The notes beneath the pieces were generated by a model. That model was not told where the DNA came from. It saw only the letters and a program-made list of their open reading frames with translations, and made no database searches. 52,767 bases of DNA from the IMG/VR virus record IMGVR_UViG_3300009499_000013, positions 1-52,767 of that record; one strand, given 5' to 3'. This stretch comes from a virus. Made by a program: the position numbers and the translations under genes. Positions 1 to 52,767 of the stretch are shown piece after piece; position 1 is the stretch's first letter, and every line of letters starts with the position of its first letter.

Positions 1-241
1 CCGACGGGTTCATCGCTTCAATCTTCGCAACGGCATCATCAAGAAACTTTTGAACATCCTTAGCATCCTTTTCACGATACTCAGGAGTCAGAACTAGCCG
101 GCTCGTATCAGTCGTCGATGGCTCTAGAACGATTTGTCTCATGTGGTCAGAGATATCTGTCTGTGTTAGCATCGCTAACTGCAATAGCTTCACAAGCTGT
201 GCTAGCACACTGTCATCAAGTCTGTAAAGTTGTCTTTCCAT
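1..241 (-). CDS. Hypothetical protein, C-terminus cut by window edge
   Basis: Reading leftwards from an ATG at 241 gives 80 open codons to the window edge, starting MERQLYRLDD. The visible part looks mostly helical, with an N-terminal leucine-rich stretch (LAQLVKLLQLAML) and a charged second half. No family was recognised. It lies 45 bases downstream of the C39-like peptidase gene and on the same strand, so it is probably the next gene of that operon. The codon use and lack of stops support a real gene, but the missing C-terminus prevents any functional call. Confidence 0.6.
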   Translation of the reverse strand, partial: MERQLYRLDDSVLAQLVKLLQLAMLTQTDISDHMRQIVLEPSTTDTSRLVLTPEYREKDAKDVQKFLDDAVAKIEAMNPS

Positions 242-286
242 GTTCAAATTATACATGACATGATACAGTTGGGTTCAACGGCGATG

Positions 287-814
287 CTATCCCTGGATGA
301 ACCAAACAAATGCATCCTCAAATCTGTTCTTTCTGATGAACCTGAGACGCGACTTTATCTCTTCGCCTGAACGAATGACGCTTGTTGATACCCTTGAGTC
401 GTTAATGCACACGACACCATCTCCTGATTCATCTGGTAAGACAAGCGTGTAATGTCCGATTATCGCATCACGCGCATCGCGCCCATAATCATCGTCTGGT
501 CTCCAATACAAAAGAACAACGGCACAGTTCTTACATCTGAGATGCCCAATTATGCTAGCATACGTTGGCAAGCGCCTCTTTTTGATGACTGCAACGCTTC
601 CAAACAGCTTTCTAACCGCTTTGTCAAAATTTGTTATCGACGTTCCCATGATTGGGGTTGTTCGACTGAGCCCAACCAGCTGGTCATGATGCTTTTTGAT
701 TGAAAAACGATACCCAAGCCACTTACCCAGGTTGATTAATGCTGTTGGGCCACATGAATAGCTCGTTCGTTGTCTTGTGTATCTGGGCACCTTCATCCGT
801 TTATTCTTTTTCAC
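287..814 (-). CDS. C39-like (papain-fold) cysteine peptidase domain protein
   Basis: The 175-residue protein has the arrangement of peptidase C39-like proteins: a cysteine box near the N-terminus (SYSCGPTALINL, about residues 18-29), a histidine box (GHYTLVLPDE, about residues 120-129) and a following INDS that can supply the Asp/Asn. In bacteria such domains cleave double-glycine leaders or act as stand-alone hydrolases; what this one cleaves is unknown. There is no signal peptide or membrane segment, so it should be cytoplasmic. The start is a GTG at 814 with GGAG just upstream, overlapping the end of the Thg1-like gene by four bases, which implies translational coupling. A transglutaminase-like or amidase role is possible. 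Confidence 0.65.
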   Translation of the reverse strand: MKKNKRMKVPRYTRQRTSYSCGPTALINLGKWLGYRFSIKKHHDQLVGLSRTTPIMGTSITNFDKAVRKLFGSVAVIKKRRLPTYASIIGHLRCKNCAVVLLYWRPDDDYGRDARDAIIGHYTLVLPDESGDGVVCINDSRVSTSVIRSGEEIKSRLRFIRKNRFEDAFVWFIQG

Positions 815-1578
815 ATCGTCTCCGTCCTATCTTCCTCGTCTCTAAGGAATCGCTCAATAAAATCACGGTTCTGAGAAAAGATTGGTGCCTCACTAACGAC
901 CCATGTTGAACGAACGACAGAATTCACGACGTTATCGTTCAACTTTTCTTTTAAGACAACATTTCCACGCTTGAACCCAGCATCATAATCATTCCAATTG
1001 ACACCCTTTTTAAGCATGAGCATATCCATCATCTGTGTTCTGTTCATGCCATGAAGTTCTTTGTGAGAAAAATGGGCCTGTGCAGCCATGCTTATGCTAT
1101 TTCTTTCACAATCACGCTGTCTCCAAATGAAATAATTCGTGACCTCTTCACGCGGGATGTTAAAGCACCTCGCATCGAAGATGGGAAGTTGCCCTTCACG
1201 CGCTCGGTCTGGAAAGTGCATGATGAACTCACGTGCAAACGCAGACGTTGCAGATGCAGCAGCAACAGAGCATATCTTCTGCACCTGATTTGCGAACCAC
1301 GGCTCACTGTTTAGTGTTCGAAAATCTGTCAAAAGCAACGACACCTCATCAGACTGATGATAAGCAATCCTACAGTTCTGTGCTTCAGCAGCCAATCGGC
1401 GAGCAACTGCCTTCATACATACCGTCATTCTATCATCAAACGGTTTATTCATCCCTCGCGTTAGATTGCTGAAATTTTTCCCATCAACACGAACGATGAC
1501 TGGCGATCGTCTCATAAGAGTGTGTTGTGAGACAGCCTCGTACCCCTTCATCCTATTGAAAAACGCATCATCGACCAC
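811..1578 (-). CDS. Thg1-like 3'-5' nucleotidyltransferase (tRNA-His guanylyltransferase family)
   Basis: This 255-residue protein carries the two signature blocks of the Thg1/TLP family: RVDGKNFSNLTR (from residue 30; metal-binding Asp32) and HQSDEVSLLL (residues 74-83; metal-binding Asp77). Thg1 adds G to the 5' end of tRNA-His, and Thg1-like proteins repair 5'-truncated tRNAs by templated 3'-5' addition. The length is typical of the catalytic domain. The start is a GTG at 1578 with GAGG seven bases upstream, and the gene overlaps the end of the dTMP kinase gene by 11 bases. No tRNA gene is in the window, so the RNA it acts on is unknown: host or phage tRNA repair is an inference. Confidence 0.88.
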   Translation of the reverse strand: MVDDAFFNRMKGYEAVSQHTLMRRSPVIVRVDGKNFSNLTRGMNKPFDDRMTVCMKAVARRLAAEAQNCRIAYHQSDEVSLLLTDFRTLNSEPWFANQVQKICSVAAASATSAFAREFIMHFPDRAREGQLPIFDARCFNIPREEVTNYFIWRQRDCERNSISMAAQAHFSHKELHGMNRTQMMDMLMLKKGVNWNDYDAGFKRGNVVLKEKLNDNVVNSVVRSTWVVSEAPIFSQNRDFIERFLRDEEDRTETM

Positions 1579-2254
1579 GGCGACACCTCATATTTTCAAA
1601 CGAAATAAGCTCAATCAAAAGCTTTTGAAAAACAGCCTCTTCATCACAGTTAGCATCAATTATGTTGTATGTTCCACCGACATCTAGCTTCTTGAAGATA
1701 TCAATGTATGAGTTTCTCACCCTTTCTAGAAGAGCTGAATTTTTCTCATACTCATCACGACGTTCTGGGCGCCTGCGAAAGCTCTCCTCGATTGGGATAT
1801 CAAGGTAGATGTTGATGTCTGGCTGTGGAAGATGGCGATACACGTTGATGAGCCAATCAACATCAACACCTGCAGCATGGCCATATGCATATGCAGATGC
1901 ATTGAAGCGGTCTGCGATGAACACGATATCGTCATCTGGTCCATCAGCAGCGAATGGCTTGCGCCGCCACAAGGATTCGGGCATTGACTCAAGTTTATTA
2001 ACAAGATGACAGCATTGAAATGCATATGAAGACACACTCTTTGTGTATTTCTTCACATCAGCATCAGGGCTCAATATCGCAGTCCAATCAGCCTTAAGAT
2101 AGCCTGCGACCATTTCTCCTGAGATTGATTCATACTCAGGCATCGCAAATCTAATGACACGCTTACCGACAGACGTGTAGTACTTTTCAAGTCTCTTCGT
2201 CTGTGAAAATTTTCCGCTTGCGTCTGCACCCTCTAGTGCAATGAACAATGACAT
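1568..2254 (-). CDS. tmk: Thymidylate kinase (dTMP kinase)
   Basis: This enzyme phosphorylates dTMP to dTDP in the cytoplasm. The 228-residue protein begins with the P-loop LEGADASGKFSQ (about residues 7-18). It has the DR(F/Y)xxS signature as IADRFNASAYAYG, followed by a typical PDINIYLDIP strand and an Arg-rich lid (EESFRRRPERRDEY). A Lys/Phe substitution after GK (GKFSQ instead of the usual GKTTQ/GKSTQ) is slightly unusual. It acts after ThyX, which lies 1.1 kb upstream on the same strand, so the two give a phage-encoded dTTP route together with NrdJ and dUTPase. Confidence 0.9.
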   Translation of the reverse strand: MSLFIALEGADASGKFSQTKRLEKYYTSVGKRVIRFAMPEYESISGEMVAGYLKADWTAILSPDADVKKYTKSVSSYAFQCCHLVNKLESMPESLWRRKPFAADGPDDDIVFIADRFNASAYAYGHAAGVDVDWLINVYRHLPQPDINIYLDIPIEESFRRRPERRDEYEKNSALLERVRNSYIDIFKKLDVGGTYNIIDANCDEEAVFQKLLIELISFENMRCRRGR

Positions 2255-2289
2255 CTAGTCATCATATCATGATGATGACATCAGTATCA

Positions 2290-2775
2290 CTACTTGACAA
2301 GCTTACGAATCGCATCCTCAAGCATCGATTGAACACGGAATAGGCTTGTGTCAGGATGAATGCCTAGACGCTTTGCAAGTCGAAAGACGTACTCAACGTG
2401 CTCTTTGTCTCTCTTTTCAAGCTCTGGAAGCGTCGCGACAGCATCTTCACGTGCAAGCTCTAACATACGAGGCAGTGCATCACGAAGCGTCTTTGATGAT
2501 TCCATCTCATTTGAAAGCGCATTCTCGGCGGCCTCTGTTAGCATCTGCTCTTTGATGAGCTGTTCTTCAAGCTCCTGGATTCGAGCAGTCAATGCTTTCA
2601 CTGAAGCACGTGATGCATGCTTATGAGCTGCACACTGCTCATCTGGTTGGCATATCGGACAGTCTGCACTCGTTCTTGCAGTGCGTGCTCTATTGATGAC
2701 AGACTGTAGCTCTTGTAGCTGCAAGAGCAGGTCAGCATTAAGTTGTAGCAGTTTATCATCAATCATCTGAACCAT
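2290..2775 (-). CDS. Hypothetical coiled-coil protein with Cys/His cluster
   Basis: The protein of about 161 residues is rich in Leu, Gln and Glu. A first helix (KLLQLNADLLLQLQELQSV) is followed by a short Cys/His cluster (CPICQPDEQCAAH) that could bind zinc. A long coiled coil (ALTARIQELEEQLIKEQ and on) follows, then a charged C-terminus. The family was not recognised. The start is uncertain: ATG at 2775 is used here, with GTG at 2790 and ATG at 2766 also in frame, and none has a clear Shine-Dalgarno. It sits between the tmk gene and two small unknown genes in the same orientation. Confidence 0.6.
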   Translation of the reverse strand: MVQMIDDKLLQLNADLLLQLQELQSVINRARTARTSADCPICQPDEQCAAHKHASRASVKALTARIQELEEQLIKEQMLTEAAENALSNEMESSKTLRDALPRMLELAREDAVATLPELEKRDKEHVEYVFRLAKRLGIHPDTSLFRVQSMLEDAIRKLVK

Positions 2776-2809
2776 ATGGCTAACTATCACGCAGTATATC
2801 GTTCATCAT

Positions 2810-3082
2810 TTAATGAAGAGGCTCTAGGAATATAGCATTGACGTATAACAGCTCATCTTTGTAAAGAACAACGCTCGACCCGAAGCCCAAATGAGTGCTT
2901 GGTGAATCATCAATATGAGCATGACTCTTAATCAACAACAGCGGTTCTCCTGCATGAACACTCGTATCAATGTGATAACCATAACTAAAACGTGAAATCA
3001 TGAGCATCGACAACTCTTCATCAATACGCATGTTGAACTTCGATGTATATAGCATCCCAACATGTAGCTCACTTTGACGCAT
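2810..3082 (-). CDS. Small hypothetical protein
   Basis: A 90-residue protein (starts MRQSELHVGMLY) with alternating hydrophobic and polar stretches that suggest a small beta-rich fold. It overlaps the end of the gene upstream by 14 bases, an arrangement typical of coupled phage early genes. No motif was recognised and there is no signal peptide. The next gene upstream also looks like a small beta-barrel, so the two may be related in use, but this is inference. Confidence 0.55.
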   Translation of the reverse strand: MRQSELHVGMLYTSKFNMRIDEELSMLMISRFSYGYHIDTSVHAGEPLLLIKSHAHIDDSPSTHLGFGSSVVLYKDELLYVNAIFLEPLH

Positions 3083-3371
3083 CTTCTAGAATCCTAGAGA
3101 CGATGTTGTAATCAAGAGGCATTATTTTTCGATTCGTGTGAAACACATTACAATCGCATAAAAGACACATCCAATACTCATCGCATGAAACAACCAAAAA
3201 CATTACGCTTCCACACTGAGGAAACTTAAACATCTTCTTGTTCCAGTCATATTCAACACGTGCGATTATATTCTTGTCGAAGACACCGAAACTGTTATGC
3301 GGAAACGTGATTACATCCCCAGTCATGATGTCGGTATCAACCATGTTTGACAAGATTAAATCATCACACAT
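3069..3371 (-). CDS. Small hypothetical protein, possible SH3/KOW-like barrel
   Basis: This 100-residue protein begins MCDDLILSNMVDTDIMTGDVITFPHN. The segment TGDVITF resembles the first strand and turn of small SH3- or KOW-like barrels, and similar GDxV(F/I/Y) openings occur in other small proteins of this window at 46.3-46.7 and 51.0 kb. A CLLCDC cluster lies in the middle. It sits just downstream of thyX and overlaps the next small gene by 14 bases. Function unknown. Confidence 0.55.
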   Translation of the reverse strand: MCDDLILSNMVDTDIMTGDVITFPHNSFGVFDKNIIARVEYDWNKKMFKFPQCGSVMFLVVSCDEYWMCLLCDCNVFHTNRKIMPLDYNIVSRILEDASK

Positions 3372-3395
3372 CTGTCGATGACATTACACAACAGC

Positions 3396-4283
3396 TCAGA
3401 CCTTATCCCTTGGCATCTCAACGGCCTCTGAGCCGTCCCAAAGCCTGATGAACTTCAATCCTCTGAATAGGGTCGGCATCTCTGTCTCCATGATGCGAGC
3501 AATCTGCACATAGACGTCCCTAATCTCGGCCTCAGCGTGCTCAGTTGCTCTTAGCGGTATCGTGTTCCATATTGAGCGAGCATTTGCTGTCATCACCATG
3601 ATTGCCTCTGTGCCGTTCGGAAGAACATCACGTGCAGCTCCTCTAGCCGCCTTTCTTAACATACGCTTCTGCTCTCTTTCTGGATGAACAGACAATGATG
3701 CCATGAACTCCTCGTTCTGTCGCAGGTCATGTTCAATCATCATGAGGATGCTCTTGTATGCATCGAGTGCAGCACGATGTGTGTCTTCAATTGCCGACGT
3801 TGTCGTTGCATTAAGCTGTCCGAGGGGAGGAATTGTGAAGCCCGGGTCCCATGTACCCTCTTCATCACCATCACGCTCAAAATCACAGTATCGTGTGCTG
3901 AGCTGTGAGTATGCCCAACCAGCACGATGGCGTATCTGTTCATGTGAAAATCCTCGACCGGCTCCGACGACGAGAAAGCTGAATGATGCATGCTCAAGCA
4001 CTGAGCCGTGCGCTGGACCTGCTCTGAATGACCCATCAGGAAGCCTACCCAGAAGATTATCGATGTAGGTTGCGTTCGTCTTTGAGCCAGCCTTATTTCC
4101 AAAACTCATGTAGCAACATCTTCCAGCCAACTCTGTCAGCTGTTCAGGACCACATGGAGAATTAGAGCCCAAGGGTTCTGTGGGCCATGCAAGACACTGC
4201 TCTTGTAAGAACGACGTTATTCCCTGAACATTCAGCTGTGATTTGGCGATGAGATAAACTCTGGGCTTTGTGCAAATACGCAT
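3396..4283 (-). CDS. thyX: FAD-dependent thymidylate synthase ThyX
   Basis: ThyX makes dTMP from dUMP using methylene-tetrahydrofolate, NAD(P)H and FAD. The 295-residue protein has the family signature at residues 118-131: RHRAGWAYSQLSTRY. The spacing between RHR and the conserved Ser is eight residues rather than the commoner seven, a variant known in the family. A conserved VLEHASFSFLVVG block precedes it, and the tail has RATEHAEAEIRDVY as in other ThyX proteins. The N-terminus has extra Cys residues (about 30-57). It is followed by small genes and then tmk, so dTMP synthesis and phosphorylation are encoded close together. No classical ThyA was seen. Confidence 0.93.
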   Translation of the reverse strand: MRICTKPRVYLIAKSQLNVQGITSFLQEQCLAWPTEPLGSNSPCGPEQLTELAGRCCYMSFGNKAGSKTNATYIDNLLGRLPDGSFRAGPAHGSVLEHASFSFLVVGAGRGFSHEQIRHRAGWAYSQLSTRYCDFERDGDEEGTWDPGFTIPPLGQLNATTTSAIEDTHRAALDAYKSILMMIEHDLRQNEEFMASLSVHPEREQKRMLRKAARGAARDVLPNGTEAIMVMTANARSIWNTIPLRATEHAEAEIRDVYVQIARIMETEMPTLFRGLKFIRLWDGSEAVEMPRDKV

Positions 4284-4315
4284 GTGTTCATTTTATATGA
4301 ACTGCGTTTTCATTG

Positions 4316-5035
4316 TCATCTTTTACGACGAAAGACAGAGTCGATGATGGCCTGTTCTTTAGCAGAAAACTCATCATCATCAACATCTATTGACTCAGCA
4401 ACAAGCTTTTTGAAATCTTTCACCTTCATCTTAATCATTTCTTTTGATTTTACTATCGGTGCAGTGCTTTCTTTGATGCTGGCTACTTTTTTCTTTATTT
4501 CTACATGCTTTTTAACAGCTTCTCTGTTAATGTGTTCAGCTACTGATTTTGTTTGAGCTACCTTCTGCTGTGCATTTTCATGCTGTTTTTGCTGTTTTGG
4601 CTGTGAAAGAGTTTGCGGCTGTAGTTGTGGTTTTAGTTGTTGCTTCACAATGGGTTTAGCCATCGATGCCTCAACATTTATTTGCTGCTGTTCAATTACG
4701 CTAGAATGTGTTGCTTGTTGTATCGTTTCTACTTGTACAGACATCGGTCTGACAAAATTTGCATCAAATTGAACTGGGGTAAAGTATCTACCGTCGATAA
4801 TGACTTCAACAAGAGCTTTATACGTTCCTTCATCAAATCCCTTACTCTCCATGCTAGGGACGATAAACTTATGCATACCGTCATCATTTTGCTTACCCTT
4901 AACGACATATGCATTCTCTAAATTCTCAAACACCAACCTAACAGCTGACGGTTCTTTACTTGAGCCCTTTATTGCAACCTTTAAAAGTAACTCATTTGTT
5001 TCATTGAGATTTAAGACTATTTTTTCGTCAGTCAT
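4316..5035 (-). CDS. Hypothetical virion-associated protein with Gln/Lys-rich linker
   Basis: The 239-residue protein has three parts. The N-terminal 95 residues look like an all-beta domain (KIVLNLNETNELLLKVAI, and a later YKALVEVIIDGRYFTPVQF). A low-complexity Gln/Lys/Ala linker covers about residues 110-160. The C-terminal helical region is lysine rich and ends in an acidic-to-basic tail (VDDDEFSAKE, FRRKR). It overlaps the next structural-type gene by eight bases. This build suits a scaffold, internal head or fibre-linked protein, but no family was recognised. Confidence 0.55.
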   Translation of the reverse strand: MTDEKIVLNLNETNELLLKVAIKGSSKEPSAVRLVFENLENAYVVKGKQNDDGMHKFIVPSMESKGFDEGTYKALVEVIIDGRYFTPVQFDANFVRPMSVQVETIQQATHSSVIEQQQINVEASMAKPIVKQQLKPQLQPQTLSQPKQQKQHENAQQKVAQTKSVAEHINREAVKKHVEIKKKVASIKESTAPIVKSKEMIKMKVKDFKKLVAESIDVDDDEFSAKEQAIIDSVFRRKR

Positions 5036-5408
5036 TTCTACGCACCATTCCAGCGCTTATAAGTATTTCTGAGTGTTCATTCATGTTATTATTCACATCA
5101 ACGATGACTGCAGACATGATAATTGACGTTGAGTCATCAACTGTAAAGTTTTTTGAACCGACTAGCTCATTTGAAAAATCGATAAATGGCGCAAAAGCTT
5201 TTAAAGAATAATCAATAACTACAGCACGTTGATTATGTCGCTCATCATTTTTAGAACCTGAACCACCACGTAAATGTCTCGGACGGTATAGATTAACAGT
5301 CGATTCATATACTGCATCATCACTTGATTGCATCCCAAGCATACTAATGCTATACGGGCCAGCTAACATGCCCATTGTAGCAATGTCAACAGGAGATACA
5401 ATCAACAT
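5028..5408 (-). CDS. Hypothetical structural protein
   Basis: This 126-residue protein has a hydrophobic start (MLIVSPVDIATMGMLAG), a basic glycine-rich loop (RPRHLRGGSGSKND) and a C-terminal beta-rich part. Its ATG overlaps the stop of the upstream fibre-associated gene by one base, placing it in the fibre operon. The family was not recognised. A virion role is inferred from position only. Confidence 0.5.
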   Translation of the reverse strand: MLIVSPVDIATMGMLAGPYSISMLGMQSSDDAVYESTVNLYRPRHLRGGSGSKNDERHNQRAVVIDYSLKAFAPFIDFSNELVGSKNFTVDDSTSIIMSAVIVDVNNNMNEHSEILISAGMVRRND

Positions 5409-6064
5409 CAGACTCTCGTGACTGTTACAGTTCCATCACCTGCAGTTGATATAGTTTGTTCGATGTCTGAGCCGTCTGACACACGACGCTGTGTTGTAGA
5501 AACTATTAATGGTTTCGTCGGGTCAAGGCCCATGATGTTATACAACTCTAGAAGCATTGTCGCCTGATTGTCAGTGAGACCCTGAGATGCTCTGCTTGAA
5601 ACAGCTGCATCCAAATTATCTATCTTGGGGGCGCGTGCTGTCGTGTATCCCTGTGCAGTTAATGCCGCCTGAACAGTAGCTTGGTCTACACCACCGACAG
5701 TCACAGCAATTGCCGCTGAGGAGCGCTCGATGATGATTGTGACGACAAAATCTCCAAGTGTTGGAGTGAACATTGTAAGGTTTGGGTCAAGTGAGTATAG
5801 ATTTCCAGTTATTCTAACTTCATGGTCAAGCTCTTGAGGTCTAATCATCCACCCATTAGTCGTATTAAGAAAGATGTAGGGTGCAACATACAGGCCAGAA
5901 CCGATTGGGTCTCCACCGATGCTTGAAAAAGCATAAACGTATTTTGAATTATCATCGGTCATGACCCAGTCTTTCCAACGTGAGTACAGGTCTTTGACAG
6001 AGAATGCAGTCGTTCCAGCATCTAATATGACTAACTTGTTCGCTCCGTCGAATGTATACGTCAT
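5408..6064 (-). CDS. Fibre-associated phage structural protein
   Basis: The 218-residue protein starts MTYTFDGANKLVILDAGTT and contains a SVKDLYSRWKDWVM block with a GDPIG loop further on. I recognise this pattern from proteins encoded next to tail fibres in many large phages, although their biochemical role is not settled. The C-terminal third is predicted to be helical and ends in a Thr/Val-rich strand. It lies 11 bases downstream of the 1,077-residue fibre gene, so it is probably an attachment or assembly partner of that fibre. Confidence 0.6.
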   Translation of the reverse strand: MTYTFDGANKLVILDAGTTAFSVKDLYSRWKDWVMTDDNSKYVYAFSSIGGDPIGSGLYVAPYIFLNTTNGWMIRPQELDHEVRITGNLYSLDPNLTMFTPTLGDFVVTIIIERSSAAIAVTVGGVDQATVQAALTAQGYTTARAPKIDNLDAAVSSRASQGLTDNQATMLLELYNIMGLDPTKPLIVSTTQRRVSDGSDIEQTISTAGDGTVTVTRV

Positions 6065-6075
6065 ATGAGCCTAAC

Positions 6076-9000
6076 TCAGGGATTATTGTACTGTCTATCA
6101 ATGACTTGAGCTGCCTGAAGCGTTAATCCAGAACCAAGTGATTGTGAAAGAAAACGTGTATTTTGGTATCCCAATGACAACACAGATATATCAACTGCTG
6201 GATACAACGTAACGTCAATTGATGCTGTGAAAATTCCTGATGTAACAGATTCTTCTCCTGCGACAGATGATGTAGTGTTATATGCAAACACCCTAACCTC
6301 AGACGGATTTTTCAGGTTAGTGATAGTGAGAGGCACAAGGTCTAGAGGGTACTGATAGACCCTAGAACCCGTTGTTGAAAGCGTCAATGAGTATAGAGAC
6401 GTGATTGCTGTAGCGTTGCTTGCGCTTGTGAATAATGAAATCTTTTTTCGAAATCCAAGCGCTGGATTGATGTTCGTTTCATTCGGTAGATGACAGAAGC
6501 GAAGGATACCAGACACTGCGCCGATGTTCGGTCTGTCGATAGATGCAGAACGCGTGTTCAAGACAGACACGACACGTGCACCAGGACTTACGTTTGTTCC
6601 AAACACATAATCATCGGGTGCAACACCATCTGTCACATCCATCGTGACTATTGATGCACCCGACGCGCCGCCTCCTCCAGTCTTCGGTAGAGACATGTTA
6701 TAGAACGTTCCTGACACAGAACCAGAACCGAATCCATTACCATCATTCCTGTCTAGAGCATAATAGATGTTGTAGTTCGTCAGTGTTCCGCCAGCCATGA
6801 TTGGTTCTGCTAGCGCAAATCCAGTATGACCCAAGAAGTAATTCGGTGATGTGAAAATAGCCTGTTGCCCAACGCTGGGCATATAAAGACCGCCGGCTGA
6901 TGTAAATGCTGACGAGCCAGACAATGTATATTGGTCTGACGTATCAGAGGTTGATTCGTTCATCATCAGACCGACTCGACCAGTAGCATTAGTAACATCT
7001 AATGTTCCTGATGTCGAACCAGCGTTTAAGCACGTGAACGTAAACTGACTAGCAGTCACAACAGTGATTGCTTTAGCCCCACGCGTTATTGTCGTATCAC
7101 CACTACTAGCAGAAGACACAATGACTGTCTCACCCGTTCTTAAACCATGTAATGATGATGTCACTGTTGCTGTCGTCGTGACACGTGTCCATGGCACAGC
7201 AGAGCCAGAATATACCTCACCAGTGAAGCAATCGAACCAGTGCGTTCCATACACTGATGTTTGTGCGGTCAATGATGGTGTTGCAAAAGCTCCCTTCAAC
7301 TCTTCATTTAAAGCATTAAACACGGGAGCATTTGTGTAATCTCCCATGACATTTTCAAACAACACGTTCTTGCTAGAGTTATCTGCCGTGTACACGTTCG
7401 TTCTAAGGTGTGGTGTGTAGCATCTTTTAACCTCGATACCATCCGCAGCAGCTCCAGCGACCAATGCAACTAATGTGCTTGTCATAGTTGGATAATAGCT
7501 CAATGTTCCGGAAAGACTGCCGGCGTTTAATGCAGCGAACGTAAATATGTCTGCAGATGGTACCGATGTAACCGTCTTCGCACCAACAGTGACGGCCGCG
7601 ATGTTGCTTGAAACTATCGCATACACAATGTCGTTGACGTTCAGCCCGTGTGCGCTACCCGTGACAGCAGCTGTCGTTGTGATGCGTGACCAGACGAGGT
7701 TGTTTCGTCTCGTATCACCCATATCTAACGGCGATGCATACGAACCGATATTTCTTAATTTAATGTTGCTACAACCAGCCAACCCAACATTTAAAACACC
7801 GTTATACGGTTGAACAAGCGTCAGACCGCCGAATGTCAAGCCGTCGATTGTGATGTTTGTGCATGCAGTAACAAGGTCGAATGCATACATCGGATTCGTT
7901 GTTGCTGTCGTTGATGCAGGCACATCGAAGTATGTCGTCGTCGTGAATGAACAATCTGCACATGTTGTTAAAAACACCCGGCCGCATCCGACTGTCGTAT
8001 TTGACCACACACAGCTAGCCATTCGAGTGATTGTTGCCGCACCGGTCGTGGCATTTCCACGAGCAGCCAGCGAAAACAACTTTACATTGGTGAATGTGAA
8101 TTCCTTTATATCTGCCATCGATACGATGTATGTGCTAGCTGATGCAAGCGTTGCACGTGCAAAGACGCATGTATCAATCGTGCCACCAGCGAAACATAGC
8201 GTCATGTTCAATGCAAGCTGTGCATTTGCTGCTTCATGCCCGACACCGATGTTTGACCATACAATCGGTGATGCTATCTCTTGAACAACGAGTGCAGTTA
8301 AAATTGCTGTGTTCGTTAATGCAACAGAGAAAGGCTGAACAAAGTTGCAATACCAGTTGATGCAGGCCTTGTCGATATCAATGACACCTGCTCCTGTTGT
8401 CGCAAACTCCATTCTTGTTGCAAGCGTAGCATTTGGAAGAACGTTCGCGGTTGGTGTTGCTGCAGTACAACAGACAAAAAATATGTTTGGAATACGAATT
8501 CGTAACCCGCTTGCAGGGATGTATCCTCCGGTTGAATTTGTTCCGTCGTGCCCAAAACGAAGCAAACCAGCAGTCGATATCCAACATACCTTACCCCTGA
8601 CTGCATCCGTCGCTATAGACGCTAAGAGTGCTGTTTGCGAACCAGCGCATGGATAAAATTCATAAACACCAGATGACGCAGATGTCTCAACCCAAACACC
8701 GGGCAGATACACTGCTGATGAGCCATTGCTTGGTATCTGATATGTTGTTGCACGACTGCCATCTGTCGTTCCTATTGCATACCAATCACCCCTGACGAGG
8801 AATGTGTTGAGTCTGTTGACCGTCACTGTGAGTGCATCAACACCGACAATTTCAATCCAACCAGCGATATCAGCTCCTGTTGCACTTGCACTGATACCAG
8901 TCAACGCTCCAGCAGTAAATGCAACAGAGTTCCATTGCTTTATTTTGATGTATCCAGACGCAGGCATTGCAGCACCTGCAGCCGTGGGTGCTACATTCAA

Positions 9001-9309
9001 CGCAGAATACACACCTATCAAAAGCCCGCTAGCCCCGCCGATTGATATTGTTGTGTTGCTAGCGGGTACTGTGCTAGCACCAGTATCAAATGGTATGAGT
9101 CTAACTAGAGTTGAGTTAAATTCAATGGTGCCGCCAAGCGTCGCTGATAGCGTGATGTTGCCCATTCCAGCAGACGTGTTATTATTCGTGCCGTATCTTG
9201 AGTCTTGGTCGACAGTTAGATAACCGCCGTTGATGTTATACGTATCACTGCCTCCCTTAGCAGCGAGGGTATCGATATTGACCGCCGTCGTTATAGCATA
9301 TGTGGTCAT
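6076..9309 (-). CDS. Large tail fibre / surface protein
   Basis: The 1,077-residue protein is rich in Thr, Ser, Ala and Gly, with few charged residues, as in trimeric beta-structured fibres. Its N-terminus (AVNIDTLAAKGGSDTYNING, then a YLTVDQDSRYG strand) is a known phage fibre opening. Two copies of a domain of about 65 residues are visible, one encoded about 7480-7700 (TTTAAVTGSAHGLNVND) and one about 7000-7200 (TTTATVTSSLHGLRTGE). A helical collar near the C-terminus contains LQAAQVIDRQ. It heads a three-gene run with the proteins downstream. A host-recognition role is inferred from composition and neighbours. The start is the ATG at 9309. Confidence 0.75.
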   Translation of the reverse strand: MTTYAITTAVNIDTLAAKGGSDTYNINGGYLTVDQDSRYGTNNNTSAGMGNITLSATLGGTIEFNSTLVRLIPFDTGASTVPASNTTISIGGASGLLIGVYSALNVAPTAAGAAMPASGYIKIKQWNSVAFTAGALTGISASATGADIAGWIEIVGVDALTVTVNRLNTFLVRGDWYAIGTTDGSRATTYQIPSNGSSAVYLPGVWVETSASSGVYEFYPCAGSQTALLASIATDAVRGKVCWISTAGLLRFGHDGTNSTGGYIPASGLRIRIPNIFFVCCTAATPTANVLPNATLATRMEFATTGAGVIDIDKACINWYCNFVQPFSVALTNTAILTALVVQEIASPIVWSNIGVGHEAANAQLALNMTLCFAGGTIDTCVFARATLASASTYIVSMADIKEFTFTNVKLFSLAARGNATTGAATITRMASCVWSNTTVGCGRVFLTTCADCSFTTTTYFDVPASTTATTNPMYAFDLVTACTNITIDGLTFGGLTLVQPYNGVLNVGLAGCSNIKLRNIGSYASPLDMGDTRRNNLVWSRITTTAAVTGSAHGLNVNDIVYAIVSSNIAAVTVGAKTVTSVPSADIFTFAALNAGSLSGTLSYYPTMTSTLVALVAGAAADGIEVKRCYTPHLRTNVYTADNSSKNVLFENVMGDYTNAPVFNALNEELKGAFATPSLTAQTSVYGTHWFDCFTGEVYSGSAVPWTRVTTTATVTSSLHGLRTGETVIVSSASSGDTTITRGAKAITVVTASQFTFTCLNAGSTSGTLDVTNATGRVGLMMNESTSDTSDQYTLSGSSAFTSAGGLYMPSVGQQAIFTSPNYFLGHTGFALAEPIMAGGTLTNYNIYYALDRNDGNGFGSGSVSGTFYNMSLPKTGGGGASGASIVTMDVTDGVAPDDYVFGTNVSPGARVVSVLNTRSASIDRPNIGAVSGILRFCHLPNETNINPALGFRKKISLFTSASNATAITSLYSLTLSTTGSRVYQYPLDLVPLTITNLKNPSEVRVFAYNTTSSVAGEESVTSGIFTASIDVTLYPAVDISVLSLGYQNTRFLSQSLGSGLTLQAAQVIDRQYNNP

Positions 9310-9327
9310 GCATTAAACATTATAACA

Positions 9328-11007
9328 TCAAGGATTTTGATAATTTCTTTCTAGAGCAGCGACAAGTGAAATCGTATTAGACGTGCTTCTTGCAATCGTT
9401 CCTTCTGCTCTAACATACTGACCAGTGCTCAAACCGATTGCGATTGCAGTGATTGTTGCATCTGTCGCAGGTGTTCGACCTCCCTGCACGTTTCCATCAT
9501 AGTTAAACGTTCTAGTGATTGTTGATTGACCCAAAATGCTACCTGACATTCGTAGACCAGCGTTATCATTGACGATGACGGCGCCTGATGTTCCGAAATC
9601 GCTACCTGTTCCAGGAAGGTCTGAAAAATACACCCAATAGCTACCACTAGCGTCAGCAGTAAGATTTGAACCAAACTGTAACGATAGCGTTGCTACGAAC
9701 GGGAAACTTCTATCGGTACCACCGTTATCTCTAAATGTCAGTCTGTTCGTGTCAGAGCTATTAAACCCTTCAATGATTACGCCACCGTTTGAGCTACCAG
9801 TCAGCGGATTCGTAGGATTAAGCGTTCCGGCCTCTAGTGTGCTTCCGACGAATCTCAACAAAAGATCAGCAACTGACCCAGTAACGTATGTTCCACCCAA
9901 TGTACCCGTCTGTACATTGATGTTAGCATTCTGTCTAAGACTCCATTGTACCTTTTCGTATATCTCTTCTGCAGAGGGTGCTAATGGCACAGCACGTTGA
10001 ATTGTGTACGACTGACCAAATGATGTGCTTGGAAAGTTCGTTGTCGTTGTCAATCCAAACGGGCCAGGCGTTCCCAAAATAGAATATGTACCCTTATTAG
10101 ACCCAGTGTGGATTGTGAGCGTTCCAGTCGTGTATAGCGACGCTGATATGATTCCAAGCGATGACGAAAATATCGGAGTGCTTCCTGACGTAAAACCATC
10201 AGGACCAGAACATGTTCCTGCATCGATTACGATGCCGAATGACCTCTCACTGTTTGTTGTATCAACGTCTCTCTTATATGATGCGCTGAAGTACTTTATG
10301 TGAATGTTTTGATACGGCTGAGATGATGATATCGCAGTGTCAGCTGCAGTGATGTTAAGGTCAGTCGCAGTGCTAATGGGGAATCGATATGCAATCGAGT
10401 CCATCGACGAAACACCAATGTCGACGAGATTTGCATCATCGTATGTTTGTGCTTGTTCTCGAACGAATAACTTGAATACGTTTCGACGGTCGTAGTCAGA
10501 GCCCTCAGATGTTACTCCATCACCGTCATCGTCTCTAAAAACCTGTACTGCTTGATTAACCTGACCAGTTAATTGAATGTTCGACCCTAGAGTTCCTGTT
10601 GCTTGCTGAAAGTATAACTGGTCATTAGCCTCAATCGTGCCAAGTCCTATGATGCCTGACCATCTCTGTGTAACGTTTCCTAACGTATTTCTTACTGTCC
10701 ATCCACCCGTTCTAATAAGATAACGAGCAGTATCGTTGAACAGGTCCCATCCATCAACAAACTCAAAGCTTTCATCAGTGATGGGCACCATCGGAAAAGG
10801 AAAAGCAGCTAGGTTCTTCGAGTTTGGGTCACTCCGCCACTGTTCCTTTAAGAACGAATACAGACACTTAAGAGTGACGCCATCAGTCGATAAATCTCCG
10901 ACAACGACAAGCTTTATCGTTAGGGTAGATGTGTTGATATACACTTCTGTTGAGTTATCATTCGCTGCGCTGTCTTGAAGTAGGTCTGGGTCAGATATCA
11001 ACGTCAT
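9328..11007 (-). CDS. Tail fibre-like virion protein
   Basis: This 559-residue protein starts MTLISDPDLLQDSAANDNST and has the opening LTIKLVVVGDLSTDGVTLKC with a following LYSFLKEQWRSDP, which I recognise from large virion proteins of aquatic phages. A block with ITDESFEFVDGWDLFN follows. The rest is beta rich, Gly/Thr/Ser heavy, and it ends in a YQNP tail that resembles the YNNP end of the 1,077-residue fibre. The shared C-terminal ending suggests a common attachment or assembly signal (inference). It lies 18 bases upstream of that fibre gene in the same operon. Confidence 0.7.
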   Translation of the reverse strand: MTLISDPDLLQDSAANDNSTEVYINTSTLTIKLVVVGDLSTDGVTLKCLYSFLKEQWRSDPNSKNLAAFPFPMVPITDESFEFVDGWDLFNDTARYLIRTGGWTVRNTLGNVTQRWSGIIGLGTIEANDQLYFQQATGTLGSNIQLTGQVNQAVQVFRDDDGDGVTSEGSDYDRRNVFKLFVREQAQTYDDANLVDIGVSSMDSIAYRFPISTATDLNITAADTAISSSQPYQNIHIKYFSASYKRDVDTTNSERSFGIVIDAGTCSGPDGFTSGSTPIFSSSLGIISASLYTTGTLTIHTGSNKGTYSILGTPGPFGLTTTTNFPSTSFGQSYTIQRAVPLAPSAEEIYEKVQWSLRQNANINVQTGTLGGTYVTGSVADLLLRFVGSTLEAGTLNPTNPLTGSSNGGVIIEGFNSSDTNRLTFRDNGGTDRSFPFVATLSLQFGSNLTADASGSYWVYFSDLPGTGSDFGTSGAVIVNDNAGLRMSGSILGQSTITRTFNYDGNVQGGRTPATDATITAIAIGLSTGQYVRAEGTIARSTSNTISLVAALERNYQNP

Positions 11008-11046
11008 ATCGGGTTAATCACTCCACTGACTAAATAGGCATCGCAT

Positions 11047-14000
11047 CTAGCAACGACTCCACCCACACGAGCTACATGAAACACATCCTTCGCTATAGTG
11101 AAACTTTGTGCCACCACAGCTATCACACTTCTTGACGATGTCAGTCTCTGCACCATCAACGATGTAGCCCTTAAGAACACGTGATAGCACCTTAGCGAAT
11201 GAGAACATATCGCTATCACGGTCGCCCTTCTGCAATTGCTCAACCACCTGCTGTATCGGCGCTCCTTGGCGAAGAGCAAGCGATATCATCCGTGTCATCA
11301 CAGAGTGATTCGGATTATCAAACTGTTCAACGATGTCCTTGATTGTAATATCAGACCCATTGCATATGCGTAGGTCGTATGTCGCGGCCATCGTCTTTCT
11401 TTCGTTCTTGATGATTAGGCCTCTGTCATACTTCTTCGGTATCTCAACGAATCTTGATAAACCGCCGAATATCTCATATGGCTTTTCATCAATCATGCCA
11501 ACTAGTATCGTCCACGCCTCACCCTTGATGTTTGCATGATGAATCTCACATGGAAGCTCTTTCGGCCTTGTCGTCTTTGTCGTCGCTGCAACATCATTTG
11601 TTTTAGCGCTAACGAGAACACCAGCACGGCAACCATCTCGATACACAGTGAAACCCTTACAACCGGTCTTCCATGCACGCATATAGACCTGAGCGACGAC
11701 ATCACGCGTTGTGCTAGCGGGTAGGTTGCACGTCTTGCTGAGGCTATGTTCAATCCAGCGTTGAGCAACTGCTTGAACATCAACAGATGCAACCCAATCA
11801 ACGTCGTTCGACGTCGACATATGATACGGGCTGCTCTTAACATCAGTCAGGCCAGAAACATCTCGCCAATGCTTGAACCCAGGATGAAAAACATCGTACT
11901 CTTGCCACTTGTCGCCCATCGAATCTTCAAAATCAACACGGATACCGACATCATTCTGTGTGAGCTTACGACGACGCACATACTGCAACATGTATGCGGG
12001 TTCAATACCAGACGTCGTCCTAGTCATGAGAGACACAGAGCCAGCAGGAGCAGTCGTTGTGAGACAAATGTTGCGCCGGCCGTATTTCATGAATGCCGCT
12101 CGTGTCTCAGCGTCTGATGCATCTAACAGACGTGAAATGAATTGATGTTTGACCATTCTGCTGACATCACAGATGGGAAATGCACCACGCTCAACAGCTA
12201 GTTGCACAGAGCTCTTGTTGGCTGCGACAGCCAAAGAACGATACAGCTCCTCAATCATGAGGATGCTCTCCTTTGAACCGTATCTGATGTTTAGATATGC
12301 CAATGTATCACCGACACCCGTGAGGCCCAGGCCTGTTCTGCGACCCTTGACACATGCATCCCTAATCTTCTGCCATAGCGCTGTCTCGATTGCTTTGATA
12401 TCATCAGGTTCAGGGTCAGATTCAACCTTCTTGATTATCGCATCGATGTGCTCAATCTCAATGTCGATTAAGTCATCCATCAATCTCTGTGCCTTGACTG
12501 CATGCTCGTTGAACAGCTTCAAGTCGAATGTTGCATCTTCAGTGAATGCATTTCTCACATAAGAAAGAGCATTGACAACGAGCAATCTGCAACTATCATA
12601 AGGACTTAGAACAATTTCACCACAATTTTTTACACACAAACCAGACGCTTGAATGAACTTATCGTCTGGGCTTCCAGATGTAATAACATGATAGTTGTGA
12701 TTATCATCGACAGTAATATTGAACACATCCTCATAACCGAAAAATTCAACACTAACAACCTTGTGGTTATTGATAACCCTGTCTTTAAAAGCAGAAAATC
12801 GCTTGAAACGAAATTCATTAGCAACATGACAGGGTAAGCCATGTTGCTTAGCATAGTTTGTCCATATGCTAACTGTGAGTCGTCCATTTTCTGATAAGGC
12901 TTTTCTTCCGTGCTCTATCAATTCATCATTTGTGACGCCTAAATAACGCCCATTTTTCTCACCTGGATGACTAGCGAAGTTATGTTTTTGTTCAGCAGTC
13001 ATTCTGTGATATGGATTTGCGGCACCGCGCATGCAGTCAGCATGTAATGCTCTATGCTCTTCATGCGTCATTAACTGCAAATTACTGATATTATCATTGG
13101 TGCTATCAAAATCGATATGATGAATTGCGATGTTTTTGGCGTCAACATCTCCATGATAAAACTCATTGATTAATCGATATTGGCGACGATTTCGTTTAGC
13201 TCCTCCAGCCATATCAGCACCAGTATTTGCTACCTGTCGATACCCGTTTGAATTGAATGAATAAAACGGAAAAACACTCATGCCCGCCTTGAGCTTAGAC
13301 AGCTCAACATACTCTAGCGTCTTCAACATTACTTTATGGTCAGGAGTAGCTATCAATGAGCTTCCATCATCAAGAATCAACTTCCAAACCTCTTTCATTT
13401 CTCCAGTTTTTCTAGGATTTCGACCCATTTTTATTTCAACTCGACCCGTCGTAGGATTTGTAGAATAAACGGGAACATCCTGCCCAACATCAGCTAAACT
13501 TTTAATTGAAACAGCATTTCTACCGTCAGCAACAGCTATGAGTGTCTCACCGACGATGCAGGGATTCGTCGAAACAGAACCGAACCCTTCATCTGAAAAT
13601 ATGTCAGCCGGTGTTTCACGCTTGACAGTATCCCAGAACAGAACACCCGGTTCTGCTGCGCTCCATGCTGAGTCAATTATCTTATCCCATATCTGTCGTG
13701 CTTTAACGGTGCGTGTGTAAGTTGGTTCTATTGCGTCAACAGGCCATTGAAGTGTAAAATCGCTATCATCTTCAACGGCTTTCATAAATTCATCTGATAC
13801 ACGAAGAGAGATGTTTGCACCCGTGATTTTTGTTAAGTCTTTCTTGATGTCGATGAACGTCTCGACGTCAGGATGTCTGATGTCAAGAGTAAGCATCAGT
13901 GCGCCGCGGCGGCCACCCTGTGCAACCTCGCGACATGAGTTCGAAAATCTTTGCATGAAAACTGCTATGCCATCAGTTGTTCTAGACGCATTCGACGTGA

Positions 14001-14439
14001 TAAGACCAGCAGGCCTAATTGTTGAGATGTCGAAACCCACACCCCCGCGTCTCTTCATTATCTGAACCTGTTCTTGGTCAGTGTAAAGAATGCCGCCGTA
14101 TGAGTCATACGGCGACTTGATTACAAAACAATTCGACAGGCTTTGTATGCTATAGTCGTTTCCGATTCCAGACATCGGGCTACCCTGTGGAACGATGTAT
14201 CTAAAATCTCGGAGCAGTTCAAATATCTCATCCTCAGACATCGGGTTCGGATACTTCGCCTCAATCCTAGCAAACTCACGTGCCAAACGTCTGTGCATGT
14301 CATCGGGCGTCATCTCAAGTAGTTCATGATTTTCATCACGCAACGCATACTTTTTGATGAACACATCTGCGGCCATCTCATCACCGCCGAAGTACTCAAC
14401 TGATGCAGCTAATGCGTCTTTAAAGGAAACCATCGTCAT
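11047..14439 (-). CDS. nrdJ: Class II (B12-dependent) ribonucleotide reductase NrdJ, interrupted by an intein
   Basis: NrdJ reduces ribonucleotides to deoxyribonucleotides using adenosylcobalamin. The 1,130-residue precursor has the class II pattern: SLSNCFV (redox Cys104), RRGGVGFDIS, and the active-site STNP/CGEI split by an intein at residues 294-605. After the intein come CGEIVLSPYDSC (thiyl-radical Cys606, redox partner Cys617, 11 apart as in the Lactobacillus enzyme) and PAGSVSLMTRTTSGIEP. The C-terminus is a zinc-ribbon tail (CDSCGG, CVSCSSCGWSRC). Spliced length is 818 residues. The ATG at 14439 overlaps the helicase stop (ATGA) and has GAGGATGA just upstream. No NrdA/NrdB pair was seen. 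Confidence 0.93.
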   Translation of the reverse strand: MTMVSFKDALAASVEYFGGDEMAADVFIKKYALRDENHELLEMTPDDMHRRLAREFARIEAKYPNPMSEDEIFELLRDFRYIVPQGSPMSGIGNDYSIQSLSNCFVIKSPYDSYGGILYTDQEQVQIMKRRGGVGFDISTIRPAGLITSNASRTTDGIAVFMQRFSNSCREVAQGGRRGALMLTLDIRHPDVETFIDIKKDLTKITGANISLRVSDEFMKAVEDDSDFTLQWPVDAIEPTYTRTVKARQIWDKIIDSAWSAAEPGVLFWDTVKRETPADIFSDEGFGSVSTNPCIVGETLIAVADGRNAVSIKSLADVGQDVPVYSTNPTTGRVEIKMGRNPRKTGEMKEVWKLILDDGSSLIATPDHKVMLKTLEYVELSKLKAGMSVFPFYSFNSNGYRQVANTGADMAGGAKRNRRQYRLINEFYHGDVDAKNIAIHHIDFDSTNDNISNLQLMTHEEHRALHADCMRGAANPYHRMTAEQKHNFASHPGEKNGRYLGVTNDELIEHGRKALSENGRLTVSIWTNYAKQHGLPCHVANEFRFKRFSAFKDRVINNHKVVSVEFFGYEDVFNITVDDNHNYHVITSGSPDDKFIQASGLCVKNCGEIVLSPYDSCRLLVVNALSYVRNAFTEDATFDLKLFNEHAVKAQRLMDDLIDIEIEHIDAIIKKVESDPEPDDIKAIETALWQKIRDACVKGRRTGLGLTGVGDTLAYLNIRYGSKESILMIEELYRSLAVAANKSSVQLAVERGAFPICDVSRMVKHQFISRLLDASDAETRAAFMKYGRRNICLTTTAPAGSVSLMTRTTSGIEPAYMLQYVRRRKLTQNDVGIRVDFEDSMGDKWQEYDVFHPGFKHWRDVSGLTDVKSSPYHMSTSNDVDWVASVDVQAVAQRWIEHSLSKTCNLPASTTRDVVAQVYMRAWKTGCKGFTVYRDGCRAGVLVSAKTNDVAATTKTTRPKELPCEIHHANIKGEAWTILVGMIDEKPYEIFGGLSRFVEIPKKYDRGLIIKNERKTMAATYDLRICNGSDITIKDIVEQFDNPNHSVMTRMISLALRQGAPIQQVVEQLQKGDRDSDMFSFAKVLSRVLKGYIVDGAETDIVKKCDSCGGTKFHYSEGCVSCSSCGWSRC
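12625..13560 (-). mobile_element. NrdJ intein with HNH homing endonuclease domain
   Basis: The intein spans residues 294-605 (312 aa) of the NrdJ precursor. It begins with Cys (CIVGETLIAVADG, block A). Block B is SSLIATPDHKVM. An HNH-type endonuclease lies in the centre (IAIHHIDFDSTNDNISNLQ, then HEEHRALH). Block F is VFNITVDDNHNYHV and block G is GLCVKN followed by the +1 Cys. It sits between Pro and Cys of the NPCGE active-site motif, so the radical cysteine is also the splicing +1 nucleophile. The penultimate residue is Lys instead of the usual His. All other splice elements look intact, so it is probably active. Confidence 0.92.
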
Positions 14440-15695
14440 TCATCCTCACCAGAGCTTGAACCATTGGCTACCTTGTTGATGCTTCTTAAAGACACCATCC
14501 TGTCTGCTGAGACCTGCTCCCATTTGTCTTTAAGGAGCTGTTTCATTCCTGTGTCTGCACTCATTTGGAAATCCTCTAAATCAACGTTCGCGTCAAGCAC
14601 TTCAATGATTGAGCGTGATGTGTCTATCTTACCAGGAAAAATGATGCCGTCCTTACCGAGTCTGCTTTTTGGAATGAAAATGTTGCAGAGACCCTTCGCC
14701 TTCTGTATCGGTTTCCTAGATAATGAGATGATGAAATCACAAATCATCGCCTTACCATAGCTTTCTGATATCTTGTCTAGGCCGACGACATCAGTGTCAG
14801 AACCATCGCGATTCACCTGACTCGCTGTCCAGATTGGAACATTGAGCTCCATTGCAAGTGTGCGCAGCTCTTCATAAACCAGCTTAAGCTCATGTCGAAG
14901 AGAATCAAACTGCCTAGATGACCTCATGATGTCAGCGTAGTCAATGATGATTACGTCAGGCCTAAATGACTTTGTGATTGCGAGCTTTTCGATGTGCGCC
15001 TTCAGCATCATGATTGTAGCCGTGCTGGTTGGATACTCCTTAATGATTAAACGACCCCAGTTAGACTTGTTCGATTCATAATGCGTTCTGATGAACTCTT
15101 TTTCATCAGGCACATCAGTCGCACTCACATTTGAGAGGTTTGAGTCATATCGGATACCGACCTTCTTCTCAGAAAGCTCGAACGTATAATGAAGAACATT
15201 TCGACCAGACTTCACAGCATTCGCTCCCAACTGAACGAGAAAATGTGAATTATGAGAAAGAATGTCATTCGTGTAAAAGCAATGAGTATCAGCAACTTGT
15301 AAATCAAATAGGGACTCATTTTCAATAACTGTCTCATTCGATTCAACAACAACTGCCGTATAGCCACCCCTAACAACTATTAAATCACCTTTAATAACAT
15401 TTTGTGCATACTTCCATCCGACAGTTGTTAAAACATTATGTTTAAATGCACACTCAAGCGACATTGCACCAAGCATTTCATGCATAACAGTAAGTCGCCA
15501 TATTGGAAGATGCTCTGTTTTTCTGAAACCCTCAACTTGCTTAAAACAATCATTTTTCGTAGAAGCATCATACGATAAAATTTGTATATCGAAATTTGCT
15601 GACACTTCAATGTTTTCACCAGAAATCTTAAGCTCATCAAAGAGCGCACTCAAACTAACATCACGTTCAACAATATTACGGCTGATTGATAGCAT
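14436..15695 (-). CDS. Replicative helicase (gp41/DnaB-type), C-terminal half with IntC of a split intein
   Basis: The protein of about 419 residues joins an N-terminal intein half (149 aa) to the helicase C-terminal half (270 aa). The intein part ends HCFYTNDILSHN, and the extein begins at Ser (SHFLVQLGANAVKSG). This completes the Walker A motif started in the other gene. Walker B is in RPDVIIIDYADIMR, followed by the IWTASQVNRDGS block of RecA-fold helicases. The start is the ATG at 15695, with GAGGTTAAAA directly upstream; a longer reading frame reaches 15773 but would overlap the endonuclease gene more and lacks this signal. Joined exteins total about 482 residues, the normal gp41 size. 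Confidence 0.92.
   Translation of the reverse strand: MLSISRNIVERDVSLSALFDELKISGENIEVSANFDIQILSYDASTKNDCFKQVEGFRKTEHLPIWRLTVMHEMLGAMSLECAFKHNVLTTVGWKYAQNVIKGDLIVVRGGYTAVVVESNETVIENESLFDLQVADTHCFYTNDILSHNSHFLVQLGANAVKSGRNVLHYTFELSEKKVGIRYDSNLSNVSATDVPDEKEFIRTHYESNKSNWGRLIIKEYPTSTATIMMLKAHIEKLAITKSFRPDVIIIDYADIMRSSRQFDSLRHELKLVYEELRTLAMELNVPIWTASQVNRDGSDTDVVGLDKISESYGKAMICDFIISLSRKPIQKAKGLCNIFIPKSRLGKDGIIFPGKIDTSRSIIEVLDANVDLEDFQMSADTGMKQLLKDKWEQVSADRMVSLRSINKVANGSSSGEDE
15249..15695 (-). other. Split intein, C-terminal part (IntC)
   Basis: The segment of 149 residues holds a block-B-like SLECAFKHNVLTTVGW followed by IKGDLIVV, block F (LFDLQVADTHCFYTND) and block G (ILSHN, then Ser+1). Because block B is here and not in the N-terminal half, the break lies between blocks A and B, earlier than in most known split inteins (for example DnaE or gp41-1), and similar to the atypical AceL-TerL and VidaL types. 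The first 35 residues are extra sequence before the FDIQILSYDASTKND strand. Confidence 0.85.
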
Positions 15696-16839
15696 TTTTA
15701 ACCTCAAAAATAACTTCTGACCGACGATAACACCAATCTTTACCACGCACAACGATAACGTTATAGCCAGCATCAGTTAATGCTTTTAGTTTTAAGTTGT
15801 CATGTTCCCACATCTGTTTAGCGGTTAATTTTGTGCGTGGATGAACCCATGTAGGAGAAAATGCGTCTGCATGTGGATGCCAAAATTCTCCCATATATTC
15901 GACGATAACACGTTTAACGGGAAAAACAATATCACAGTTATATGTTAAAACTCTTATATTTGTTTCAATAAGCTCATCACAAAATTGTTCTTTTAAAACG
16001 TTTTGAAGCTCAATTTCACCAGATGAACGATTATAAAATGCTTTAGGCATATTTGCAGCAATCTGTTCTTTAACGTCAGCTGTGTGATGTTTCCCAAACA
16101 TCGGATGCTTTTCATTCGTGCGTCCGTAACATGGCGTTAGTTTAACTGCTTCATCAATAGAAATACCAGCTCTTGTTGCAATTGATACTAATGACATCGG
16201 ATTTTTATCACCCAACATCGCTTCAGAGCGTGCATTAAGAGTTTCAGGTTTATTGTTTTGACAAAGACTAGCTTTAATTTGAAACTCTTTAACACACTCT
16301 TTTGCTTCGTCAAATGAAAACCCTTTTCTTACCCAATGTTTTATTTCTGACGGAAACGAGCGCCAATCAAGAAAGGCAGCTCGTACAGTCGGGTCTTTAA
16401 ATTTTTCTTTAGCATTTTTTGAAGCTTTTTCTCTATCTTCTGTTGCTGTTCTTTGAATAATGCAGTTAGGATATTTTAGCTTATACTCTTTGCCTGTAAT
16501 GTTATGTCTTCTATTAATGTGAGACACAATAGATGAAGCAGTCTCAAATCCACAAATTTTACATACGATTTTATCAGTCCAACAGCGATTTTCTTTAGCT
16601 TCTTTTGCAGCAATGTTTTTTCTATAAACAGAATTATAGTCTCGTCTGTCATCACTCATCTTTTGCTTAACAGCATCAGAAAATCGAAATACAACTTTCG
16701 CTGGATATAAAAGTTTATACTCAGCAATCGTTATGTTGTGTCGCTTAATGATATGTGTTATTAAATTGCTGTCTGCTTCAAATCCACAGATAGCACATGA
16801 TAACGTATCAGACCAGCTCATCATCTTCTCGAATATCAC
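15676..16839 (-). CDS. Free-standing homing endonuclease (Vsr/EDxHD-like) inside the fractured helicase
   Basis: The 387-residue protein begins with two copies of a C2H2 finger unit: CAICGFEADSNLITHIIKRH and a second near residue 95 starting CKICGFETASSIVSH. Each is followed by (I/K)EYKLxYP. The middle has nuclease-associated DNA-binding motifs (GRTNEKHPMFGKHHT). The C-terminus resembles Vsr-like PD-(D/E)xK nucleases (SGEIELQNVL, CDIVFPVKRVIVEYMGEFWH, EHDNLKLKAL). This matches the endonuclease family known from fractured genes with split inteins. The start is a GTG at 16839 with GAGGA nine bases upstream; ATGs at 16824 and 16821 are alternatives. It overlaps IntN by 32 and IntC by 20 bases. 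Confidence 0.87.
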   Translation of the reverse strand: MIFEKMMSWSDTLSCAICGFEADSNLITHIIKRHNITIAEYKLLYPAKVVFRFSDAVKQKMSDDRRDYNSVYRKNIAAKEAKENRCWTDKIVCKICGFETASSIVSHINRRHNITGKEYKLKYPNCIIQRTATEDREKASKNAKEKFKDPTVRAAFLDWRSFPSEIKHWVRKGFSFDEAKECVKEFQIKASLCQNNKPETLNARSEAMLGDKNPMSLVSIATRAGISIDEAVKLTPCYGRTNEKHPMFGKHHTADVKEQIAANMPKAFYNRSSGEIELQNVLKEQFCDELIETNIRVLTYNCDIVFPVKRVIVEYMGEFWHPHADAFSPTWVHPRTKLTAKQMWEHDNLKLKALTDAGYNVIVVRGKDWCYRRSEVIFEVKNAINQP

Positions 16840-17587
16840 TCACAATGATATTTCCTCGTTTTGTCATAACAAACTGCCAAGGATAATATGCTTTTCCATT
16901 AATCAAAACTTGTTCATGTTTAATATGAACAATTGAATTACCACGAGCGCATTTGCCGACGCCAGTGCCGGCCAAGATGCAACCCAGTTCTCCACCACCC
17001 AAGCCACCATTCATCACATCACGTGTGTCAAGATGTGCTAGACCGGTTGCGACAGTCGTTCTGTTCTCTTTAACGAAGCGTGCCTCTGCGTCCTCAAAAA
17101 AATCGTGGCCAGCAGTGTTGGGTGTGCCGACAGTGATTGCTGACTTGATTCGACCGACAATCTCTTCATAACGCTCATTCTTCGTCAAATCGACTGCTTC
17201 TTCAAGAGCATGCTTAAGCGCTTGGTTCTTACAAAAATTTAAAGACCTATCCTTCACCCACGGGAGGTCATTGATGTTTGGATTGCTCTTAAGCCCACCA
17301 AGGAATGAAACGACCTGAGCACACATCACCTCATCGTTTCCCTCACTGAGCTGGTCGCGTGCCATCGTGGCAAGAAGCGTGATTGAAGGAAACGTTTTAT
17401 ACGTCTGATAATGTCTCTGATAGATGTCAAACAGGTATCGAAGGTGTGCAACCTCGAAATACTCAAGCTTAAGAACCTCCATCATCTGCTGCGACCAGGC
17501 ATGGTCTGACAAGAGCGCCTGAATCACTCGTTCTTGGAAAGGACGACCGAACGACTTAAAAGAAACATCACCTTCATCAGCTGACAT
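16808..17587 (-). CDS. Replicative helicase (gp41/DnaB-type), N-terminal half with IntN of a split intein
   Basis: This protein of 259 residues is the helicase N-terminal domain plus linker (212 aa), ending in the first part of Walker A (LGCILAGTGVGK). It is followed directly by the intein start Cys (CARGNSIVHIK). The stop is at 16808. The start is ATG 17587 with GAGG seven bases upstream; an upstream TTG at 17608 is less likely. Protein trans-splicing with the 14436-15695 product would restore GTGVGK-S and an active ring helicase. As encoded, neither half can bind ATP properly, so splicing should be essential if this is the only replicative helicase. Confidence 0.92.
   Translation of the reverse strand: MSADEGDVSFKSFGRPFQERVIQALLSDHAWSQQMMEVLKLEYFEVAHLRYLFDIYQRHYQTYKTFPSITLLATMARDQLSEGNDEVMCAQVVSFLGGLKSNPNINDLPWVKDRSLNFCKNQALKHALEEAVDLTKNERYEEIVGRIKSAITVGTPNTAGHDFFEDAEARFVKENRTTVATGLAHLDTRDVMNGGLGGGELGCILAGTGVGKCARGNSIVHIKHEQVLINGKAYYPWQFVMTKRGNIIVSDIREDDELV
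16811..16951 (-). other. Split intein, N-terminal part (IntN)
   Basis: The 47-residue segment starts with the nucleophile Cys1 (CARGNSIVHIKHEQ) and ends REDDELV before the stop. It holds block A and one or two extra strands but no TxxH block B, which is found in the other half. A short N-terminal half of this kind marks an atypically split intein. Confidence 0.85.
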
Positions 17588-17617
17588 CAATGACCTCGAA
17601 AAAAACAAAAAACGCGT

Positions 17618-18559
17618 TTATATCTTAGAGAATGCGAAAAAGAAATCCAAAGCATCAAACGTGCCCAATCCTTCATCGATGAGCACTCTCATCAACTGAA
17701 TCTGGTTTCTAACAGGTTTAAATGATTGGATTATTGAATCGATTCTCATGATTTGAACAGCCGCAAGATTGGCTGTGTCAAGATACATAACCCTGAAGTT
17801 TCGAGAAAGCAACTCTTCGTTTTGAGCGATTGAGCTGAATATCTTTGGGCCATCTTCACACTTCTCTTTCGCCATCTTAACAAGCTCAGGAACAGAGATT
17901 GGTTCATCACCCGTAAGGTCGAAGCGCTTTGCAAGGCCTTTAAAGCCAACGCCCTTAACACCCGGGACGTTATCACTAACATCACCGCACACAGCCTTCG
18001 CAAGCACAAAGTTCGATGGTGAAATGTTAAACTGTGCCTTCACTTCATCTGGTCCGATGAATTTCTTCGATGCCCATGAATACACCATCGTGTTTCTATC
18101 CAAGAGTTGATAAAAATCCCTATCAGATGATGCGATGATTTTCTTCTCATCCCTGAATGTGTTGCGGCTGAGGTAACCGATGACGTCATCAGCCTCACAG
18201 TTCTCAACAAACAGCTGACAGACGGGCACATGCTTAAGCACCTCTGTCAAGAACAGCTGTTGATGGGCACGGTTCTCTTTTGAATCAGGAATATCGTCTT
18301 CGTAGTATCGATTGAGCTTTGGAGGTTTTCTACCCTCCTTGTATCCTGGAAAGATAGCCCTACGACGAGGAGAACCACCACTCTCCCAAATGATGTATAC
18401 TGCTCGTGGATTCGTAAGCGTCGTAAGATAAGCTAACGAGCCGAGAAACCCAACGATACCACCCGCCTGATGCCCATGTGATGACATCGCAGGATGTCTA
18501 ATGTAATGACGTGCAAAGCAGTTAAGAGCATCGATGAAAAGAATCGGTCGAGCATCCAT
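17618..18559 (-). CDS. 5'-3' flap exonuclease / RNase H (PIN/FEN family, T4 Rnh-like)
   Basis: It removes RNA primers and 5' flaps during lagging-strand synthesis. The 313-residue protein has FEN-family acid clusters: ILFIDALNCF near the N-terminus, CEADDVIGYLSR, ASSDRDFYQLLD, and the helix-hairpin-helix region KAVCGDVSDNVPGVKGVGFK. The SGGSPRRRAIFPGYKEGRK segment is the usual basic arch. Length matches T4 Rnh (305). It lies directly upstream of the helicase N-half gene (30 bases to its ATG), consistent with replisome function. The start is the ATG at 18559. Confidence 0.9.
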   Translation of the reverse strand: MDARPILFIDALNCFARHYIRHPAMSSHGHQAGGIVGFLGSLAYLTTLTNPRAVYIIWESGGSPRRRAIFPGYKEGRKPPKLNRYYEDDIPDSKENRAHQQLFLTEVLKHVPVCQLFVENCEADDVIGYLSRNTFRDEKKIIASSDRDFYQLLDRNTMVYSWASKKFIGPDEVKAQFNISPSNFVLAKAVCGDVSDNVPGVKGVGFKGLAKRFDLTGDEPISVPELVKMAKEKCEDGPKIFSSIAQNEELLSRNFRVMYLDTANLAAVQIMRIDSIIQSFKPVRNQIQLMRVLIDEGLGTFDALDFFFAFSKI

Positions 18560-18598
18560 GTATCCATTATCATCAATCTACGTGAATGTGTTCAAACA

Positions 18599-18865
18599 TC
18601 ATTCATTGACGGCGGGCCTGATGTAGCATCCGGAGCCATCATTTTTACAGATAAGGTTTATGAACATTGGAATATATCCAACCTTTGTGCTAACAGTGCA
18701 ATGTGATATCGGCCCAGGGTAGTCATTGACACAACTGCGCCGGCTAGCATCGATGCCCATCTCGCTCAGCCAAATGTCGACAGACTTTTCAGGAATAGAC
18801 TTATATTTCATATCACATCCGAAAAGTAAAACAAATGCAGCTAGATGAATAATCTTAGAAGTCAT
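18599..18865 (-). CDS. Small predicted lipoprotein
   Basis: The 88-residue protein has a short signal peptide with a lipobox (LAAFVLLFGC, Cys17) and then a charged, Cys-containing mature part (RRSCVNDYPGP, SHCTVS, LICKND, GSGCYIRP). It should be exported and lipid-anchored in a Gram-negative type envelope. Its role is unknown; phage lipoproteins may act in lysis (Rz1-like) or superinfection exclusion, but it lacks the proline-rich character of Rz1. Its ATG overlaps the stop of a 44-residue ORF by ATGA. Confidence 0.6.
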   Translation of the reverse strand: MTSKIIHLAAFVLLFGCDMKYKSIPEKSVDIWLSEMGIDASRRSCVNDYPGPISHCTVSTKVGYIPMFINLICKNDGSGCYIRPAVNE

Positions 18866-18996
18866 GATAACACCCTATCTGTGTCTGTGAATGTTTGAAG
18901 TCCATGAGCCGCAGCTATATCATTTGAGCGTTTGATATCATCAACAAGCCTCTTCTTATAGTCAAATAGATGCTTTTTACGCTCATCAGCGGTCAT
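18862..18996 (-). CDS. Tiny hypothetical protein (44 aa)
   Basis: An ATG at 18996 opens 44 codons (MTADERKKHLFDYKKRLVDD at the start, TDTDRVLS at the end) and stops in a TGA that overlaps the lipoprotein ATG (ATGA). The coupling to the next gene and the charged helical composition support it. No Shine-Dalgarno is clear. Its start is only two bases from the divergent GTG of the first plus-strand array gene, so at least one of the two starts may be misplaced. Confidence 0.45.
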   Translation of the reverse strand: MTADERKKHLFDYKKRLVDDIKRSNDIAAAHGLQTFTDTDRVLS

Positions 18997-18998
18997 CC

Positions 18999-19223
18999 GT
19001 GATAAAATTTTATAATCTAGATAAGAGACTCTACGACGACTTTATAAAGAACCTCGGGCACAGCCTCTGGTATGACGTTAGTACTAACATCGGCAACAAT
19101 CTTGCGATTAGTCTTAGGGACAGCTTCTGGGTGCATCGAGATCAGAGCATCATGGATGATATTAGTGACAATCTCCGAAACGTCAGAAACATTCATGATT
19201 CTGAAGTGACCAACAATGCGTGA
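18999..19223 (+). CDS. Array gene A: small tetrapeptide-repeat protein
   Basis: First gene of the plus-strand array, 74 residues, from a GTG at 18999. It contains NLDKRLYDDF, similar to the MRDLNEKLEN start of its neighbours, then (N/S)-L-x-x type repeats (NLGHSLWYDVSTNIGNNL, ISLRDSFW). It ends TNNA, with its stop inside ATGCGTGA, so it overlaps the next gene by eight bases as do all members. Function unknown. The GTG start is the weakest point, since no ATG occurs in this open frame. Confidence 0.5.
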   Translation: MIKFYNLDKRLYDDFIKNLGHSLWYDVSTNIGNNLAISLRDSFWVHRDQSIMDDISDNLRNVRNIHDSEVTNNA

Positions 19224-19421
19224 CTTGAACGAGAAACTCGAGAACAGCTCTGGGACAGTCTTGAGCACAGCCTCATGGACAGCCTCAGGGACAGCCTTGG
19301 GAATAGCCTCGGATTCAGTCTTGGGTGCAACCTCAGTGACAGCCTCAAGAACAGTCTTGGAAACAACCTTACACAAACCACACAGAACGAACAGAGCGTT
19401 GAGGAGACCAACGATGCGTGA
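19216..19421 (+). pseudogene. Array gene B1: frameshifted tetrapeptide-repeat gene
   Basis: It starts ATG 19216 (MRDLNEKLEN). After codon 10 the family-like sequence continues in the -1 frame: LWDSLEHSLMDSL and on, through NSLGNNLTQTTQNEQSVEE, ending TNDA at 19421. One C appears to be missing near 19248-19249 (family expects NSLWDSL). In the zero frame the reading continues without stop into gene B2, giving an apparent 136-residue fusion whose first part is a Thr/Ser/Ala-rich out-of-frame product. A sequencing or assembly error is possible. The tetrapeptide repeats, about (S/N)-L-x-(D/N), correspond to 12-base imperfect DNA repeats. Confidence 0.65.
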
Positions 19422-19626
19422 CTTGAACAAGAAATTCGGGAACTGTCTCAGGGACAACCTCTGGGTCAGCATCGCAAACAACCTCGGAAACAGTCTCAGG
19501 GACAGCCTCTGGAACAACAACCTCTGGGACAACAGCTTCGGGCACAGCCTCGGGCACAGCCTCGAGCACAGCCTCGAGCAAACCGCACAGAACGAACAGA
19601 GCGTCAAAGAGACGAACGATGCGTGA
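19414..19626 (+). CDS. Array gene B2: small tetrapeptide-repeat protein
   Basis: A 70-residue protein from the ATG at 19414 (MRDLNKKFGNCLRDNLW). The middle is a leucine-every-four-residues repeat (NNLGNSLRDSLW, FGHSLGHSLEHSLEQ), and the end is TAQNEQSVKETNDA, nearly identical to the end of B1 (TTQNEQSVEETNDA). It overlaps B1 and C by eight bases each (ATGCGTGA). B1 and B2 look like a recent tandem duplication. The period-four pattern suits an amphipathic helix or a solenoid. No known function; the family was seen by eye only. Confidence 0.65.
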   Translation: MRDLNKKFGNCLRDNLWVSIANNLGNSLRDSLWNNNLWDNSFGHSLGHSLEHSLEQTAQNEQSVKETNDA

Positions 19627-19828
19627 CGTGAACAAGAAATTTGAGAAAGTTTTTAGAGATGAAGTTTCACATAACATTTGGCCCGATGTTAAAAACACAC
19701 TCATTAATGCGTTTTTTATTGAGCTTACTTTTGGTCGCAGCGAACACAGTAATCTTGGCATCTGTGATGGTCTCATTGAATGTTTAAGCGACAATCATAA
19801 AAAAGATGATGGAATGTCAAATGCATGA
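19619..19828 (+). CDS. Array gene C: MRDVNKKFE small protein
   Basis: A 69-residue protein starting MRDVNKKFEKVFRDEV and containing VSHNIWPDVKNT. Its last 19 residues (about GLIECLSDNHKKDDGMSNA) are almost the same as the end of the minus-strand gene at 20301-20508, because the DNA encoding them is one arm of an inverted repeat. It has lost most tetrapeptide repeats, so the family is held together by start motif, length and 8-base overlap. Stop TGA lies inside ATGCATGA of gene D. Confidence 0.6.
   Translation: MRDVNKKFEKVFRDEVSHNIWPDVKNTLINAFFIELTFGRSEHSNLGICDGLIECLSDNHKKDDGMSNA
19770..19826 (+). repeat. Left arm of 57-bp inverted repeat
   Basis: Starts GTCTCATTGAATGTTTAAGC and ends CAAATGCAT. 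It matches the reverse complement of 20303-20359 at 56 of 57 positions; the one difference is C at 19789 (T in the other arm). It encodes the C-terminus of array gene C and includes the start of gene D (ATGCAT). Confidence 0.9.
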
Positions 19829-20024
19829 CGTGAATGATAAATTTGAGATTGAATTAATTGAAGCCACTAGTAGTTTTGTAAATGTGAATTTGTTCGAACG
19901 CAACAGTTTTAAACACATCTACATCTATAGTAATTTTGAACATTTTTATAAACTTGGTTTAGACATAGAAATCAACAAAAAAATTAACAAGATAGCGAAA
20001 AGAGATGAGAACACAGATGAGTGA
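19821..20024 (+). CDS. Array gene D: MHDVNDKFE small protein
   Basis: From the ATG at 19821 (MHDVNDKFEIELIEATSS) the protein has 67 residues, followed by an AT-rich region with IYIYSNFEHFYKLGLDIE. It starts eight bases inside gene C and ends eight bases inside gene E. An earlier in-frame ATG at 19806 is less likely because it breaks the constant 8-base overlap. The EIELIEA start resembles gene H on the other strand (EFEISLIPN). It lies inside the segment bounded by the inverted repeat. Confidence 0.55.
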   Translation: MHDVNDKFEIELIEATSSFVNVNLFERNSFKHIYIYSNFEHFYKLGLDIEINKKINKIAKRDENTDE

Positions 20025-20334
20025 TTTTGAAATTGTTCAAGCAATCGACAGTCTCACGACAGAAATAAAAGCATTGCGAGATGCAATCGAGGCATCTGAA
20101 AAGGAAAGACTAGCGAAGCAAATGAAAAGTAAAGAGCGTTCTGGTCGATATAGTTCTGCAGTTGATGCCGGCTATCTTGGCGAGCTTTTGATTGAGATGA
20201 TGATATCAACTTTTTTGCGTGAAAAAGAAATTGATGTTTTTTTGTCTAAACCATTCTATGTCAGATGGTTTGATGATAGCGACTACAAATATTACTCAAG
20301 CTATGCATTTGACATTCCATCATCTTTTTTATGA
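20017..20334 (+). CDS. Array gene E: coiled-coil small protein ending in an inverted-repeat arm
   Basis: The protein of 105 residues starts at ATG 20017 (MSDFEIVQAIDSLTTEIKAL), using the same 8-base overlap (ATGAGTGA). Its first 45 residues form a probable coiled coil (LRDAIEASEKERLAKQMKSK). The last 11 residues (AFDIPSSFL and before) are encoded by the right inverted-repeat arm read in antisense, so its natural end may have been replaced by the repeat. It converges with gene F, overlapping its 3' end by 34 bases. Function unknown. Confidence 0.5.
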   Translation: MSDFEIVQAIDSLTTEIKALRDAIEASEKERLAKQMKSKERSGRYSSAVDAGYLGELLIEMMISTFLREKEIDVFLSKPFYVRWFDDSDYKYYSSYAFDIPSSFL

Positions 20335-20508
20335 TTGTCACTTAAACATTCAATGAGACAATTACAAAGAATATCGCTAGTGATGTCGCTGAGGTAGTAC
20401 CTAATCTTGAATATAAGACTGCTGTTGAGGTTGTAATTACTGATGACTTCATCAAGTCCATTACCGATTGATGAAGTTGTTATGTAGTCTCTCATTCAAG
20501 TTACGCAT
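20301..20508 (-). pseudogene. Array gene F: frameshifted small array gene
   Basis: The family start ATGCGTAA overlaps the stop of gene G at 20508 and reads MRNLNERLHNNFINR, then stops. From an internal ATG at 20495 the +1 frame is open to 20301 and reads IGNGLDEVISNYNLN through YYLSDITSDIL to the shared ending LSDNHKKDDGMSNA. So a one-base indel near codon 12-16 seems to have broken the gene, or translation now starts at 20495 (64 aa, MRDYITTSS). The end is encoded by the right inverted-repeat arm and stops in TAG rather than the usual overlapping TGA. Confidence 0.5.
20303..20359 (-). repeat. Right arm of 57-bp inverted repeat
   Basis: Inverted copy of 19770-19826, 476 bases away. On the minus strand it encodes the end of gene F; on the plus strand it encodes the last residues of gene E. 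Identity drops sharply just outside both ends. Confidence 0.9.
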
Positions 20509-20716
20509 CGTTTGACCATTCGTTGCTTCGAGTACGAATATTTGTTTGTACATCTGACACAAGGTTACTCCAAAGACTGCTTCGAAGCATAAAATTTATG
20601 TTTGATTGATTGACGTCATGACCGATATCATCGATATTACCGTGCATCTTTTCACGCATGCAACGCCACAAATCATGATGAAGGTCGTCAATGAATCTTT
20701 GATACATGTCAATCAT
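20501..20716 (-). CDS. Array gene G: small array protein
   Basis: A 71-residue protein from ATG 20716 (MIDMYQRFIDDLHHDLWRCM). The start is chosen because ATGATTGA gives the constant 8-base overlap with gene H; in-frame ATGs at 20731 and 20728 are less likely. It contains DLW, SLWSNL and a TNIRTRSNEWSNDA ending that matches the (S/T)N(D)A endings of other members. Divergent in the middle. Function unknown. Confidence 0.6.
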   Translation of the reverse strand: MIDMYQRFIDDLHHDLWRCMREKMHGNIDDIGHDVNQSNINFMLRSSLWSNLVSDVQTNIRTRSNEWSNDA

Positions 20717-20882
20717 CAGACTTCTCATCACTCTTGGAGTTCATTAGCTCAAGACTATGAACAAGCTCGTGTTGAAAATTATGGACAAAACGTAAGACAT
20801 CCCTATATCCAAGTAAATTTATAAAATCAGCTCTAAAGTTTGGAATCAAGCTAATTTCAAATTCATCATTCTTGTCACGCAT
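20709..20882 (-). CDS. Array gene H: MRDKNDEFE small protein
   Basis: A 57-residue protein from ATG 20882 (MRDKNDEFEISLIPNFRADF), overlapping the stop of the HTH gene by eight bases (ATGCGTGA). Rich in Phe and charged residues, it ends SKSDEKSDD. The start motif MRDxNxxFE is the clearest family mark. It is the first of three minus-strand members that run on from the HTH gene. Confidence 0.6.
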   Translation of the reverse strand: MRDKNDEFEISLIPNFRADFINLLGYRDVLRFVHNFQHELVHSLELMNSKSDEKSDD

Positions 20883-21195
20883 CACTGAAAATCTCAGAGC
20901 TAGACACAGCATCATCCTGTGGGATGGGTTGAAACTCAATATCACTCAATTGAGATTCGGCCGCCCAGGCAAGAGAAGCAACCTCACGCAACGTAATGTC
21001 GTCGTCACCATCAAGAATGTCGTTAATTCTATTCAATGAAATTCCCGTTCGAAGAGAAACGTCTGCACGGTTGATGCCCTTTTCCTGATAGAGCCCATAC
21101 AGCTCCTCCTTGACTGCCAGTATCAGCTTCTCTTCAAGAAGAAGTCTCTTCTGCGTTGGTGTCTTAAAGAGTTCGTTAAAGAGTTCGTCTTTCAT
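20875..21195 (-). CDS. Small helix-turn-helix (XRE-like) DNA-binding protein
   Basis: The 106-residue protein from ATG 21195 (GGGAG five bases upstream) has a basic helical start (KRLLLEEKLILAVKEELYGL). It then has an XRE-type HTH: GINRADVSLRTGISLNRIND with a following ILDGDDDITLREVASLAW. The tail is acidic (QPIPQDDAVSSSE). It probably binds DNA as a regulator. A longer reading frame runs up to 21396 but would overlap dut entirely and lacks a start signal. Its stop lies in the ATGCGTGA that starts array gene H, so it heads the minus-strand half of the array and may regulate it (inference). Confidence 0.75.
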   Translation of the reverse strand: MKDELFNELFKTPTQKRLLLEEKLILAVKEELYGLYQEKGINRADVSLRTGISLNRINDILDGDDDITLREVASLAWAAESQLSDIEFQPIPQDDAVSSSEIFSDA

Positions 21196-21196
21196 A

Positions 21197-21742
21197 TCAT
21201 CTCCCAGTTGAGCCGAAGCCCTTGTTCCCGCGTTTCGTTTGTTTGACCTCATCGACAAGCTCAAACTCGATGCTCGGAGCGATGAGACTGACGTAGAAAA
21301 CCATCTGTGCGATGCGGTCTCCAACGTTGATTGTGTAATCGTTACCTGACATATTGGCCAGTGTGATTCGCAGCTCTCCACGGTATGTGGGGTCAATCAC
21401 GCCACCAACTGGAAAGATACCCTTGATACCCAATGACGAACGCCCCTCAATCTTTGGCCACACCGTCAGGTTCTCAATGAACATGACATCGCCAGCGACG
21501 TACTGTGAGCCCTGCCCAGGATGGTCGCACTCATTTTCTCGCGGAAGAAACACTGTGTCTTCATGAGAATGAAGCCTGATATGGGGTTGATAATGAGCGA
21601 TGTATAGACCCGTATCAACGGGCAAAATTCTACCCGTGGGTATCATCACTTCCTCTGTTGAGTATAGGTCGAAGCCGATATCATCCTTAGATTGTGAAGG
21701 AAGACGAGCCTTTGAAGATGAAAGCTTCAGCTGAATCTGCAT
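21197..21742 (-). CDS. dut: dUTP diphosphatase (dUTPase)
   Basis: It hydrolyses dUTP to dUMP, keeping uracil out of DNA and feeding ThyX. The protein of 181 residues has the trimeric dUTPase motifs in order: DDIGFDLYS (I), EGRSSLGIKG (II), GGVIDPTYRGELRI (III), GDRIAQMVF (IV) and the C-terminal RGNKGFGSTG (V). An insertion of about 25 residues between motifs I and II (HSHEDTVFLPRENECDHPGQ) makes it longer than the usual 150. The start is ATG 21742 (MQIQLKLSSSK) or GTG 21757; neither has a strong ribosome site. Confidence 0.92.
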   Translation of the reverse strand: MQIQLKLSSSKARLPSQSKDDIGFDLYSTEEVMIPTGRILPVDTGLYIAHYQPHIRLHSHEDTVFLPRENECDHPGQGSQYVAGDVMFIENLTVWPKIEGRSSLGIKGIFPVGGVIDPTYRGELRITLANMSGNDYTINVGDRIAQMVFYVSLIAPSIEFELVDEVKQTKRGNKGFGSTGR

Positions 21743-21774
21743 AAGACATGGTATCACACGTCATATTACAGATA

Positions 21775-22311
21775 TCAATGCTGAACATTCGATGTAATGG
21801 GACCGTCACACATGATTGTCAGCGACACACGACATGGCTTGTCGTCGCTGTAGTCAAGCGTCGTCATAAAGACATCCTTGACCCAAGCATCGTGCATGTG
21901 CCACACTCGAATGTCATGGCCCATTGCATCTAGCAACCTGATTGTGAACATGAACCTGCGACCCTGCGCGAGTGTGCTACCCTGACACAGGTTATCGACA
22001 AGCGTGCTCATATCATGACAATCTGCAAGAGTGATATAAAGCGGCTCATACGTTCTATTACCACTCTTGTCTATATGAAAGCACGGTTGTGTCACTTTTA
22101 TGACAAGATACGGTGCAATTTCAGGAATTTCGACGATGAAGCGATTAGAGGTAATCGACGCTACATGTTCATCAACTGACTGTTCTGTTGATTGTTCGAC
22201 GACATCTGGGCGAGCAACAGCACGCATTCGCTTCATATCCCTGAAGCCCTCTAAAGCTAGAACAAAAAAAAGCGCCAATAAAAATCCCATAATACCCGAC
22301 ACAATCATCAT
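21775..22311 (-). CDS. Membrane-anchored hypothetical protein
   Basis: The 178-residue protein has one N-terminal membrane segment (MIVSGIMGFLLALFFVLAL), then a basic stretch (RDMKRMRAVAR). A soluble beta-rich domain follows, probably facing the cytoplasm or periplasm. No motif was recognised. Its ATG overlaps the stop of uvsX (ATGA), so it is co-translated with the recombinase, though the reason is unclear. Confidence 0.65.
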   Translation of the reverse strand: MMIVSGIMGFLLALFFVLALEGFRDMKRMRAVARPDVVEQSTEQSVDEHVASITSNRFIVEIPEIAPYLVIKVTQPCFHIDKSGNRTYEPLYITLADCHDMSTLVDNLCQGSTLAQGRRFMFTIRLLDAMGHDIRVWHMHDAWVKDVFMTTLDYSDDKPCRVSLTIMCDGPITSNVQH

Positions 22312-23537
22312 GACTCTGGGTCTCCCATATCAGCATCCAAACCATCAGCGATGCTTTGCATCTCAACCAATGATTCTGCATCGACGTCGATGTCTGCAGA
22401 ATCATTCATCTTTCTCATCATCCTCAGCTCAATTAGCTTATCAAGATACGGCTTAAATTTCTCATCATCGAGCACTTCATCGAATGCATTCTTATTGAAC
22501 TTCTTCTCATGTATGAGCTTTCCCGTTGCATCCTTGACGCTGAATGTCTTCCACGCACCTGTGCCCTCGACCTCAACATCAAACTCTTTTCCATTGAGCT
22601 CGATTCGACCAGGGCCGAATGGCCTGAGAAAATCAAACAGCTCTTCATGCTCTTTGAGCCCGACGCCGAAATGGATTTGAAAATCACACTTACGAAATGG
22701 CGGAGACACCTTGTTCTTAATCGTCTTCGCATTAACGTTGATGCCTATCACTTCTCCTGCCTTATTCTCAATATGAGACCCAGCCCCGAGCTTTATTCGA
22801 ACAGATGCATGGAATGGAATCGCCTTACCTCCTGGAGGAACCTGTGGGTCTCCATACATCTGCCCGATGCTCGTCCGCGTCTGGTTCAGGGCAAGGAACG
22901 TTATGCGATTTGCACCCACGATGCTAGTGATTTTTCTGAATCCCTTTGAAAGAGCGCGTGCCTGAAGACCGATGCTATCCTTATCATAATCCCCTTCGAG
23001 CTCAGCCTTTGGAGATGTGGCAGCAACGCTATCCCAGATGATTGTCACTGGAACGTCTTTCTTAAGAGCACGTGTCTTAAGAATGATGCCCTCTGCAATC
23101 TCAAACACGCGTTCAGTGCAGACTGCATCACAATAAATAAGATTCTTACCGATATTGACACCAAGAAGCTGGAGGTTCTCTACACTTGTGCTTGACTCAG
23201 AATCAATCAATACAACAATTCCACCCATTTTTTGAGTGCTTTTAGCAATTTGTGCAGCGATATGACTTTTTCCAATACTTGGAGGACCGAAAATCTCAAT
23301 CAATCGACCCTCTGGAAGACCACCTCCGGGCCTGTTGGCGATGATATAATCAAGTTGTCTAGACCCAGTTGAAATCCAACGATGAACCTTCGTCGGTGCA
23401 TCATCCTTGAGGAGATTGTACGCAATCTTTTCACCACCGCCATGTTCAGAGTTAAGACTCTTGATGAGACTGTCGGTAAATCCTTTCAGCCCATCTTCAA
23501 TAGGAGTATCAACGATAACACTGTCTTTCTTTTTCAT
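22308..23537 (-). CDS. uvsX: UvsX/RecA-like recombinase
   Basis: It forms filaments on ssDNA and carries out strand exchange, which drives recombination-dependent replication in T4-like phages. The 409-residue protein has Walker A GPPSIGKS (residues 84-91), catalytic SES after LID (about 112-115), Walker B VTIIWDSVAA (164-173), and the NQTRTSIGQMYGDP loop with PPGGKAIPFHASVRIKL as in RecA. The C-terminus is acidic (DIDVDAESL, DADMGDPES), a usual regulator of DNA binding. An AAGGTG ribosome site precedes ATG 23537. T4 UvsX has 391 residues. Confidence 0.93.
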   Translation of the reverse strand: MKKKDSVIVDTPIEDGLKGFTDSLIKSLNSEHGGGEKIAYNLLKDDAPTKVHRWISTGSRQLDYIIANRPGGGLPEGRLIEIFGPPSIGKSHIAAQIAKSTQKMGGIVVLIDSESSTSVENLQLLGVNIGKNLIYCDAVCTERVFEIAEGIILKTRALKKDVPVTIIWDSVAATSPKAELEGDYDKDSIGLQARALSKGFRKITSIVGANRITFLALNQTRTSIGQMYGDPQVPPGGKAIPFHASVRIKLGAGSHIENKAGEVIGINVNAKTIKNKVSPPFRKCDFQIHFGVGLKEHEELFDFLRPFGPGRIELNGKEFDVEVEGTGAWKTFSVKDATGKLIHEKKFNKNAFDEVLDDEKFKPYLDKLIELRMMRKMNDSADIDVDAESLVEMQSIADGLDADMGDPES

Positions 23538-23554
23538 ATATTCACCTTGTCATA

Positions 23555-23584
23555 ATCTTAATGGGTGCATACAGTTACGTTCAA
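23555..23584 (-). promoter_or_regulatory. Possible sigma70-type promoter for uvsX
   Basis: On the minus strand TTGAAC (23584-23579) and TAAGAT (23560-23555) are 18 bases apart, about 18 bases before the uvsX ATG. It lies in the 60-base gap after the uvsX start. The -10 matches the consensus at only four of six positions. Confidence 0.3.
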
Positions 23585-23597
23585 ATAGCTCTGCAAC

Positions 23598-24779
23598 TTA
23601 AATCGTCGTCGTTGCAGTTTTAATCTTCATCACGCCGTATAGTCCAACCTCTAAACTAATTCGACTAGCAACACCAACACCCAGACCAGCGACATCTTGA
23701 ATCCAAGACCTATTGCCAATATCATTAATGAGGCGCCATCTAAGCACACCATTTGATAGAACTGTTGAGCCTGACTGTGGCGGGCTTAAGGCCAAGACTG
23801 TCCCAGGGGGCCCATGATTGCCGGCAACAAGCTCCGGCGCGTATACATCTCCTGGAGCAGGAACACCAGAAACGCGAAGACCACTTAAACGTTGGCCCTC
23901 TATTCTAAGACCCTCACCCTCCCACCCAGCTATGCCTCCGCACACGACAGTCTGCGGCGACATCATGCTTTTTAGCTGGTCTGATTCAGCATAACAGCCG
24001 ACAAAGACAGAGCGTGCGCTAACACCCGTGACAGCGTAGCCACGATACACTACACCGCTCTTATCTTTCGTTGTAGCAGTCTGGGCACCTATGAATGTGT
24101 TTCCCAAAAATGAACCATCAATGATTGCAGCAGGCTCTCCAAGAGCTTGGCGCCAAAACTCGCCCCTCGTGCAACAGCCCCCGACATCAAGAGCAGTAAA
24201 CACATTTACATTTGCGTCTGGGCCCTTAATCCACACTGCAGCATGCTCTGTTGTTTGAATCTGTGTGTTATAGACGCGCGCTCCATTTACGTTGCTTGGA
24301 ACTGCATCCTTCACATTTCCAAAAATCTTTATGCCGTTAACGAACCCTCTGATGTAGATGTTCTCGATGATTGCTCGACCGTTCAACAATATTGCGCTAC
24401 GCTCAACGTTTGATTTAAGCGTCGTAACGATTGCCATGTCTGATATCTGTGAACACTGTGCCTTGAGTGGCACGACGAATCCGTTCGTTTGTGATTTGAC
24501 ACGCAGCAATGTTGCAGCTGATGCTGAGCCACCACCCGCTCCCTTGATTACCATGCAGCTTGGTAGAATAACCTCATCATGAAGCTCAAATTCACCGGGA
24601 GGAATTGTGATTACACCCGCAGCAACTCCCATCTGTGGTCTAAATGGTGATAACAACGTGATTGCATCAAAGACACGCTTAAATGCTGGTGCTAAATCAC
24701 ACGCTGTTGCAGTGCAATCTTCTTGTTGAACGAAATCGGTGATATCATAGACCTGACGTTTCCCTGGAATGTTCAACAC
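23598..24779 (-). CDS. Tailspike-like protein with right-handed beta-helix (pectate-lyase-like)
   Basis: The protein of about 393 residues has the pattern of pectate-lyase-3 type beta-helices: VAAGVITIPPGEFELHDEVI, then VIKGAGGGSASAATLL, followed by short strands (AIIENIYIRGFVNGIKIFG, ARVYNTQIQTTEHAAVWI). It may be a capsule- or polysaccharide-degrading depolymerase or a structural spike. The start is most likely GTG 24779 with GAG upstream; the reading frame extends to 24830 inside the gene before it. It is far from the other fibre genes and sits between uvsX and gp32. Confidence 0.75.
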   Translation of the reverse strand: MLNIPGKRQVYDITDFVQQEDCTATACDLAPAFKRVFDAITLLSPFRPQMGVAAGVITIPPGEFELHDEVILPSCMVIKGAGGGSASAATLLRVKSQTNGFVVPLKAQCSQISDMAIVTTLKSNVERSAILLNGRAIIENIYIRGFVNGIKIFGNVKDAVPSNVNGARVYNTQIQTTEHAAVWIKGPDANVNVFTALDVGGCCTRGEFWRQALGEPAAIIDGSFLGNTFIGAQTATTKDKSGVVYRGYAVTGVSARSVFVGCYAESDQLKSMMSPQTVVCGGIAGWEGEGLRIEGQRLSGLRVSGVPAPGDVYAPELVAGNHGPPGTVLALSPPQSGSTVLSNGVLRWRLINDIGNRSWIQDVAGLGVGVASRISLEVGLYGVMKIKTATTTI

Positions 24780-24781
24780 GC

Positions 24782-24952
24782 TTATATCTCGATGAAGACA
24801 TGACCACATGCGACACAAACGCTGGCACATCTCACATTATCATACGGTGATAGATTTGCATACTGTTTAACGGTGAAGCCAACACCACATAGCTTACACT
24901 TGTGTTTTATCTGTGAGCGACGAAATGAACGTTTAACTTTTTTGTCAGACAT
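24782..24952 (-). CDS. Small zinc-ribbon protein
   Basis: From ATG 24952 the 56-residue protein is basic at its start (MSDKKVKRSFRRSQIKHK). It carries two knuckles, CKLCGVGF and CVACGHVF, with an extra Cys before the second, a zinc-ribbon layout. It could bind nucleic acid. It ends two bases before the tailspike GTG. A longer frame from 24997 (MSSHLGYDG) is possible. TTGACA occurs just upstream of the ATG on this strand and may be part of a promoter. Confidence 0.6.
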   Translation of the reverse strand: MSDKKVKRSFRRSQIKHKCKLCGVGFTVKQYANLSPYDNVRCASVCVACGHVFIEI

Positions 24953-25034
24953 AAAAATAAATGTCAAAGCACCGTCATAGCCCAGATGAGAACTCATCGG
25001 CCTCAGCTCGGGTGCATACCAAGGGTCGTGATGG

Positions 25035-25051
25035 TGCAGATTTCATCTGCA
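25035..25051 (-). terminator. Hairpin downstream of the gp32-like gene
   Basis: A perfect 7-bp stem with a 3-base loop (TGCAGAT-GAA-ATCTGCA on the minus strand) lies about 30 bases after the ssDNA-binding protein stop, in a gene-free gap of 130 bases (24953-25082). There is no U-run, so it may be an RNA-stability or autoregulatory structure rather than an intrinsic terminator. Confidence 0.35.
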
Positions 25052-25082
25052 TAAGACATAATCAAACTACACTTTTCTCAAA

Positions 25083-25862
25083 TTACTCATCTTCAGTGAT
25101 GGCGTCAAACTTGGCCAACACATCATCCATCGTTGAAGCATCAGACGTATCAACAACCCTCTTCTGTGGAGACTTCTCCAACCCGTCAGACGACGACGTG
25201 CCATTCAAGTGGTCGTTAACTCTCTTCTCAATCTCGTCAGCAGACAGCTTCATGTTCGCATAAATCTCATCAAGATTTGGAACGTTGGCCATCCACTCCT
25301 TCACCTGCTTCGCAGCGCCAGCCTCTGACTCCTTCAGACGAGGCGTCGCAGTCGTATCAACGAACTGCTTGCCAGCAGGCTGTGAGCATGTGATTTTCAC
25401 ATCACGACCCGTCTTAAGGTCAGTGAAGTCTCCATAATCACCCATCATGTGATTAAGAAGCTCTTGAACCACAGTCTTACCAAATGACCATAACCGAACA
25501 CCCTCTTCTTCTTCACCTCGAACGATGACGGGAGCATAATACCTTCGCTTCGAATAGAACTGCTTAGCTAGCTCCATCGACGCAGGCGTCCCTTCAGCAC
25601 GAAGCTTATTGATGAGGTCCTGAATCGGATCTGATTCACCAAACTGTGAGGGTGCAAGGATTGCACGCCCACCGCCGATGTTGTAGTAGAACGAACGCTC
25701 CTTAAATGGCTGTCCGTCATTACCATCTGGCCACGGCAGAATGCGTAAGTTGTATTCCTTCGCAGAGCCGCCAGGGCCGGCCTTAGGCGACCAAAGCGCC
25801 GACTTTCTATTTCCCGAGAGTTGTTCAACCTTCTTTCGAATCTTGTCAAAATCAATAGCCAT
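25083..25862 (-). CDS. Single-stranded DNA-binding protein, T4 gp32-like
   Basis: It coats ssDNA during replication and recombination and partners UvsX and the helicase. The 259-residue protein has the T4-like layout: a basic N-terminal cooperativity region (FDKIRKKVEQLSGNRKSALW) and an OB-type core (EYNLRILPWPDG, RRYYAPVIVRGEEEEGVRLW, SFGKTVVQELLNHM). The C-terminus is flexible and acidic, ending FDAITEDE. The gp32 zinc finger is not obvious, as in some cyanophage relatives. AGAGGAA precedes ATG 25862. T4 gp32 has 301 residues. Confidence 0.9.
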   Translation of the reverse strand: MAIDFDKIRKKVEQLSGNRKSALWSPKAGPGGSAKEYNLRILPWPDGNDGQPFKERSFYYNIGGGRAILAPSQFGESDPIQDLINKLRAEGTPASMELAKQFYSKRRYYAPVIVRGEEEEGVRLWSFGKTVVQELLNHMMGDYGDFTDLKTGRDVKITCSQPAGKQFVDTTATPRLKESEAGAAKQVKEWMANVPNLDEIYANMKLSADEIEKRVNDHLNGTSSSDGLEKSPQKRVVDTSDASTMDDVLAKFDAITEDE

Positions 25863-25873
25863 ATATTCCTCTT

Positions 25874-26890
25874 TTAGATTTCAGTCATTTTGTCGCTAAA
25901 AAGCCTAACGACCAGCTGTTTTTCATTACCACTCTTCACTACTTTTTTCCACTCTTTGTCTGTTAATCTTACCAACTTTTTTCCCATTTGTTTAAACCAC
26001 ATGCATTGTTTAGCATCACGTAGCTTCGTTCCCAAAATTACTGCGTCTCTTCTATTATTTGACACATGAAGTTCATCAACTGTCTTGTCATAACCATGCC
26101 AGTAAACGCCGTCGAACTGAACGAATGTATCAATCAACGGCACATAAAAATCAATTGCCCAACCATTGATGACGACCTGTCGTTCAACGTTTTCAAAGAT
26201 AGATGAGAGCACATCAAAAAATGAATCTTCTGTCTTAGAGCGACCGAAACTGCCATTCTTTTTCATTGTCGCGTGTCGTTTTTCAACTGCGGCGCTCCAA
26301 TCAATCTGATTTTTTATGAATGAAGACTGCATCGGCCAGTCAACGCCATAAACGCTCTGACACGTCGCTCTTGCACGAATATTATATTCAGCGCTTTGTG
26401 CATAATGCGACACACCGAAACGAGTGATGCATGTTTCTCTAATCTTTGATTTGATGACGTCAGACTGAAATGGATGCTCAACACCGTAGCGACTGATTGA
26501 TGTTGCTTTTACTTTGTCTTTATGTTCTGGTAGTTGAGATGCATTTGATAAACCTGTCGCTTCTTTGAAGCGTAATTGCATTAGTTCGTGGCTTAATAAT
26601 CCAAATTTTTCTTTTTTTGTCTTATTCTGTTTAGCAATAACATCAGCACACTGAGTGGGATAATCGACACCTCGGCGCTTAATGTTTGTTTGTCTTATCT
26701 GTTCAGATAGGACTTTTTTCTTTTGCTGCCCTAAACGATAACAGCTTCTACTACAAAAGTGTATATTTTTATTCCGTGCTTTAAATGAACTTTCGAAAAA
26801 AACTCCACATTCATCACATCGACATACACACACTCTAGAGATATTTGCTCTTGATGAACGCTTAAGCTGTTTAATGAAGACTAGCGCCAC
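25874..26890 (-). CDS. Free-standing homing endonuclease-like protein upstream of gp32
   Basis: The 338-residue protein starts with a Cys knuckle pair (CRCDECGVFF, HFCSRSCYRLG). It then carries repeated (R/K)xG(V)xxPxQ units: KRRGVDYPTQC, SRYGVEHPFQS, TRFGVSHYAQS and SVYGVDWPMQS, a nuclease-associated DNA-binding repeat. The C-terminus looks like a Vsr/PD-(D/E)xK nuclease: TEDSFFDVL, GWAIDFYVPLI, FVQFDGVYWHG and a final LTDKEW. It starts with GTG 26890 without a clear ribosome site, 4 bases after a terminator-like hairpin, and ends 11 bases before gp32. It was probably inserted as a mobile gene and may spread by cutting gp32 alleles of other phages (inference). Confidence 0.8.
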   Translation of the reverse strand: MALVFIKQLKRSSRANISRVCVCRCDECGVFFESSFKARNKNIHFCSRSCYRLGQQKKKVLSEQIRQTNIKRRGVDYPTQCADVIAKQNKTKKEKFGLLSHELMQLRFKEATGLSNASQLPEHKDKVKATSISRYGVEHPFQSDVIKSKIRETCITRFGVSHYAQSAEYNIRARATCQSVYGVDWPMQSSFIKNQIDWSAAVEKRHATMKKNGSFGRSKTEDSFFDVLSSIFENVERQVVINGWAIDFYVPLIDTFVQFDGVYWHGYDKTVDELHVSNNRRDAVILGTKLRDAKQCMWFKQMGKKLVRLTDKEWKKVVKSGNEKQLVVRLFSDKMTEI

Positions 26891-26894
26891 GTAA

Positions 26895-26922
26895 TATTAA
26901 AAGAGACATGAAGACTGTCTCT
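26895..26922 (-). terminator. Intrinsic terminator
   Basis: On the minus strand AGAGACA (26922-26916), a 7-base loop and TGTCTCT form a perfect 7-bp stem followed by TTTTAATATT. It lies after the gene at 26938-27156 and just before the homing endonuclease start, so that gene and gp32 probably need their own promoter or read-through. Confidence 0.65.
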
Positions 26923-26937
26923 CCAACGAACAGTTTA

Positions 26938-27156
26938 TTATACCAACGAACCAGTCGCTTGTAAAGGTTTTTGAACTAAAGTAGAGCCACAAAACGGACA
27001 GTGTCTAACATTGATGTATTCAGGCGTACCAAGACACACATGCGATATCATGCTCCATCCCTCTGCTCTAGGCCCGATGAATGAGCTAGCATATCTCCAC
27101 GTTATGGATGATGATGCAGTGAGACAGCACTCAATGTATCTAACGGGTATTTTCAC
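26938..27156 (-). CDS. Small hypothetical protein with CPFCGS knuckle
   Basis: A 72-residue protein with a hydrophobic first half (VRYIECCLTASSSITWRYAS) and a C-terminal RHCPFCGSTL zinc-knuckle-like motif; only one CxxC pair is present apart from the N-terminal CC. Its start overlaps the 2H protein stop by ATGA. Family not recognised. Confidence 0.5.
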   Translation of the reverse strand: MKIPVRYIECCLTASSSITWRYASSFIGPRAEGWSMISHVCLGTPEYINVRHCPFCGSTLVQKPLQATGSLV

Positions 27157-28292
27157 ACAAAGCTTCCACCACCAAATGACCCAGCACTGATTTTAAGTCT
27201 CTTTCTACGTTGGCGCTTATTGAGATTTGTTCTACCCATCGGAAGAACGTATCCCCTTATATCTCCACCTGCTGCTGCTCCACCACCGCTGGCTTCGTCT
27301 GTCTGTTCAGAACCATCATCCACACTCTTTTCATCGGTGTCATCTGGTTCATTTATGACACGTCTCTTGCCCTCAGCGATATGAACACGACACAGACCCG
27401 AGACACAACCCAAACACGTCGCTTTACCCATCTTTAACGATATCGGCGATGTTCTATTCCATACCTCAACACGATCGACGACCCATGAACCGACTATCGG
27501 TATCTCAGGTTGTTGTTGCCCGCTTGGAAGGTACGCTAGAGTGATGTGTCCCTGGTACGTCGGGTGTGATTTTACTGGAATTCCTGATGTTTGAAGCGCA
27601 GCAGACAGTGCTTCATGAAGCTCTGATAATCTAGGAGATGATACTCTAACATGAAACACACTGGCGTCATCATTAAAGAAATAACCTGTTCCGCATAACT
27701 CAACCTGAAATGGTTGCATCGCAGACAGCACTTGCATGCATATCGGTTTGACTCTGGTTGCCTGTTCGTCGCTGAGGTCATCTGTTAAAACGACTGATAT
27801 ATGAGCAGGGCTAGCATCACGTGCAAACCTATCTAGCATCGCTGGGTAGAGCGCCTCGAGCTGTCTGACTATCGTATTCGGTACAGGAATGAAGACGCCG
27901 TATGACACGCCGACGCTGTTCTCACTCAACAGACCCCCCGAAAAGACCAGCGCGCAGTTCAGACCAATGTCTGGTTGGTTAGCGACAGTGTTTCGTGGTT
28001 GCAAAAATAACTTCGACTGCTTCTTAAAGAGCGTGTCATACCACTCTTTATCATCATCATTCATGATGACGTTTTGCATTAGCTGTGATGCAGAAACATC
28101 AGGAGACGTTGACGGTTCTCCTCGTGTAAGAATGGGTATCTTTCCCGTTTTTCTATCTGGATTATCAATCCGAGCAGACCCAGCAGAGCCGCCGACGTTT
28201 CCAATCGACGATGGAAACAACGGAGCTTTTTCTACAGGATTAACGTTCTGTGCTGTCGGCTGAAGGGCTCTCTTCCTACGTTTCTGTGGCAC
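27153..28292 (-). CDS. 2H phosphoesterase-domain protein
   Basis: The 379-residue protein has a basic disordered N-terminus (MPQKRRKRALQP), then a 2H phosphoesterase core at about residues 130-275. Its two catalytic boxes are AHISVVL (His164) and GHITLAYL (His249), with a YGVFIPVPN strand before the first. A Cys pair (CLGCVSGLC) and a Gly/Asp-rich tail follow, ending in a basic QRRKRLKI stretch. 2H enzymes hydrolyse 2',3' or 3'-5' cyclic bonds or ligate 2'-5' RNA; phage members include anti-CBASS Acb1 and tRNA-processing enzymes. Which applies here is unknown. A structural fused role is also possible. Confidence 0.75.
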   Translation of the reverse strand: MPQKRRKRALQPTAQNVNPVEKAPLFPSSIGNVGGSAGSARIDNPDRKTGKIPILTRGEPSTSPDVSASQLMQNVIMNDDDKEWYDTLFKKQSKLFLQPRNTVANQPDIGLNCALVFSGGLLSENSVGVSYGVFIPVPNTIVRQLEALYPAMLDRFARDASPAHISVVLTDDLSDEQATRVKPICMQVLSAMQPFQVELCGTGYFFNDDASVFHVRVSSPRLSELHEALSAALQTSGIPVKSHPTYQGHITLAYLPSGQQQPEIPIVGSWVVDRVEVWNRTSPISLKMGKATCLGCVSGLCRVHIAEGKRRVINEPDDTDEKSVDDGSEQTDEASGGGAAAGGDIRGYVLPMGRTNLNKRQRRKRLKISAGSFGGGSFV

Positions 28293-28325
28293 AACTCATA
28301 AGTATGTCGTGCATACGCAACACAA

Positions 28326-29522
28326 TCATATGATTCGAACTCTTTCAAATGCAAAATAACTATTGAGTCGATTGACGCATGTGAATGCACCCGTTAGCTT
28401 TCGAAGCTCACCATCCCACACGAAAACGATGCCCTCAACATTTTTGTTAAAATGACTAACGTCTGCACGCCTGATGGCTGATGCAGCTCTTTCTAGAACT
28501 CTTTGCTCTGGTGCCCAGAGTCGTCCGTCCTTTAATGCAAGCTTTGCGTTATTGACCATCTCACGCATCCTCGTCAGATGGTCAACGTCATCGACTATCG
28601 CTAGCTTAAAGTCATAGCTGTCAATCGCGTAGGAACCTAGCTCTCTAAAGAATTCTTCAATGGGAAGTATCGCTTCACCGACGAATGAAGCACGTTCATC
28701 ATCTATGCGCTTGAATTCGCTCCAAGTGTCGCCGGGAAATTCCCTATGACTGATTATCGATGCATCATCATAGGCCAACCTGCGTGCAGCAGAAAGAAGC
28801 TTTGCACCCGAAAGATGCACATTGTTTTTGAGAGAATGACAGACGTGTGTCGTGAGCATGTCTCCCATCGTCGCATTGCCACCGAAGCTCTTTGTAAGAG
28901 CATTCCACTTTTGAATAAGATTTTCTTGAATTACCTCGTTCTCTTGGAGAGGCCTGAATTCAACGAAAGGAGCACCCATGATAGTCCATCCATTGACTAT
29001 CCCGTTGTCATGTGCGATGTCCTGAAGGCGCTGGAGCTGTTTTGACATAACACCGTCGAAGTGTCTAGCTCCAATCGGTTGAGAACCAATGATGCAAACA
29101 TAGTTTCCTGAATATCTGACAACATTTCTATTAATCGGTGAAACAACCTCAGATTGAACAACAACGGCACCGTCATAAAAGATTGAATTAATGAGTTCGT
29201 ATGGTGAGCTATGAACCAAATGCTGCAATGCATCATATGCACCAAGAAATGCATCTCTTACCTGTGGCTTATCAGCGTAATGTTCAGCAAGCTCATCTCT
29301 GTTTAGACCTTCACGAGCACGTATCCACTTCGGACAACCCTTTCCCATAAAACGAACGCTGTCGCCGATGACGGTGAATGTGAAATTTTGACCGTCAAGC
29401 TTTTCACGAGGAGATTGAAGCTCACCTGACATGACACTCTTAATGAGTCTTGGAACCGAGGATAAGGGAAGATGCATATCCTCATAGAAATTGAGGATAT
29501 GAGTGTCCATGTCAGATGGCAT
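28326..29522 (-). CDS. KxDG nucleotidyltransferase-like (ligase-fold) protein
   Basis: The 398-residue protein has SPREKLDGQNFTFTV (Lys41-x-Asp43-Gly44) like motif I of ATP-dependent RNA/DNA ligases and capping enzymes. A possible motif III (APFVEFRPL) and near the C-terminus a motif-IV-like VEGIVFVWDG (Glu363) followed by RKLTGAF also occur. The spacing from Lys41 to Glu363 is much longer than in standard ligases, so a large insertion or another fold is possible. Similar EKxDGxN proteins are common in T4-like phages without assigned function. It lies between the 2H protein and HD hydrolase, which fits RNA processing (inference). Confidence 0.55.
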   Translation of the reverse strand: MPSDMDTHILNFYEDMHLPLSSVPRLIKSVMSGELQSPREKLDGQNFTFTVIGDSVRFMGKGCPKWIRAREGLNRDELAEHYADKPQVRDAFLGAYDALQHLVHSSPYELINSIFYDGAVVVQSEVVSPINRNVVRYSGNYVCIIGSQPIGARHFDGVMSKQLQRLQDIAHDNGIVNGWTIMGAPFVEFRPLQENEVIQENLIQKWNALTKSFGGNATMGDMLTTHVCHSLKNNVHLSGAKLLSAARRLAYDDASIISHREFPGDTWSEFKRIDDERASFVGEAILPIEEFFRELGSYAIDSYDFKLAIVDDVDHLTRMREMVNNAKLALKDGRLWAPEQRVLERAASAIRRADVSHFNKNVEGIVFVWDGELRKLTGAFTCVNRLNSYFAFERVRII

Positions 29523-29563
29523 GGTTCATTGTAATATCAATCGTTCATCGAAATCAATACGAA

Positions 29564-30223
29564 TTAAAGCTTCGAAGGGGCGGCATCGAACAACGACGTT
29601 CGCATCTTTTCACACTGCGTCGACCATCTATCTGCCCAATGAACAATCAACGCAAGTGATGGCTCTTTCATACCGTATTCTCGATTACCCTCAGCATACA
29701 TCCCATCATTCAAGAGCACTGAGAGATATTCATCCTCCGACAACTTCACGCCAAATTGGCTCATCGTGAACAGACCAAGCTGTGAGTTTGGCATGCGGAT
29801 TGAATCATTCTTGCGATACATCTGACCCTGCTTGTTATGCCACTGGCTGTCTTGCATGACGTAGTAATCAGCGTCAAGCGTACCAACCTTACCCCAATCA
29901 TGAAGTGCAGCAGCGATGATGATGCTATCCTTCGATGACTTCACATTAAGAGCCGCCGAGATATTGATTGCAGTCCTTAAGACTCTTAATGAGTGGTCGA
30001 TGAACCCACCCGGAAATGCATTATGAAACTCAATCCGCGTCGACGCTGGAGCAATGCACGCCCTTTCACCGAAATGATTGAGCATCTCCTTCAGCTGTGG
30101 AGCCCTTGCACCAGTCTGCTCAAGCAATCCGTTGAATGAATCCCAGTTTTCTTTGATTTTTTGAAAATGCTCTTCACTCTTCCATGTTGCCTTTATTTTC
30201 GATATTTCTGAATCATCAAACAT
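29564..30223 (-). CDS. HD-domain phosphohydrolase
   Basis: The 219-residue protein has the HD metal-binding pattern: FHNAFPGGFIDHSLRVLR (His at about 67 and 76), AAALHDWGKVG (His-Asp pair), and later HWADRWST as the last Asp. HD enzymes act on phosphate esters of nucleotides, including dNTPs and second messengers. It overlaps the polymerase stop by eight bases, so a role in nucleotide handling at replication is likely; substrate not predictable. Similar HD proteins are frequent in large phages. Confidence 0.82.
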   Translation of the reverse strand: MFDDSEISKIKATWKSEEHFQKIKENWDSFNGLLEQTGARAPQLKEMLNHFGERACIAPASTRIEFHNAFPGGFIDHSLRVLRTAINISAALNVKSSKDSIIIAAALHDWGKVGTLDADYYVMQDSQWHNKQGQMYRKNDSIRMPNSQLGLFTMSQFGVKLSEDEYLSVLLNDGMYAEGNREYGMKEPSLALIVHWADRWSTQCEKMRTSLFDAAPSKL

Positions 30224-31424
30224 CTATAAACTCCACCCTGACTGGGAATGATGCATCAAACCCCTTGATGCTTTCACATGAACGTGCTACATCATCAATG
30301 TATCCAACGAAATCAGGATGGATATCAATCATGAGTGCGTCATGTATTATGAACAACGGATGCATTAACATACAGCGCTCTTTGATGAATGCAATCGCTT
30401 TGCTGAAACCCAGCACCGCGGCGTCTGACGCTGTTGATTGTGTGTAATAATTGATTAGCTTTTTTGCGTTTGATACAAAGATTGGTCTGCCGTATCCGTT
30501 TTTTATCATTCCATCATGCGCAGATGCAGTTATCGACCGCAGCAGTCCATCGATGTTGAGATATTCTGCAATGAGTTGCGTTGCTAGTGATAGCATGGGT
30601 TCAGACAGGCCAGTCATGTGTCCAATCGTCTTTTTTGATGCACCGTATAGTAGCGATATCGTGGCGATTTTTGCCTGTTCACGTGTAATAATACCCACGA
30701 CATCGTCTGACACGTGTGCATACACATCTGTGTGGGGTATCCTATTCGTTGAAAGCATTGCAACACGTGCCTCGAGTGAGCGATAGTCTATAAGCGCTAT
30801 GCGACCGCCAACGTATCTAGATTTTAGAGCACCGCGATACCGCTTTGAAAGCGTAAGCATCCTCGGGCCAGATGTGATTGTCAGGCGACCCGTCACCGTT
30901 GAAAGCTGGTCATACGTCGGTACTTTCGCATATCCATCAGCATCAGGCCTGAGTGTCTCTAGTGCAGCCCGATTTGTGTGGTTGGCTTCATTGCTGATGA
31001 ATGATTCAAGCCTGTCGATGTCGATGCAAGCATGCTCTAATGCTCCCAATGTCTCTCTAATGCATTGAAACACGTCAGTATAGTATGTCATATGCTCTGA
31101 GCTCAGAGTTCTTGTGATGTCATCTAGAAGCCCAGACATGAATGAGTCAAACACGCTTTTTGGTAATGCAGACCGCCAACGAATGGGCACGCCCGGAGCT
31201 AGCATGTCATACGCATCCTTGAACTGCTTCGGTGGAGACGTTCTGATGGGTGTTCCACCGAGTGATGCCAATGCGTCAATGCTCATCAATGCATTTGTGT
31301 CGCCGACGACCCATGTGCTCTTCGATGGCACACCATCGCATATCCGATATTTCATCGTGTCTGTGTCATAAAGCACATCAAGCTTTTCACCCAACACATC
31401 TCTTAATATGCACACAGAAACCAC
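30216..31424 (-). CDS. Minimal family A DNA polymerase (PolA)
   Basis: The 402-residue protein has the Pol I polymerase core without a 3'-5' exonuclease domain. Visible are STVTGRLTITSGPRML, motif A LIDYRSLEARVAML (Asp213), motif B R248-x3-K252-x7-Y260-G261, the NYYTQSTASDAA block, and motif C IIHDALMID (Asp362). The residue matching Klenow Phe762 is Ile256, and the Glu after HD in motif C is Ala363. It is far shorter than T7 (704) or E. coli (928) enzymes. The start is GTG 31424 without a clear ribosome site; later GTGs are in frame. It faces a divergent plus-strand gene. Confidence 0.88.
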   Translation of the reverse strand: MVSVCILRDVLGEKLDVLYDTDTMKYRICDGVPSKSTWVVGDTNALMSIDALASLGGTPIRTSPPKQFKDAYDMLAPGVPIRWRSALPKSVFDSFMSGLLDDITRTLSSEHMTYYTDVFQCIRETLGALEHACIDIDRLESFISNEANHTNRAALETLRPDADGYAKVPTYDQLSTVTGRLTITSGPRMLTLSKRYRGALKSRYVGGRIALIDYRSLEARVAMLSTNRIPHTDVYAHVSDDVVGIITREQAKIATISLLYGASKKTIGHMTGLSEPMLSLATQLIAEYLNIDGLLRSITASAHDGMIKNGYGRPIFVSNAKKLINYYTQSTASDAAVLGFSKAIAFIKERCMLMHPLFIIHDALMIDIHPDFVGYIDDVARSCESIKGFDASFPVRVEFIDV

Positions 31425-31449
31425 ATGTCATTGTATCTAATGTCAGGTG

Positions 31450-31479
31450 TTGATAACACAACACAACATTTGATATGAT
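31450..31479 (+). promoter_or_regulatory. Sigma70-type promoter for the 31486 gene
   Basis: TTGATA (31450-31455) and TATGAT (31474-31479) are 18 bases apart. The predicted transcript start, about seven bases after the -10, falls at the ATG 31486 itself, so the mRNA would be leaderless. The gap also holds the upstream region of the divergent polA gene. Confidence 0.6.
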
Positions 31480-31485
31480 ACAAGC

Positions 31486-32085
31486 ATGAAGACAAAAGAG
31501 CTCATTCAACGCTTAAACGAAGCTGACCCGGGTGGTGATGCTGAGTGCTGCATCAACAATCATGACATCTTATACGTCGAATCGATGCCCACATGGTATG
31601 ACGGTAAGTTGGAAATCCTAGATAGAGATAAAAGCATCGACGGATATAACGTCATCGGTGCACGTGTCGTTGCTAGCGGTCAAAAAATTAAAATACATTC
31701 ACACTCAATAGAGGACATGATAGGTGTATCGCATAAGCTTCCCGTCGACCTATCTGATATCAAGAACACAACAATCATCAAAGCATATGAAGCGATGATT
31801 GAGCAGTTCAGAAAAGACTCAATCACAGTCAAACATGATGCCGCCCTGTGGTCATTTAGATTGTTCATCGAAAAAAAGGTAAAAGAAGCCGGTGTGAGGT
31901 TGAATGAATCAATGATTGAAGGCGCTGCTCGAACGTTCTTCGACAATAATCTGTCTGATGATGATGCGATGCCAGCAGACATATGTGAAAAGCAACTAAG
32001 CTGGACTGACAGACGTCATATGCAATGGGATAGAGAGCTCTCTGTTTCAGTGACAGATAGCTCAATTGAAATCAAGCGTGCATGA
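31486..32085 (+). CDS. Hypothetical protein, isolated plus-strand gene
   Basis: A 199-residue soluble protein starting MKTKELIQRLNEADPGGDAE. It has a beta-rich first half (DILYVESMPTWYDGKLEIL, VASGQKIKIHSHS), a helical middle (KAYEAMIEQFRKD) and a charged end (SSIEIKRA). No family was recognised; the LIQRLNEADPGGDAE start resembles short helical motifs common in phage early proteins. It has no Shine-Dalgarno and sits directly behind a promoter, so it may be expressed early from a leaderless mRNA. It is the only plus-strand gene outside the 19-20.3 kb array. Confidence 0.7.
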   Translation: MKTKELIQRLNEADPGGDAECCINNHDILYVESMPTWYDGKLEILDRDKSIDGYNVIGARVVASGQKIKIHSHSIEDMIGVSHKLPVDLSDIKNTTIIKAYEAMIEQFRKDSITVKHDAALWSFRLFIEKKVKEAGVRLNESMIEGAARTFFDNNLSDDDAMPADICEKQLSWTDRRHMQWDRELSVSVTDSSIEIKRA

Positions 32086-32104
32086 AACATCGTCTCTTGC
32101 TTGC

Positions 32105-34903
32105 TTATTTCTTTGTTTTATTCTGCAAATCGTCAAGCTGTTGTAGCATTGTGCCGACCTGATTTGGAAGGCTTTCATAGCGACCGTATGCGTCAAGTGG
32201 GACAAAATCGATTTTGCTCTCAAATCGACCCGGAGATATCTCATGTGTGAGTTTGTTGATGCCGTAGATGTTATCGATCGTTGTGTTTGTCATAAAATCT
32301 AAAAACATCTGTTGTGCGTAGCTGAATAAAGGACATCCAACAGTCGTCATGCTTACCTTTGCGGGTAACGTTCGAAGTGGAAGATTCGATTTTGTAAGAC
32401 CACTTGGTGCAAGTGGACCTGCATCACCTGCTCTTAACATGTGTATCGTTGAGAGATTTGGGTTTTGTATCGTTGAGAACGTCGCGTCCTTGATGCCAGT
32501 GTTATTGCTTCCATACGTCAGCGTCGGTACGTTCTGTCTGATGAATGCTCGTAGCTTGTCGATGTCAAACGTTATGTTATAAACATTACCGGGTTCAGAT
32601 ATGCTAGCATTGACCTTTTCAAGCTTTGCCTTGACGTCTGTCGCTGAGACAACGACACCCGCGGTGTTTGCTCGTTTTATCGTTTCATTAAAGACGCGAG
32701 CATGCTCGCTAGCGATATTGTTCGCGACGTTTCCTATCGTTCTAAGGTCCTCTTCTCTACTTGCTAGGATGAGTGAGCTGATGCCCTCATATGCAGTCGC
32801 GCATTTATCAAACACGTGAATTTTGAGGATTGTTCGAAGCTTCTCTGCACTCTGCAGCTGTCCTGAGTCAATGGCAACTGCAGGTACTGTCTCTATTATC
32901 AAGTCTATCTGCGGAGGCTTAAAAACACCGTCCTGAGACCCTATCTGCAACAGACGCGCCTGAACATGGTCATATAGCTTCGTCGCTTCAAGATTTTTGG
33001 GTCTTCCGCTTGGTTGCGTTCTAACACCCGTCTTTGGGTCTATCTCTGTTGAATAGAAGTTGCTCAGACCGTATGCGGGATTTGCAACATCATCGATGAA
33101 ATTGTTTGAGATGTATTGCATGAAATCACGCAATGATAGTTGAAGGCCTCTGCTTCTTGCTATCGCCTCAAGGCCCTTCTCAAGCTCATTGATTTTGATG
33201 ATAAACTCTGCGATATTGTGGTTGCTACACGCGCCCGCTTTAGCGTTGAACGGATAAAAGATTAGTTGAACATCGTCATACTTCTCTTCACCCTGTGTCG
33301 CTATCGGAAGCCCAACGAACGTCGCTAACAACCTTCCCAATGAAACGTAGCCTGTGCGGTCAGTGTCTATCTTGATGTCCTTTACCTTGTTAAGCTTCTC
33401 TTTTGCGCTAAACAAGAACGGGTCGTCTTTCTTCGTCGCTTTTTTGAACCCATTCAACTTCGCTGATATCGTTGATGCAACAGATTTATTGAGGTCTGCA
33501 ACAGCTTGGCTACCCTTTCCGTTCTTACCATAGAGGTCAGTCAACGCTTTTGCGAGGTCCTTGATATCACCATTTGAGCTCTTTGCAGCGTTGTCGATGA
33601 ACTTCATTAAAACTGAGCGTGATTGGTCTGATAGAACAAGCGCAGAACCGATGTCTTCTGAGTTTGAAAATAAATGTTGTTCGCCACGAATCTCTTTATT
33701 TCCGCTATCATTACTCTGTGAAAGCTTCGCCCTAATTGCAGCGATTGATTTTTGCAGATTTCTGACGGCCCTTATCGCGTCAACCGCAGATTTTTGGTCG
33801 CCTATTCTGACTGTCTGAAAATCACTCATTCCTCTAGTGAATAACTTGAGCTTGATTTTCACCTCGCCGTTTTTTGTCATGGAGAACTGTGAGTTAACGA
33901 TGCCATACTTTTCTTTGGCTCGCATTGAATTCAGAAGGTCTGCGTAGATGTTATCACCGCTAGTGTCAGGATGGCTCCACCCGTATTCAATGGAAAGTTC
34001 AGTCGTTCCGTAGAGGTCTGCTCTTATGAAGTCGGCTATCTCAGAAAGTCGTGACCTATCATGAAGTGTGATATCGAGGTCTGCGGTTCGATACGCAAAA
34101 AACCCAACCTGTGGCGTCAGCTCAACGCTAAATCTTTCAATCGACATGAACGGCTTAAACTTATCAAGCGCAACGCCAGCACGAAGGGCATCAATCGTCG
34201 GGTCCGGGTTGTTAAGCGTCTGTGGTGATGTAAAAAGCTCCATACCAGACACTGTCGTGTCTACTGCAGTCTTCGTGTCAACGCCATCTGTCATGCTAGC
34301 CTGACCCTGTAGCGCCATCACAAGAAGCTTTTCATTTTGACTCGTTGATACATCATAGGCTCCACCCAAAAATTTATTGATTGTAAGCCCCTGCACACGA
34401 TTATCACCAGAAATTGGAGGTCGGCCAGTCTGCACGTCTATCGTAAGATACGGCACACAACGTGATAACTCTATTGTAGGAATCATCGTCAGCAATGCAC
34501 ACACTGCACCGACATCACGACCAGCAGGAGTTATACGAATTGTATCAACCTGAATGATTGACAGCTTCATCTTGTCCTGCTTTATGATTGGAGCGATGAG
34601 GTTGTTTGGCTGGAGCGTGTTGCCATCAACATACAGTGAAATGAACTTATCAATCTCTGATTTTGCGCTTCCATCATTCGTTGCAAAGTCATTCAACAGC
34701 TTTGCTATCTGTTTTGCAGACAACCCACCATCAGACACGTCCATAATCTTAAAAAGCACACTGATGATGTCGGATTTCGTCTTTGTCGATGCACCCGTCG
34801 ATTGATTTGGAGACAGCACAGAAAGGTCGATGTTCGACTGTTTCGGTTGCTCCATGTAGTATAGAAGCCTGTCAAGCGCTTCATGTGTTCTATCGATAGT
34901 CAT
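32105..34903 (-). CDS. Large baseplate/tail structural protein
   Basis: The 932-residue protein combines an N-terminal helical part with beta-rich central segments (FSVELTPQVGFFAYRTADLD, ELSIEYGWSHPDTSG) and a GEVKIKLKLFTRG strand. Later parts are helical (LEKGLEAIARSRGLQLSLRD). The YGWSHP pattern recurs in baseplate proteins of T4-like large phages; I cannot name the T4 equivalent. It is the last gene of the tail run and overlaps the LysM-like gene by one base. A role in the baseplate wedge or hub periphery is inferred. Confidence 0.6.
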   Translation of the reverse strand: MTIDRTHEALDRLLYYMEQPKQSNIDLSVLSPNQSTGASTKTKSDIISVLFKIMDVSDGGLSAKQIAKLLNDFATNDGSAKSEIDKFISLYVDGNTLQPNNLIAPIIKQDKMKLSIIQVDTIRITPAGRDVGAVCALLTMIPTIELSRCVPYLTIDVQTGRPPISGDNRVQGLTINKFLGGAYDVSTSQNEKLLVMALQGQASMTDGVDTKTAVDTTVSGMELFTSPQTLNNPDPTIDALRAGVALDKFKPFMSIERFSVELTPQVGFFAYRTADLDITLHDRSRLSEIADFIRADLYGTTELSIEYGWSHPDTSGDNIYADLLNSMRAKEKYGIVNSQFSMTKNGEVKIKLKLFTRGMSDFQTVRIGDQKSAVDAIRAVRNLQKSIAAIRAKLSQSNDSGNKEIRGEQHLFSNSEDIGSALVLSDQSRSVLMKFIDNAAKSSNGDIKDLAKALTDLYGKNGKGSQAVADLNKSVASTISAKLNGFKKATKKDDPFLFSAKEKLNKVKDIKIDTDRTGYVSLGRLLATFVGLPIATQGEEKYDDVQLIFYPFNAKAGACSNHNIAEFIIKINELEKGLEAIARSRGLQLSLRDFMQYISNNFIDDVANPAYGLSNFYSTEIDPKTGVRTQPSGRPKNLEATKLYDHVQARLLQIGSQDGVFKPPQIDLIIETVPAVAIDSGQLQSAEKLRTILKIHVFDKCATAYEGISSLILASREEDLRTIGNVANNIASEHARVFNETIKRANTAGVVVSATDVKAKLEKVNASISEPGNVYNITFDIDKLRAFIRQNVPTLTYGSNNTGIKDATFSTIQNPNLSTIHMLRAGDAGPLAPSGLTKSNLPLRTLPAKVSMTTVGCPLFSYAQQMFLDFMTNTTIDNIYGINKLTHEISPGRFESKIDFVPLDAYGRYESLPNQVGTMLQQLDDLQNKTKK

Positions 34904-35199
34904 CAGGCCACCAGGTTTGCGACCTCAGAGAGGTCAATAGGAATAACTAACCTTGTCCCAGGAGCAACCTGAAGCCCCCATCCGATGCCTGATGCAGCAG
35001 CAATGACCCACCAGCTGCTCGAGTCGCCGTATTCACGACCAGCTATGATGTCTAGACGTTCAACACCCTGTAGGGTGATTACACGTGTTCTGATGACGTT
35101 ATTATCGACAGCCTGCTTGATGACATTCGTTGCAAGTGATGTTCCATATGCACCACCGCCAGAAATGATTGGAGCGCGTGCGTATCTTTTAAGTCCCAT
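34903..35199 (-). CDS. LysM / gp53-like baseplate protein
   Basis: The 98-residue protein ends with a LysM-like unit as found in T4 gp53 and tail protein X: ERLDIIAGREYGDSSSWWVI followed by AAASGIGWGLQVAPGTRLVI. These small domains join tail tube, hub and wedges rather than bind peptidoglycan. The N-terminus is a basic stretch (MGLKRYARAPIISGGG). It lies six bases from the 1,052-residue tail gene. Length is typical of short baseplate LysM proteins. Confidence 0.75.
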   Translation of the reverse strand: MGLKRYARAPIISGGGAYGTSLATNVIKQAVDNNVIRTRVITLQGVERLDIIAGREYGDSSSWWVIAAASGIGWGLQVAPGTRLVIPIDLSEVANLVA

Positions 35200-35204
35200 A
35201 TGTT

Positions 35205-38200
35205 TTATCCGATGATATCATCGCTCTTAAATAATCTCTCAACAGCATCAGCGTTTTTCTTATGAATCTCTCGTGCAGTCTTCGTATCACCGTATGGGTC
35301 TGATGCAACCTCATTAACGATGTGTCCAACGTTATAAACGGGTGCCCTGTTAAAGCCGTCAGCGTCGATGCCAGGAGCAATATCATGTATCGGCTGAAAT
35401 GTCATTTTAACGATGCAGTGCTGCGGTGCCTTTGAACCGAGGTTGATTTCCCATGATGGTGTTTTCCAATCGAATGAAACGTTAGTAATCACGCCCGCAA
35501 GGCCTCGGCCTCGTGTTGACTCAAATGAACGAACTATGACGTTGTTGTCAGCTGAAAAGAAGCTCTCCACAGCACGTTGTTCGGCCGTTGGTGAGTCTGT
35601 CAGACCAAGCTTATCAAGCGCTCTTGAAAGTATAAATTCTTCGTCGGGCATCAAATCATTGTGCTCAACGATGTATGGACCGGCATAAACGCCCTCAGGT
35701 GGGCTATCAAACACGACAGTGTATATCTCAACCTGAATCTTTGTGCTTGGATTCGTGCTTTTACCGCGGCTGTTGATTGTGCAAACGAGCGGCTCATTCG
35801 TATTTTGAATCTTCTTTTTATTTGAGAATCCAAGTATAGGAAGAGGCGCAGCACGCTTTTCATTGACCTTCAGCGCAGCCTTATCACCCTCATGGTAACC
35901 GTCGTCTTCTGGCTTAGCAGAACCGACTGGGTCTGTCATCATTTTATCACGAATCTTCTTTGCTTCTGCATTGATTTTTTCTGCTCGCTCAGCAGCCATC
36001 GTTCCAGCAGTTCCATCAAGCTTAAAGTCCTCTGTTCCGATGCCGAACAAACGCGCAAGACCGAACTTAGAGTAGTTCGAACGATAGAGGTCTCCAAGCC
36101 GAAGCCTTATGACAGGTGATGATGTCATGACCTGAGAAAACGGTTGTATGAATGCGTCCTGTCCGGCCTCAACTTTTCGCCCTCTAGACCACTGTGGGTA
36201 GAGCATTGTGATGAGCTTATTAATCTTCCACCACATGACATCGAAATCTGCATGACTTGTTGCAATGACATGGAAGCTTAGATTAATCGATCTGTCTGTG
36301 CCCGTGTAGCCCAACACTGGGTCGACACGACCGAAGTATGTGTCTTTAACATAGTTTGCGTTGAATGATTCATCAATCGCTGACAAGAATGCGTGGAATG
36401 AAACGATTTCATTCGTTCGTAGGTCATGAAAATAAAATGGTACGTATTCACTTTCTAGATGGTCTTCAATCCTTTTAACGTCATCACCCTTTATTCGACC
36501 CGTTGCATTAATAACGCTAGTGTCAATAGAGACGCCCTGTTCTGAGATTATTCGTGCGTCTGCTATGTTTCCAACACCCTCAAGCGTTGATTTATCCTGT
36601 GTGAATGATGATGCAGCACCCGTCGCAGATGGAGGAAGCAGATACAACGATGGTGTTGATGATGTTCTCCATGATAGACCAGGTACCATCGATTTTGCTC
36701 TGCTCTTTCTAACGTGAGTTATCGCGTTATCTGCTAGTCTGTCGATGTATGATATTCTGCCGTCAGGCGTTCCCTCGGCTGGGTCGCCAAGCGCGCCAAG
36801 AGCGCCTGTCGACAAAAAGCCATTATCCTCAAGATAAAGAACGGTATCGCCCAAGCCCGCTAACATGTTTATAAATCCAATCAATGTCGACGTTTTGATG
36901 ACATCTATCAGGCCAGATAGCGCCTGAAGAGCAGTTATCGGATTCGTCAGGTTGCTGAATATGTCTCCAAACGCTTTAACGACCTCACCACCAGAACGAA
37001 TGATTGCTCTTACTAACACAGCGTAATATCCGGGTGATTTAATGACGCGTACGTAATCACCGAATGAGTCAAGTTGAAAGAAGACGTCGATTCCCCTGTT
37101 AACTGACGTCAGATAATCGTGTCTCACTTCATGAATGCCGAGGTCCTGCAGTGAAATGAGACCACCAGCCATCTGCGTCTTACCGCGTGATGCACCAAGA
37201 GGATGAATGGCAGTCGTGCTTGGAAGCCCAGTCGCATTGATGTTGACGCCGACCAAACCGTTTAGGCCCAACAGAAACCCTTCTATCAAAAGCTTAACGA
37301 CGAGAACAAGTGCAACACCCAACGCAATCATCGTGATGGGTGCAAAACCATCGAACTGCGCAATGTATGAGTTAAGGTTTCCGTATGAATTGCGTCCATT
37401 GTCTAGGATTAATTCACTATCTAGATGCGGTTTTTGGTCAAACCCGGGAGGGATTCCCTGAATCGACGTTAGATTTTTTGCTAGCATCGACCTCGGGTCG
37501 ACGACCTGCGACGCCAAAAGCTGTGCATATCCGGGTAAAAGGCCTCCTGCCTCTGTCGCAATTCTATCTGGATTTCCGAGTGGGCTTCCGTCCTTCGTGA
37601 TGATGCCTGTCGCTCTAAGCATTAATGCCAGACCGACCTTCTTCATCTCTTCATATGTGATGCCTGTAGTGCCATCGACAGAGACGTTATCATATCCACC
37701 GAGGTTCGTCTGTAGCTTGCCCATTGGGCGCTTGTCGATTGTCGTAGCAGATGGTGAGACAGCATACGGTGTGTTCCCTGGATTAGGGTTGAATCTATTT
37801 CGCTTCAATACCTCAGATATCTTCTTCTGTATCTCAGGAGCATCTGGTGGCGTAGCAATCTCAGCATGATGATTACCGACGTTTGCTGACTGCCCACCTG
37901 ACTTCTGAAGCTTACCCTGTGGATTGCCAACTATATGACGTAAGACCTCATGGAATCCAGTCTTTGGGTCCCTTAGCTTCGTGAGTGTTTCATCATCGAA
38001 CGTCGCACCTATGACGCCCAGCGCTTCAAGCAGCGCAGCAGATGCAAAAACTCCATCAGATGGAGTGATAAACTGTGCAGGAGAGCCGTCAGTGTCCTTA
38101 AGAGACAGCGTCGCCTGTAGCTCTGACACTGGGTAGCTGTTCTGTGCCTGTCCCTCTGACGTCAATGACCTGATGTATGAGGCCATCGATTCAAGCGTGA

Positions 38201-38363
38201 TTGGGGCCTTGCCTGCGCTGTCAAGAACTTTTACTGCGGGACCCGCTGTCGATACACTCTTCGGTATGTCGTCGCCCTGCTTAAGCAGCGTGTTACCGTG
38301 GCTGTCATTACCGGTGCCCTCAACAATCATCGCTCTTTTTTTATCGCGTTCGTCAGTCATCAT
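35205..38363 (-). CDS. Large baseplate / tail protein with tube-cap-like domain
   Basis: This 1,052-residue protein has a disordered N-terminus (KQGDDIPKSVSTAGP), an unusual strongly hydrophobic stretch near residues 345-375 (TMIALGVALVLVVKLLIEGF) and a central structural domain. This contains RSINLSFHVIATSHADFDV followed by MWWKINKLITMLYPQW, a pattern shared by tube-cap/baseplate proteins of contractile tails. The position directly after the tape measure and a 77-aa gene supports a hub or tube-initiator role (T4 gp48/gp54 place). The membrane-like segment may insert into the host envelope or be buried (inference). Confidence 0.6.
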   Translation of the reverse strand: MMTDERDKKRAMIVEGTGNDSHGNTLLKQGDDIPKSVSTAGPAVKVLDSAGKAPITLESMASYIRSLTSEGQAQNSYPVSELQATLSLKDTDGSPAQFITPSDGVFASAALLEALGVIGATFDDETLTKLRDPKTGFHEVLRHIVGNPQGKLQKSGGQSANVGNHHAEIATPPDAPEIQKKISEVLKRNRFNPNPGNTPYAVSPSATTIDKRPMGKLQTNLGGYDNVSVDGTTGITYEEMKKVGLALMLRATGIITKDGSPLGNPDRIATEAGGLLPGYAQLLASQVVDPRSMLAKNLTSIQGIPPGFDQKPHLDSELILDNGRNSYGNLNSYIAQFDGFAPITMIALGVALVLVVKLLIEGFLLGLNGLVGVNINATGLPSTTAIHPLGASRGKTQMAGGLISLQDLGIHEVRHDYLTSVNRGIDVFFQLDSFGDYVRVIKSPGYYAVLVRAIIRSGGEVVKAFGDIFSNLTNPITALQALSGLIDVIKTSTLIGFINMLAGLGDTVLYLEDNGFLSTGALGALGDPAEGTPDGRISYIDRLADNAITHVRKSRAKSMVPGLSWRTSSTPSLYLLPPSATGAASSFTQDKSTLEGVGNIADARIISEQGVSIDTSVINATGRIKGDDVKRIEDHLESEYVPFYFHDLRTNEIVSFHAFLSAIDESFNANYVKDTYFGRVDPVLGYTGTDRSINLSFHVIATSHADFDVMWWKINKLITMLYPQWSRGRKVEAGQDAFIQPFSQVMTSSPVIRLRLGDLYRSNYSKFGLARLFGIGTEDFKLDGTAGTMAAERAEKINAEAKKIRDKMMTDPVGSAKPEDDGYHEGDKAALKVNEKRAAPLPILGFSNKKKIQNTNEPLVCTINSRGKSTNPSTKIQVEIYTVVFDSPPEGVYAGPYIVEHNDLMPDEEFILSRALDKLGLTDSPTAEQRAVESFFSADNNVIVRSFESTRGRGLAGVITNVSFDWKTPSWEINLGSKAPQHCIVKMTFQPIHDIAPGIDADGFNRAPVYNVGHIVNEVASDPYGDTKTAREIHKKNADAVERLFKSDDIIG

Positions 38364-38593
38364 CGCCTCTTGAGCGTTGCTTCAAACTTTGCTCTAGTCT
38401 CAGGGTCATTCAGCGTTTTCACAAAAGCATCGAGACCCTTTGCTACCTCAGCAGTGAATGTCATGACTGTCGTTTCAATCTGCTTTCTAGCGAATTCGTC
38501 ATGCGTTCCACTCAATATCTGCTGATATCGCTCATCTGTCGCAAGATGTTGCAACACGTAGTCATTGATGCTTGTGTATTTTTCATCACTCAT
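38360..38593 (-). CDS. Small hypothetical tail protein
   Basis: A 77-residue charged helical protein (MSDEKYTSINDYVLQHLATD, then VAKGLDAFVKTLNDPET), starting by ATGA overlap with the tape measure stop and ending by ATGA overlap with the 1,052-residue gene. Its place suggests a tail assembly factor. No family recognised. Confidence 0.6.
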   Translation of the reverse strand: MSDEKYTSINDYVLQHLATDERYQQILSGTHDEFARKQIETTVMTFTAEVAKGLDAFVKTLNDPETRAKFEATLKRR

Positions 38594-41500
38594 CTTGTCG
38601 GTTTCTCAGTGCTGACGATGCCATGCTCTGATAGCACTTTCGCTAGCTTATCTGCCTCCATCGTGACGTTGACGTTTAGCGTTATGTTTAGCTGACCCTG
38701 CTTAACGCGGAATTTTTCGTTGTCTATGCCAAGCTTATCTGCAAGCGCCTTTAGCTTTATGTCTAGATTAACGATATCAAGGTTCGCTAGACTGTCGTTA
38801 ATTGTGTTTGCTTCATCAATCATTGATGTGATGACAGCGACTGCGGGTGATGTGAAGTTTTTAACGCCCTTAATCACGCTAGAGCTGCTAAGAGCATCTG
38901 ATATCGCCTTAAGACTCTTATCAGCAATCATCTCCATGTTCGACGGCATGATGCTCAGGCTATCACTCAGGCTCTTTGAAATATTGGTACCCATGGCCAT
39001 TGCCTCTGTCGATGGCGAGTGAATACCCCACACGTCCTTGAATGCTTGGATGCCACTTGAAGCTGCATCGCTGAACGTGCTCTTGACGCTTGAAAATGCT
39101 TTATCAAATCCCTTCTTAAGACCATCAGCTAGCGCGCCGCCCATGCTTGTGATACCGCTGATGATTCCCTTGACTACGCTGACGCCGACATCAACGAATG
39201 TATCCCATGCTCCTGACACCCATCCAGTCAATGACTTGATGATGTCTCCAAACGACATATTCATCAAAACGTTTGCTGCTTTAAGAGTTTCATTGAACTT
39301 ATCAGACAACCAACCAAAGAATGTCCCGAGCGCACTGAATAGGTCGCCGACGCCCTTCGTGATGTCCTTTAACATTGAGCCGATGATTGGTATCTGTCCC
39401 AGTGCATCTCCAATCTTATAAGCAAACGACGCAATGACACCAGATACTACCTGCAACGCGGTCGATGTCATCTTTAAAAGCCATGGGATAAGCTTTGTGA
39501 TGACGATTGCAAGGCCCTTCATCAACCATATACCGAGTTGTGTTGTGATACCGATTGTCAGTGCAGGAAGCTTATACACGAACAACTTAAGTTGGTCTCC
39601 AATGAAACTAACGAGCCTATCTCCAAAATTAGATGCTGCAGTCTGTACGTCTGCAGAGCTACCATTCATCACCGCAGATATCAGCTCACCCAACGAACCG
39701 AATATCTCAATTCCCTCTCTTACTGTTTCTCTAAACATCCTTGCAATCTCTTTACCGAAAGGCAAAGATGTTATTCCATCAAACAGGCTCTTTGATAACG
39801 ATGCGGCCTGCTTTCCAATCATCTTAATCACACTGTCTGGTATCAACCCAAACGAAATCGTGTCAGCAATGCCTGCTATGGATGCACCAACCATTGAGTC
39901 CGTCTTACCAAACTCTTTGCTCAAATCATCACGAAACTTCTTCATTCCCCTATTTGTACCGATTGCTGTCGCTAGCACTCCACCGATAAGAGCTGGGATG
40001 ATGACAAACGGGCTAGCCAATGCAGTAGCCAATGTCTCTCCAGCTCCTGCTAATATTCCACTAGCAGATGAGATTCCTCCACCAGACACCCACGTTGCAA
40101 GACCACTCAACGCTGCCTGCGAAACGCTAAAAACAAGCGCTGATGTTGCTGCCTTGATGAATGCAGACCCAAATATGACGCTAGCTGCACCTATCGCTAG
40201 TGGTGTGAGCGCACCCTTAATATCATCACCGTGCTTATCCCATATCTTTTCAAGCATTGTCTTGAATGCAGGCCAAAGCTTCTTGATTGGGCCGTTATCA
40301 TTATTGAACTCCTTGATGATTGGGTCAAGTAACGACCTCGCGATGCCTCCTCCAGGGATGTTCTTTGGCATACCCTCACCAGTGATGATGCTAGTGATGA
40401 TTTGGAATATCTGAACAGCTCCGTTCGAAAATTCTCTAATTAAACCAGCGACGATATTACCGATTGCACTGAACAGCTGCTTACCATTGCCCTCTGCACC
40501 CTTTACATCAAATGATGATAAAAACTCTGAGAATGATGACTTTAGCTCAACAAAAAGCCTTGAGACTGCCCCGGGGCCATCTTTGATTGTCTTAAAGAAC
40601 TTCATGAATGAATCACGAACGCCTGTTATGAACTTACCAAAGGGTGCGAAACCATCTCCAACCTTGAGCATATTTCGCAGACCCTCAGTGATTCCCTTGA
40701 TACCTGGGAAGAAGTCCATGAATGCTTGCCCCATCTCAATTCCTACCTGATACGTTCTATGCAATGCACCATGAAGCTTAACCATCAGGTCTCTAAAATC
40801 ACGTGCGTTGAATATTCCGCGTGCAAAACCGTCAGCAAGCGCTTGTAAAAATCCAGCGAATTGCTTAAACGGTTTAATGACACGCTCAATCGATTTTTGC
40901 ACCTCTGCGACAGCTTCAGCGGTTGTAAGTTGTCGTTGTTCTGTTATCTTCCCCTGTTTTTCAAGCTCTTGCATTGAAATACCAGCGTTCTTTTGTGATA
41001 ATGCAACCCTAGCGGTCTCTTCAGACAAACCAGTCGTCTGTGCAAGTAGCTTAAGCTCCTGACGTGATAACATGTCTGCAGACTTTCCCGTTGATAAGAA
41101 AGCTCTTCTAAGCTCTTCGATACGCTCAGCAGGGTTCTCTGATTTCATTAGTTTAATTGCATCAACATTTGCGCCGAACGCTTGTGAAAGCATCGCAGCG
41201 CTCTCTGCAGCGCTTTCAAACGTATCAAACTTATCAACGACACCAAGTAAATCTTGAACATCAAGTCCAAGCTTTCTTGCATAAACACTCACCCTCGCAA
41301 GCTCTTTTGGTGCCATGTTGCCGAAATGCTTGACATCACCCACCATCAAGCCCATATCACGAGAAATGAGCTTTTGAGATACTCCAAACTTTTTGCCGAA
41401 ATCGACAGAGAACTTTGTCATCTCCTTCAGCTGTGAAGATATCGGCGAACCCACTGCTTTCGCTCTTTTTGCGAGAGCCTTCATGTTTTCATCAGTCAGG

Positions 41501-42303
41501 CCAAGACCCTTCTGAAGAAGCATGACAGCGCCATTTCCTTTGAGAATCTCATCACTGAAAAGCTCAAACGTTGCACCCATTGCTGTCGCTAGCTTATTGA
41601 CTGCCTGAAGTCGTTCATCCAACGACCCAAAGACACGATACCCGCCCAAACCGATGTTTTCGAACCCAGTGCCTATGTTCTTAGCTGTCTCAATGATGTC
41701 TCTGCCTGAACCTGAGTTGATATCGCCGAACTGCTTTCGAACCTCTTCCGTCGCTCGTGCTATGGCCTCCATCAGTGGCACAAGCTTATTCGAGATTGCA
41801 ATCAATGCACTGAGCGACCTGAATGGTATCGCTGCGATTGATAGGCTTGTGTCTTTTATCCCCTTCGTCATCGCGCCGACAAGTCCTATGGTCGCGCTCA
41901 ATGTATGCTTAACAAGCTTGAATCCACTTATGAGACCGTCAGCGAATCCAGCGACCGCAGCGCTAGCTGGGCCGTATTGCTTCGTCAGTTTTTCTGTTGC
42001 AATCTTTAGACCCGTTGTCGCATCCTTCGATTTCAATATTTTTTCTGCAATTTTTATCGCAGAGACCTGCCCAGATATCTGCAACTCTTCGAAACGCTCT
42101 GTCGTATCACCAAGAGCCTCGTGCATGCTCTTGATTGTTGCGAGGATATCCTCCTGCTTCGGTTCAACCTCAGTCCATGCCTGCTTCAATCCGATGACAT
42201 CAGCTAGCTGTGATTTAACGAGCTTTGATTGCTCACTAAGCAACTCGTTTCGTGCAGTAAGAACACGATTAAGTGCTAGCTGTAATTCAAGTTGAGATGC
42301 CAC
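38590..42303 (-). CDS. Tape measure protein
   Basis: The tape measure sets tail length and is ejected with DNA. The 1,237-residue protein is helical from its start (SQLELQLALNRVLTARNELL). It has long amphipathic helices, several hydrophobic stretches around residues 690-800 (FIKAATSALVFSVSQAALSG, SPFVIIPALIGGVLATAIG) and 950-985, and a conserved DVWGIHSPSTEAMAMG motif near the C-terminus, found in many tape measures. At about 1.5 angstrom per residue the tail would be close to 185 nm (inference). The chaperone genes upstream and the tube genes nearby fit. Confidence 0.9.
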   Translation of the reverse strand: MASQLELQLALNRVLTARNELLSEQSKLVKSQLADVIGLKQAWTEVEPKQEDILATIKSMHEALGDTTERFEELQISGQVSAIKIAEKILKSKDATTGLKIATEKLTKQYGPASAAVAGFADGLISGFKLVKHTLSATIGLVGAMTKGIKDTSLSIAAIPFRSLSALIAISNKLVPLMEAIARATEEVRKQFGDINSGSGRDIIETAKNIGTGFENIGLGGYRVFGSLDERLQAVNKLATAMGATFELFSDEILKGNGAVMLLQKGLGLTDENMKALAKRAKAVGSPISSQLKEMTKFSVDFGKKFGVSQKLISRDMGLMVGDVKHFGNMAPKELARVSVYARKLGLDVQDLLGVVDKFDTFESAAESAAMLSQAFGANVDAIKLMKSENPAERIEELRRAFLSTGKSADMLSRQELKLLAQTTGLSEETARVALSQKNAGISMQELEKQGKITEQRQLTTAEAVAEVQKSIERVIKPFKQFAGFLQALADGFARGIFNARDFRDLMVKLHGALHRTYQVGIEMGQAFMDFFPGIKGITEGLRNMLKVGDGFAPFGKFITGVRDSFMKFFKTIKDGPGAVSRLFVELKSSFSEFLSSFDVKGAEGNGKQLFSAIGNIVAGLIREFSNGAVQIFQIITSIITGEGMPKNIPGGGIARSLLDPIIKEFNNDNGPIKKLWPAFKTMLEKIWDKHGDDIKGALTPLAIGAASVIFGSAFIKAATSALVFSVSQAALSGLATWVSGGGISSASGILAGAGETLATALASPFVIIPALIGGVLATAIGTNRGMKKFRDDLSKEFGKTDSMVGASIAGIADTISFGLIPDSVIKMIGKQAASLSKSLFDGITSLPFGKEIARMFRETVREGIEIFGSLGELISAVMNGSSADVQTAASNFGDRLVSFIGDQLKLFVYKLPALTIGITTQLGIWLMKGLAIVITKLIPWLLKMTSTALQVVSGVIASFAYKIGDALGQIPIIGSMLKDITKGVGDLFSALGTFFGWLSDKFNETLKAANVLMNMSFGDIIKSLTGWVSGAWDTFVDVGVSVVKGIISGITSMGGALADGLKKGFDKAFSSVKSTFSDAASSGIQAFKDVWGIHSPSTEAMAMGTNISKSLSDSLSIMPSNMEMIADKSLKAISDALSSSSVIKGVKNFTSPAVAVITSMIDEANTINDSLANLDIVNLDIKLKALADKLGIDNEKFRVKQGQLNITLNVNVTMEADKLAKVLSEHGIVSTEKPTR

Positions 42304-42351
42304 TCATCACACCGATAGTCTTAAGTATGACGTGGTGAAGTTTGACGTTGT

Positions 42352-42645
42352 TTAAAGTGGCCAAGGAACGCCGAGAATACGCTCAAACTCATCAGCGTCC
42401 ACGTGTGCTAACTGAAGCTTATCCATGATTGATTGCACGGTTGCACCGGGCCTATGAAGCTCATTCTGAAACGCCTTAGATGAAAGAAGCGCGCGCTTCA
42501 GAATGTCAATCTCATCAGGCGTCCCTTTAATCTTTATGTTCGTCGCTTTTCCAAGAATTGATGCAGCAACACCCGCCAAGAACAGTTTTCCGACAGTGCT
42601 GATTTGAAAATTATCGAAAAAACCCTCGTTCAACGTCTTACCCAT
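42352..42645 (-). CDS. Small tail-assembly region protein
   Basis: The 97-residue protein (MGKTLNEGFFDNFQISTVGK) has a short hydrophobic alpha segment (LFLAGVAASILG) and a C-terminal helix ending ERILGVPWPL. It lies between the second chaperone gene and the tape measure. Function unknown; its place suggests tail assembly. Confidence 0.6.
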   Translation of the reverse strand: MGKTLNEGFFDNFQISTVGKLFLAGVAASILGKATNIKIKGTPDEIDILKRALLSSKAFQNELHRPGATVQSIMDKLQLAHVDADEFERILGVPWPL

Positions 42646-42661
42646 GTCTTTACCTATTCAG

Positions 42662-42856
42662 CTAGAACCTCTTCTTATGGGGTTGTGATTTACTCAACAA
42701 CCGTGCAATGGTCGCATCGTTCTTGTCGTGACTATCGTCTTCACTTCCTGACTGCTTCTCAAGCTCAGCGTTGATTCTTTGTATGAACCATTGTCTCCAT
42801 TTAATTGGTAGGTTCCATGCTTCAACAAATGAAAACCCACCATGATATGTGAGCAA
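42662..42856 (-). CDS. Second tail-assembly chaperone-like protein, possibly made by frameshift
   Basis: The reading frame encodes HGGFSFVEAWNLPIKWRQWF near its start, a pattern I recognise from short proteins that follow gp26-like genes in T4-like phages, and a basic end (SKSQPHKKRF). The only possible start in place is TTG 42856, with no ribosome site. The frame stays open leftward from the T7 run at 42902-42908 of the gp26-like gene, so this may normally be a C-terminal extension made by +1 frameshifting. If translated alone it has 64 residues. Confidence 0.6.
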   Translation of the reverse strand: MLTYHGGFSFVEAWNLPIKWRQWFIQRINAELEKQSGSEDDSHDKNDATIARLLSKSQPHKKRF

Positions 42857-42884
42857 GAACGTCGGTTCAAGAAAGACATCCTGG

Positions 42885-43730
42885 TCATTCGGACCCAGGC
42901 CAAAAAAACTCTGGCCCCAGGGACACGCTCACCTCCCCGGTGTAATTACATGATGGACACGTCATTTCACCGTTGAGCTGCATCCCTGGCTCATTGTCTT
43001 GAATGAATCGACGAAGTGCCTTTGAGTCAAATGCTGGCATACGAGGAATTGCTAACGCAATCTGATTTCTGTCTGTGATTCCGTTGATGGACACGACGGA
43101 CTGTATAAGCCCTGATGTAATGATATCAGCGTCTCCAACACCCGGACCAATCTTCTTTTTTTGCGTTTGTGCAACAGAAAACTCTTCCTCATCAGCACCC
43201 GTCAAAAACCTAAAACGCACGACTGCCTTTGTCTGTGGCAACGTCATCTCAAAAAGATTCATACCATTTTCCACGGGCTTAAGCGAGAGGTATCTGATAG
43301 GGAATTTTTCTAGGTTAAACACCTGCTGTGATTTTTCTTCACACTCAGTGCATGATACCTTAAACTTGTAATCTGCACCGTATCCTGAGATACGTGCTGC
43401 TATCATTATGACTGAGCGGTCGCCCATCAACATCTCACGTGCGTTGATTTTTTTGTCTTGCAGACATGATTGCACAAACTGCGTTAGAAGTGTGCCTTTC
43501 TTTGCAAGCGATTTATTAGTTAGAATGTTTTCCTGAGCCGCTGTCATTGATGAAATAACGACACTTGTTTTTCCTGATAGGGGGTGACCCTCTGGATACA
43601 CACTACCCATTGAAGGAAGAGGTACATCAATCGTCGGAACATCAAAAACTAGGCCTGTCTGGTTTTGAACGTGTTGTCTTTCTTCACCTGCTGGAATGAA
43701 GATTTCGTTCTTACGTGGTGTGTCAATCAT
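42885..43730 (-). CDS. gp26-like tail/baseplate-hub assembly protein with zinc knuckles
   Basis: The 281-residue protein matches the T4 gp26/gp51-type layout: a linear N-terminus with VPTIDVPLPSMGSVYPEGHP, a SSMTAAQENILTNKSL helix, and a first Cys set (VSCTECEEK). Then come FRFLTGADEEEFSVAQ, a LRRFIQDNEPGMQLNGEMTC segment and a second set (CPSCNYTGEV). It ends GPEFFWPGSE. It is placed where tail-assembly chaperones lie in other phages, directly before the tape measure. ATG 43730 starts it. The TTT TTT TGG near the end is a possible +1 slip site. Confidence 0.8.
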   Translation of the reverse strand: MIDTPRKNEIFIPAGEERQHVQNQTGLVFDVPTIDVPLPSMGSVYPEGHPLSGKTSVVISSMTAAQENILTNKSLAKKGTLLTQFVQSCLQDKKINAREMLMGDRSVIMIAARISGYGADYKFKVSCTECEEKSQQVFNLEKFPIRYLSLKPVENGMNLFEMTLPQTKAVVRFRFLTGADEEEFSVAQTQKKKIGPGVGDADIITSGLIQSVVSINGITDRNQIALAIPRMPAFDSKALRRFIQDNEPGMQLNGEMTCPSCNYTGEVSVSLGPEFFWPGSE

Positions 43731-43769
43731 CGTATGATACTATATCACATAACGCTATTTTCTGTTAGG

Positions 43770-44819
43770 TTAAAGCCCACTTCCTGATGCTGGACCCAAT
43801 GCAAACGCATCGTTATTCGTGTTATTGTGTGTCGCGCTCACCTTAAAAATCTGGTCGATGCCACCGCTTTGAAAACGAACTATGCCTCCAGCTTCATCAG
43901 ATGTATGAAATACACCTCTGTATATCCCTAATGCACGAGCTGGTGCCGCTCCTGTAGCACCTGCACCGTAAGCAGAAACCGGATACACAACCTGCCTAGA
44001 ACCAGCTGGTGTTGCTTTCCACGTCGAATAGTCATCATATGCGACAGTTTGCGTACCGTCCTTAAACATATATTGCCATACGTTAGTACTCAATCCAGAA
44101 GTTGCATCTCCGTATGCTACACCACCAGACACAATGAACACACCGGCGTGGCTTGTCGAATTTGTGTTGTTATGACCGAAAAATGTTGTGAGTGATGACC
44201 AGAATGTTGTTGAGATAACAACTGGTCCTGACGTAACAATCCCGTATATGCGGAAATTGTTTTCTCCGCTCAAACCGTCATGGCTCTCCACGACAGCTCC
44301 AGCCAGGAATCCAAACGTTCCCGATGACGATGACCTATCCTTGAAGCCAACAAAGATGTTGTCCTCGCTCTCAAGCACGAACGATGCGCTTATCGAGCCT
44401 GTGTTTGCGCAGAACCAGTATCCGCTCCAACGCGGGTTGCCAGTCGCTGTCTGAAAGGGTCTGTCAGCGTTCTGCCCCCTGAAGCTTCCCGAACCGTTCT
44501 CGGTGATGTCGGGCGTCAGTCCGACCGCGAGTCGATACTGATACGTTGCTGCTGCCGCGGCATCATCAGGCGCCCTATAAGCCGTCGAACCCGTGATGTT
44601 GTATGCCAACACGACGTTGCAATTGCTTGACGTGCTGTATGTCGCATTCGGCCTGAAGAGCAGAGATGTCGTTCCCGTGTTCGGTGTCTCAACAAGCGTC
44701 CAATACTGACAGCTCTGAAGCTGTGATTTCAAAGTTGCGATAACGTTCGTTGCCGCTGTCGATGACGGGATGCTCGGGGTCGCCGCGATGCGCCAATTGA
44801 GCTTCGGAAGGTTTGTCAT
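43770..44819 (-). CDS. Virion surface protein, paralogue of the next gene upstream
   Basis: The 349-residue protein is beta rich (Thr/Ser/Gly/Ala) and shares with the protein encoded at 44821-45921 a helix plus WxLVE/WLVDV strand (LKSQLQSCQYWTLVETP), a GxTPDITENGSGSF/GFTPDVTPNN block, a RWSGYW/RWSKYY block and a SEDNIFVGFKDR/SQETLWVGFKGR block. The pair looks like an ancient duplication. It could form a tail collar, whisker or fibre module; no named family was recognised. It lies next to the gp26-like gene. Confidence 0.6.
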   Translation of the reverse strand: MTNLPKLNWRIAATPSIPSSTAATNVIATLKSQLQSCQYWTLVETPNTGTTSLLFRPNATYSTSSNCNVVLAYNITGSTAYRAPDDAAAAATYQYRLAVGLTPDITENGSGSFRGQNADRPFQTATGNPRWSGYWFCANTGSISASFVLESEDNIFVGFKDRSSSSGTFGFLAGAVVESHDGLSGENNFRIYGIVTSGPVVISTTFWSSLTTFFGHNNTNSTSHAGVFIVSGGVAYGDATSGLSTNVWQYMFKDGTQTVAYDDYSTWKATPAGSRQVVYPVSAYGAGATGAAPARALGIYRGVFHTSDEAGGIVRFQSGGIDQIFKVSATHNNTNNDAFALGPASGSGL

Positions 44820-44820
44820 A

Positions 44821-45921
44821 TCACTGCCTGTTCAGGAAGACGATTGCATCTGATGAGTTTAATGAATCGGGCCCAAATGTGATACCAACTGTCGACGTCG
44901 CATTGACACCTGTTGCAATTAACATCAAAGCAGGGAAATCTTGCGTCATGTATGTCTGTCGTAAGAACCCGATTAACCTCATCGGCGAGGCGGCCGAAAC
45001 GATTGGTATCGGCCATCCAATGAGACTCTCTGTTGATGTGGTGTGCTGACCCCTGTCTGATGATGTGTCTGACGCACCTGCAAGTGTTGCTTGTGCAACC
45101 CTACTAACTAGTTCCCATGTATTTGAATTTGCTGCGCCTGTTGCAGTCGGTGCGTTCGGCACACCTCCTGAGACAGGGAAAACACCAGCCAAACACGTGT
45201 TTACTGTCGTGGTATTACCAAAAAATCCAGATGTCAACGTTGATAACCACGTCGCACCAAATGTTGCAGCGGTCATCGTCATCCCATACACACGCCCTGT
45301 CGAGCCCGTCTCCTGCTCACCGCTACCGCTATCACAGCTCTGGATGAAGGCTCCGCAGCCGATGCCGTAGTGGTTTGTGTTGCCTCTGCGACCCTTAAAT
45401 CCGACCCAGAGCGTCTCCTGGCTCTCAATGAGATACATCTGGTCAGCTGAGTTCGTGCCATTCAAGAAACCCGTGTAATACTTGCTCCAACGAACGTTTG
45501 GGCCCCATGGCCTGTCTGAGTTCCACGACCCAGTTACCCATACGTTATTCGGTGTGACGTCGGGCGTGAAGCCCATCAAGAACGCGTTCGTGGTCGCTGT
45601 GTCAGCCACACCTGCAGTTCTATCCTGCATTATCTGCGTCGTCGTTGCACCACCGAGCGCACCTGAGACGTTCATCGTTGCGATGATGCGCATGTTCTGC
45701 GTCGAAGAGTAGTCAGGGTTGGGCTTGAGCACCAACGCCTCAGTCGCACTCCCCGTCACGTCCTGCACATCAACGAGCCAGTAGCTCGACGACTGGATGA
45801 GGCGCTGAAGTGTATACATGAGATACTGCTTCGAGGCATTCCCAGAGGCTCCAGGCTGTGCGACGCCAGAGACGATTGCGACGGGTCCGACGAGGTTCCA
45901 TGTTAAGGTTGGTAGCACCAT
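44821..45921 (-). CDS. Virion surface protein, paralogue of the downstream gene
   Basis: The 366-residue protein begins MVLPTLTWNLVGPVAIVSGV and shares at least four blocks with its neighbour at 43770-44819. Codon use in this stretch is more GC-rich than in the surrounding genes, which may point to separate acquisition (impression by eye). It ends one base before the neighbour's ATG and follows a 109-residue beta-rich protein without a gap. Function not known; probably virion surface. Confidence 0.6.
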   Translation of the reverse strand: MVLPTLTWNLVGPVAIVSGVAQPGASGNASKQYLMYTLQRLIQSSSYWLVDVQDVTGSATEALVLKPNPDYSSTQNMRIIATMNVSGALGGATTTQIMQDRTAGVADTATTNAFLMGFTPDVTPNNVWVTGSWNSDRPWGPNVRWSKYYTGFLNGTNSADQMYLIESQETLWVGFKGRRGNTNHYGIGCGAFIQSCDSGSGEQETGSTGRVYGMTMTAATFGATWLSTLTSGFFGNTTTVNTCLAGVFPVSGGVPNAPTATGAANSNTWELVSRVAQATLAGASDTSSDRGQHTTSTESLIGWPIPIVSAASPMRLIGFLRQTYMTQDFPALMLIATGVNATSTVGITFGPDSLNSSDAIVFLNRQ

Positions 45922-46251
45922 TTAGACGACCCTCACTGCGCTTCCAGAAAATACAAGAATATCGGTTGAAATGTTAAACGCAGGTATGAAATTTAGTGCA
46001 ACGACAATCGGTGCACGTGTCCAACCGTTTCCGAACGTATCAGGTGTCCCACCGGTGATTGTGATGAACCCATTCGCGGCGTCGATTGATGTTCTGTAGT
46101 TATAGACGACCATCGTGGAGCTCAGTACTCCAGTGTAGTTGGGCATTGTCATTATTGATGTTGGTGTTGCAAAGGGCGAAACAGTCAGCCAATAAACCCA
46201 ACCAGCCGTCCCTGTATCACGGGCACGCATGTAGTATGTCTGAATATCCAC
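45922..46251 (-). CDS. Small beta-rich virion protein
   Basis: The 109-residue protein (MDIQTYYMRARDTGTAGWVY) is all-beta by composition, with IDAANGFITITGGTPDTFGN and a hydrophobic C-terminus (ISTDILVFSGSAVRVV). It ends directly before the larger paralogue and is probably its assembly or attachment partner. No family recognised. Confidence 0.55.
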   Translation of the reverse strand: MDIQTYYMRARDTGTAGWVYWLTVSPFATPTSIMTMPNYTGVLSSTMVVYNYRTSIDAANGFITITGGTPDTFGNGWTRAPIVVALNFIPAFNISTDILVFSGSAVRVV

Positions 46252-46291
46252 CTCTGATAGGTATTCAGCCGCACATTTGGCAAATTGACAA

Positions 46292-46489
46292 TCATTTCAA
46301 CATTAAGAATGATATCGTCAAATCATCAATGTCTTTTTTTTCTCCAAATTGCGTTAATACGACGTAAGTTTGTCCAAAACGTCCCACAACTACATTCAAA
46401 ACAACGCAACATTTACCGTAATAGCTATCGAGTTGCTCAAATACAATAAGTTCACCAACTGTGTGGTGCTGCGCTTTATGCGTCGTCAT
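46292..46489 (-). CDS. Small barrel-like protein 1
   Basis: A 65-residue protein with the pattern HTVGELIVFEQLDSYYGKCC, VVGRFGQTYVVLTQFGEK: a strand-turn-strand opening that resembles SH3/KOW-like barrels. It overlaps the next small gene by 14 bases. Function unknown. Confidence 0.5.
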   Translation of the reverse strand: MTTHKAQHHTVGELIVFEQLDSYYGKCCVVLNVVVGRFGQTYVVLTQFGEKKDIDDLTISFLMLK

Positions 46490-46688
46490 ATAAGTTTAGT
46501 TTAATCGGTTCAAACGTTGCAAACAAAAAAGTTACATCAGATTTTTCTTCTAAAAATCCATCAGATGTAAGAACAGTGTACCACGAAAAAATCTTACCAT
46601 GTTGTTCAATCGAGCTTCTGATGAAGATGCATGGCTCGTTGTCGATGAACACGAGGTCTCCCAATCGAAGCTTTGAGGCATCAATCAT
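46476..46688 (-). CDS. Small barrel-like protein 2
   Basis: A 70-residue protein with SKLRLGDLVFIDNEPCIFIR and KIFSWYTVLTSDGF strands, likely a small SH3-like barrel and a distant cousin of the one downstream. It overlaps both neighbours (14 and 4 bases). Function unknown. Confidence 0.5.
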   Translation of the reverse strand: MIDASKLRLGDLVFIDNEPCIFIRSSIEQHGKIFSWYTVLTSDGFLEEKSDVTFLFATFEPIKLNLYDDA

Positions 46689-46915
46689 ATGTTCTCAAGC
46701 ACCGTAATGTTATACATGCGTGTGTAAGACCACGTTACAACATTCATCTTAGATAATGACAAAAATTTGATGAACTGATGCCCGAGCCAGACGTCTGGTA
46801 AATCTGGTAAATCAACCGTCTGCAAAAAGATACCGACGTCTGTCTTGAACTCAAAACCGTTACTATGATTCACGGTTTCATAATATAGAAAAGTGAACAG
46901 AGCTCCTTCCACCAT
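46685..46915 (-). CDS. Small hypothetical protein 3
   Basis: A 76-residue protein with aromatic strands (GALFTFLYYETVNHSNGFEF) and a C-terminal VVTWSYTRMYNITVLENI. It starts inside the 3' end of the zinc-finger gene (38-base overlap) and ends by ATGA overlap. Probably a small beta fold. No family recognised. Confidence 0.45.
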   Translation of the reverse strand: MVEGALFTFLYYETVNHSNGFEFKTDVGIFLQTVDLPDLPDVWLGHQFIKFLSLSKMNVVTWSYTRMYNITVLENI

Positions 46916-47078
46916 TTACATAGAATATCACACGTGATGGGACGATATCATTGCAACGTGATTGGCGTCTCTCTTCATCGACGATGTTATGTGTCGTTTT
47001 AAGGTGTAAAGATAATGTAGGTTCTTTGCTAAACGATAAAGAGCAAATTGGGCATGCTAATGTCTTGAGCGGTCTCAT
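46878..47078 (-). CDS. Small C2H2 zinc-finger protein
   Basis: The 66-residue protein carries a single C2H2 finger, CPICSLSFSKEPTLSLHLKT followed by TH (Cys9, Cys12, His25, His30; spacing 2-12-4), as in eukaryotic-type or MucR-like fingers, then a basic tail. The fingers of the split-intein homing endonuclease are similar but have spacing 2-10-4. A nucleic-acid-binding role is plausible. It is the first gene after a gap with a promoter-like -10. Confidence 0.6.
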   Translation of the reverse strand: MRPLKTLACPICSLSFSKEPTLSLHLKTTHNIVDEERRQSRCNDIVPSRVIFYVNGGRSSVHFSIL

Positions 47079-47079
47079 T

Positions 47080-47118
47080 GATTATGGTGCACAAGATTTA
47101 GCACCATTAATCATTATA
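47080..47118 (-). promoter_or_regulatory. Promoter-like -10 and leader hairpin before the zinc-finger gene
   Basis: On the minus strand an exact TATAAT is at 47118-47113, with a poor -35. Downstream, ATGGTGC (near 47106) and GCACCAT (near 47083) can form a 7-bp hairpin with a 10-base loop just before ATG 47078. It is in the 78-base gap after the tail tube gene stop. Confidence 0.35.
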
Positions 47119-47156
47119 ATATCATGCTGTGGTACATGACACCAAACAATAGCAAC

Positions 47157-47645
47157 TCAGTACTGTAAGCACGCGTTATCGAATCTCACTAACATAGTGA
47201 TTGTAGCAGCATCATTATTGTCGTAAGACAGTTCGTTATAGTTGATGTCTTTCGGCCAACAACCTTTGATCTCCCAAAGCTCTATAGCCGTACCGACTGG
47301 GTCCAGCATCAAAAGTTGAATGTCTCTCTTGTAGAAGTCAGCGTAGCCAGCTCTACCAGAGATGCTCTCAAAGTTCAAACGAATCCACTCTTCAACCTGC
47401 TGTGCCCCCGACGGCGCGATTGGGTCATAGAGCTCAATCGCCATCGGTTGCCAGTCATGCTTACCAGCGAGGTAGCGCTTGCTGTTAATCCAATCGACTG
47501 CAATCTCTTCAAAGACGCGTTGTGGGCGCGCAGTGCTCTTTGCGAGGAAGGCATCGATACCCTCAACACGTAATATCCATCTAAACTTTCTTTTGGGTTC
47601 GAAGGCGTTCGGTATCATGTCGCTGACATCAAGTGTTTCAGCCAT
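47157..47645 (-). CDS. Tail tube protein (T4 gp19-like)
   Basis: It polymerises as hexamer rings to form the inner tail tube. The 162-residue protein matches T4 gp19 in length (163) and layout: FEPKRKFRWILRVEGIDAFL near the start, PQRVFEEIAVDWINSKRYLA, the ELYDPIAPSGAQQVEEW block, KRDIQLLMLDPVGTAIELWE and a final SYDNNDAATITMLVRFDNAC strand pair. A strong ribosome site (AGGAGTG) precedes ATG 47645. It lies between the sheath and the tape measure, as in contractile tails. The 140-base gap upstream (47646-47785) holds a CATGCT-A-AGCATG palindrome and no clear promoter. Confidence 0.9.
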   Translation of the reverse strand: MAETLDVSDMIPNAFEPKRKFRWILRVEGIDAFLAKSTARPQRVFEEIAVDWINSKRYLAGKHDWQPMAIELYDPIAPSGAQQVEEWIRLNFESISGRAGYADFYKRDIQLLMLDPVGTAIELWEIKGCWPKDINYNELSYDNNDAATITMLVRFDNACLQY

Positions 47646-47785
47646 TTTTAATCACTCCTGCTGTTCATCGACAGCACTGATGCCAGTTTGGTCATCGACA
47701 ATAACTATCCATCAGTCAACATTTTACAATCATCGACATAATGATATGCATGCTTAGCATGACTTCTGTGTGCGTATTATCTTAA

Positions 47786-48163
47786 TCACAGTTCTTCATT
47801 CACAAGCTGATGCAACGCATCGATGAATTTTGATGCATTTTCATGTACTGGCTCACCCTTTACGATAGGAATCGCCTTACCCTCGGGTGGTTGATGTGCC
47901 TGTGCAATCCTTGCCAAAAATGACCTGGGTGAGAATCGTTTTCCTCTAACCTCAATCGTTTCAACACGATTTGATTCAATCCAATCACGAAGTGCACGAA
48001 GCTCCATTGATTGTGGTCCCGGAATCGGTCTGTCCCATCTGTCTGTGAATGACACGTTCTTCGGGTCAAACTGGATGTGTGAATACATCTCAGAACGTGC
48101 CATCCCAGGATGCTTTTCGACAAGCATCGTTCTAATGATGTTTCGTAGTTGGCCTAATTTCAT
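47786..48163 (-). CDS. Virion-region protein with LRxIIR N-terminal helix
   Basis: A 125-residue protein starting MKLGQLRNIIRTMLVEKHPG, a short amphipathic helix also found at the N-termini of the two genes upstream. The rest is basic (IEVRGKRFSPRSFLARIAQ) with a Leu-rich end. It starts by ATGA overlap with the 566-residue gene. Function unknown; the shared helix could be an assembly or prohead-targeting tag (inference). Confidence 0.55.
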   Translation of the reverse strand: MKLGQLRNIIRTMLVEKHPGMARSEMYSHIQFDPKNVSFTDRWDRPIPGPQSMELRALRDWIESNRVETIEVRGKRFSPRSFLARIAQAHQPPEGKAIPIVKGEPVHENASKFIDALHQLVNEEL

Positions 48164-49860
48164 TTTTTGCCCTTCGAGCCGAGGTGCTTCAACAGCTCTT
48201 CCTCAGGAGATAATTTCTTTTTCTGCGCAGGTTCATAATCTTCAGGTGATAGAGACTGTATGAACTTCCTCATCTGTGCCATCTTCGACATCTCAATATC
48301 ATCTGTGCTGCCGTCGGCGTCATCGTCATCATCATCAAGACCAGAGGCTGACAGAGGTTCAGCCTCGAGCTGCTCAATGTCAGATGAACCAGCACGACGA
48401 ACCACAGCCTGATGACCACCATGAACAACGGGCGCCTTCTTTGCAAGCGTTGATTTCTCTTGAGGAGACATCACAACATGACGTTCGGCCTTGTCTGGCA
48501 TATCCCAACCAAGCTTAAAAAACAGCGCCTGGATGTCGTCGCCCTTCGGCCATGGAGAAGAACCATACACGCTCTTCTTTTCTGTTGAGCCACTCTCTTC
48601 AGCGGCCTTATTCAATCGTTTTTGCAATCCCATCGGAAGGTAGTAGGCAAGATAATGAACATCGTCGCCCGTGAACAGAGGCTTTCCGTCTGGTGAGTAT
48701 TGTAGCTTTGCCTTGCTCCATCCCTCGAGTTTTCGGCCTGCACTCTTATCAATGTACGACTTTTGTCCAACAGACGTTGCACCTGAAAGGCTTGACTTTG
48801 TATTAAAGATTGGTTCAGCAGAAGCCTTCGGCAATTGAAGAGGTTCTGCATCTGAAGAGCCTGCTTTTTCTGAGTCTACTGTTCCACCCAGGTGTGGGCT
48901 TTTTCCTGCTGATGATTGTGCGGGTTTTGAGCGATCGACGCTGTGTAGCGTCTGACCAGCGAGTGCATCTTTCTCTAGACCCTTTGTGAAACCAGGCGAA
49001 AGCGATGATGGAGCGTCAGCTTTTTCATAATGAACGATTTTCTCCATATGGAATCCATCGTTTTCCATCTTCTTGATTGCGTCAACAAGGGGTCCATATC
49101 CCTTTTCTTTGAGATTCTTAATGATTGTCTCTTTGTCTCCACCAGCAGAGACTATCGCACGGACACCTGACTGTGAACGAGGGGCGGGTGATTCACCATG
49201 TGGCGGACCTGAGCCCTGCCAGTCTGCGTATCCCATCTCCATTGCGACCTCACCCACAGCAACGTTCGGTACCTTTTGTCCAGGAAACTGTTTTTGGGGA
49301 GTGACACGATAATCACAACGTGCAGTCTGCTCGACGGAGACCCAACGCTCTTTTCCTGTGCTTGGGTCGGTCTTGAGTTCCCTTGCCCACTTATTATATG
49401 CCTCAGGACGTGCGCGCTTGCGACCAGGAGCTGGTTCTTCACCCGGCTCAACAATGTTGCCTGCATCATCTAGCCAGTATGCATTCTTAATGTCTTTCGG
49501 GTCGACGGTGTCATCAGCCAAGGGACACATGTACCACCTGACCATCCACCCATTATTGTTGATTTTTCCCTTCGACGTTAACTCTGTACTCTGTGATGTC
49601 GGTGGTATGACGCCCTTAAAGTTTTTCGCTATCTTTTCACGCTTTGCGTCTTCTGCTTCCTTCGTGCCGGGTTCGATTTTCGTTCGTTTAACGAGTTTCG
49701 GTTTCAAGGGAAGATGATGTCTTGGACAGAAAAACGTAGCTGCTTTATCCTCAATGGATTTCATGAAATCTGATTTTTCTTTCGGCTTCTCTTCAGCCTC
49801 AAGCAATTCTCTAACGTGCATGTGAATCACATCACGAATATTCATTTTCTTAAACTTCAT
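48160..49860 (-). CDS. Large Lys/Ser/Gly-rich virion-region protein
   Basis: The 566-residue protein is mainly low complexity and charged. The N-terminal helix (MKFKKMNIRDVIHMHVRELL) is followed by a CPRHHLPLKPKLVKR cysteine-histidine patch and a region with RPEAYNKWARELKTD. Disordered stretches full of Ser, Gly, Lys and Asp follow, with a final acidic cluster (SGLDDDDDDADGSTDD) before the KKKLSPEEELLKHL end. It may be an internal or scaffold-like head protein ejected with DNA (inference), or a tail-linked factor. ATGA overlaps on both sides imply coupled translation. No family recognised. Confidence 0.55.
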   Translation of the reverse strand: MKFKKMNIRDVIHMHVRELLEAEEKPKEKSDFMKSIEDKAATFFCPRHHLPLKPKLVKRTKIEPGTKEAEDAKREKIAKNFKGVIPPTSQSTELTSKGKINNNGWMVRWYMCPLADDTVDPKDIKNAYWLDDAGNIVEPGEEPAPGRKRARPEAYNKWARELKTDPSTGKERWVSVEQTARCDYRVTPQKQFPGQKVPNVAVGEVAMEMGYADWQGSGPPHGESPAPRSQSGVRAIVSAGGDKETIIKNLKEKGYGPLVDAIKKMENDGFHMEKIVHYEKADAPSSLSPGFTKGLEKDALAGQTLHSVDRSKPAQSSAGKSPHLGGTVDSEKAGSSDAEPLQLPKASAEPIFNTKSSLSGATSVGQKSYIDKSAGRKLEGWSKAKLQYSPDGKPLFTGDDVHYLAYYLPMGLQKRLNKAAEESGSTEKKSVYGSSPWPKGDDIQALFFKLGWDMPDKAERHVVMSPQEKSTLAKKAPVVHGGHQAVVRRAGSSDIEQLEAEPLSASGLDDDDDDADGSTDDIEMSKMAQMRKFIQSLSPEDYEPAQKKKLSPEEELLKHLGSKGKK

Positions 49861-50972
49861 CTCTTGTGACCCTTCGTCGGTTTAACGCCTGCAAGTCGTG
49901 ACCTTATGACTGCATCTATGTTTCGCACGAAGCGTGCGTCTGTGGCATCTGTCGATGATTTAGCATGACGTACAGCAACAGCACGTAGTGCTTCTAGTTC
50001 ATTGATGTCCATCGACTCAAGGTCTGGCTTGATACCCTTCGCAATCTGTGCATTTCTAACAGCTGCTGAGGCTGCATGTGATGGAGAGCCACCTGGCCCT
50101 GAAGCTGCAGGTGTGCTTCCCATTATCTCAGGTTCTAGGATGCCTCCACCACCACCCCTGATACGAACTGATGGATTGTCCTCGAGTTCTGGCTTCTGTC
50201 CGTATTTCGTGGGTTCTTTTCGTGGAAAATCACCCTTATCACGTGGGTCGATGTATCCAAGCGCTTCTCTTTGTGCCCGTGTGAGTTCATCGACAGTGCG
50301 CCACGTACGTGGCTTTTCAGGAACGTAGTGTGGATTATCGATGAGCTTTCCTGTCTTTTGGTCTCGTATCTTTGGTTCGCCCTTCGGCGGAACACCAGCC
50401 CATACCATCATCCTTGCAGACGCCTGCTTCGGATGCAGCACAATGTATGGGCCCCTCATCTCAATGCGACCCTCTACTGGGATAGCGCCGAACGCCGCTG
50501 GATTGCGCTTCTTTAGGTCACTTGGTGTAATCTCAACACGTTTCGGCGGCATCACATACGGTGCCTGCCGTGATTGACCAGTGTAATCCTTCGTGATTGG
50601 CTTGACTGCAGGAGCCTGCTTGATTGCATGAACACCAGCACCTGGCTCTTTCATCTGTGGACGACGTTCGTCTGTATGGTATGACCTCAGCATCGTATCA
50701 ATACGTTCATCGTTTCGCATCTTAAATGCAGCATCAATCGATATCGGACGTTGACCAGAAAGACGTGCATATTCACGTGATGCAGCGTCAAAGGCGGCGA
50801 GCTGTTCAGGAGAGATGTCAGCTCCAGGCACGTAGCCATCGGGTATTGAGTGTAGCATCTTGTCAAGAGCGTCAGCCTTCTCAATGATTGATGACTCATC
50901 TGCAGCCTCAAGCATCAATAGGTTGCGAAGCATATTTCTGAATGAACTGACCCCGAGTCGTAGTTGTGCCAT
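49857..50972 (-). CDS. Virion-region protein with shared N-terminal helix
   Basis: From ATG 50972 (in-frame TTG 50978 is less likely) the protein of 371 residues opens with AQLRLGVSSFRNMLRNLLML. A helical part follows (IIEKADALDKMLHSIPDGY), then a basic Pro-rich middle (KEPGAGVHAIKQAPAVKPIT, MPPKRVEITPSDLKKRNPAA) and a C-terminal helix (LEALRAVAVRHAKSSTDATD) ending in KPTKGHKR. Strongly basic, it may bind DNA or a nucleic-acid-filled head. It leads a three-gene coupled operon. Function unknown. Confidence 0.55.
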   Translation of the reverse strand: MAQLRLGVSSFRNMLRNLLMLEAADESSIIEKADALDKMLHSIPDGYVPGADISPEQLAAFDAASREYARLSGQRPISIDAAFKMRNDERIDTMLRSYHTDERRPQMKEPGAGVHAIKQAPAVKPITKDYTGQSRQAPYVMPPKRVEITPSDLKKRNPAAFGAIPVEGRIEMRGPYIVLHPKQASARMMVWAGVPPKGEPKIRDQKTGKLIDNPHYVPEKPRTWRTVDELTRAQREALGYIDPRDKGDFPRKEPTKYGQKPELEDNPSVRIRGGGGGILEPEIMGSTPAASGPGGSPSHAASAAVRNAQIAKGIKPDLESMDINELEALRAVAVRHAKSSTDATDARFVRNIDAVIRSRLAGVKPTKGHKR

Positions 50973-51010
50973 GGCCAACCGATAACTATATGCGTATCGA
51001 TGTTAAAACG

Positions 51011-51352
51011 TCATCTAGATAGTCTAAGAACATCCTTAAATAAAAGCATAGATGATGCACGCATTGGACATCTTAATATCTGGCCCGCGTCATTAATGAG
51101 TGTGTAGTATCCATTTTTATCATCTATCGTCGACAGTAGCCACGGCCCATCACCCTCATCACCGAATCCATTCGTGATGTATACAGCGTCACCACGCTCG
51201 ATATCAGCGTTCATGTTCATCGACCTTCCGAAGTCTACGATGAAACGACGCATCTCCCAGAAGCGAGGTTGCACAAGGTCATCAACGGTCACATCACCCA
51301 GTCGAACATCATCATGAAGTCCTATCGTCGCGTATGTATTGACATCAATCAT
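51011..51352 (-). CDS. Small barrel-like protein near the tail sheath
   Basis: The 113-residue protein has MIDVNTYATIGLHDDVRLGD at its start, then NADIERGDAVYITNGFGDEG and GPWLLSTIDDKNGYYTLIND, resembling a KOW/SH3-type barrel. A helix (ASSMLLFKDVLRLSR) closes it. Similar short barrels lie near the tail tube and after thyX. The role is unknown. Confidence 0.55.
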   Translation of the reverse strand: MIDVNTYATIGLHDDVRLGDVTVDDLVQPRFWEMRRFIVDFGRSMNMNADIERGDAVYITNGFGDEGDGPWLLSTIDDKNGYYTLINDAGQILRCPMRASSMLLFKDVLRLSR

Positions 51353-51562
51353 ATCGATGATTGTATCTTAGACGTATGTCATTGTTTCGACGATGATGCA
51401 GGACACAGCCAAGTCGATGATATGAAGGCTTCCATGGTATATCATTTCGATGCATTAGAGATGATTTGGTAGAACCGTCTGCTAAGCAACGACTATAATT
51501 TTGACTTAACAGCTTAAATCATCTTTCGTTTATTAAACACACTCAATTGTATTGATGCTATC
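51353..51562. other. Gap between the sheath gene and the next gene
   Basis: About 210 bases, AT-rich at 51490-51560, follow the sheath stop. A plus-strand frame at 51269-51472 looks like a chance shadow of the small barrel gene. The minus strand has AATTATAGTC and TTTAATAAACG, possible late promoter elements, but I see no clear consensus. Confidence 0.3.
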
Positions 51563-52767
51563 TTATGAAACTGCCCCGCCAGCATTCGTCAGAACGAAAT
51601 CAATCGACACAACTTCGGCCGTTCTTGTGGGTTCGACATACACAACTCCACGGATAGTATTGTTTTCCACGTCTGCCTGTGTCGTCGTCGTAGTATCAAT
51701 CTTCACCTTGAAGCGATTGATACCCTGCTGCTCCTGTATTCTTGCAAGAATTGGAACAACCTGACCAGAGAACCTCGTGAGCGTGGCCTCCCTGTTGGGC
51801 TCAAAGAGCAATCCATTAACGACCTGCCTGACCTGACGACGCAAATCAATCATCAATCTTCTAACGTTGATTCTGTCGAGCGCAGATGCAGCAGCCTGCA
51901 ATGTCTTTTGACCCCAGATGACAACGCCATCAGAGCCAGGGAAGCTCACAATCGGATTGATGTGTGCATCCTGAAGGACATCCATGTTCTCCCTTAGAAG
52001 ACCCACAGCAGCCCTATCTGTCGTCTGTAGCGCACCGCGGGCATAACCAGCGGGTGCAAACCACGGATGTGCGACTGCATCATTCAGTGCCATGGCACCG
52101 AGAACGACGACAGACGGAGGAACCTCCGTCGGAAGCTGTGTGAATGGGTTCTGCATGATTGCATTCGGGAAGTAGCTAGCAGCAAAGTTGCTGTTGATAC
52201 CTCTGAGGCTAAAGTTTGTCGCAGTGTTCAAAACATTGATATCCTGCAACGAGCTTGTCACATCAACGTTCATGGTATCGACCTCCTCGATATCCATGAC
52301 ATACATCGCGTCGAACCTATCGCTTTCAACGGTCGTGATTGCAGCATCTGTCACAATCGGATGCCTGATGCCTGGGATTGCAAGAAGCTTGATATCAACA
52401 TCAACAACGCTACCCATGATGTTGAGCGCCGTCTTGTACGCCCTAACTGTTGGGCCCTGGTCCTGACCACGTGCAGAATCATTCATCTCCTGAACTATCG
52501 CAGTGTTCGTCAAGTCAGATGTATTCCTGTTGAAGATATTGACACCGTCAAATCCACCCTGGATGAAGAAGCTGAACTTATTTAGCGCTCGTGCTGTCTT
52601 CGAACCAAAATCGAGTGCAACATTGTATGCCCTTGTCTTGTTCGCTTCATTCGCGGCGATTAGACCGTTTCTAACGTATGACATCGATACCAGCTGCTTG
52701 GCGTCGATGATACCATCAGAACCCGTCCTGACCTGTATGCGGTCAAGTGCGAATAGGTTGTTATTGA
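51563..52767 (-). CDS. Contractile tail sheath protein, N-terminus cut by window edge
   Basis: The sheath contracts to drive the tube through the host envelope. The 401 visible C-terminal residues show the gp18-type end: FPNAIMQNPFTQLPTEVPPS, HPWFAPAGYARGAL, then LQDAHINPIVSFPGSDGVVI and WGQKTLQAAASALDRINVRR, a classical sheath signature. It finishes with the C-terminal domain LLFEPNREATLTRFSGQVVP and a FKVKIDTTTTTQADVENN tail. The frame is open without a stop to base 52767, so the N-terminal domain lies outside. Confidence 0.93.
   Translation of the reverse strand, partial: NNNLFALDRIQVRTGSDGIIDAKQLVSMSYVRNGLIAANEANKTRAYNVALDFGSKTARALNKFSFFIQGGFDGVNIFNRNTSDLTNTAIVQEMNDSARGQDQGPTVRAYKTALNIMGSVVDVDIKLLAIPGIRHPIVTDAAITTVESDRFDAMYVMDIEEVDTMNVDVTSSLQDINVLNTATNFSLRGINSNFAASYFPNAIMQNPFTQLPTEVPPSVVVLGAMALNDAVAHPWFAPAGYARGALQTTDRAAVGLLRENMDVLQDAHINPIVSFPGSDGVVIWGQKTLQAAASALDRINVRRLMIDLRRQVRQVVNGLLFEPNREATLTRFSGQVVPILARIQEQQGINRFKVKIDTTTTTQADVENNTIRGVVYVEPTRTAEVVSIDFVLTNAGGAVS

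What the first reader, a model, noticed from the sequence alone, without database searches (positions are those of the whole stretch)
14436..17587. Fractured replicative helicase with an atypically early-split intein and an internal homing endonuclease gene
The gp41/DnaB-type helicase is broken at GTGVGK/S in Walker A. The N-half gene ends in a 47-residue IntN starting with Cys; the C-half gene begins with a 149-residue IntC ending ILSHN-Ser. A Vsr-like endonuclease gene with two C2H2 fingers sits between, overlapping both halves. Fractured genes of this kind are known (gp41, NrdJ, IMPDH in metagenomes), but here block B is in the IntC half, so the split is between blocks A and B as in the rare AceL-TerL/VidaL class. 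The trans-spliced protein (about 482 aa) is the normal gp41 length, and the unspliced halves lack an intact Walker A.
Basis: partly seen in the sequence, partly recalled or inferred. Interest (0 to 1): 0.92.

Follow-up and report, generated by a model that had tools for sequence, protein, structure and literature searches.

The report
Helicase gene split by early-break intein
A phage's DNA-unwinding enzyme is encoded in two half-genes that a self-splicing protein element, broken unusually near its start, should join after translation; about twenty related viruses share the break, and several keep it even after losing the DNA-cutting gene that normally sits inside, so this is a sizeable natural family of a known but rare kind.

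Summary
On the minus strand (17587-14436) a gp41/DnaB-type replicative helicase is cut exactly at Walker A (GTGVGK|S). The N-half ends in a 47-aa IntN (Cys1). The C-half (ATG 15695) starts with a 149-aa IntC ending LSHN|Ser. A zinc-finger/Vsr-type endonuclease ORF lies between, overlapping both.

In all 55 uninterrupted relatives found, the two exteins abut with no gap. Eighteen further IMG/VR loci carry the same helicase broken at the same codon by a homologous split intein. In all 19, IntN is exactly 47 aa plus stop (TGA, TAA or TAG). The endonuclease is intact in ten, frameshifted in one, a deletion remnant in five and unrecognisable in three; the split persists throughout, under purifying selection. 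Intein and helicase trees conflict, as expected of a mobile element. A relative's IntN-IntC pair is predicted to build one Hint fold.

Correction: the break lies after strand beta2 (VidaL/PolB16 position), not after helix 1 (AceL-TerL). The first ~14 IntN residues do the beta1-beta2 job. The other 33 form a conserved mini-domain, absent from the one contiguous relative and resembling a spare piece of the intein fold; its role is unknown. Splicing and homing are inferred, not shown.

The parts
16808..17587 (-). Helicase N-half gene: extN (212 aa from ATG 17587) + IntN + stop
   Evidence: phrog_19 DnaB-like helicase E 8e-19; 43-48% identity to uninterrupted homologues; SD GAGG 17594-17597
16811..16951 (-). 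IntN, 47 aa, Cys1
   Evidence: exactly 47 aa + stop in all 19 loci of the family
16910..16951 (-). IntN core (residues 1-14): block A, strands beta1-beta2
   Evidence: aligns with the start of the contiguous intein of L172 (CLSYNSYIHVKINE)
16811..16909 (-). IntN tail (residues 15-47): conserved mini-domain, family consensus INGxxYKPWDxIxTKRGxIFARDVxxxDEL
   Evidence: conserved protein sequence with variable third codon positions; absent from contiguous L172; no Pfam or PDB sequence relative; found only in N-halves of these fractured helicases among held loci
15676..16821 (-). Homing endonuclease gene (ORF open from GTG 16839): two zinc fingers, NUMOD3, Vsr/EDxHD-type nuclease
   Evidence: NUMOD3 1.2e-5, ROS_MUCR 1.3e-5; profile of 11 relatives hits Vsr 1cw0 5.6e-7 and mobile intron protein 3r3p 1.7e-3
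16504..16797 (-). Two zinc fingers of the endonuclease (16738-16797 and 16504-16563)
   Evidence: C-x2-C...H-x4-H pattern visible in both; second invariant in 11 relatives
15733..16017 (-). Nuclease domain with invariant E275, D303, E314, H321, D347, W369 (numbering from GTG 16839)
14436..15695 (-). Helicase C-half gene: IntC + extC (270 aa)
   Evidence: DnaB_C 3.4e-13; phrog_19 9e-49; SD GAGG 15702-15705
15249..15695 (-). IntC, 149 aa, with motifs N2 (DVSLSALFDEL), block-B His, N4, F and G (LSHN), then Ser+1
   Evidence: PF14890; gp41-1 5.7e-5; profile gp41-1 1e-14, VidaL 2e-11; 20 other aligned inteins
15246..15251 (-). C-terminal splice junction Asn149|Ser+1; Ser+1 is the Walker A Ser
   Evidence: all 55 uninterrupted homologues join K and S here with no gap

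Best explanation
This is a 'fractured gene': a mobile split intein broken at the S1 position (after strand beta2, before motif N2) sits in the P-loop codons of a phage gp41/DnaB-type helicase, with a zinc-finger/Vsr-type homing endonuclease gene nested between the halves. The three overlapping genes are translated separately; the two helicase halves have their own ribosome sites. Residues 1-14 of IntN should complete the Hint fold of IntC as strands beta1-beta2, perhaps helped by the conserved IntN tail. Cys1 then accepts the N-extein, Ser+1 attacks, and Asn149 cyclises with His148 help, restoring GTGVGKS and a 482-aa helicase. The endonuclease is thought to cut uninterrupted helicase alleles in co-infected cells, so that repair copies the whole cassette. 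Shown: anatomy, exact insertion site, a family of 19 loci, conserved splicing residues, purifying selection, tree conflict, predicted Hint fold of a relative. Inferred: splicing, cleavage site, homing, role of the tail.
For: Zero-gap join of exteins in 55 uninterrupted homologues. Eighteen other loci with the same break and homologous intein; IntN length invariant at 47 aa with changing stop codons, TGA 12, TAA 6, TAG 1. Cys1, block-B His, F-block Asp and His, SHN ends and Ser+1 conserved. IntC matches solved inteins. In-frame pair of L122: AF2 pLDDT 86, pTM 0.78; Foldseek hits are inteins, VidaL 2.5 A over 133 columns. Mean pN/pS below 1 in IntN core 0.50, IntN tail 0.39, IntC 0.52, extN 0.33; the endonuclease-less pair L122/L135 still shows pN 0.29, pS 0.83 in IntC. 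Mobility: L118 nests among uninterrupted helicases; L129/L131 group with L136/L137/L142 by extein but with L121, L144 and others by intein, both 100% bootstrap. Only one DnaB-type helicase found in G000 and in the 161.9-kb record of L146.
Against: No splicing or cleavage assay exists. The window's own IntN and IntC sit on a long branch, and the fold was predicted on relative L122, read through its TGA with a 24-residue linker, not on the window's own pair. The Thr of block B is Ala here. The window and L146 records may be fragments, so a second helicase elsewhere is not fully excluded. Fractured and uninterrupted loci were gathered by different searches, so their relative frequencies mean nothing, and tree joins of long branches are unsure. 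pS is near saturation in most pairs.
Confidence: 0.88

Rival explanations
1. A 'gene in pieces' without splicing: the two halves work as separate chains, as described for a phage ribonucleotide reductase split by a homing endonuclease (cited in PMC10448857).
For: Endonuclease-split genes that work unspliced are known; the halves are separate ORFs.
Against: The break is in the middle of Walker A, between the catalytic Lys and the Ser; both flanks carry intein motifs with conserved Cys1, block-B His, HN and Ser+1 across 19 loci, also where the endonuclease is gone.
Confidence: 0.05
2. A decaying helicase: the gene is broken beyond use and another helicase replaces it.
For: The record may be incomplete.
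Against: Purifying selection on exteins and intein; no second DnaB-type helicase found in G000 or the 161.9-kb G006; own ribosome sites for both halves.
Confidence: 0.03
3. One polypeptide made by stop readthrough or frameshifting across the endonuclease region, then spliced in cis.
For: In L122 IntN and IntC share a frame separated by one TGA.
Against: The stop at IntN codon 48 is kept in all 19 loci while its identity changes (TGA, TAA, TAG), and frames of IntN and IntC differ in most; IntC has its own ATG with SD in the window.
Confidence: 0.03
4. On the tail only: the 33-35-aa IntN tail is kept for DNA-level reasons (endonuclease target, promoter or gene overlap) rather than as protein.
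For: The endonuclease start overlaps its last codons.
Against: Codon positions 1 and 2 are more conserved than position 3 (0.76/0.79/0.61), pN/pS 0.39; the tail is kept at full length where the endonuclease is gone (L116, L122, L135); Trp25, Thr30, Arg32, Gly33 and Asp44 are invariant in the 19.
Confidence: 0.1

Closest known systems
Fractured genes with split inteins and Vsr-like endonucleases (Dassa et al. 2009; text not held, known from citations and memory)
   Same: Host gene in two ORFs, each carrying half an intein, endonuclease gene between with short overlaps
   Different: Those recalled (gp41, NrdJ, IMPDH) break at the canonical site, with block B in IntN; here it is in IntC
VidaL split intein (PDB 6vgv)
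   Same: Break after beta2, N2 strand-helix in IntC; IntC profile E 2e-11; tight structural match
   Different: VidaL IntN is 16 aa (PMC13014065); here 47 aa with a conserved tail
PolB16 OarG split intein (PMC10189870)
   Same: S1-type break near the N-end, IntN 15 aa
   Different: Ser1, cysteine-independent, DNA polymerase host, short IntN
AceL-TerL / GOS-TerL, and TerL of Yersinia phage phiR1-RT (g166/g167/g168)
   Same: Short IntN, block B in IntC; phiR1-RT has the same three overlapping genes
   Different: Break after helix 1 (S2): N2 motif in IntN; terminase host
Aes123 PolB1 split intein with VSR endonuclease
   Same: Fractured gene; its endonuclease is a sequence relative (E 3e-6)
   Different: Canonical break with block B in IntN; DNA polymerase host
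gp41-1 split intein
   Same: gp41-type helicase host by name; top IntC profile match (1e-14)
   Different: Canonical break; its insertion site is recalled as different, not tested here
Contiguous intein of L172 (Izimaplasma MAG contig)
   Same: Same P-loop site in a DnaB-type helicase, homologous intein
   Different: Not split, no IntN tail

Membership tests
Fractured gene with split intein | Host gene in two ORFs bearing complementary intein halves, at a site where uninterrupted homologues are continuous | tested here: met
Fractured gene with split intein | Homing-endonuclease gene between the halves | tested here: met
   intact in the window and in nine of the 18 other loci
Class 1 intein | Cys1, block-B His, penultimate His, terminal Asn, Cys/Ser/Thr+1 | tested here: met
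Class 1 intein | Splices | not testable with these tools
   needs expression
S1 (VidaL/PolB16) split position | Break after beta2, N2 strand-helix in IntC | tested here: met
   definition from PMC13014065
S1 (VidaL/PolB16) split position | IntN of about 15-16 aa, as in the two described examples | tested here: not met
   47 aa in all 19 loci
S2 (AceL-TerL) split position | Break after helix 1, N2 motif in IntN | tested here: not met
   N2 motif is in IntC
Canonical (S0) split intein such as gp41-1 | Catalytic block B in IntN | tested here: not met
   invariant block-B His in IntC
Vsr/EDxHD homing endonuclease | Vsr-type nuclease domain with conserved acidic and His residues | tested here: met
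   profile hits 1cw0 5.6e-7, 3r3p 1.7e-3; invariant E, D, E, H, D; by sequence only, no fold of this protein was made
Vsr/EDxHD homing endonuclease | Cuts the intein-less allele at the insertion site | not testable with these tools
   needs a cleavage assay
gp41/DnaB-type replicative helicase | DnaB_C domain with Walker A | tested here: met
   Walker A is complete only after splicing

The most novel reading that the evidence does not exclude
The 33-residue IntN tail is a spare Hint half-module (a degenerate block-B/N4 repeat) kept as a docking piece that lets a very short IntN core find its IntC, so that these inteins assemble by a route not described for other early-split inteins, and that helps to make the split state permanent after the endonuclease is lost.
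Probability: 0.35. Interest if true: 0.72.

Novelty: new variant of a known kind. Interest (0 to 1): 0.6.

Why it matters
Naturally early-split inteins are few (VidaL, PolB16, AceL-TerL and GOS-TerL are the ones named in the papers read) and useful for protein labelling. This family adds 19 loci at one site, with a ready-made test: why keep 33 extra residues on IntN? It also gives a natural series from endonuclease-bearing to endonuclease-less fractured genes in which the break persists, which bears on how split inteins become fixed. Finally, the P-loop of a replicative helicase is unmade until splicing, so its activity must wait for trans-splicing, a possible timing control that can be tested.

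Tried and rejected
Close-relative scans with IntC or the endonuclease alone found only the same virus. A GTGVGKC pattern scan found only it as a helicase, because the pattern fixed GTG where most relatives read otherwise; a C-side pattern opened the family. IntN had no match in named phages. MAFFT alignments mixing bare IntN and IntC rows (A3, A6) misaligned the halves and were not used for folding; A7 was. Dassa et al. 2009 is not held, so its contents rest on citations and memory. A fold of the window's own IntN-IntC pair was not possible, because the endonuclease lies between in other frames. I first took the IntN tail for overlap filler; rejected. Whether gp41-1 uses the same insertion site was left untested. 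The genome-collection scan gave mainly distant inteins in other genes, but also the contiguous relative L172.
Full report
What is there. The window is an IMG/VR virus record of 52,767 bases. The N-half (ATG 17587) ends in GTGVGK followed by a 47-residue IntN; the C-half (ATG 15695) starts with a 149-residue IntC ending LSHN, then Ser. Both starts have GAGG six nt upstream. The endonuclease ORF most likely starts at ATG 16821, overlapping the N-half by 14 nt and the C-half by 20 nt; several relatives have an ATG at the same offset.

Host protein. The exteins belong to the DnaB-like helicase family (phrog_19; DnaB_C). In 55 uninterrupted IMG/VR homologues (about 53-63% identity in the C part) the two exteins abut between Lys and Ser without a gap. 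The join is thus exact to the residue.

The intein. IntC matches gp41-1 (5.7e-5) and NrdJ-1 (1.5e-4) directly and, as a profile, gp41-1 1e-14, VidaL 2e-11 and NrdJ-1 2e-9. Block-B His, the F-block Asp and His, and the terminal S-H-N are invariant in 21 aligned sequences; Cys1 in 20; Ser+1 in the 19 of the family.

A family. A pattern for an intein end at the helicase site, then searches with alignments of IntN and IntC, gave 18 further loci with the same break (near-copies L130 and L143 not counted; contig-edge N-halves L168-L170 and distant L140 set apart). IntN is exactly 47 aa before a stop in all 19; the stops are TGA 12, TAA 6, TAG 1; mean pairwise IntN identity is 50%, range 30-83%. A fixed position with changing stop identity speaks for true termination rather than recoding.

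Fate of the endonuclease. It is intact in the window and in L120/L132, L128, L129, L131, L134, L137, L142, L145 and L146; frameshifted in L136; reduced to deletion remnants in L117, L118, L121, L144 and L149; not recognisable in L116, L122 and L135. 'Intact' here means one open frame matching most of the profile. The close pair L117 (deleted) and L120/L132 (intact) shows recent loss. The sampled loci keep the split in every state. IntN-based searches would not see every other outcome, so the absence of re-fusion is an observation on this sample only. IntC of the endonuclease-less pair L122/L135 has pN 0.29 and pS 0.83, so it is still under purifying selection.

Mobility. On the extein tree, fractured L118 nests within uninterrupted helicases and L146 pairs with uninterrupted L017; at least three changes of state are needed. 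L129 and L131 group with L136, L137 and L142 by extein (100/100) and with L121, L117, L144 and others by intein (100/100). This fits horizontal movement of the intein, or recombination of flanks; it does not by itself show homing.

The endonuclease. Pfam sees NUMOD3, a Ros-type finger and weak Vsr/MTES matches; NCBIfam Vsr 4.8e-4. A profile of 11 relatives matches Vsr 1cw0 (5.6e-7) and the mobile intron protein 3r3p (1.7e-3), with invariant E275, D303, E314, H321 and D347. Relatives sit in the Aes123 PolB fracture and in an unannotated PolB fracture of Klebsiella phage KP13-7.

Split position. A 2026 paper states that natural early breaks have been seen after beta2 (S1: VidaL, PolB16) or after helix 1 (S2: AceL-TerL, GOS-TerL), with IntN of 15-37 aa (PMC13014065). 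Here the N2 strand-helix DVSLSALFDEL is in IntC, as in VidaL (alignment), so this is S1. The contiguous intein of L172 at the same P-loop site begins CLSYNSYIHVKINEIVEKVKIGDFY: IntN residues 1-14 and IntC from about its eighth residue cover it, and the remaining 33 IntN residues have no counterpart.

The tail. It is conserved as protein (pN/pS 0.39), has no Pfam or PDB sequence relative, and occurs, among all loci held, only in N-halves of these helicases. Its end, TxRGxIFARDVxxxDELV, resembles the block-B/N4 stretch of IntC (hhalign P 0.0016; five column shuffles 0.18-0.71). Folded alone it is a small beta unit with pLDDT about 79-88, while residues 1-14 score lower. Its best Foldseek hits are inteins, 26 columns at 0.7 A, but with E about 2: suggestive only. 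A spare Hint half-module used in docking is my guess, not a result.

Fold. In L122 IntN and IntC lie in one frame separated by TGA; reading it as Trp gives a natural fused sequence. With alignment A7, AF2 gives pLDDT 86 and pTM 0.78, with low confidence only in the linker. The PDB hits listed are inteins and related Hint domains; VidaL 6vgv aligns over 133 columns at 2.5 A, and viral hits are intein-bearing terminases, helicases and polymerases. This concerns the relative, not the window's own pair.

Mechanism and novelty. The most likely mechanism is class-1 trans-splicing restoring Walker A, with past or present spread by the endonuclease. The architecture is known (fractured genes) and so is the S1 break. 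What is new, as far as these tools reach, is this family at this site, its invariant 47-aa IntN with a conserved tail, and the endonuclease-decay series. The literature check was limited to an open-access library without Dassa 2009 or the VidaL papers.

Noticed in passing
window 11047-14439 (-): The next gene, an NrdJ-type ribonucleotide reductase, carries an uninterrupted intein with an HNH domain (about residues 294-587); its ATG overlaps the helicase stop. Two neighbouring genes thus hold inteins of different build.
   Followed up: partly
L181:3267-5945: A terminase large subunit appears broken into three ORFs by two split inteins (N+IntN1 / IntC1+middle+IntN2 / IntC2+C), with no endonuclease between; L173 looks similar for its last two pieces.
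   Followed up: partly
L122:130-1438: The same contig has a RecA/UvsX C-half beginning with an IntC and an endonuclease match upstream: possibly a second fractured gene beside the helicase.
   Followed up: partly
L180:2888-4819: A DnaB-type helicase from a Clostridia MAG contig is fractured at its GK|S site too, but the N2-like motif is in the N-half (S2 type) and there is no room for an endonuclease.
   Followed up: partly
L108:843-5606 (Klebsiella phage KP13-7): Three 'hypothetical proteins' are a PolB N-half with IntN, an endonuclease and a C-half with IntC, unannotated as such.
   Followed up: partly
L156, L157, L161, L174: Terminase genes (L156, L157, L161) and an AAA ATPase gene (L174) begin with an IntC and follow an endonuclease of the same kind; L157 and L161 read LSLN|T rather than LSHN.
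   Followed up: partly
window 19202-19850: Arrays of 12-nt direct repeats inside longer repeats of about 200 nt spacing.
   Followed up: no
window 25874-26890 (-): A free-standing homing endonuclease (phrog_3339, 3e-20) next to the single-strand binding protein gene.
   Followed up: no
window 30216-31424 (-): A 402-aa ORF matches only positions 963-1200 of a 1445-position DNA polymerase family: the polymerase may be in pieces here as well.
   Followed up: no
L172:3020-4255: Directly behind the contiguous helicase intein gene lies a gene with repeated zinc-ribbon-like units and a Vsr-like end.
   Followed up: no
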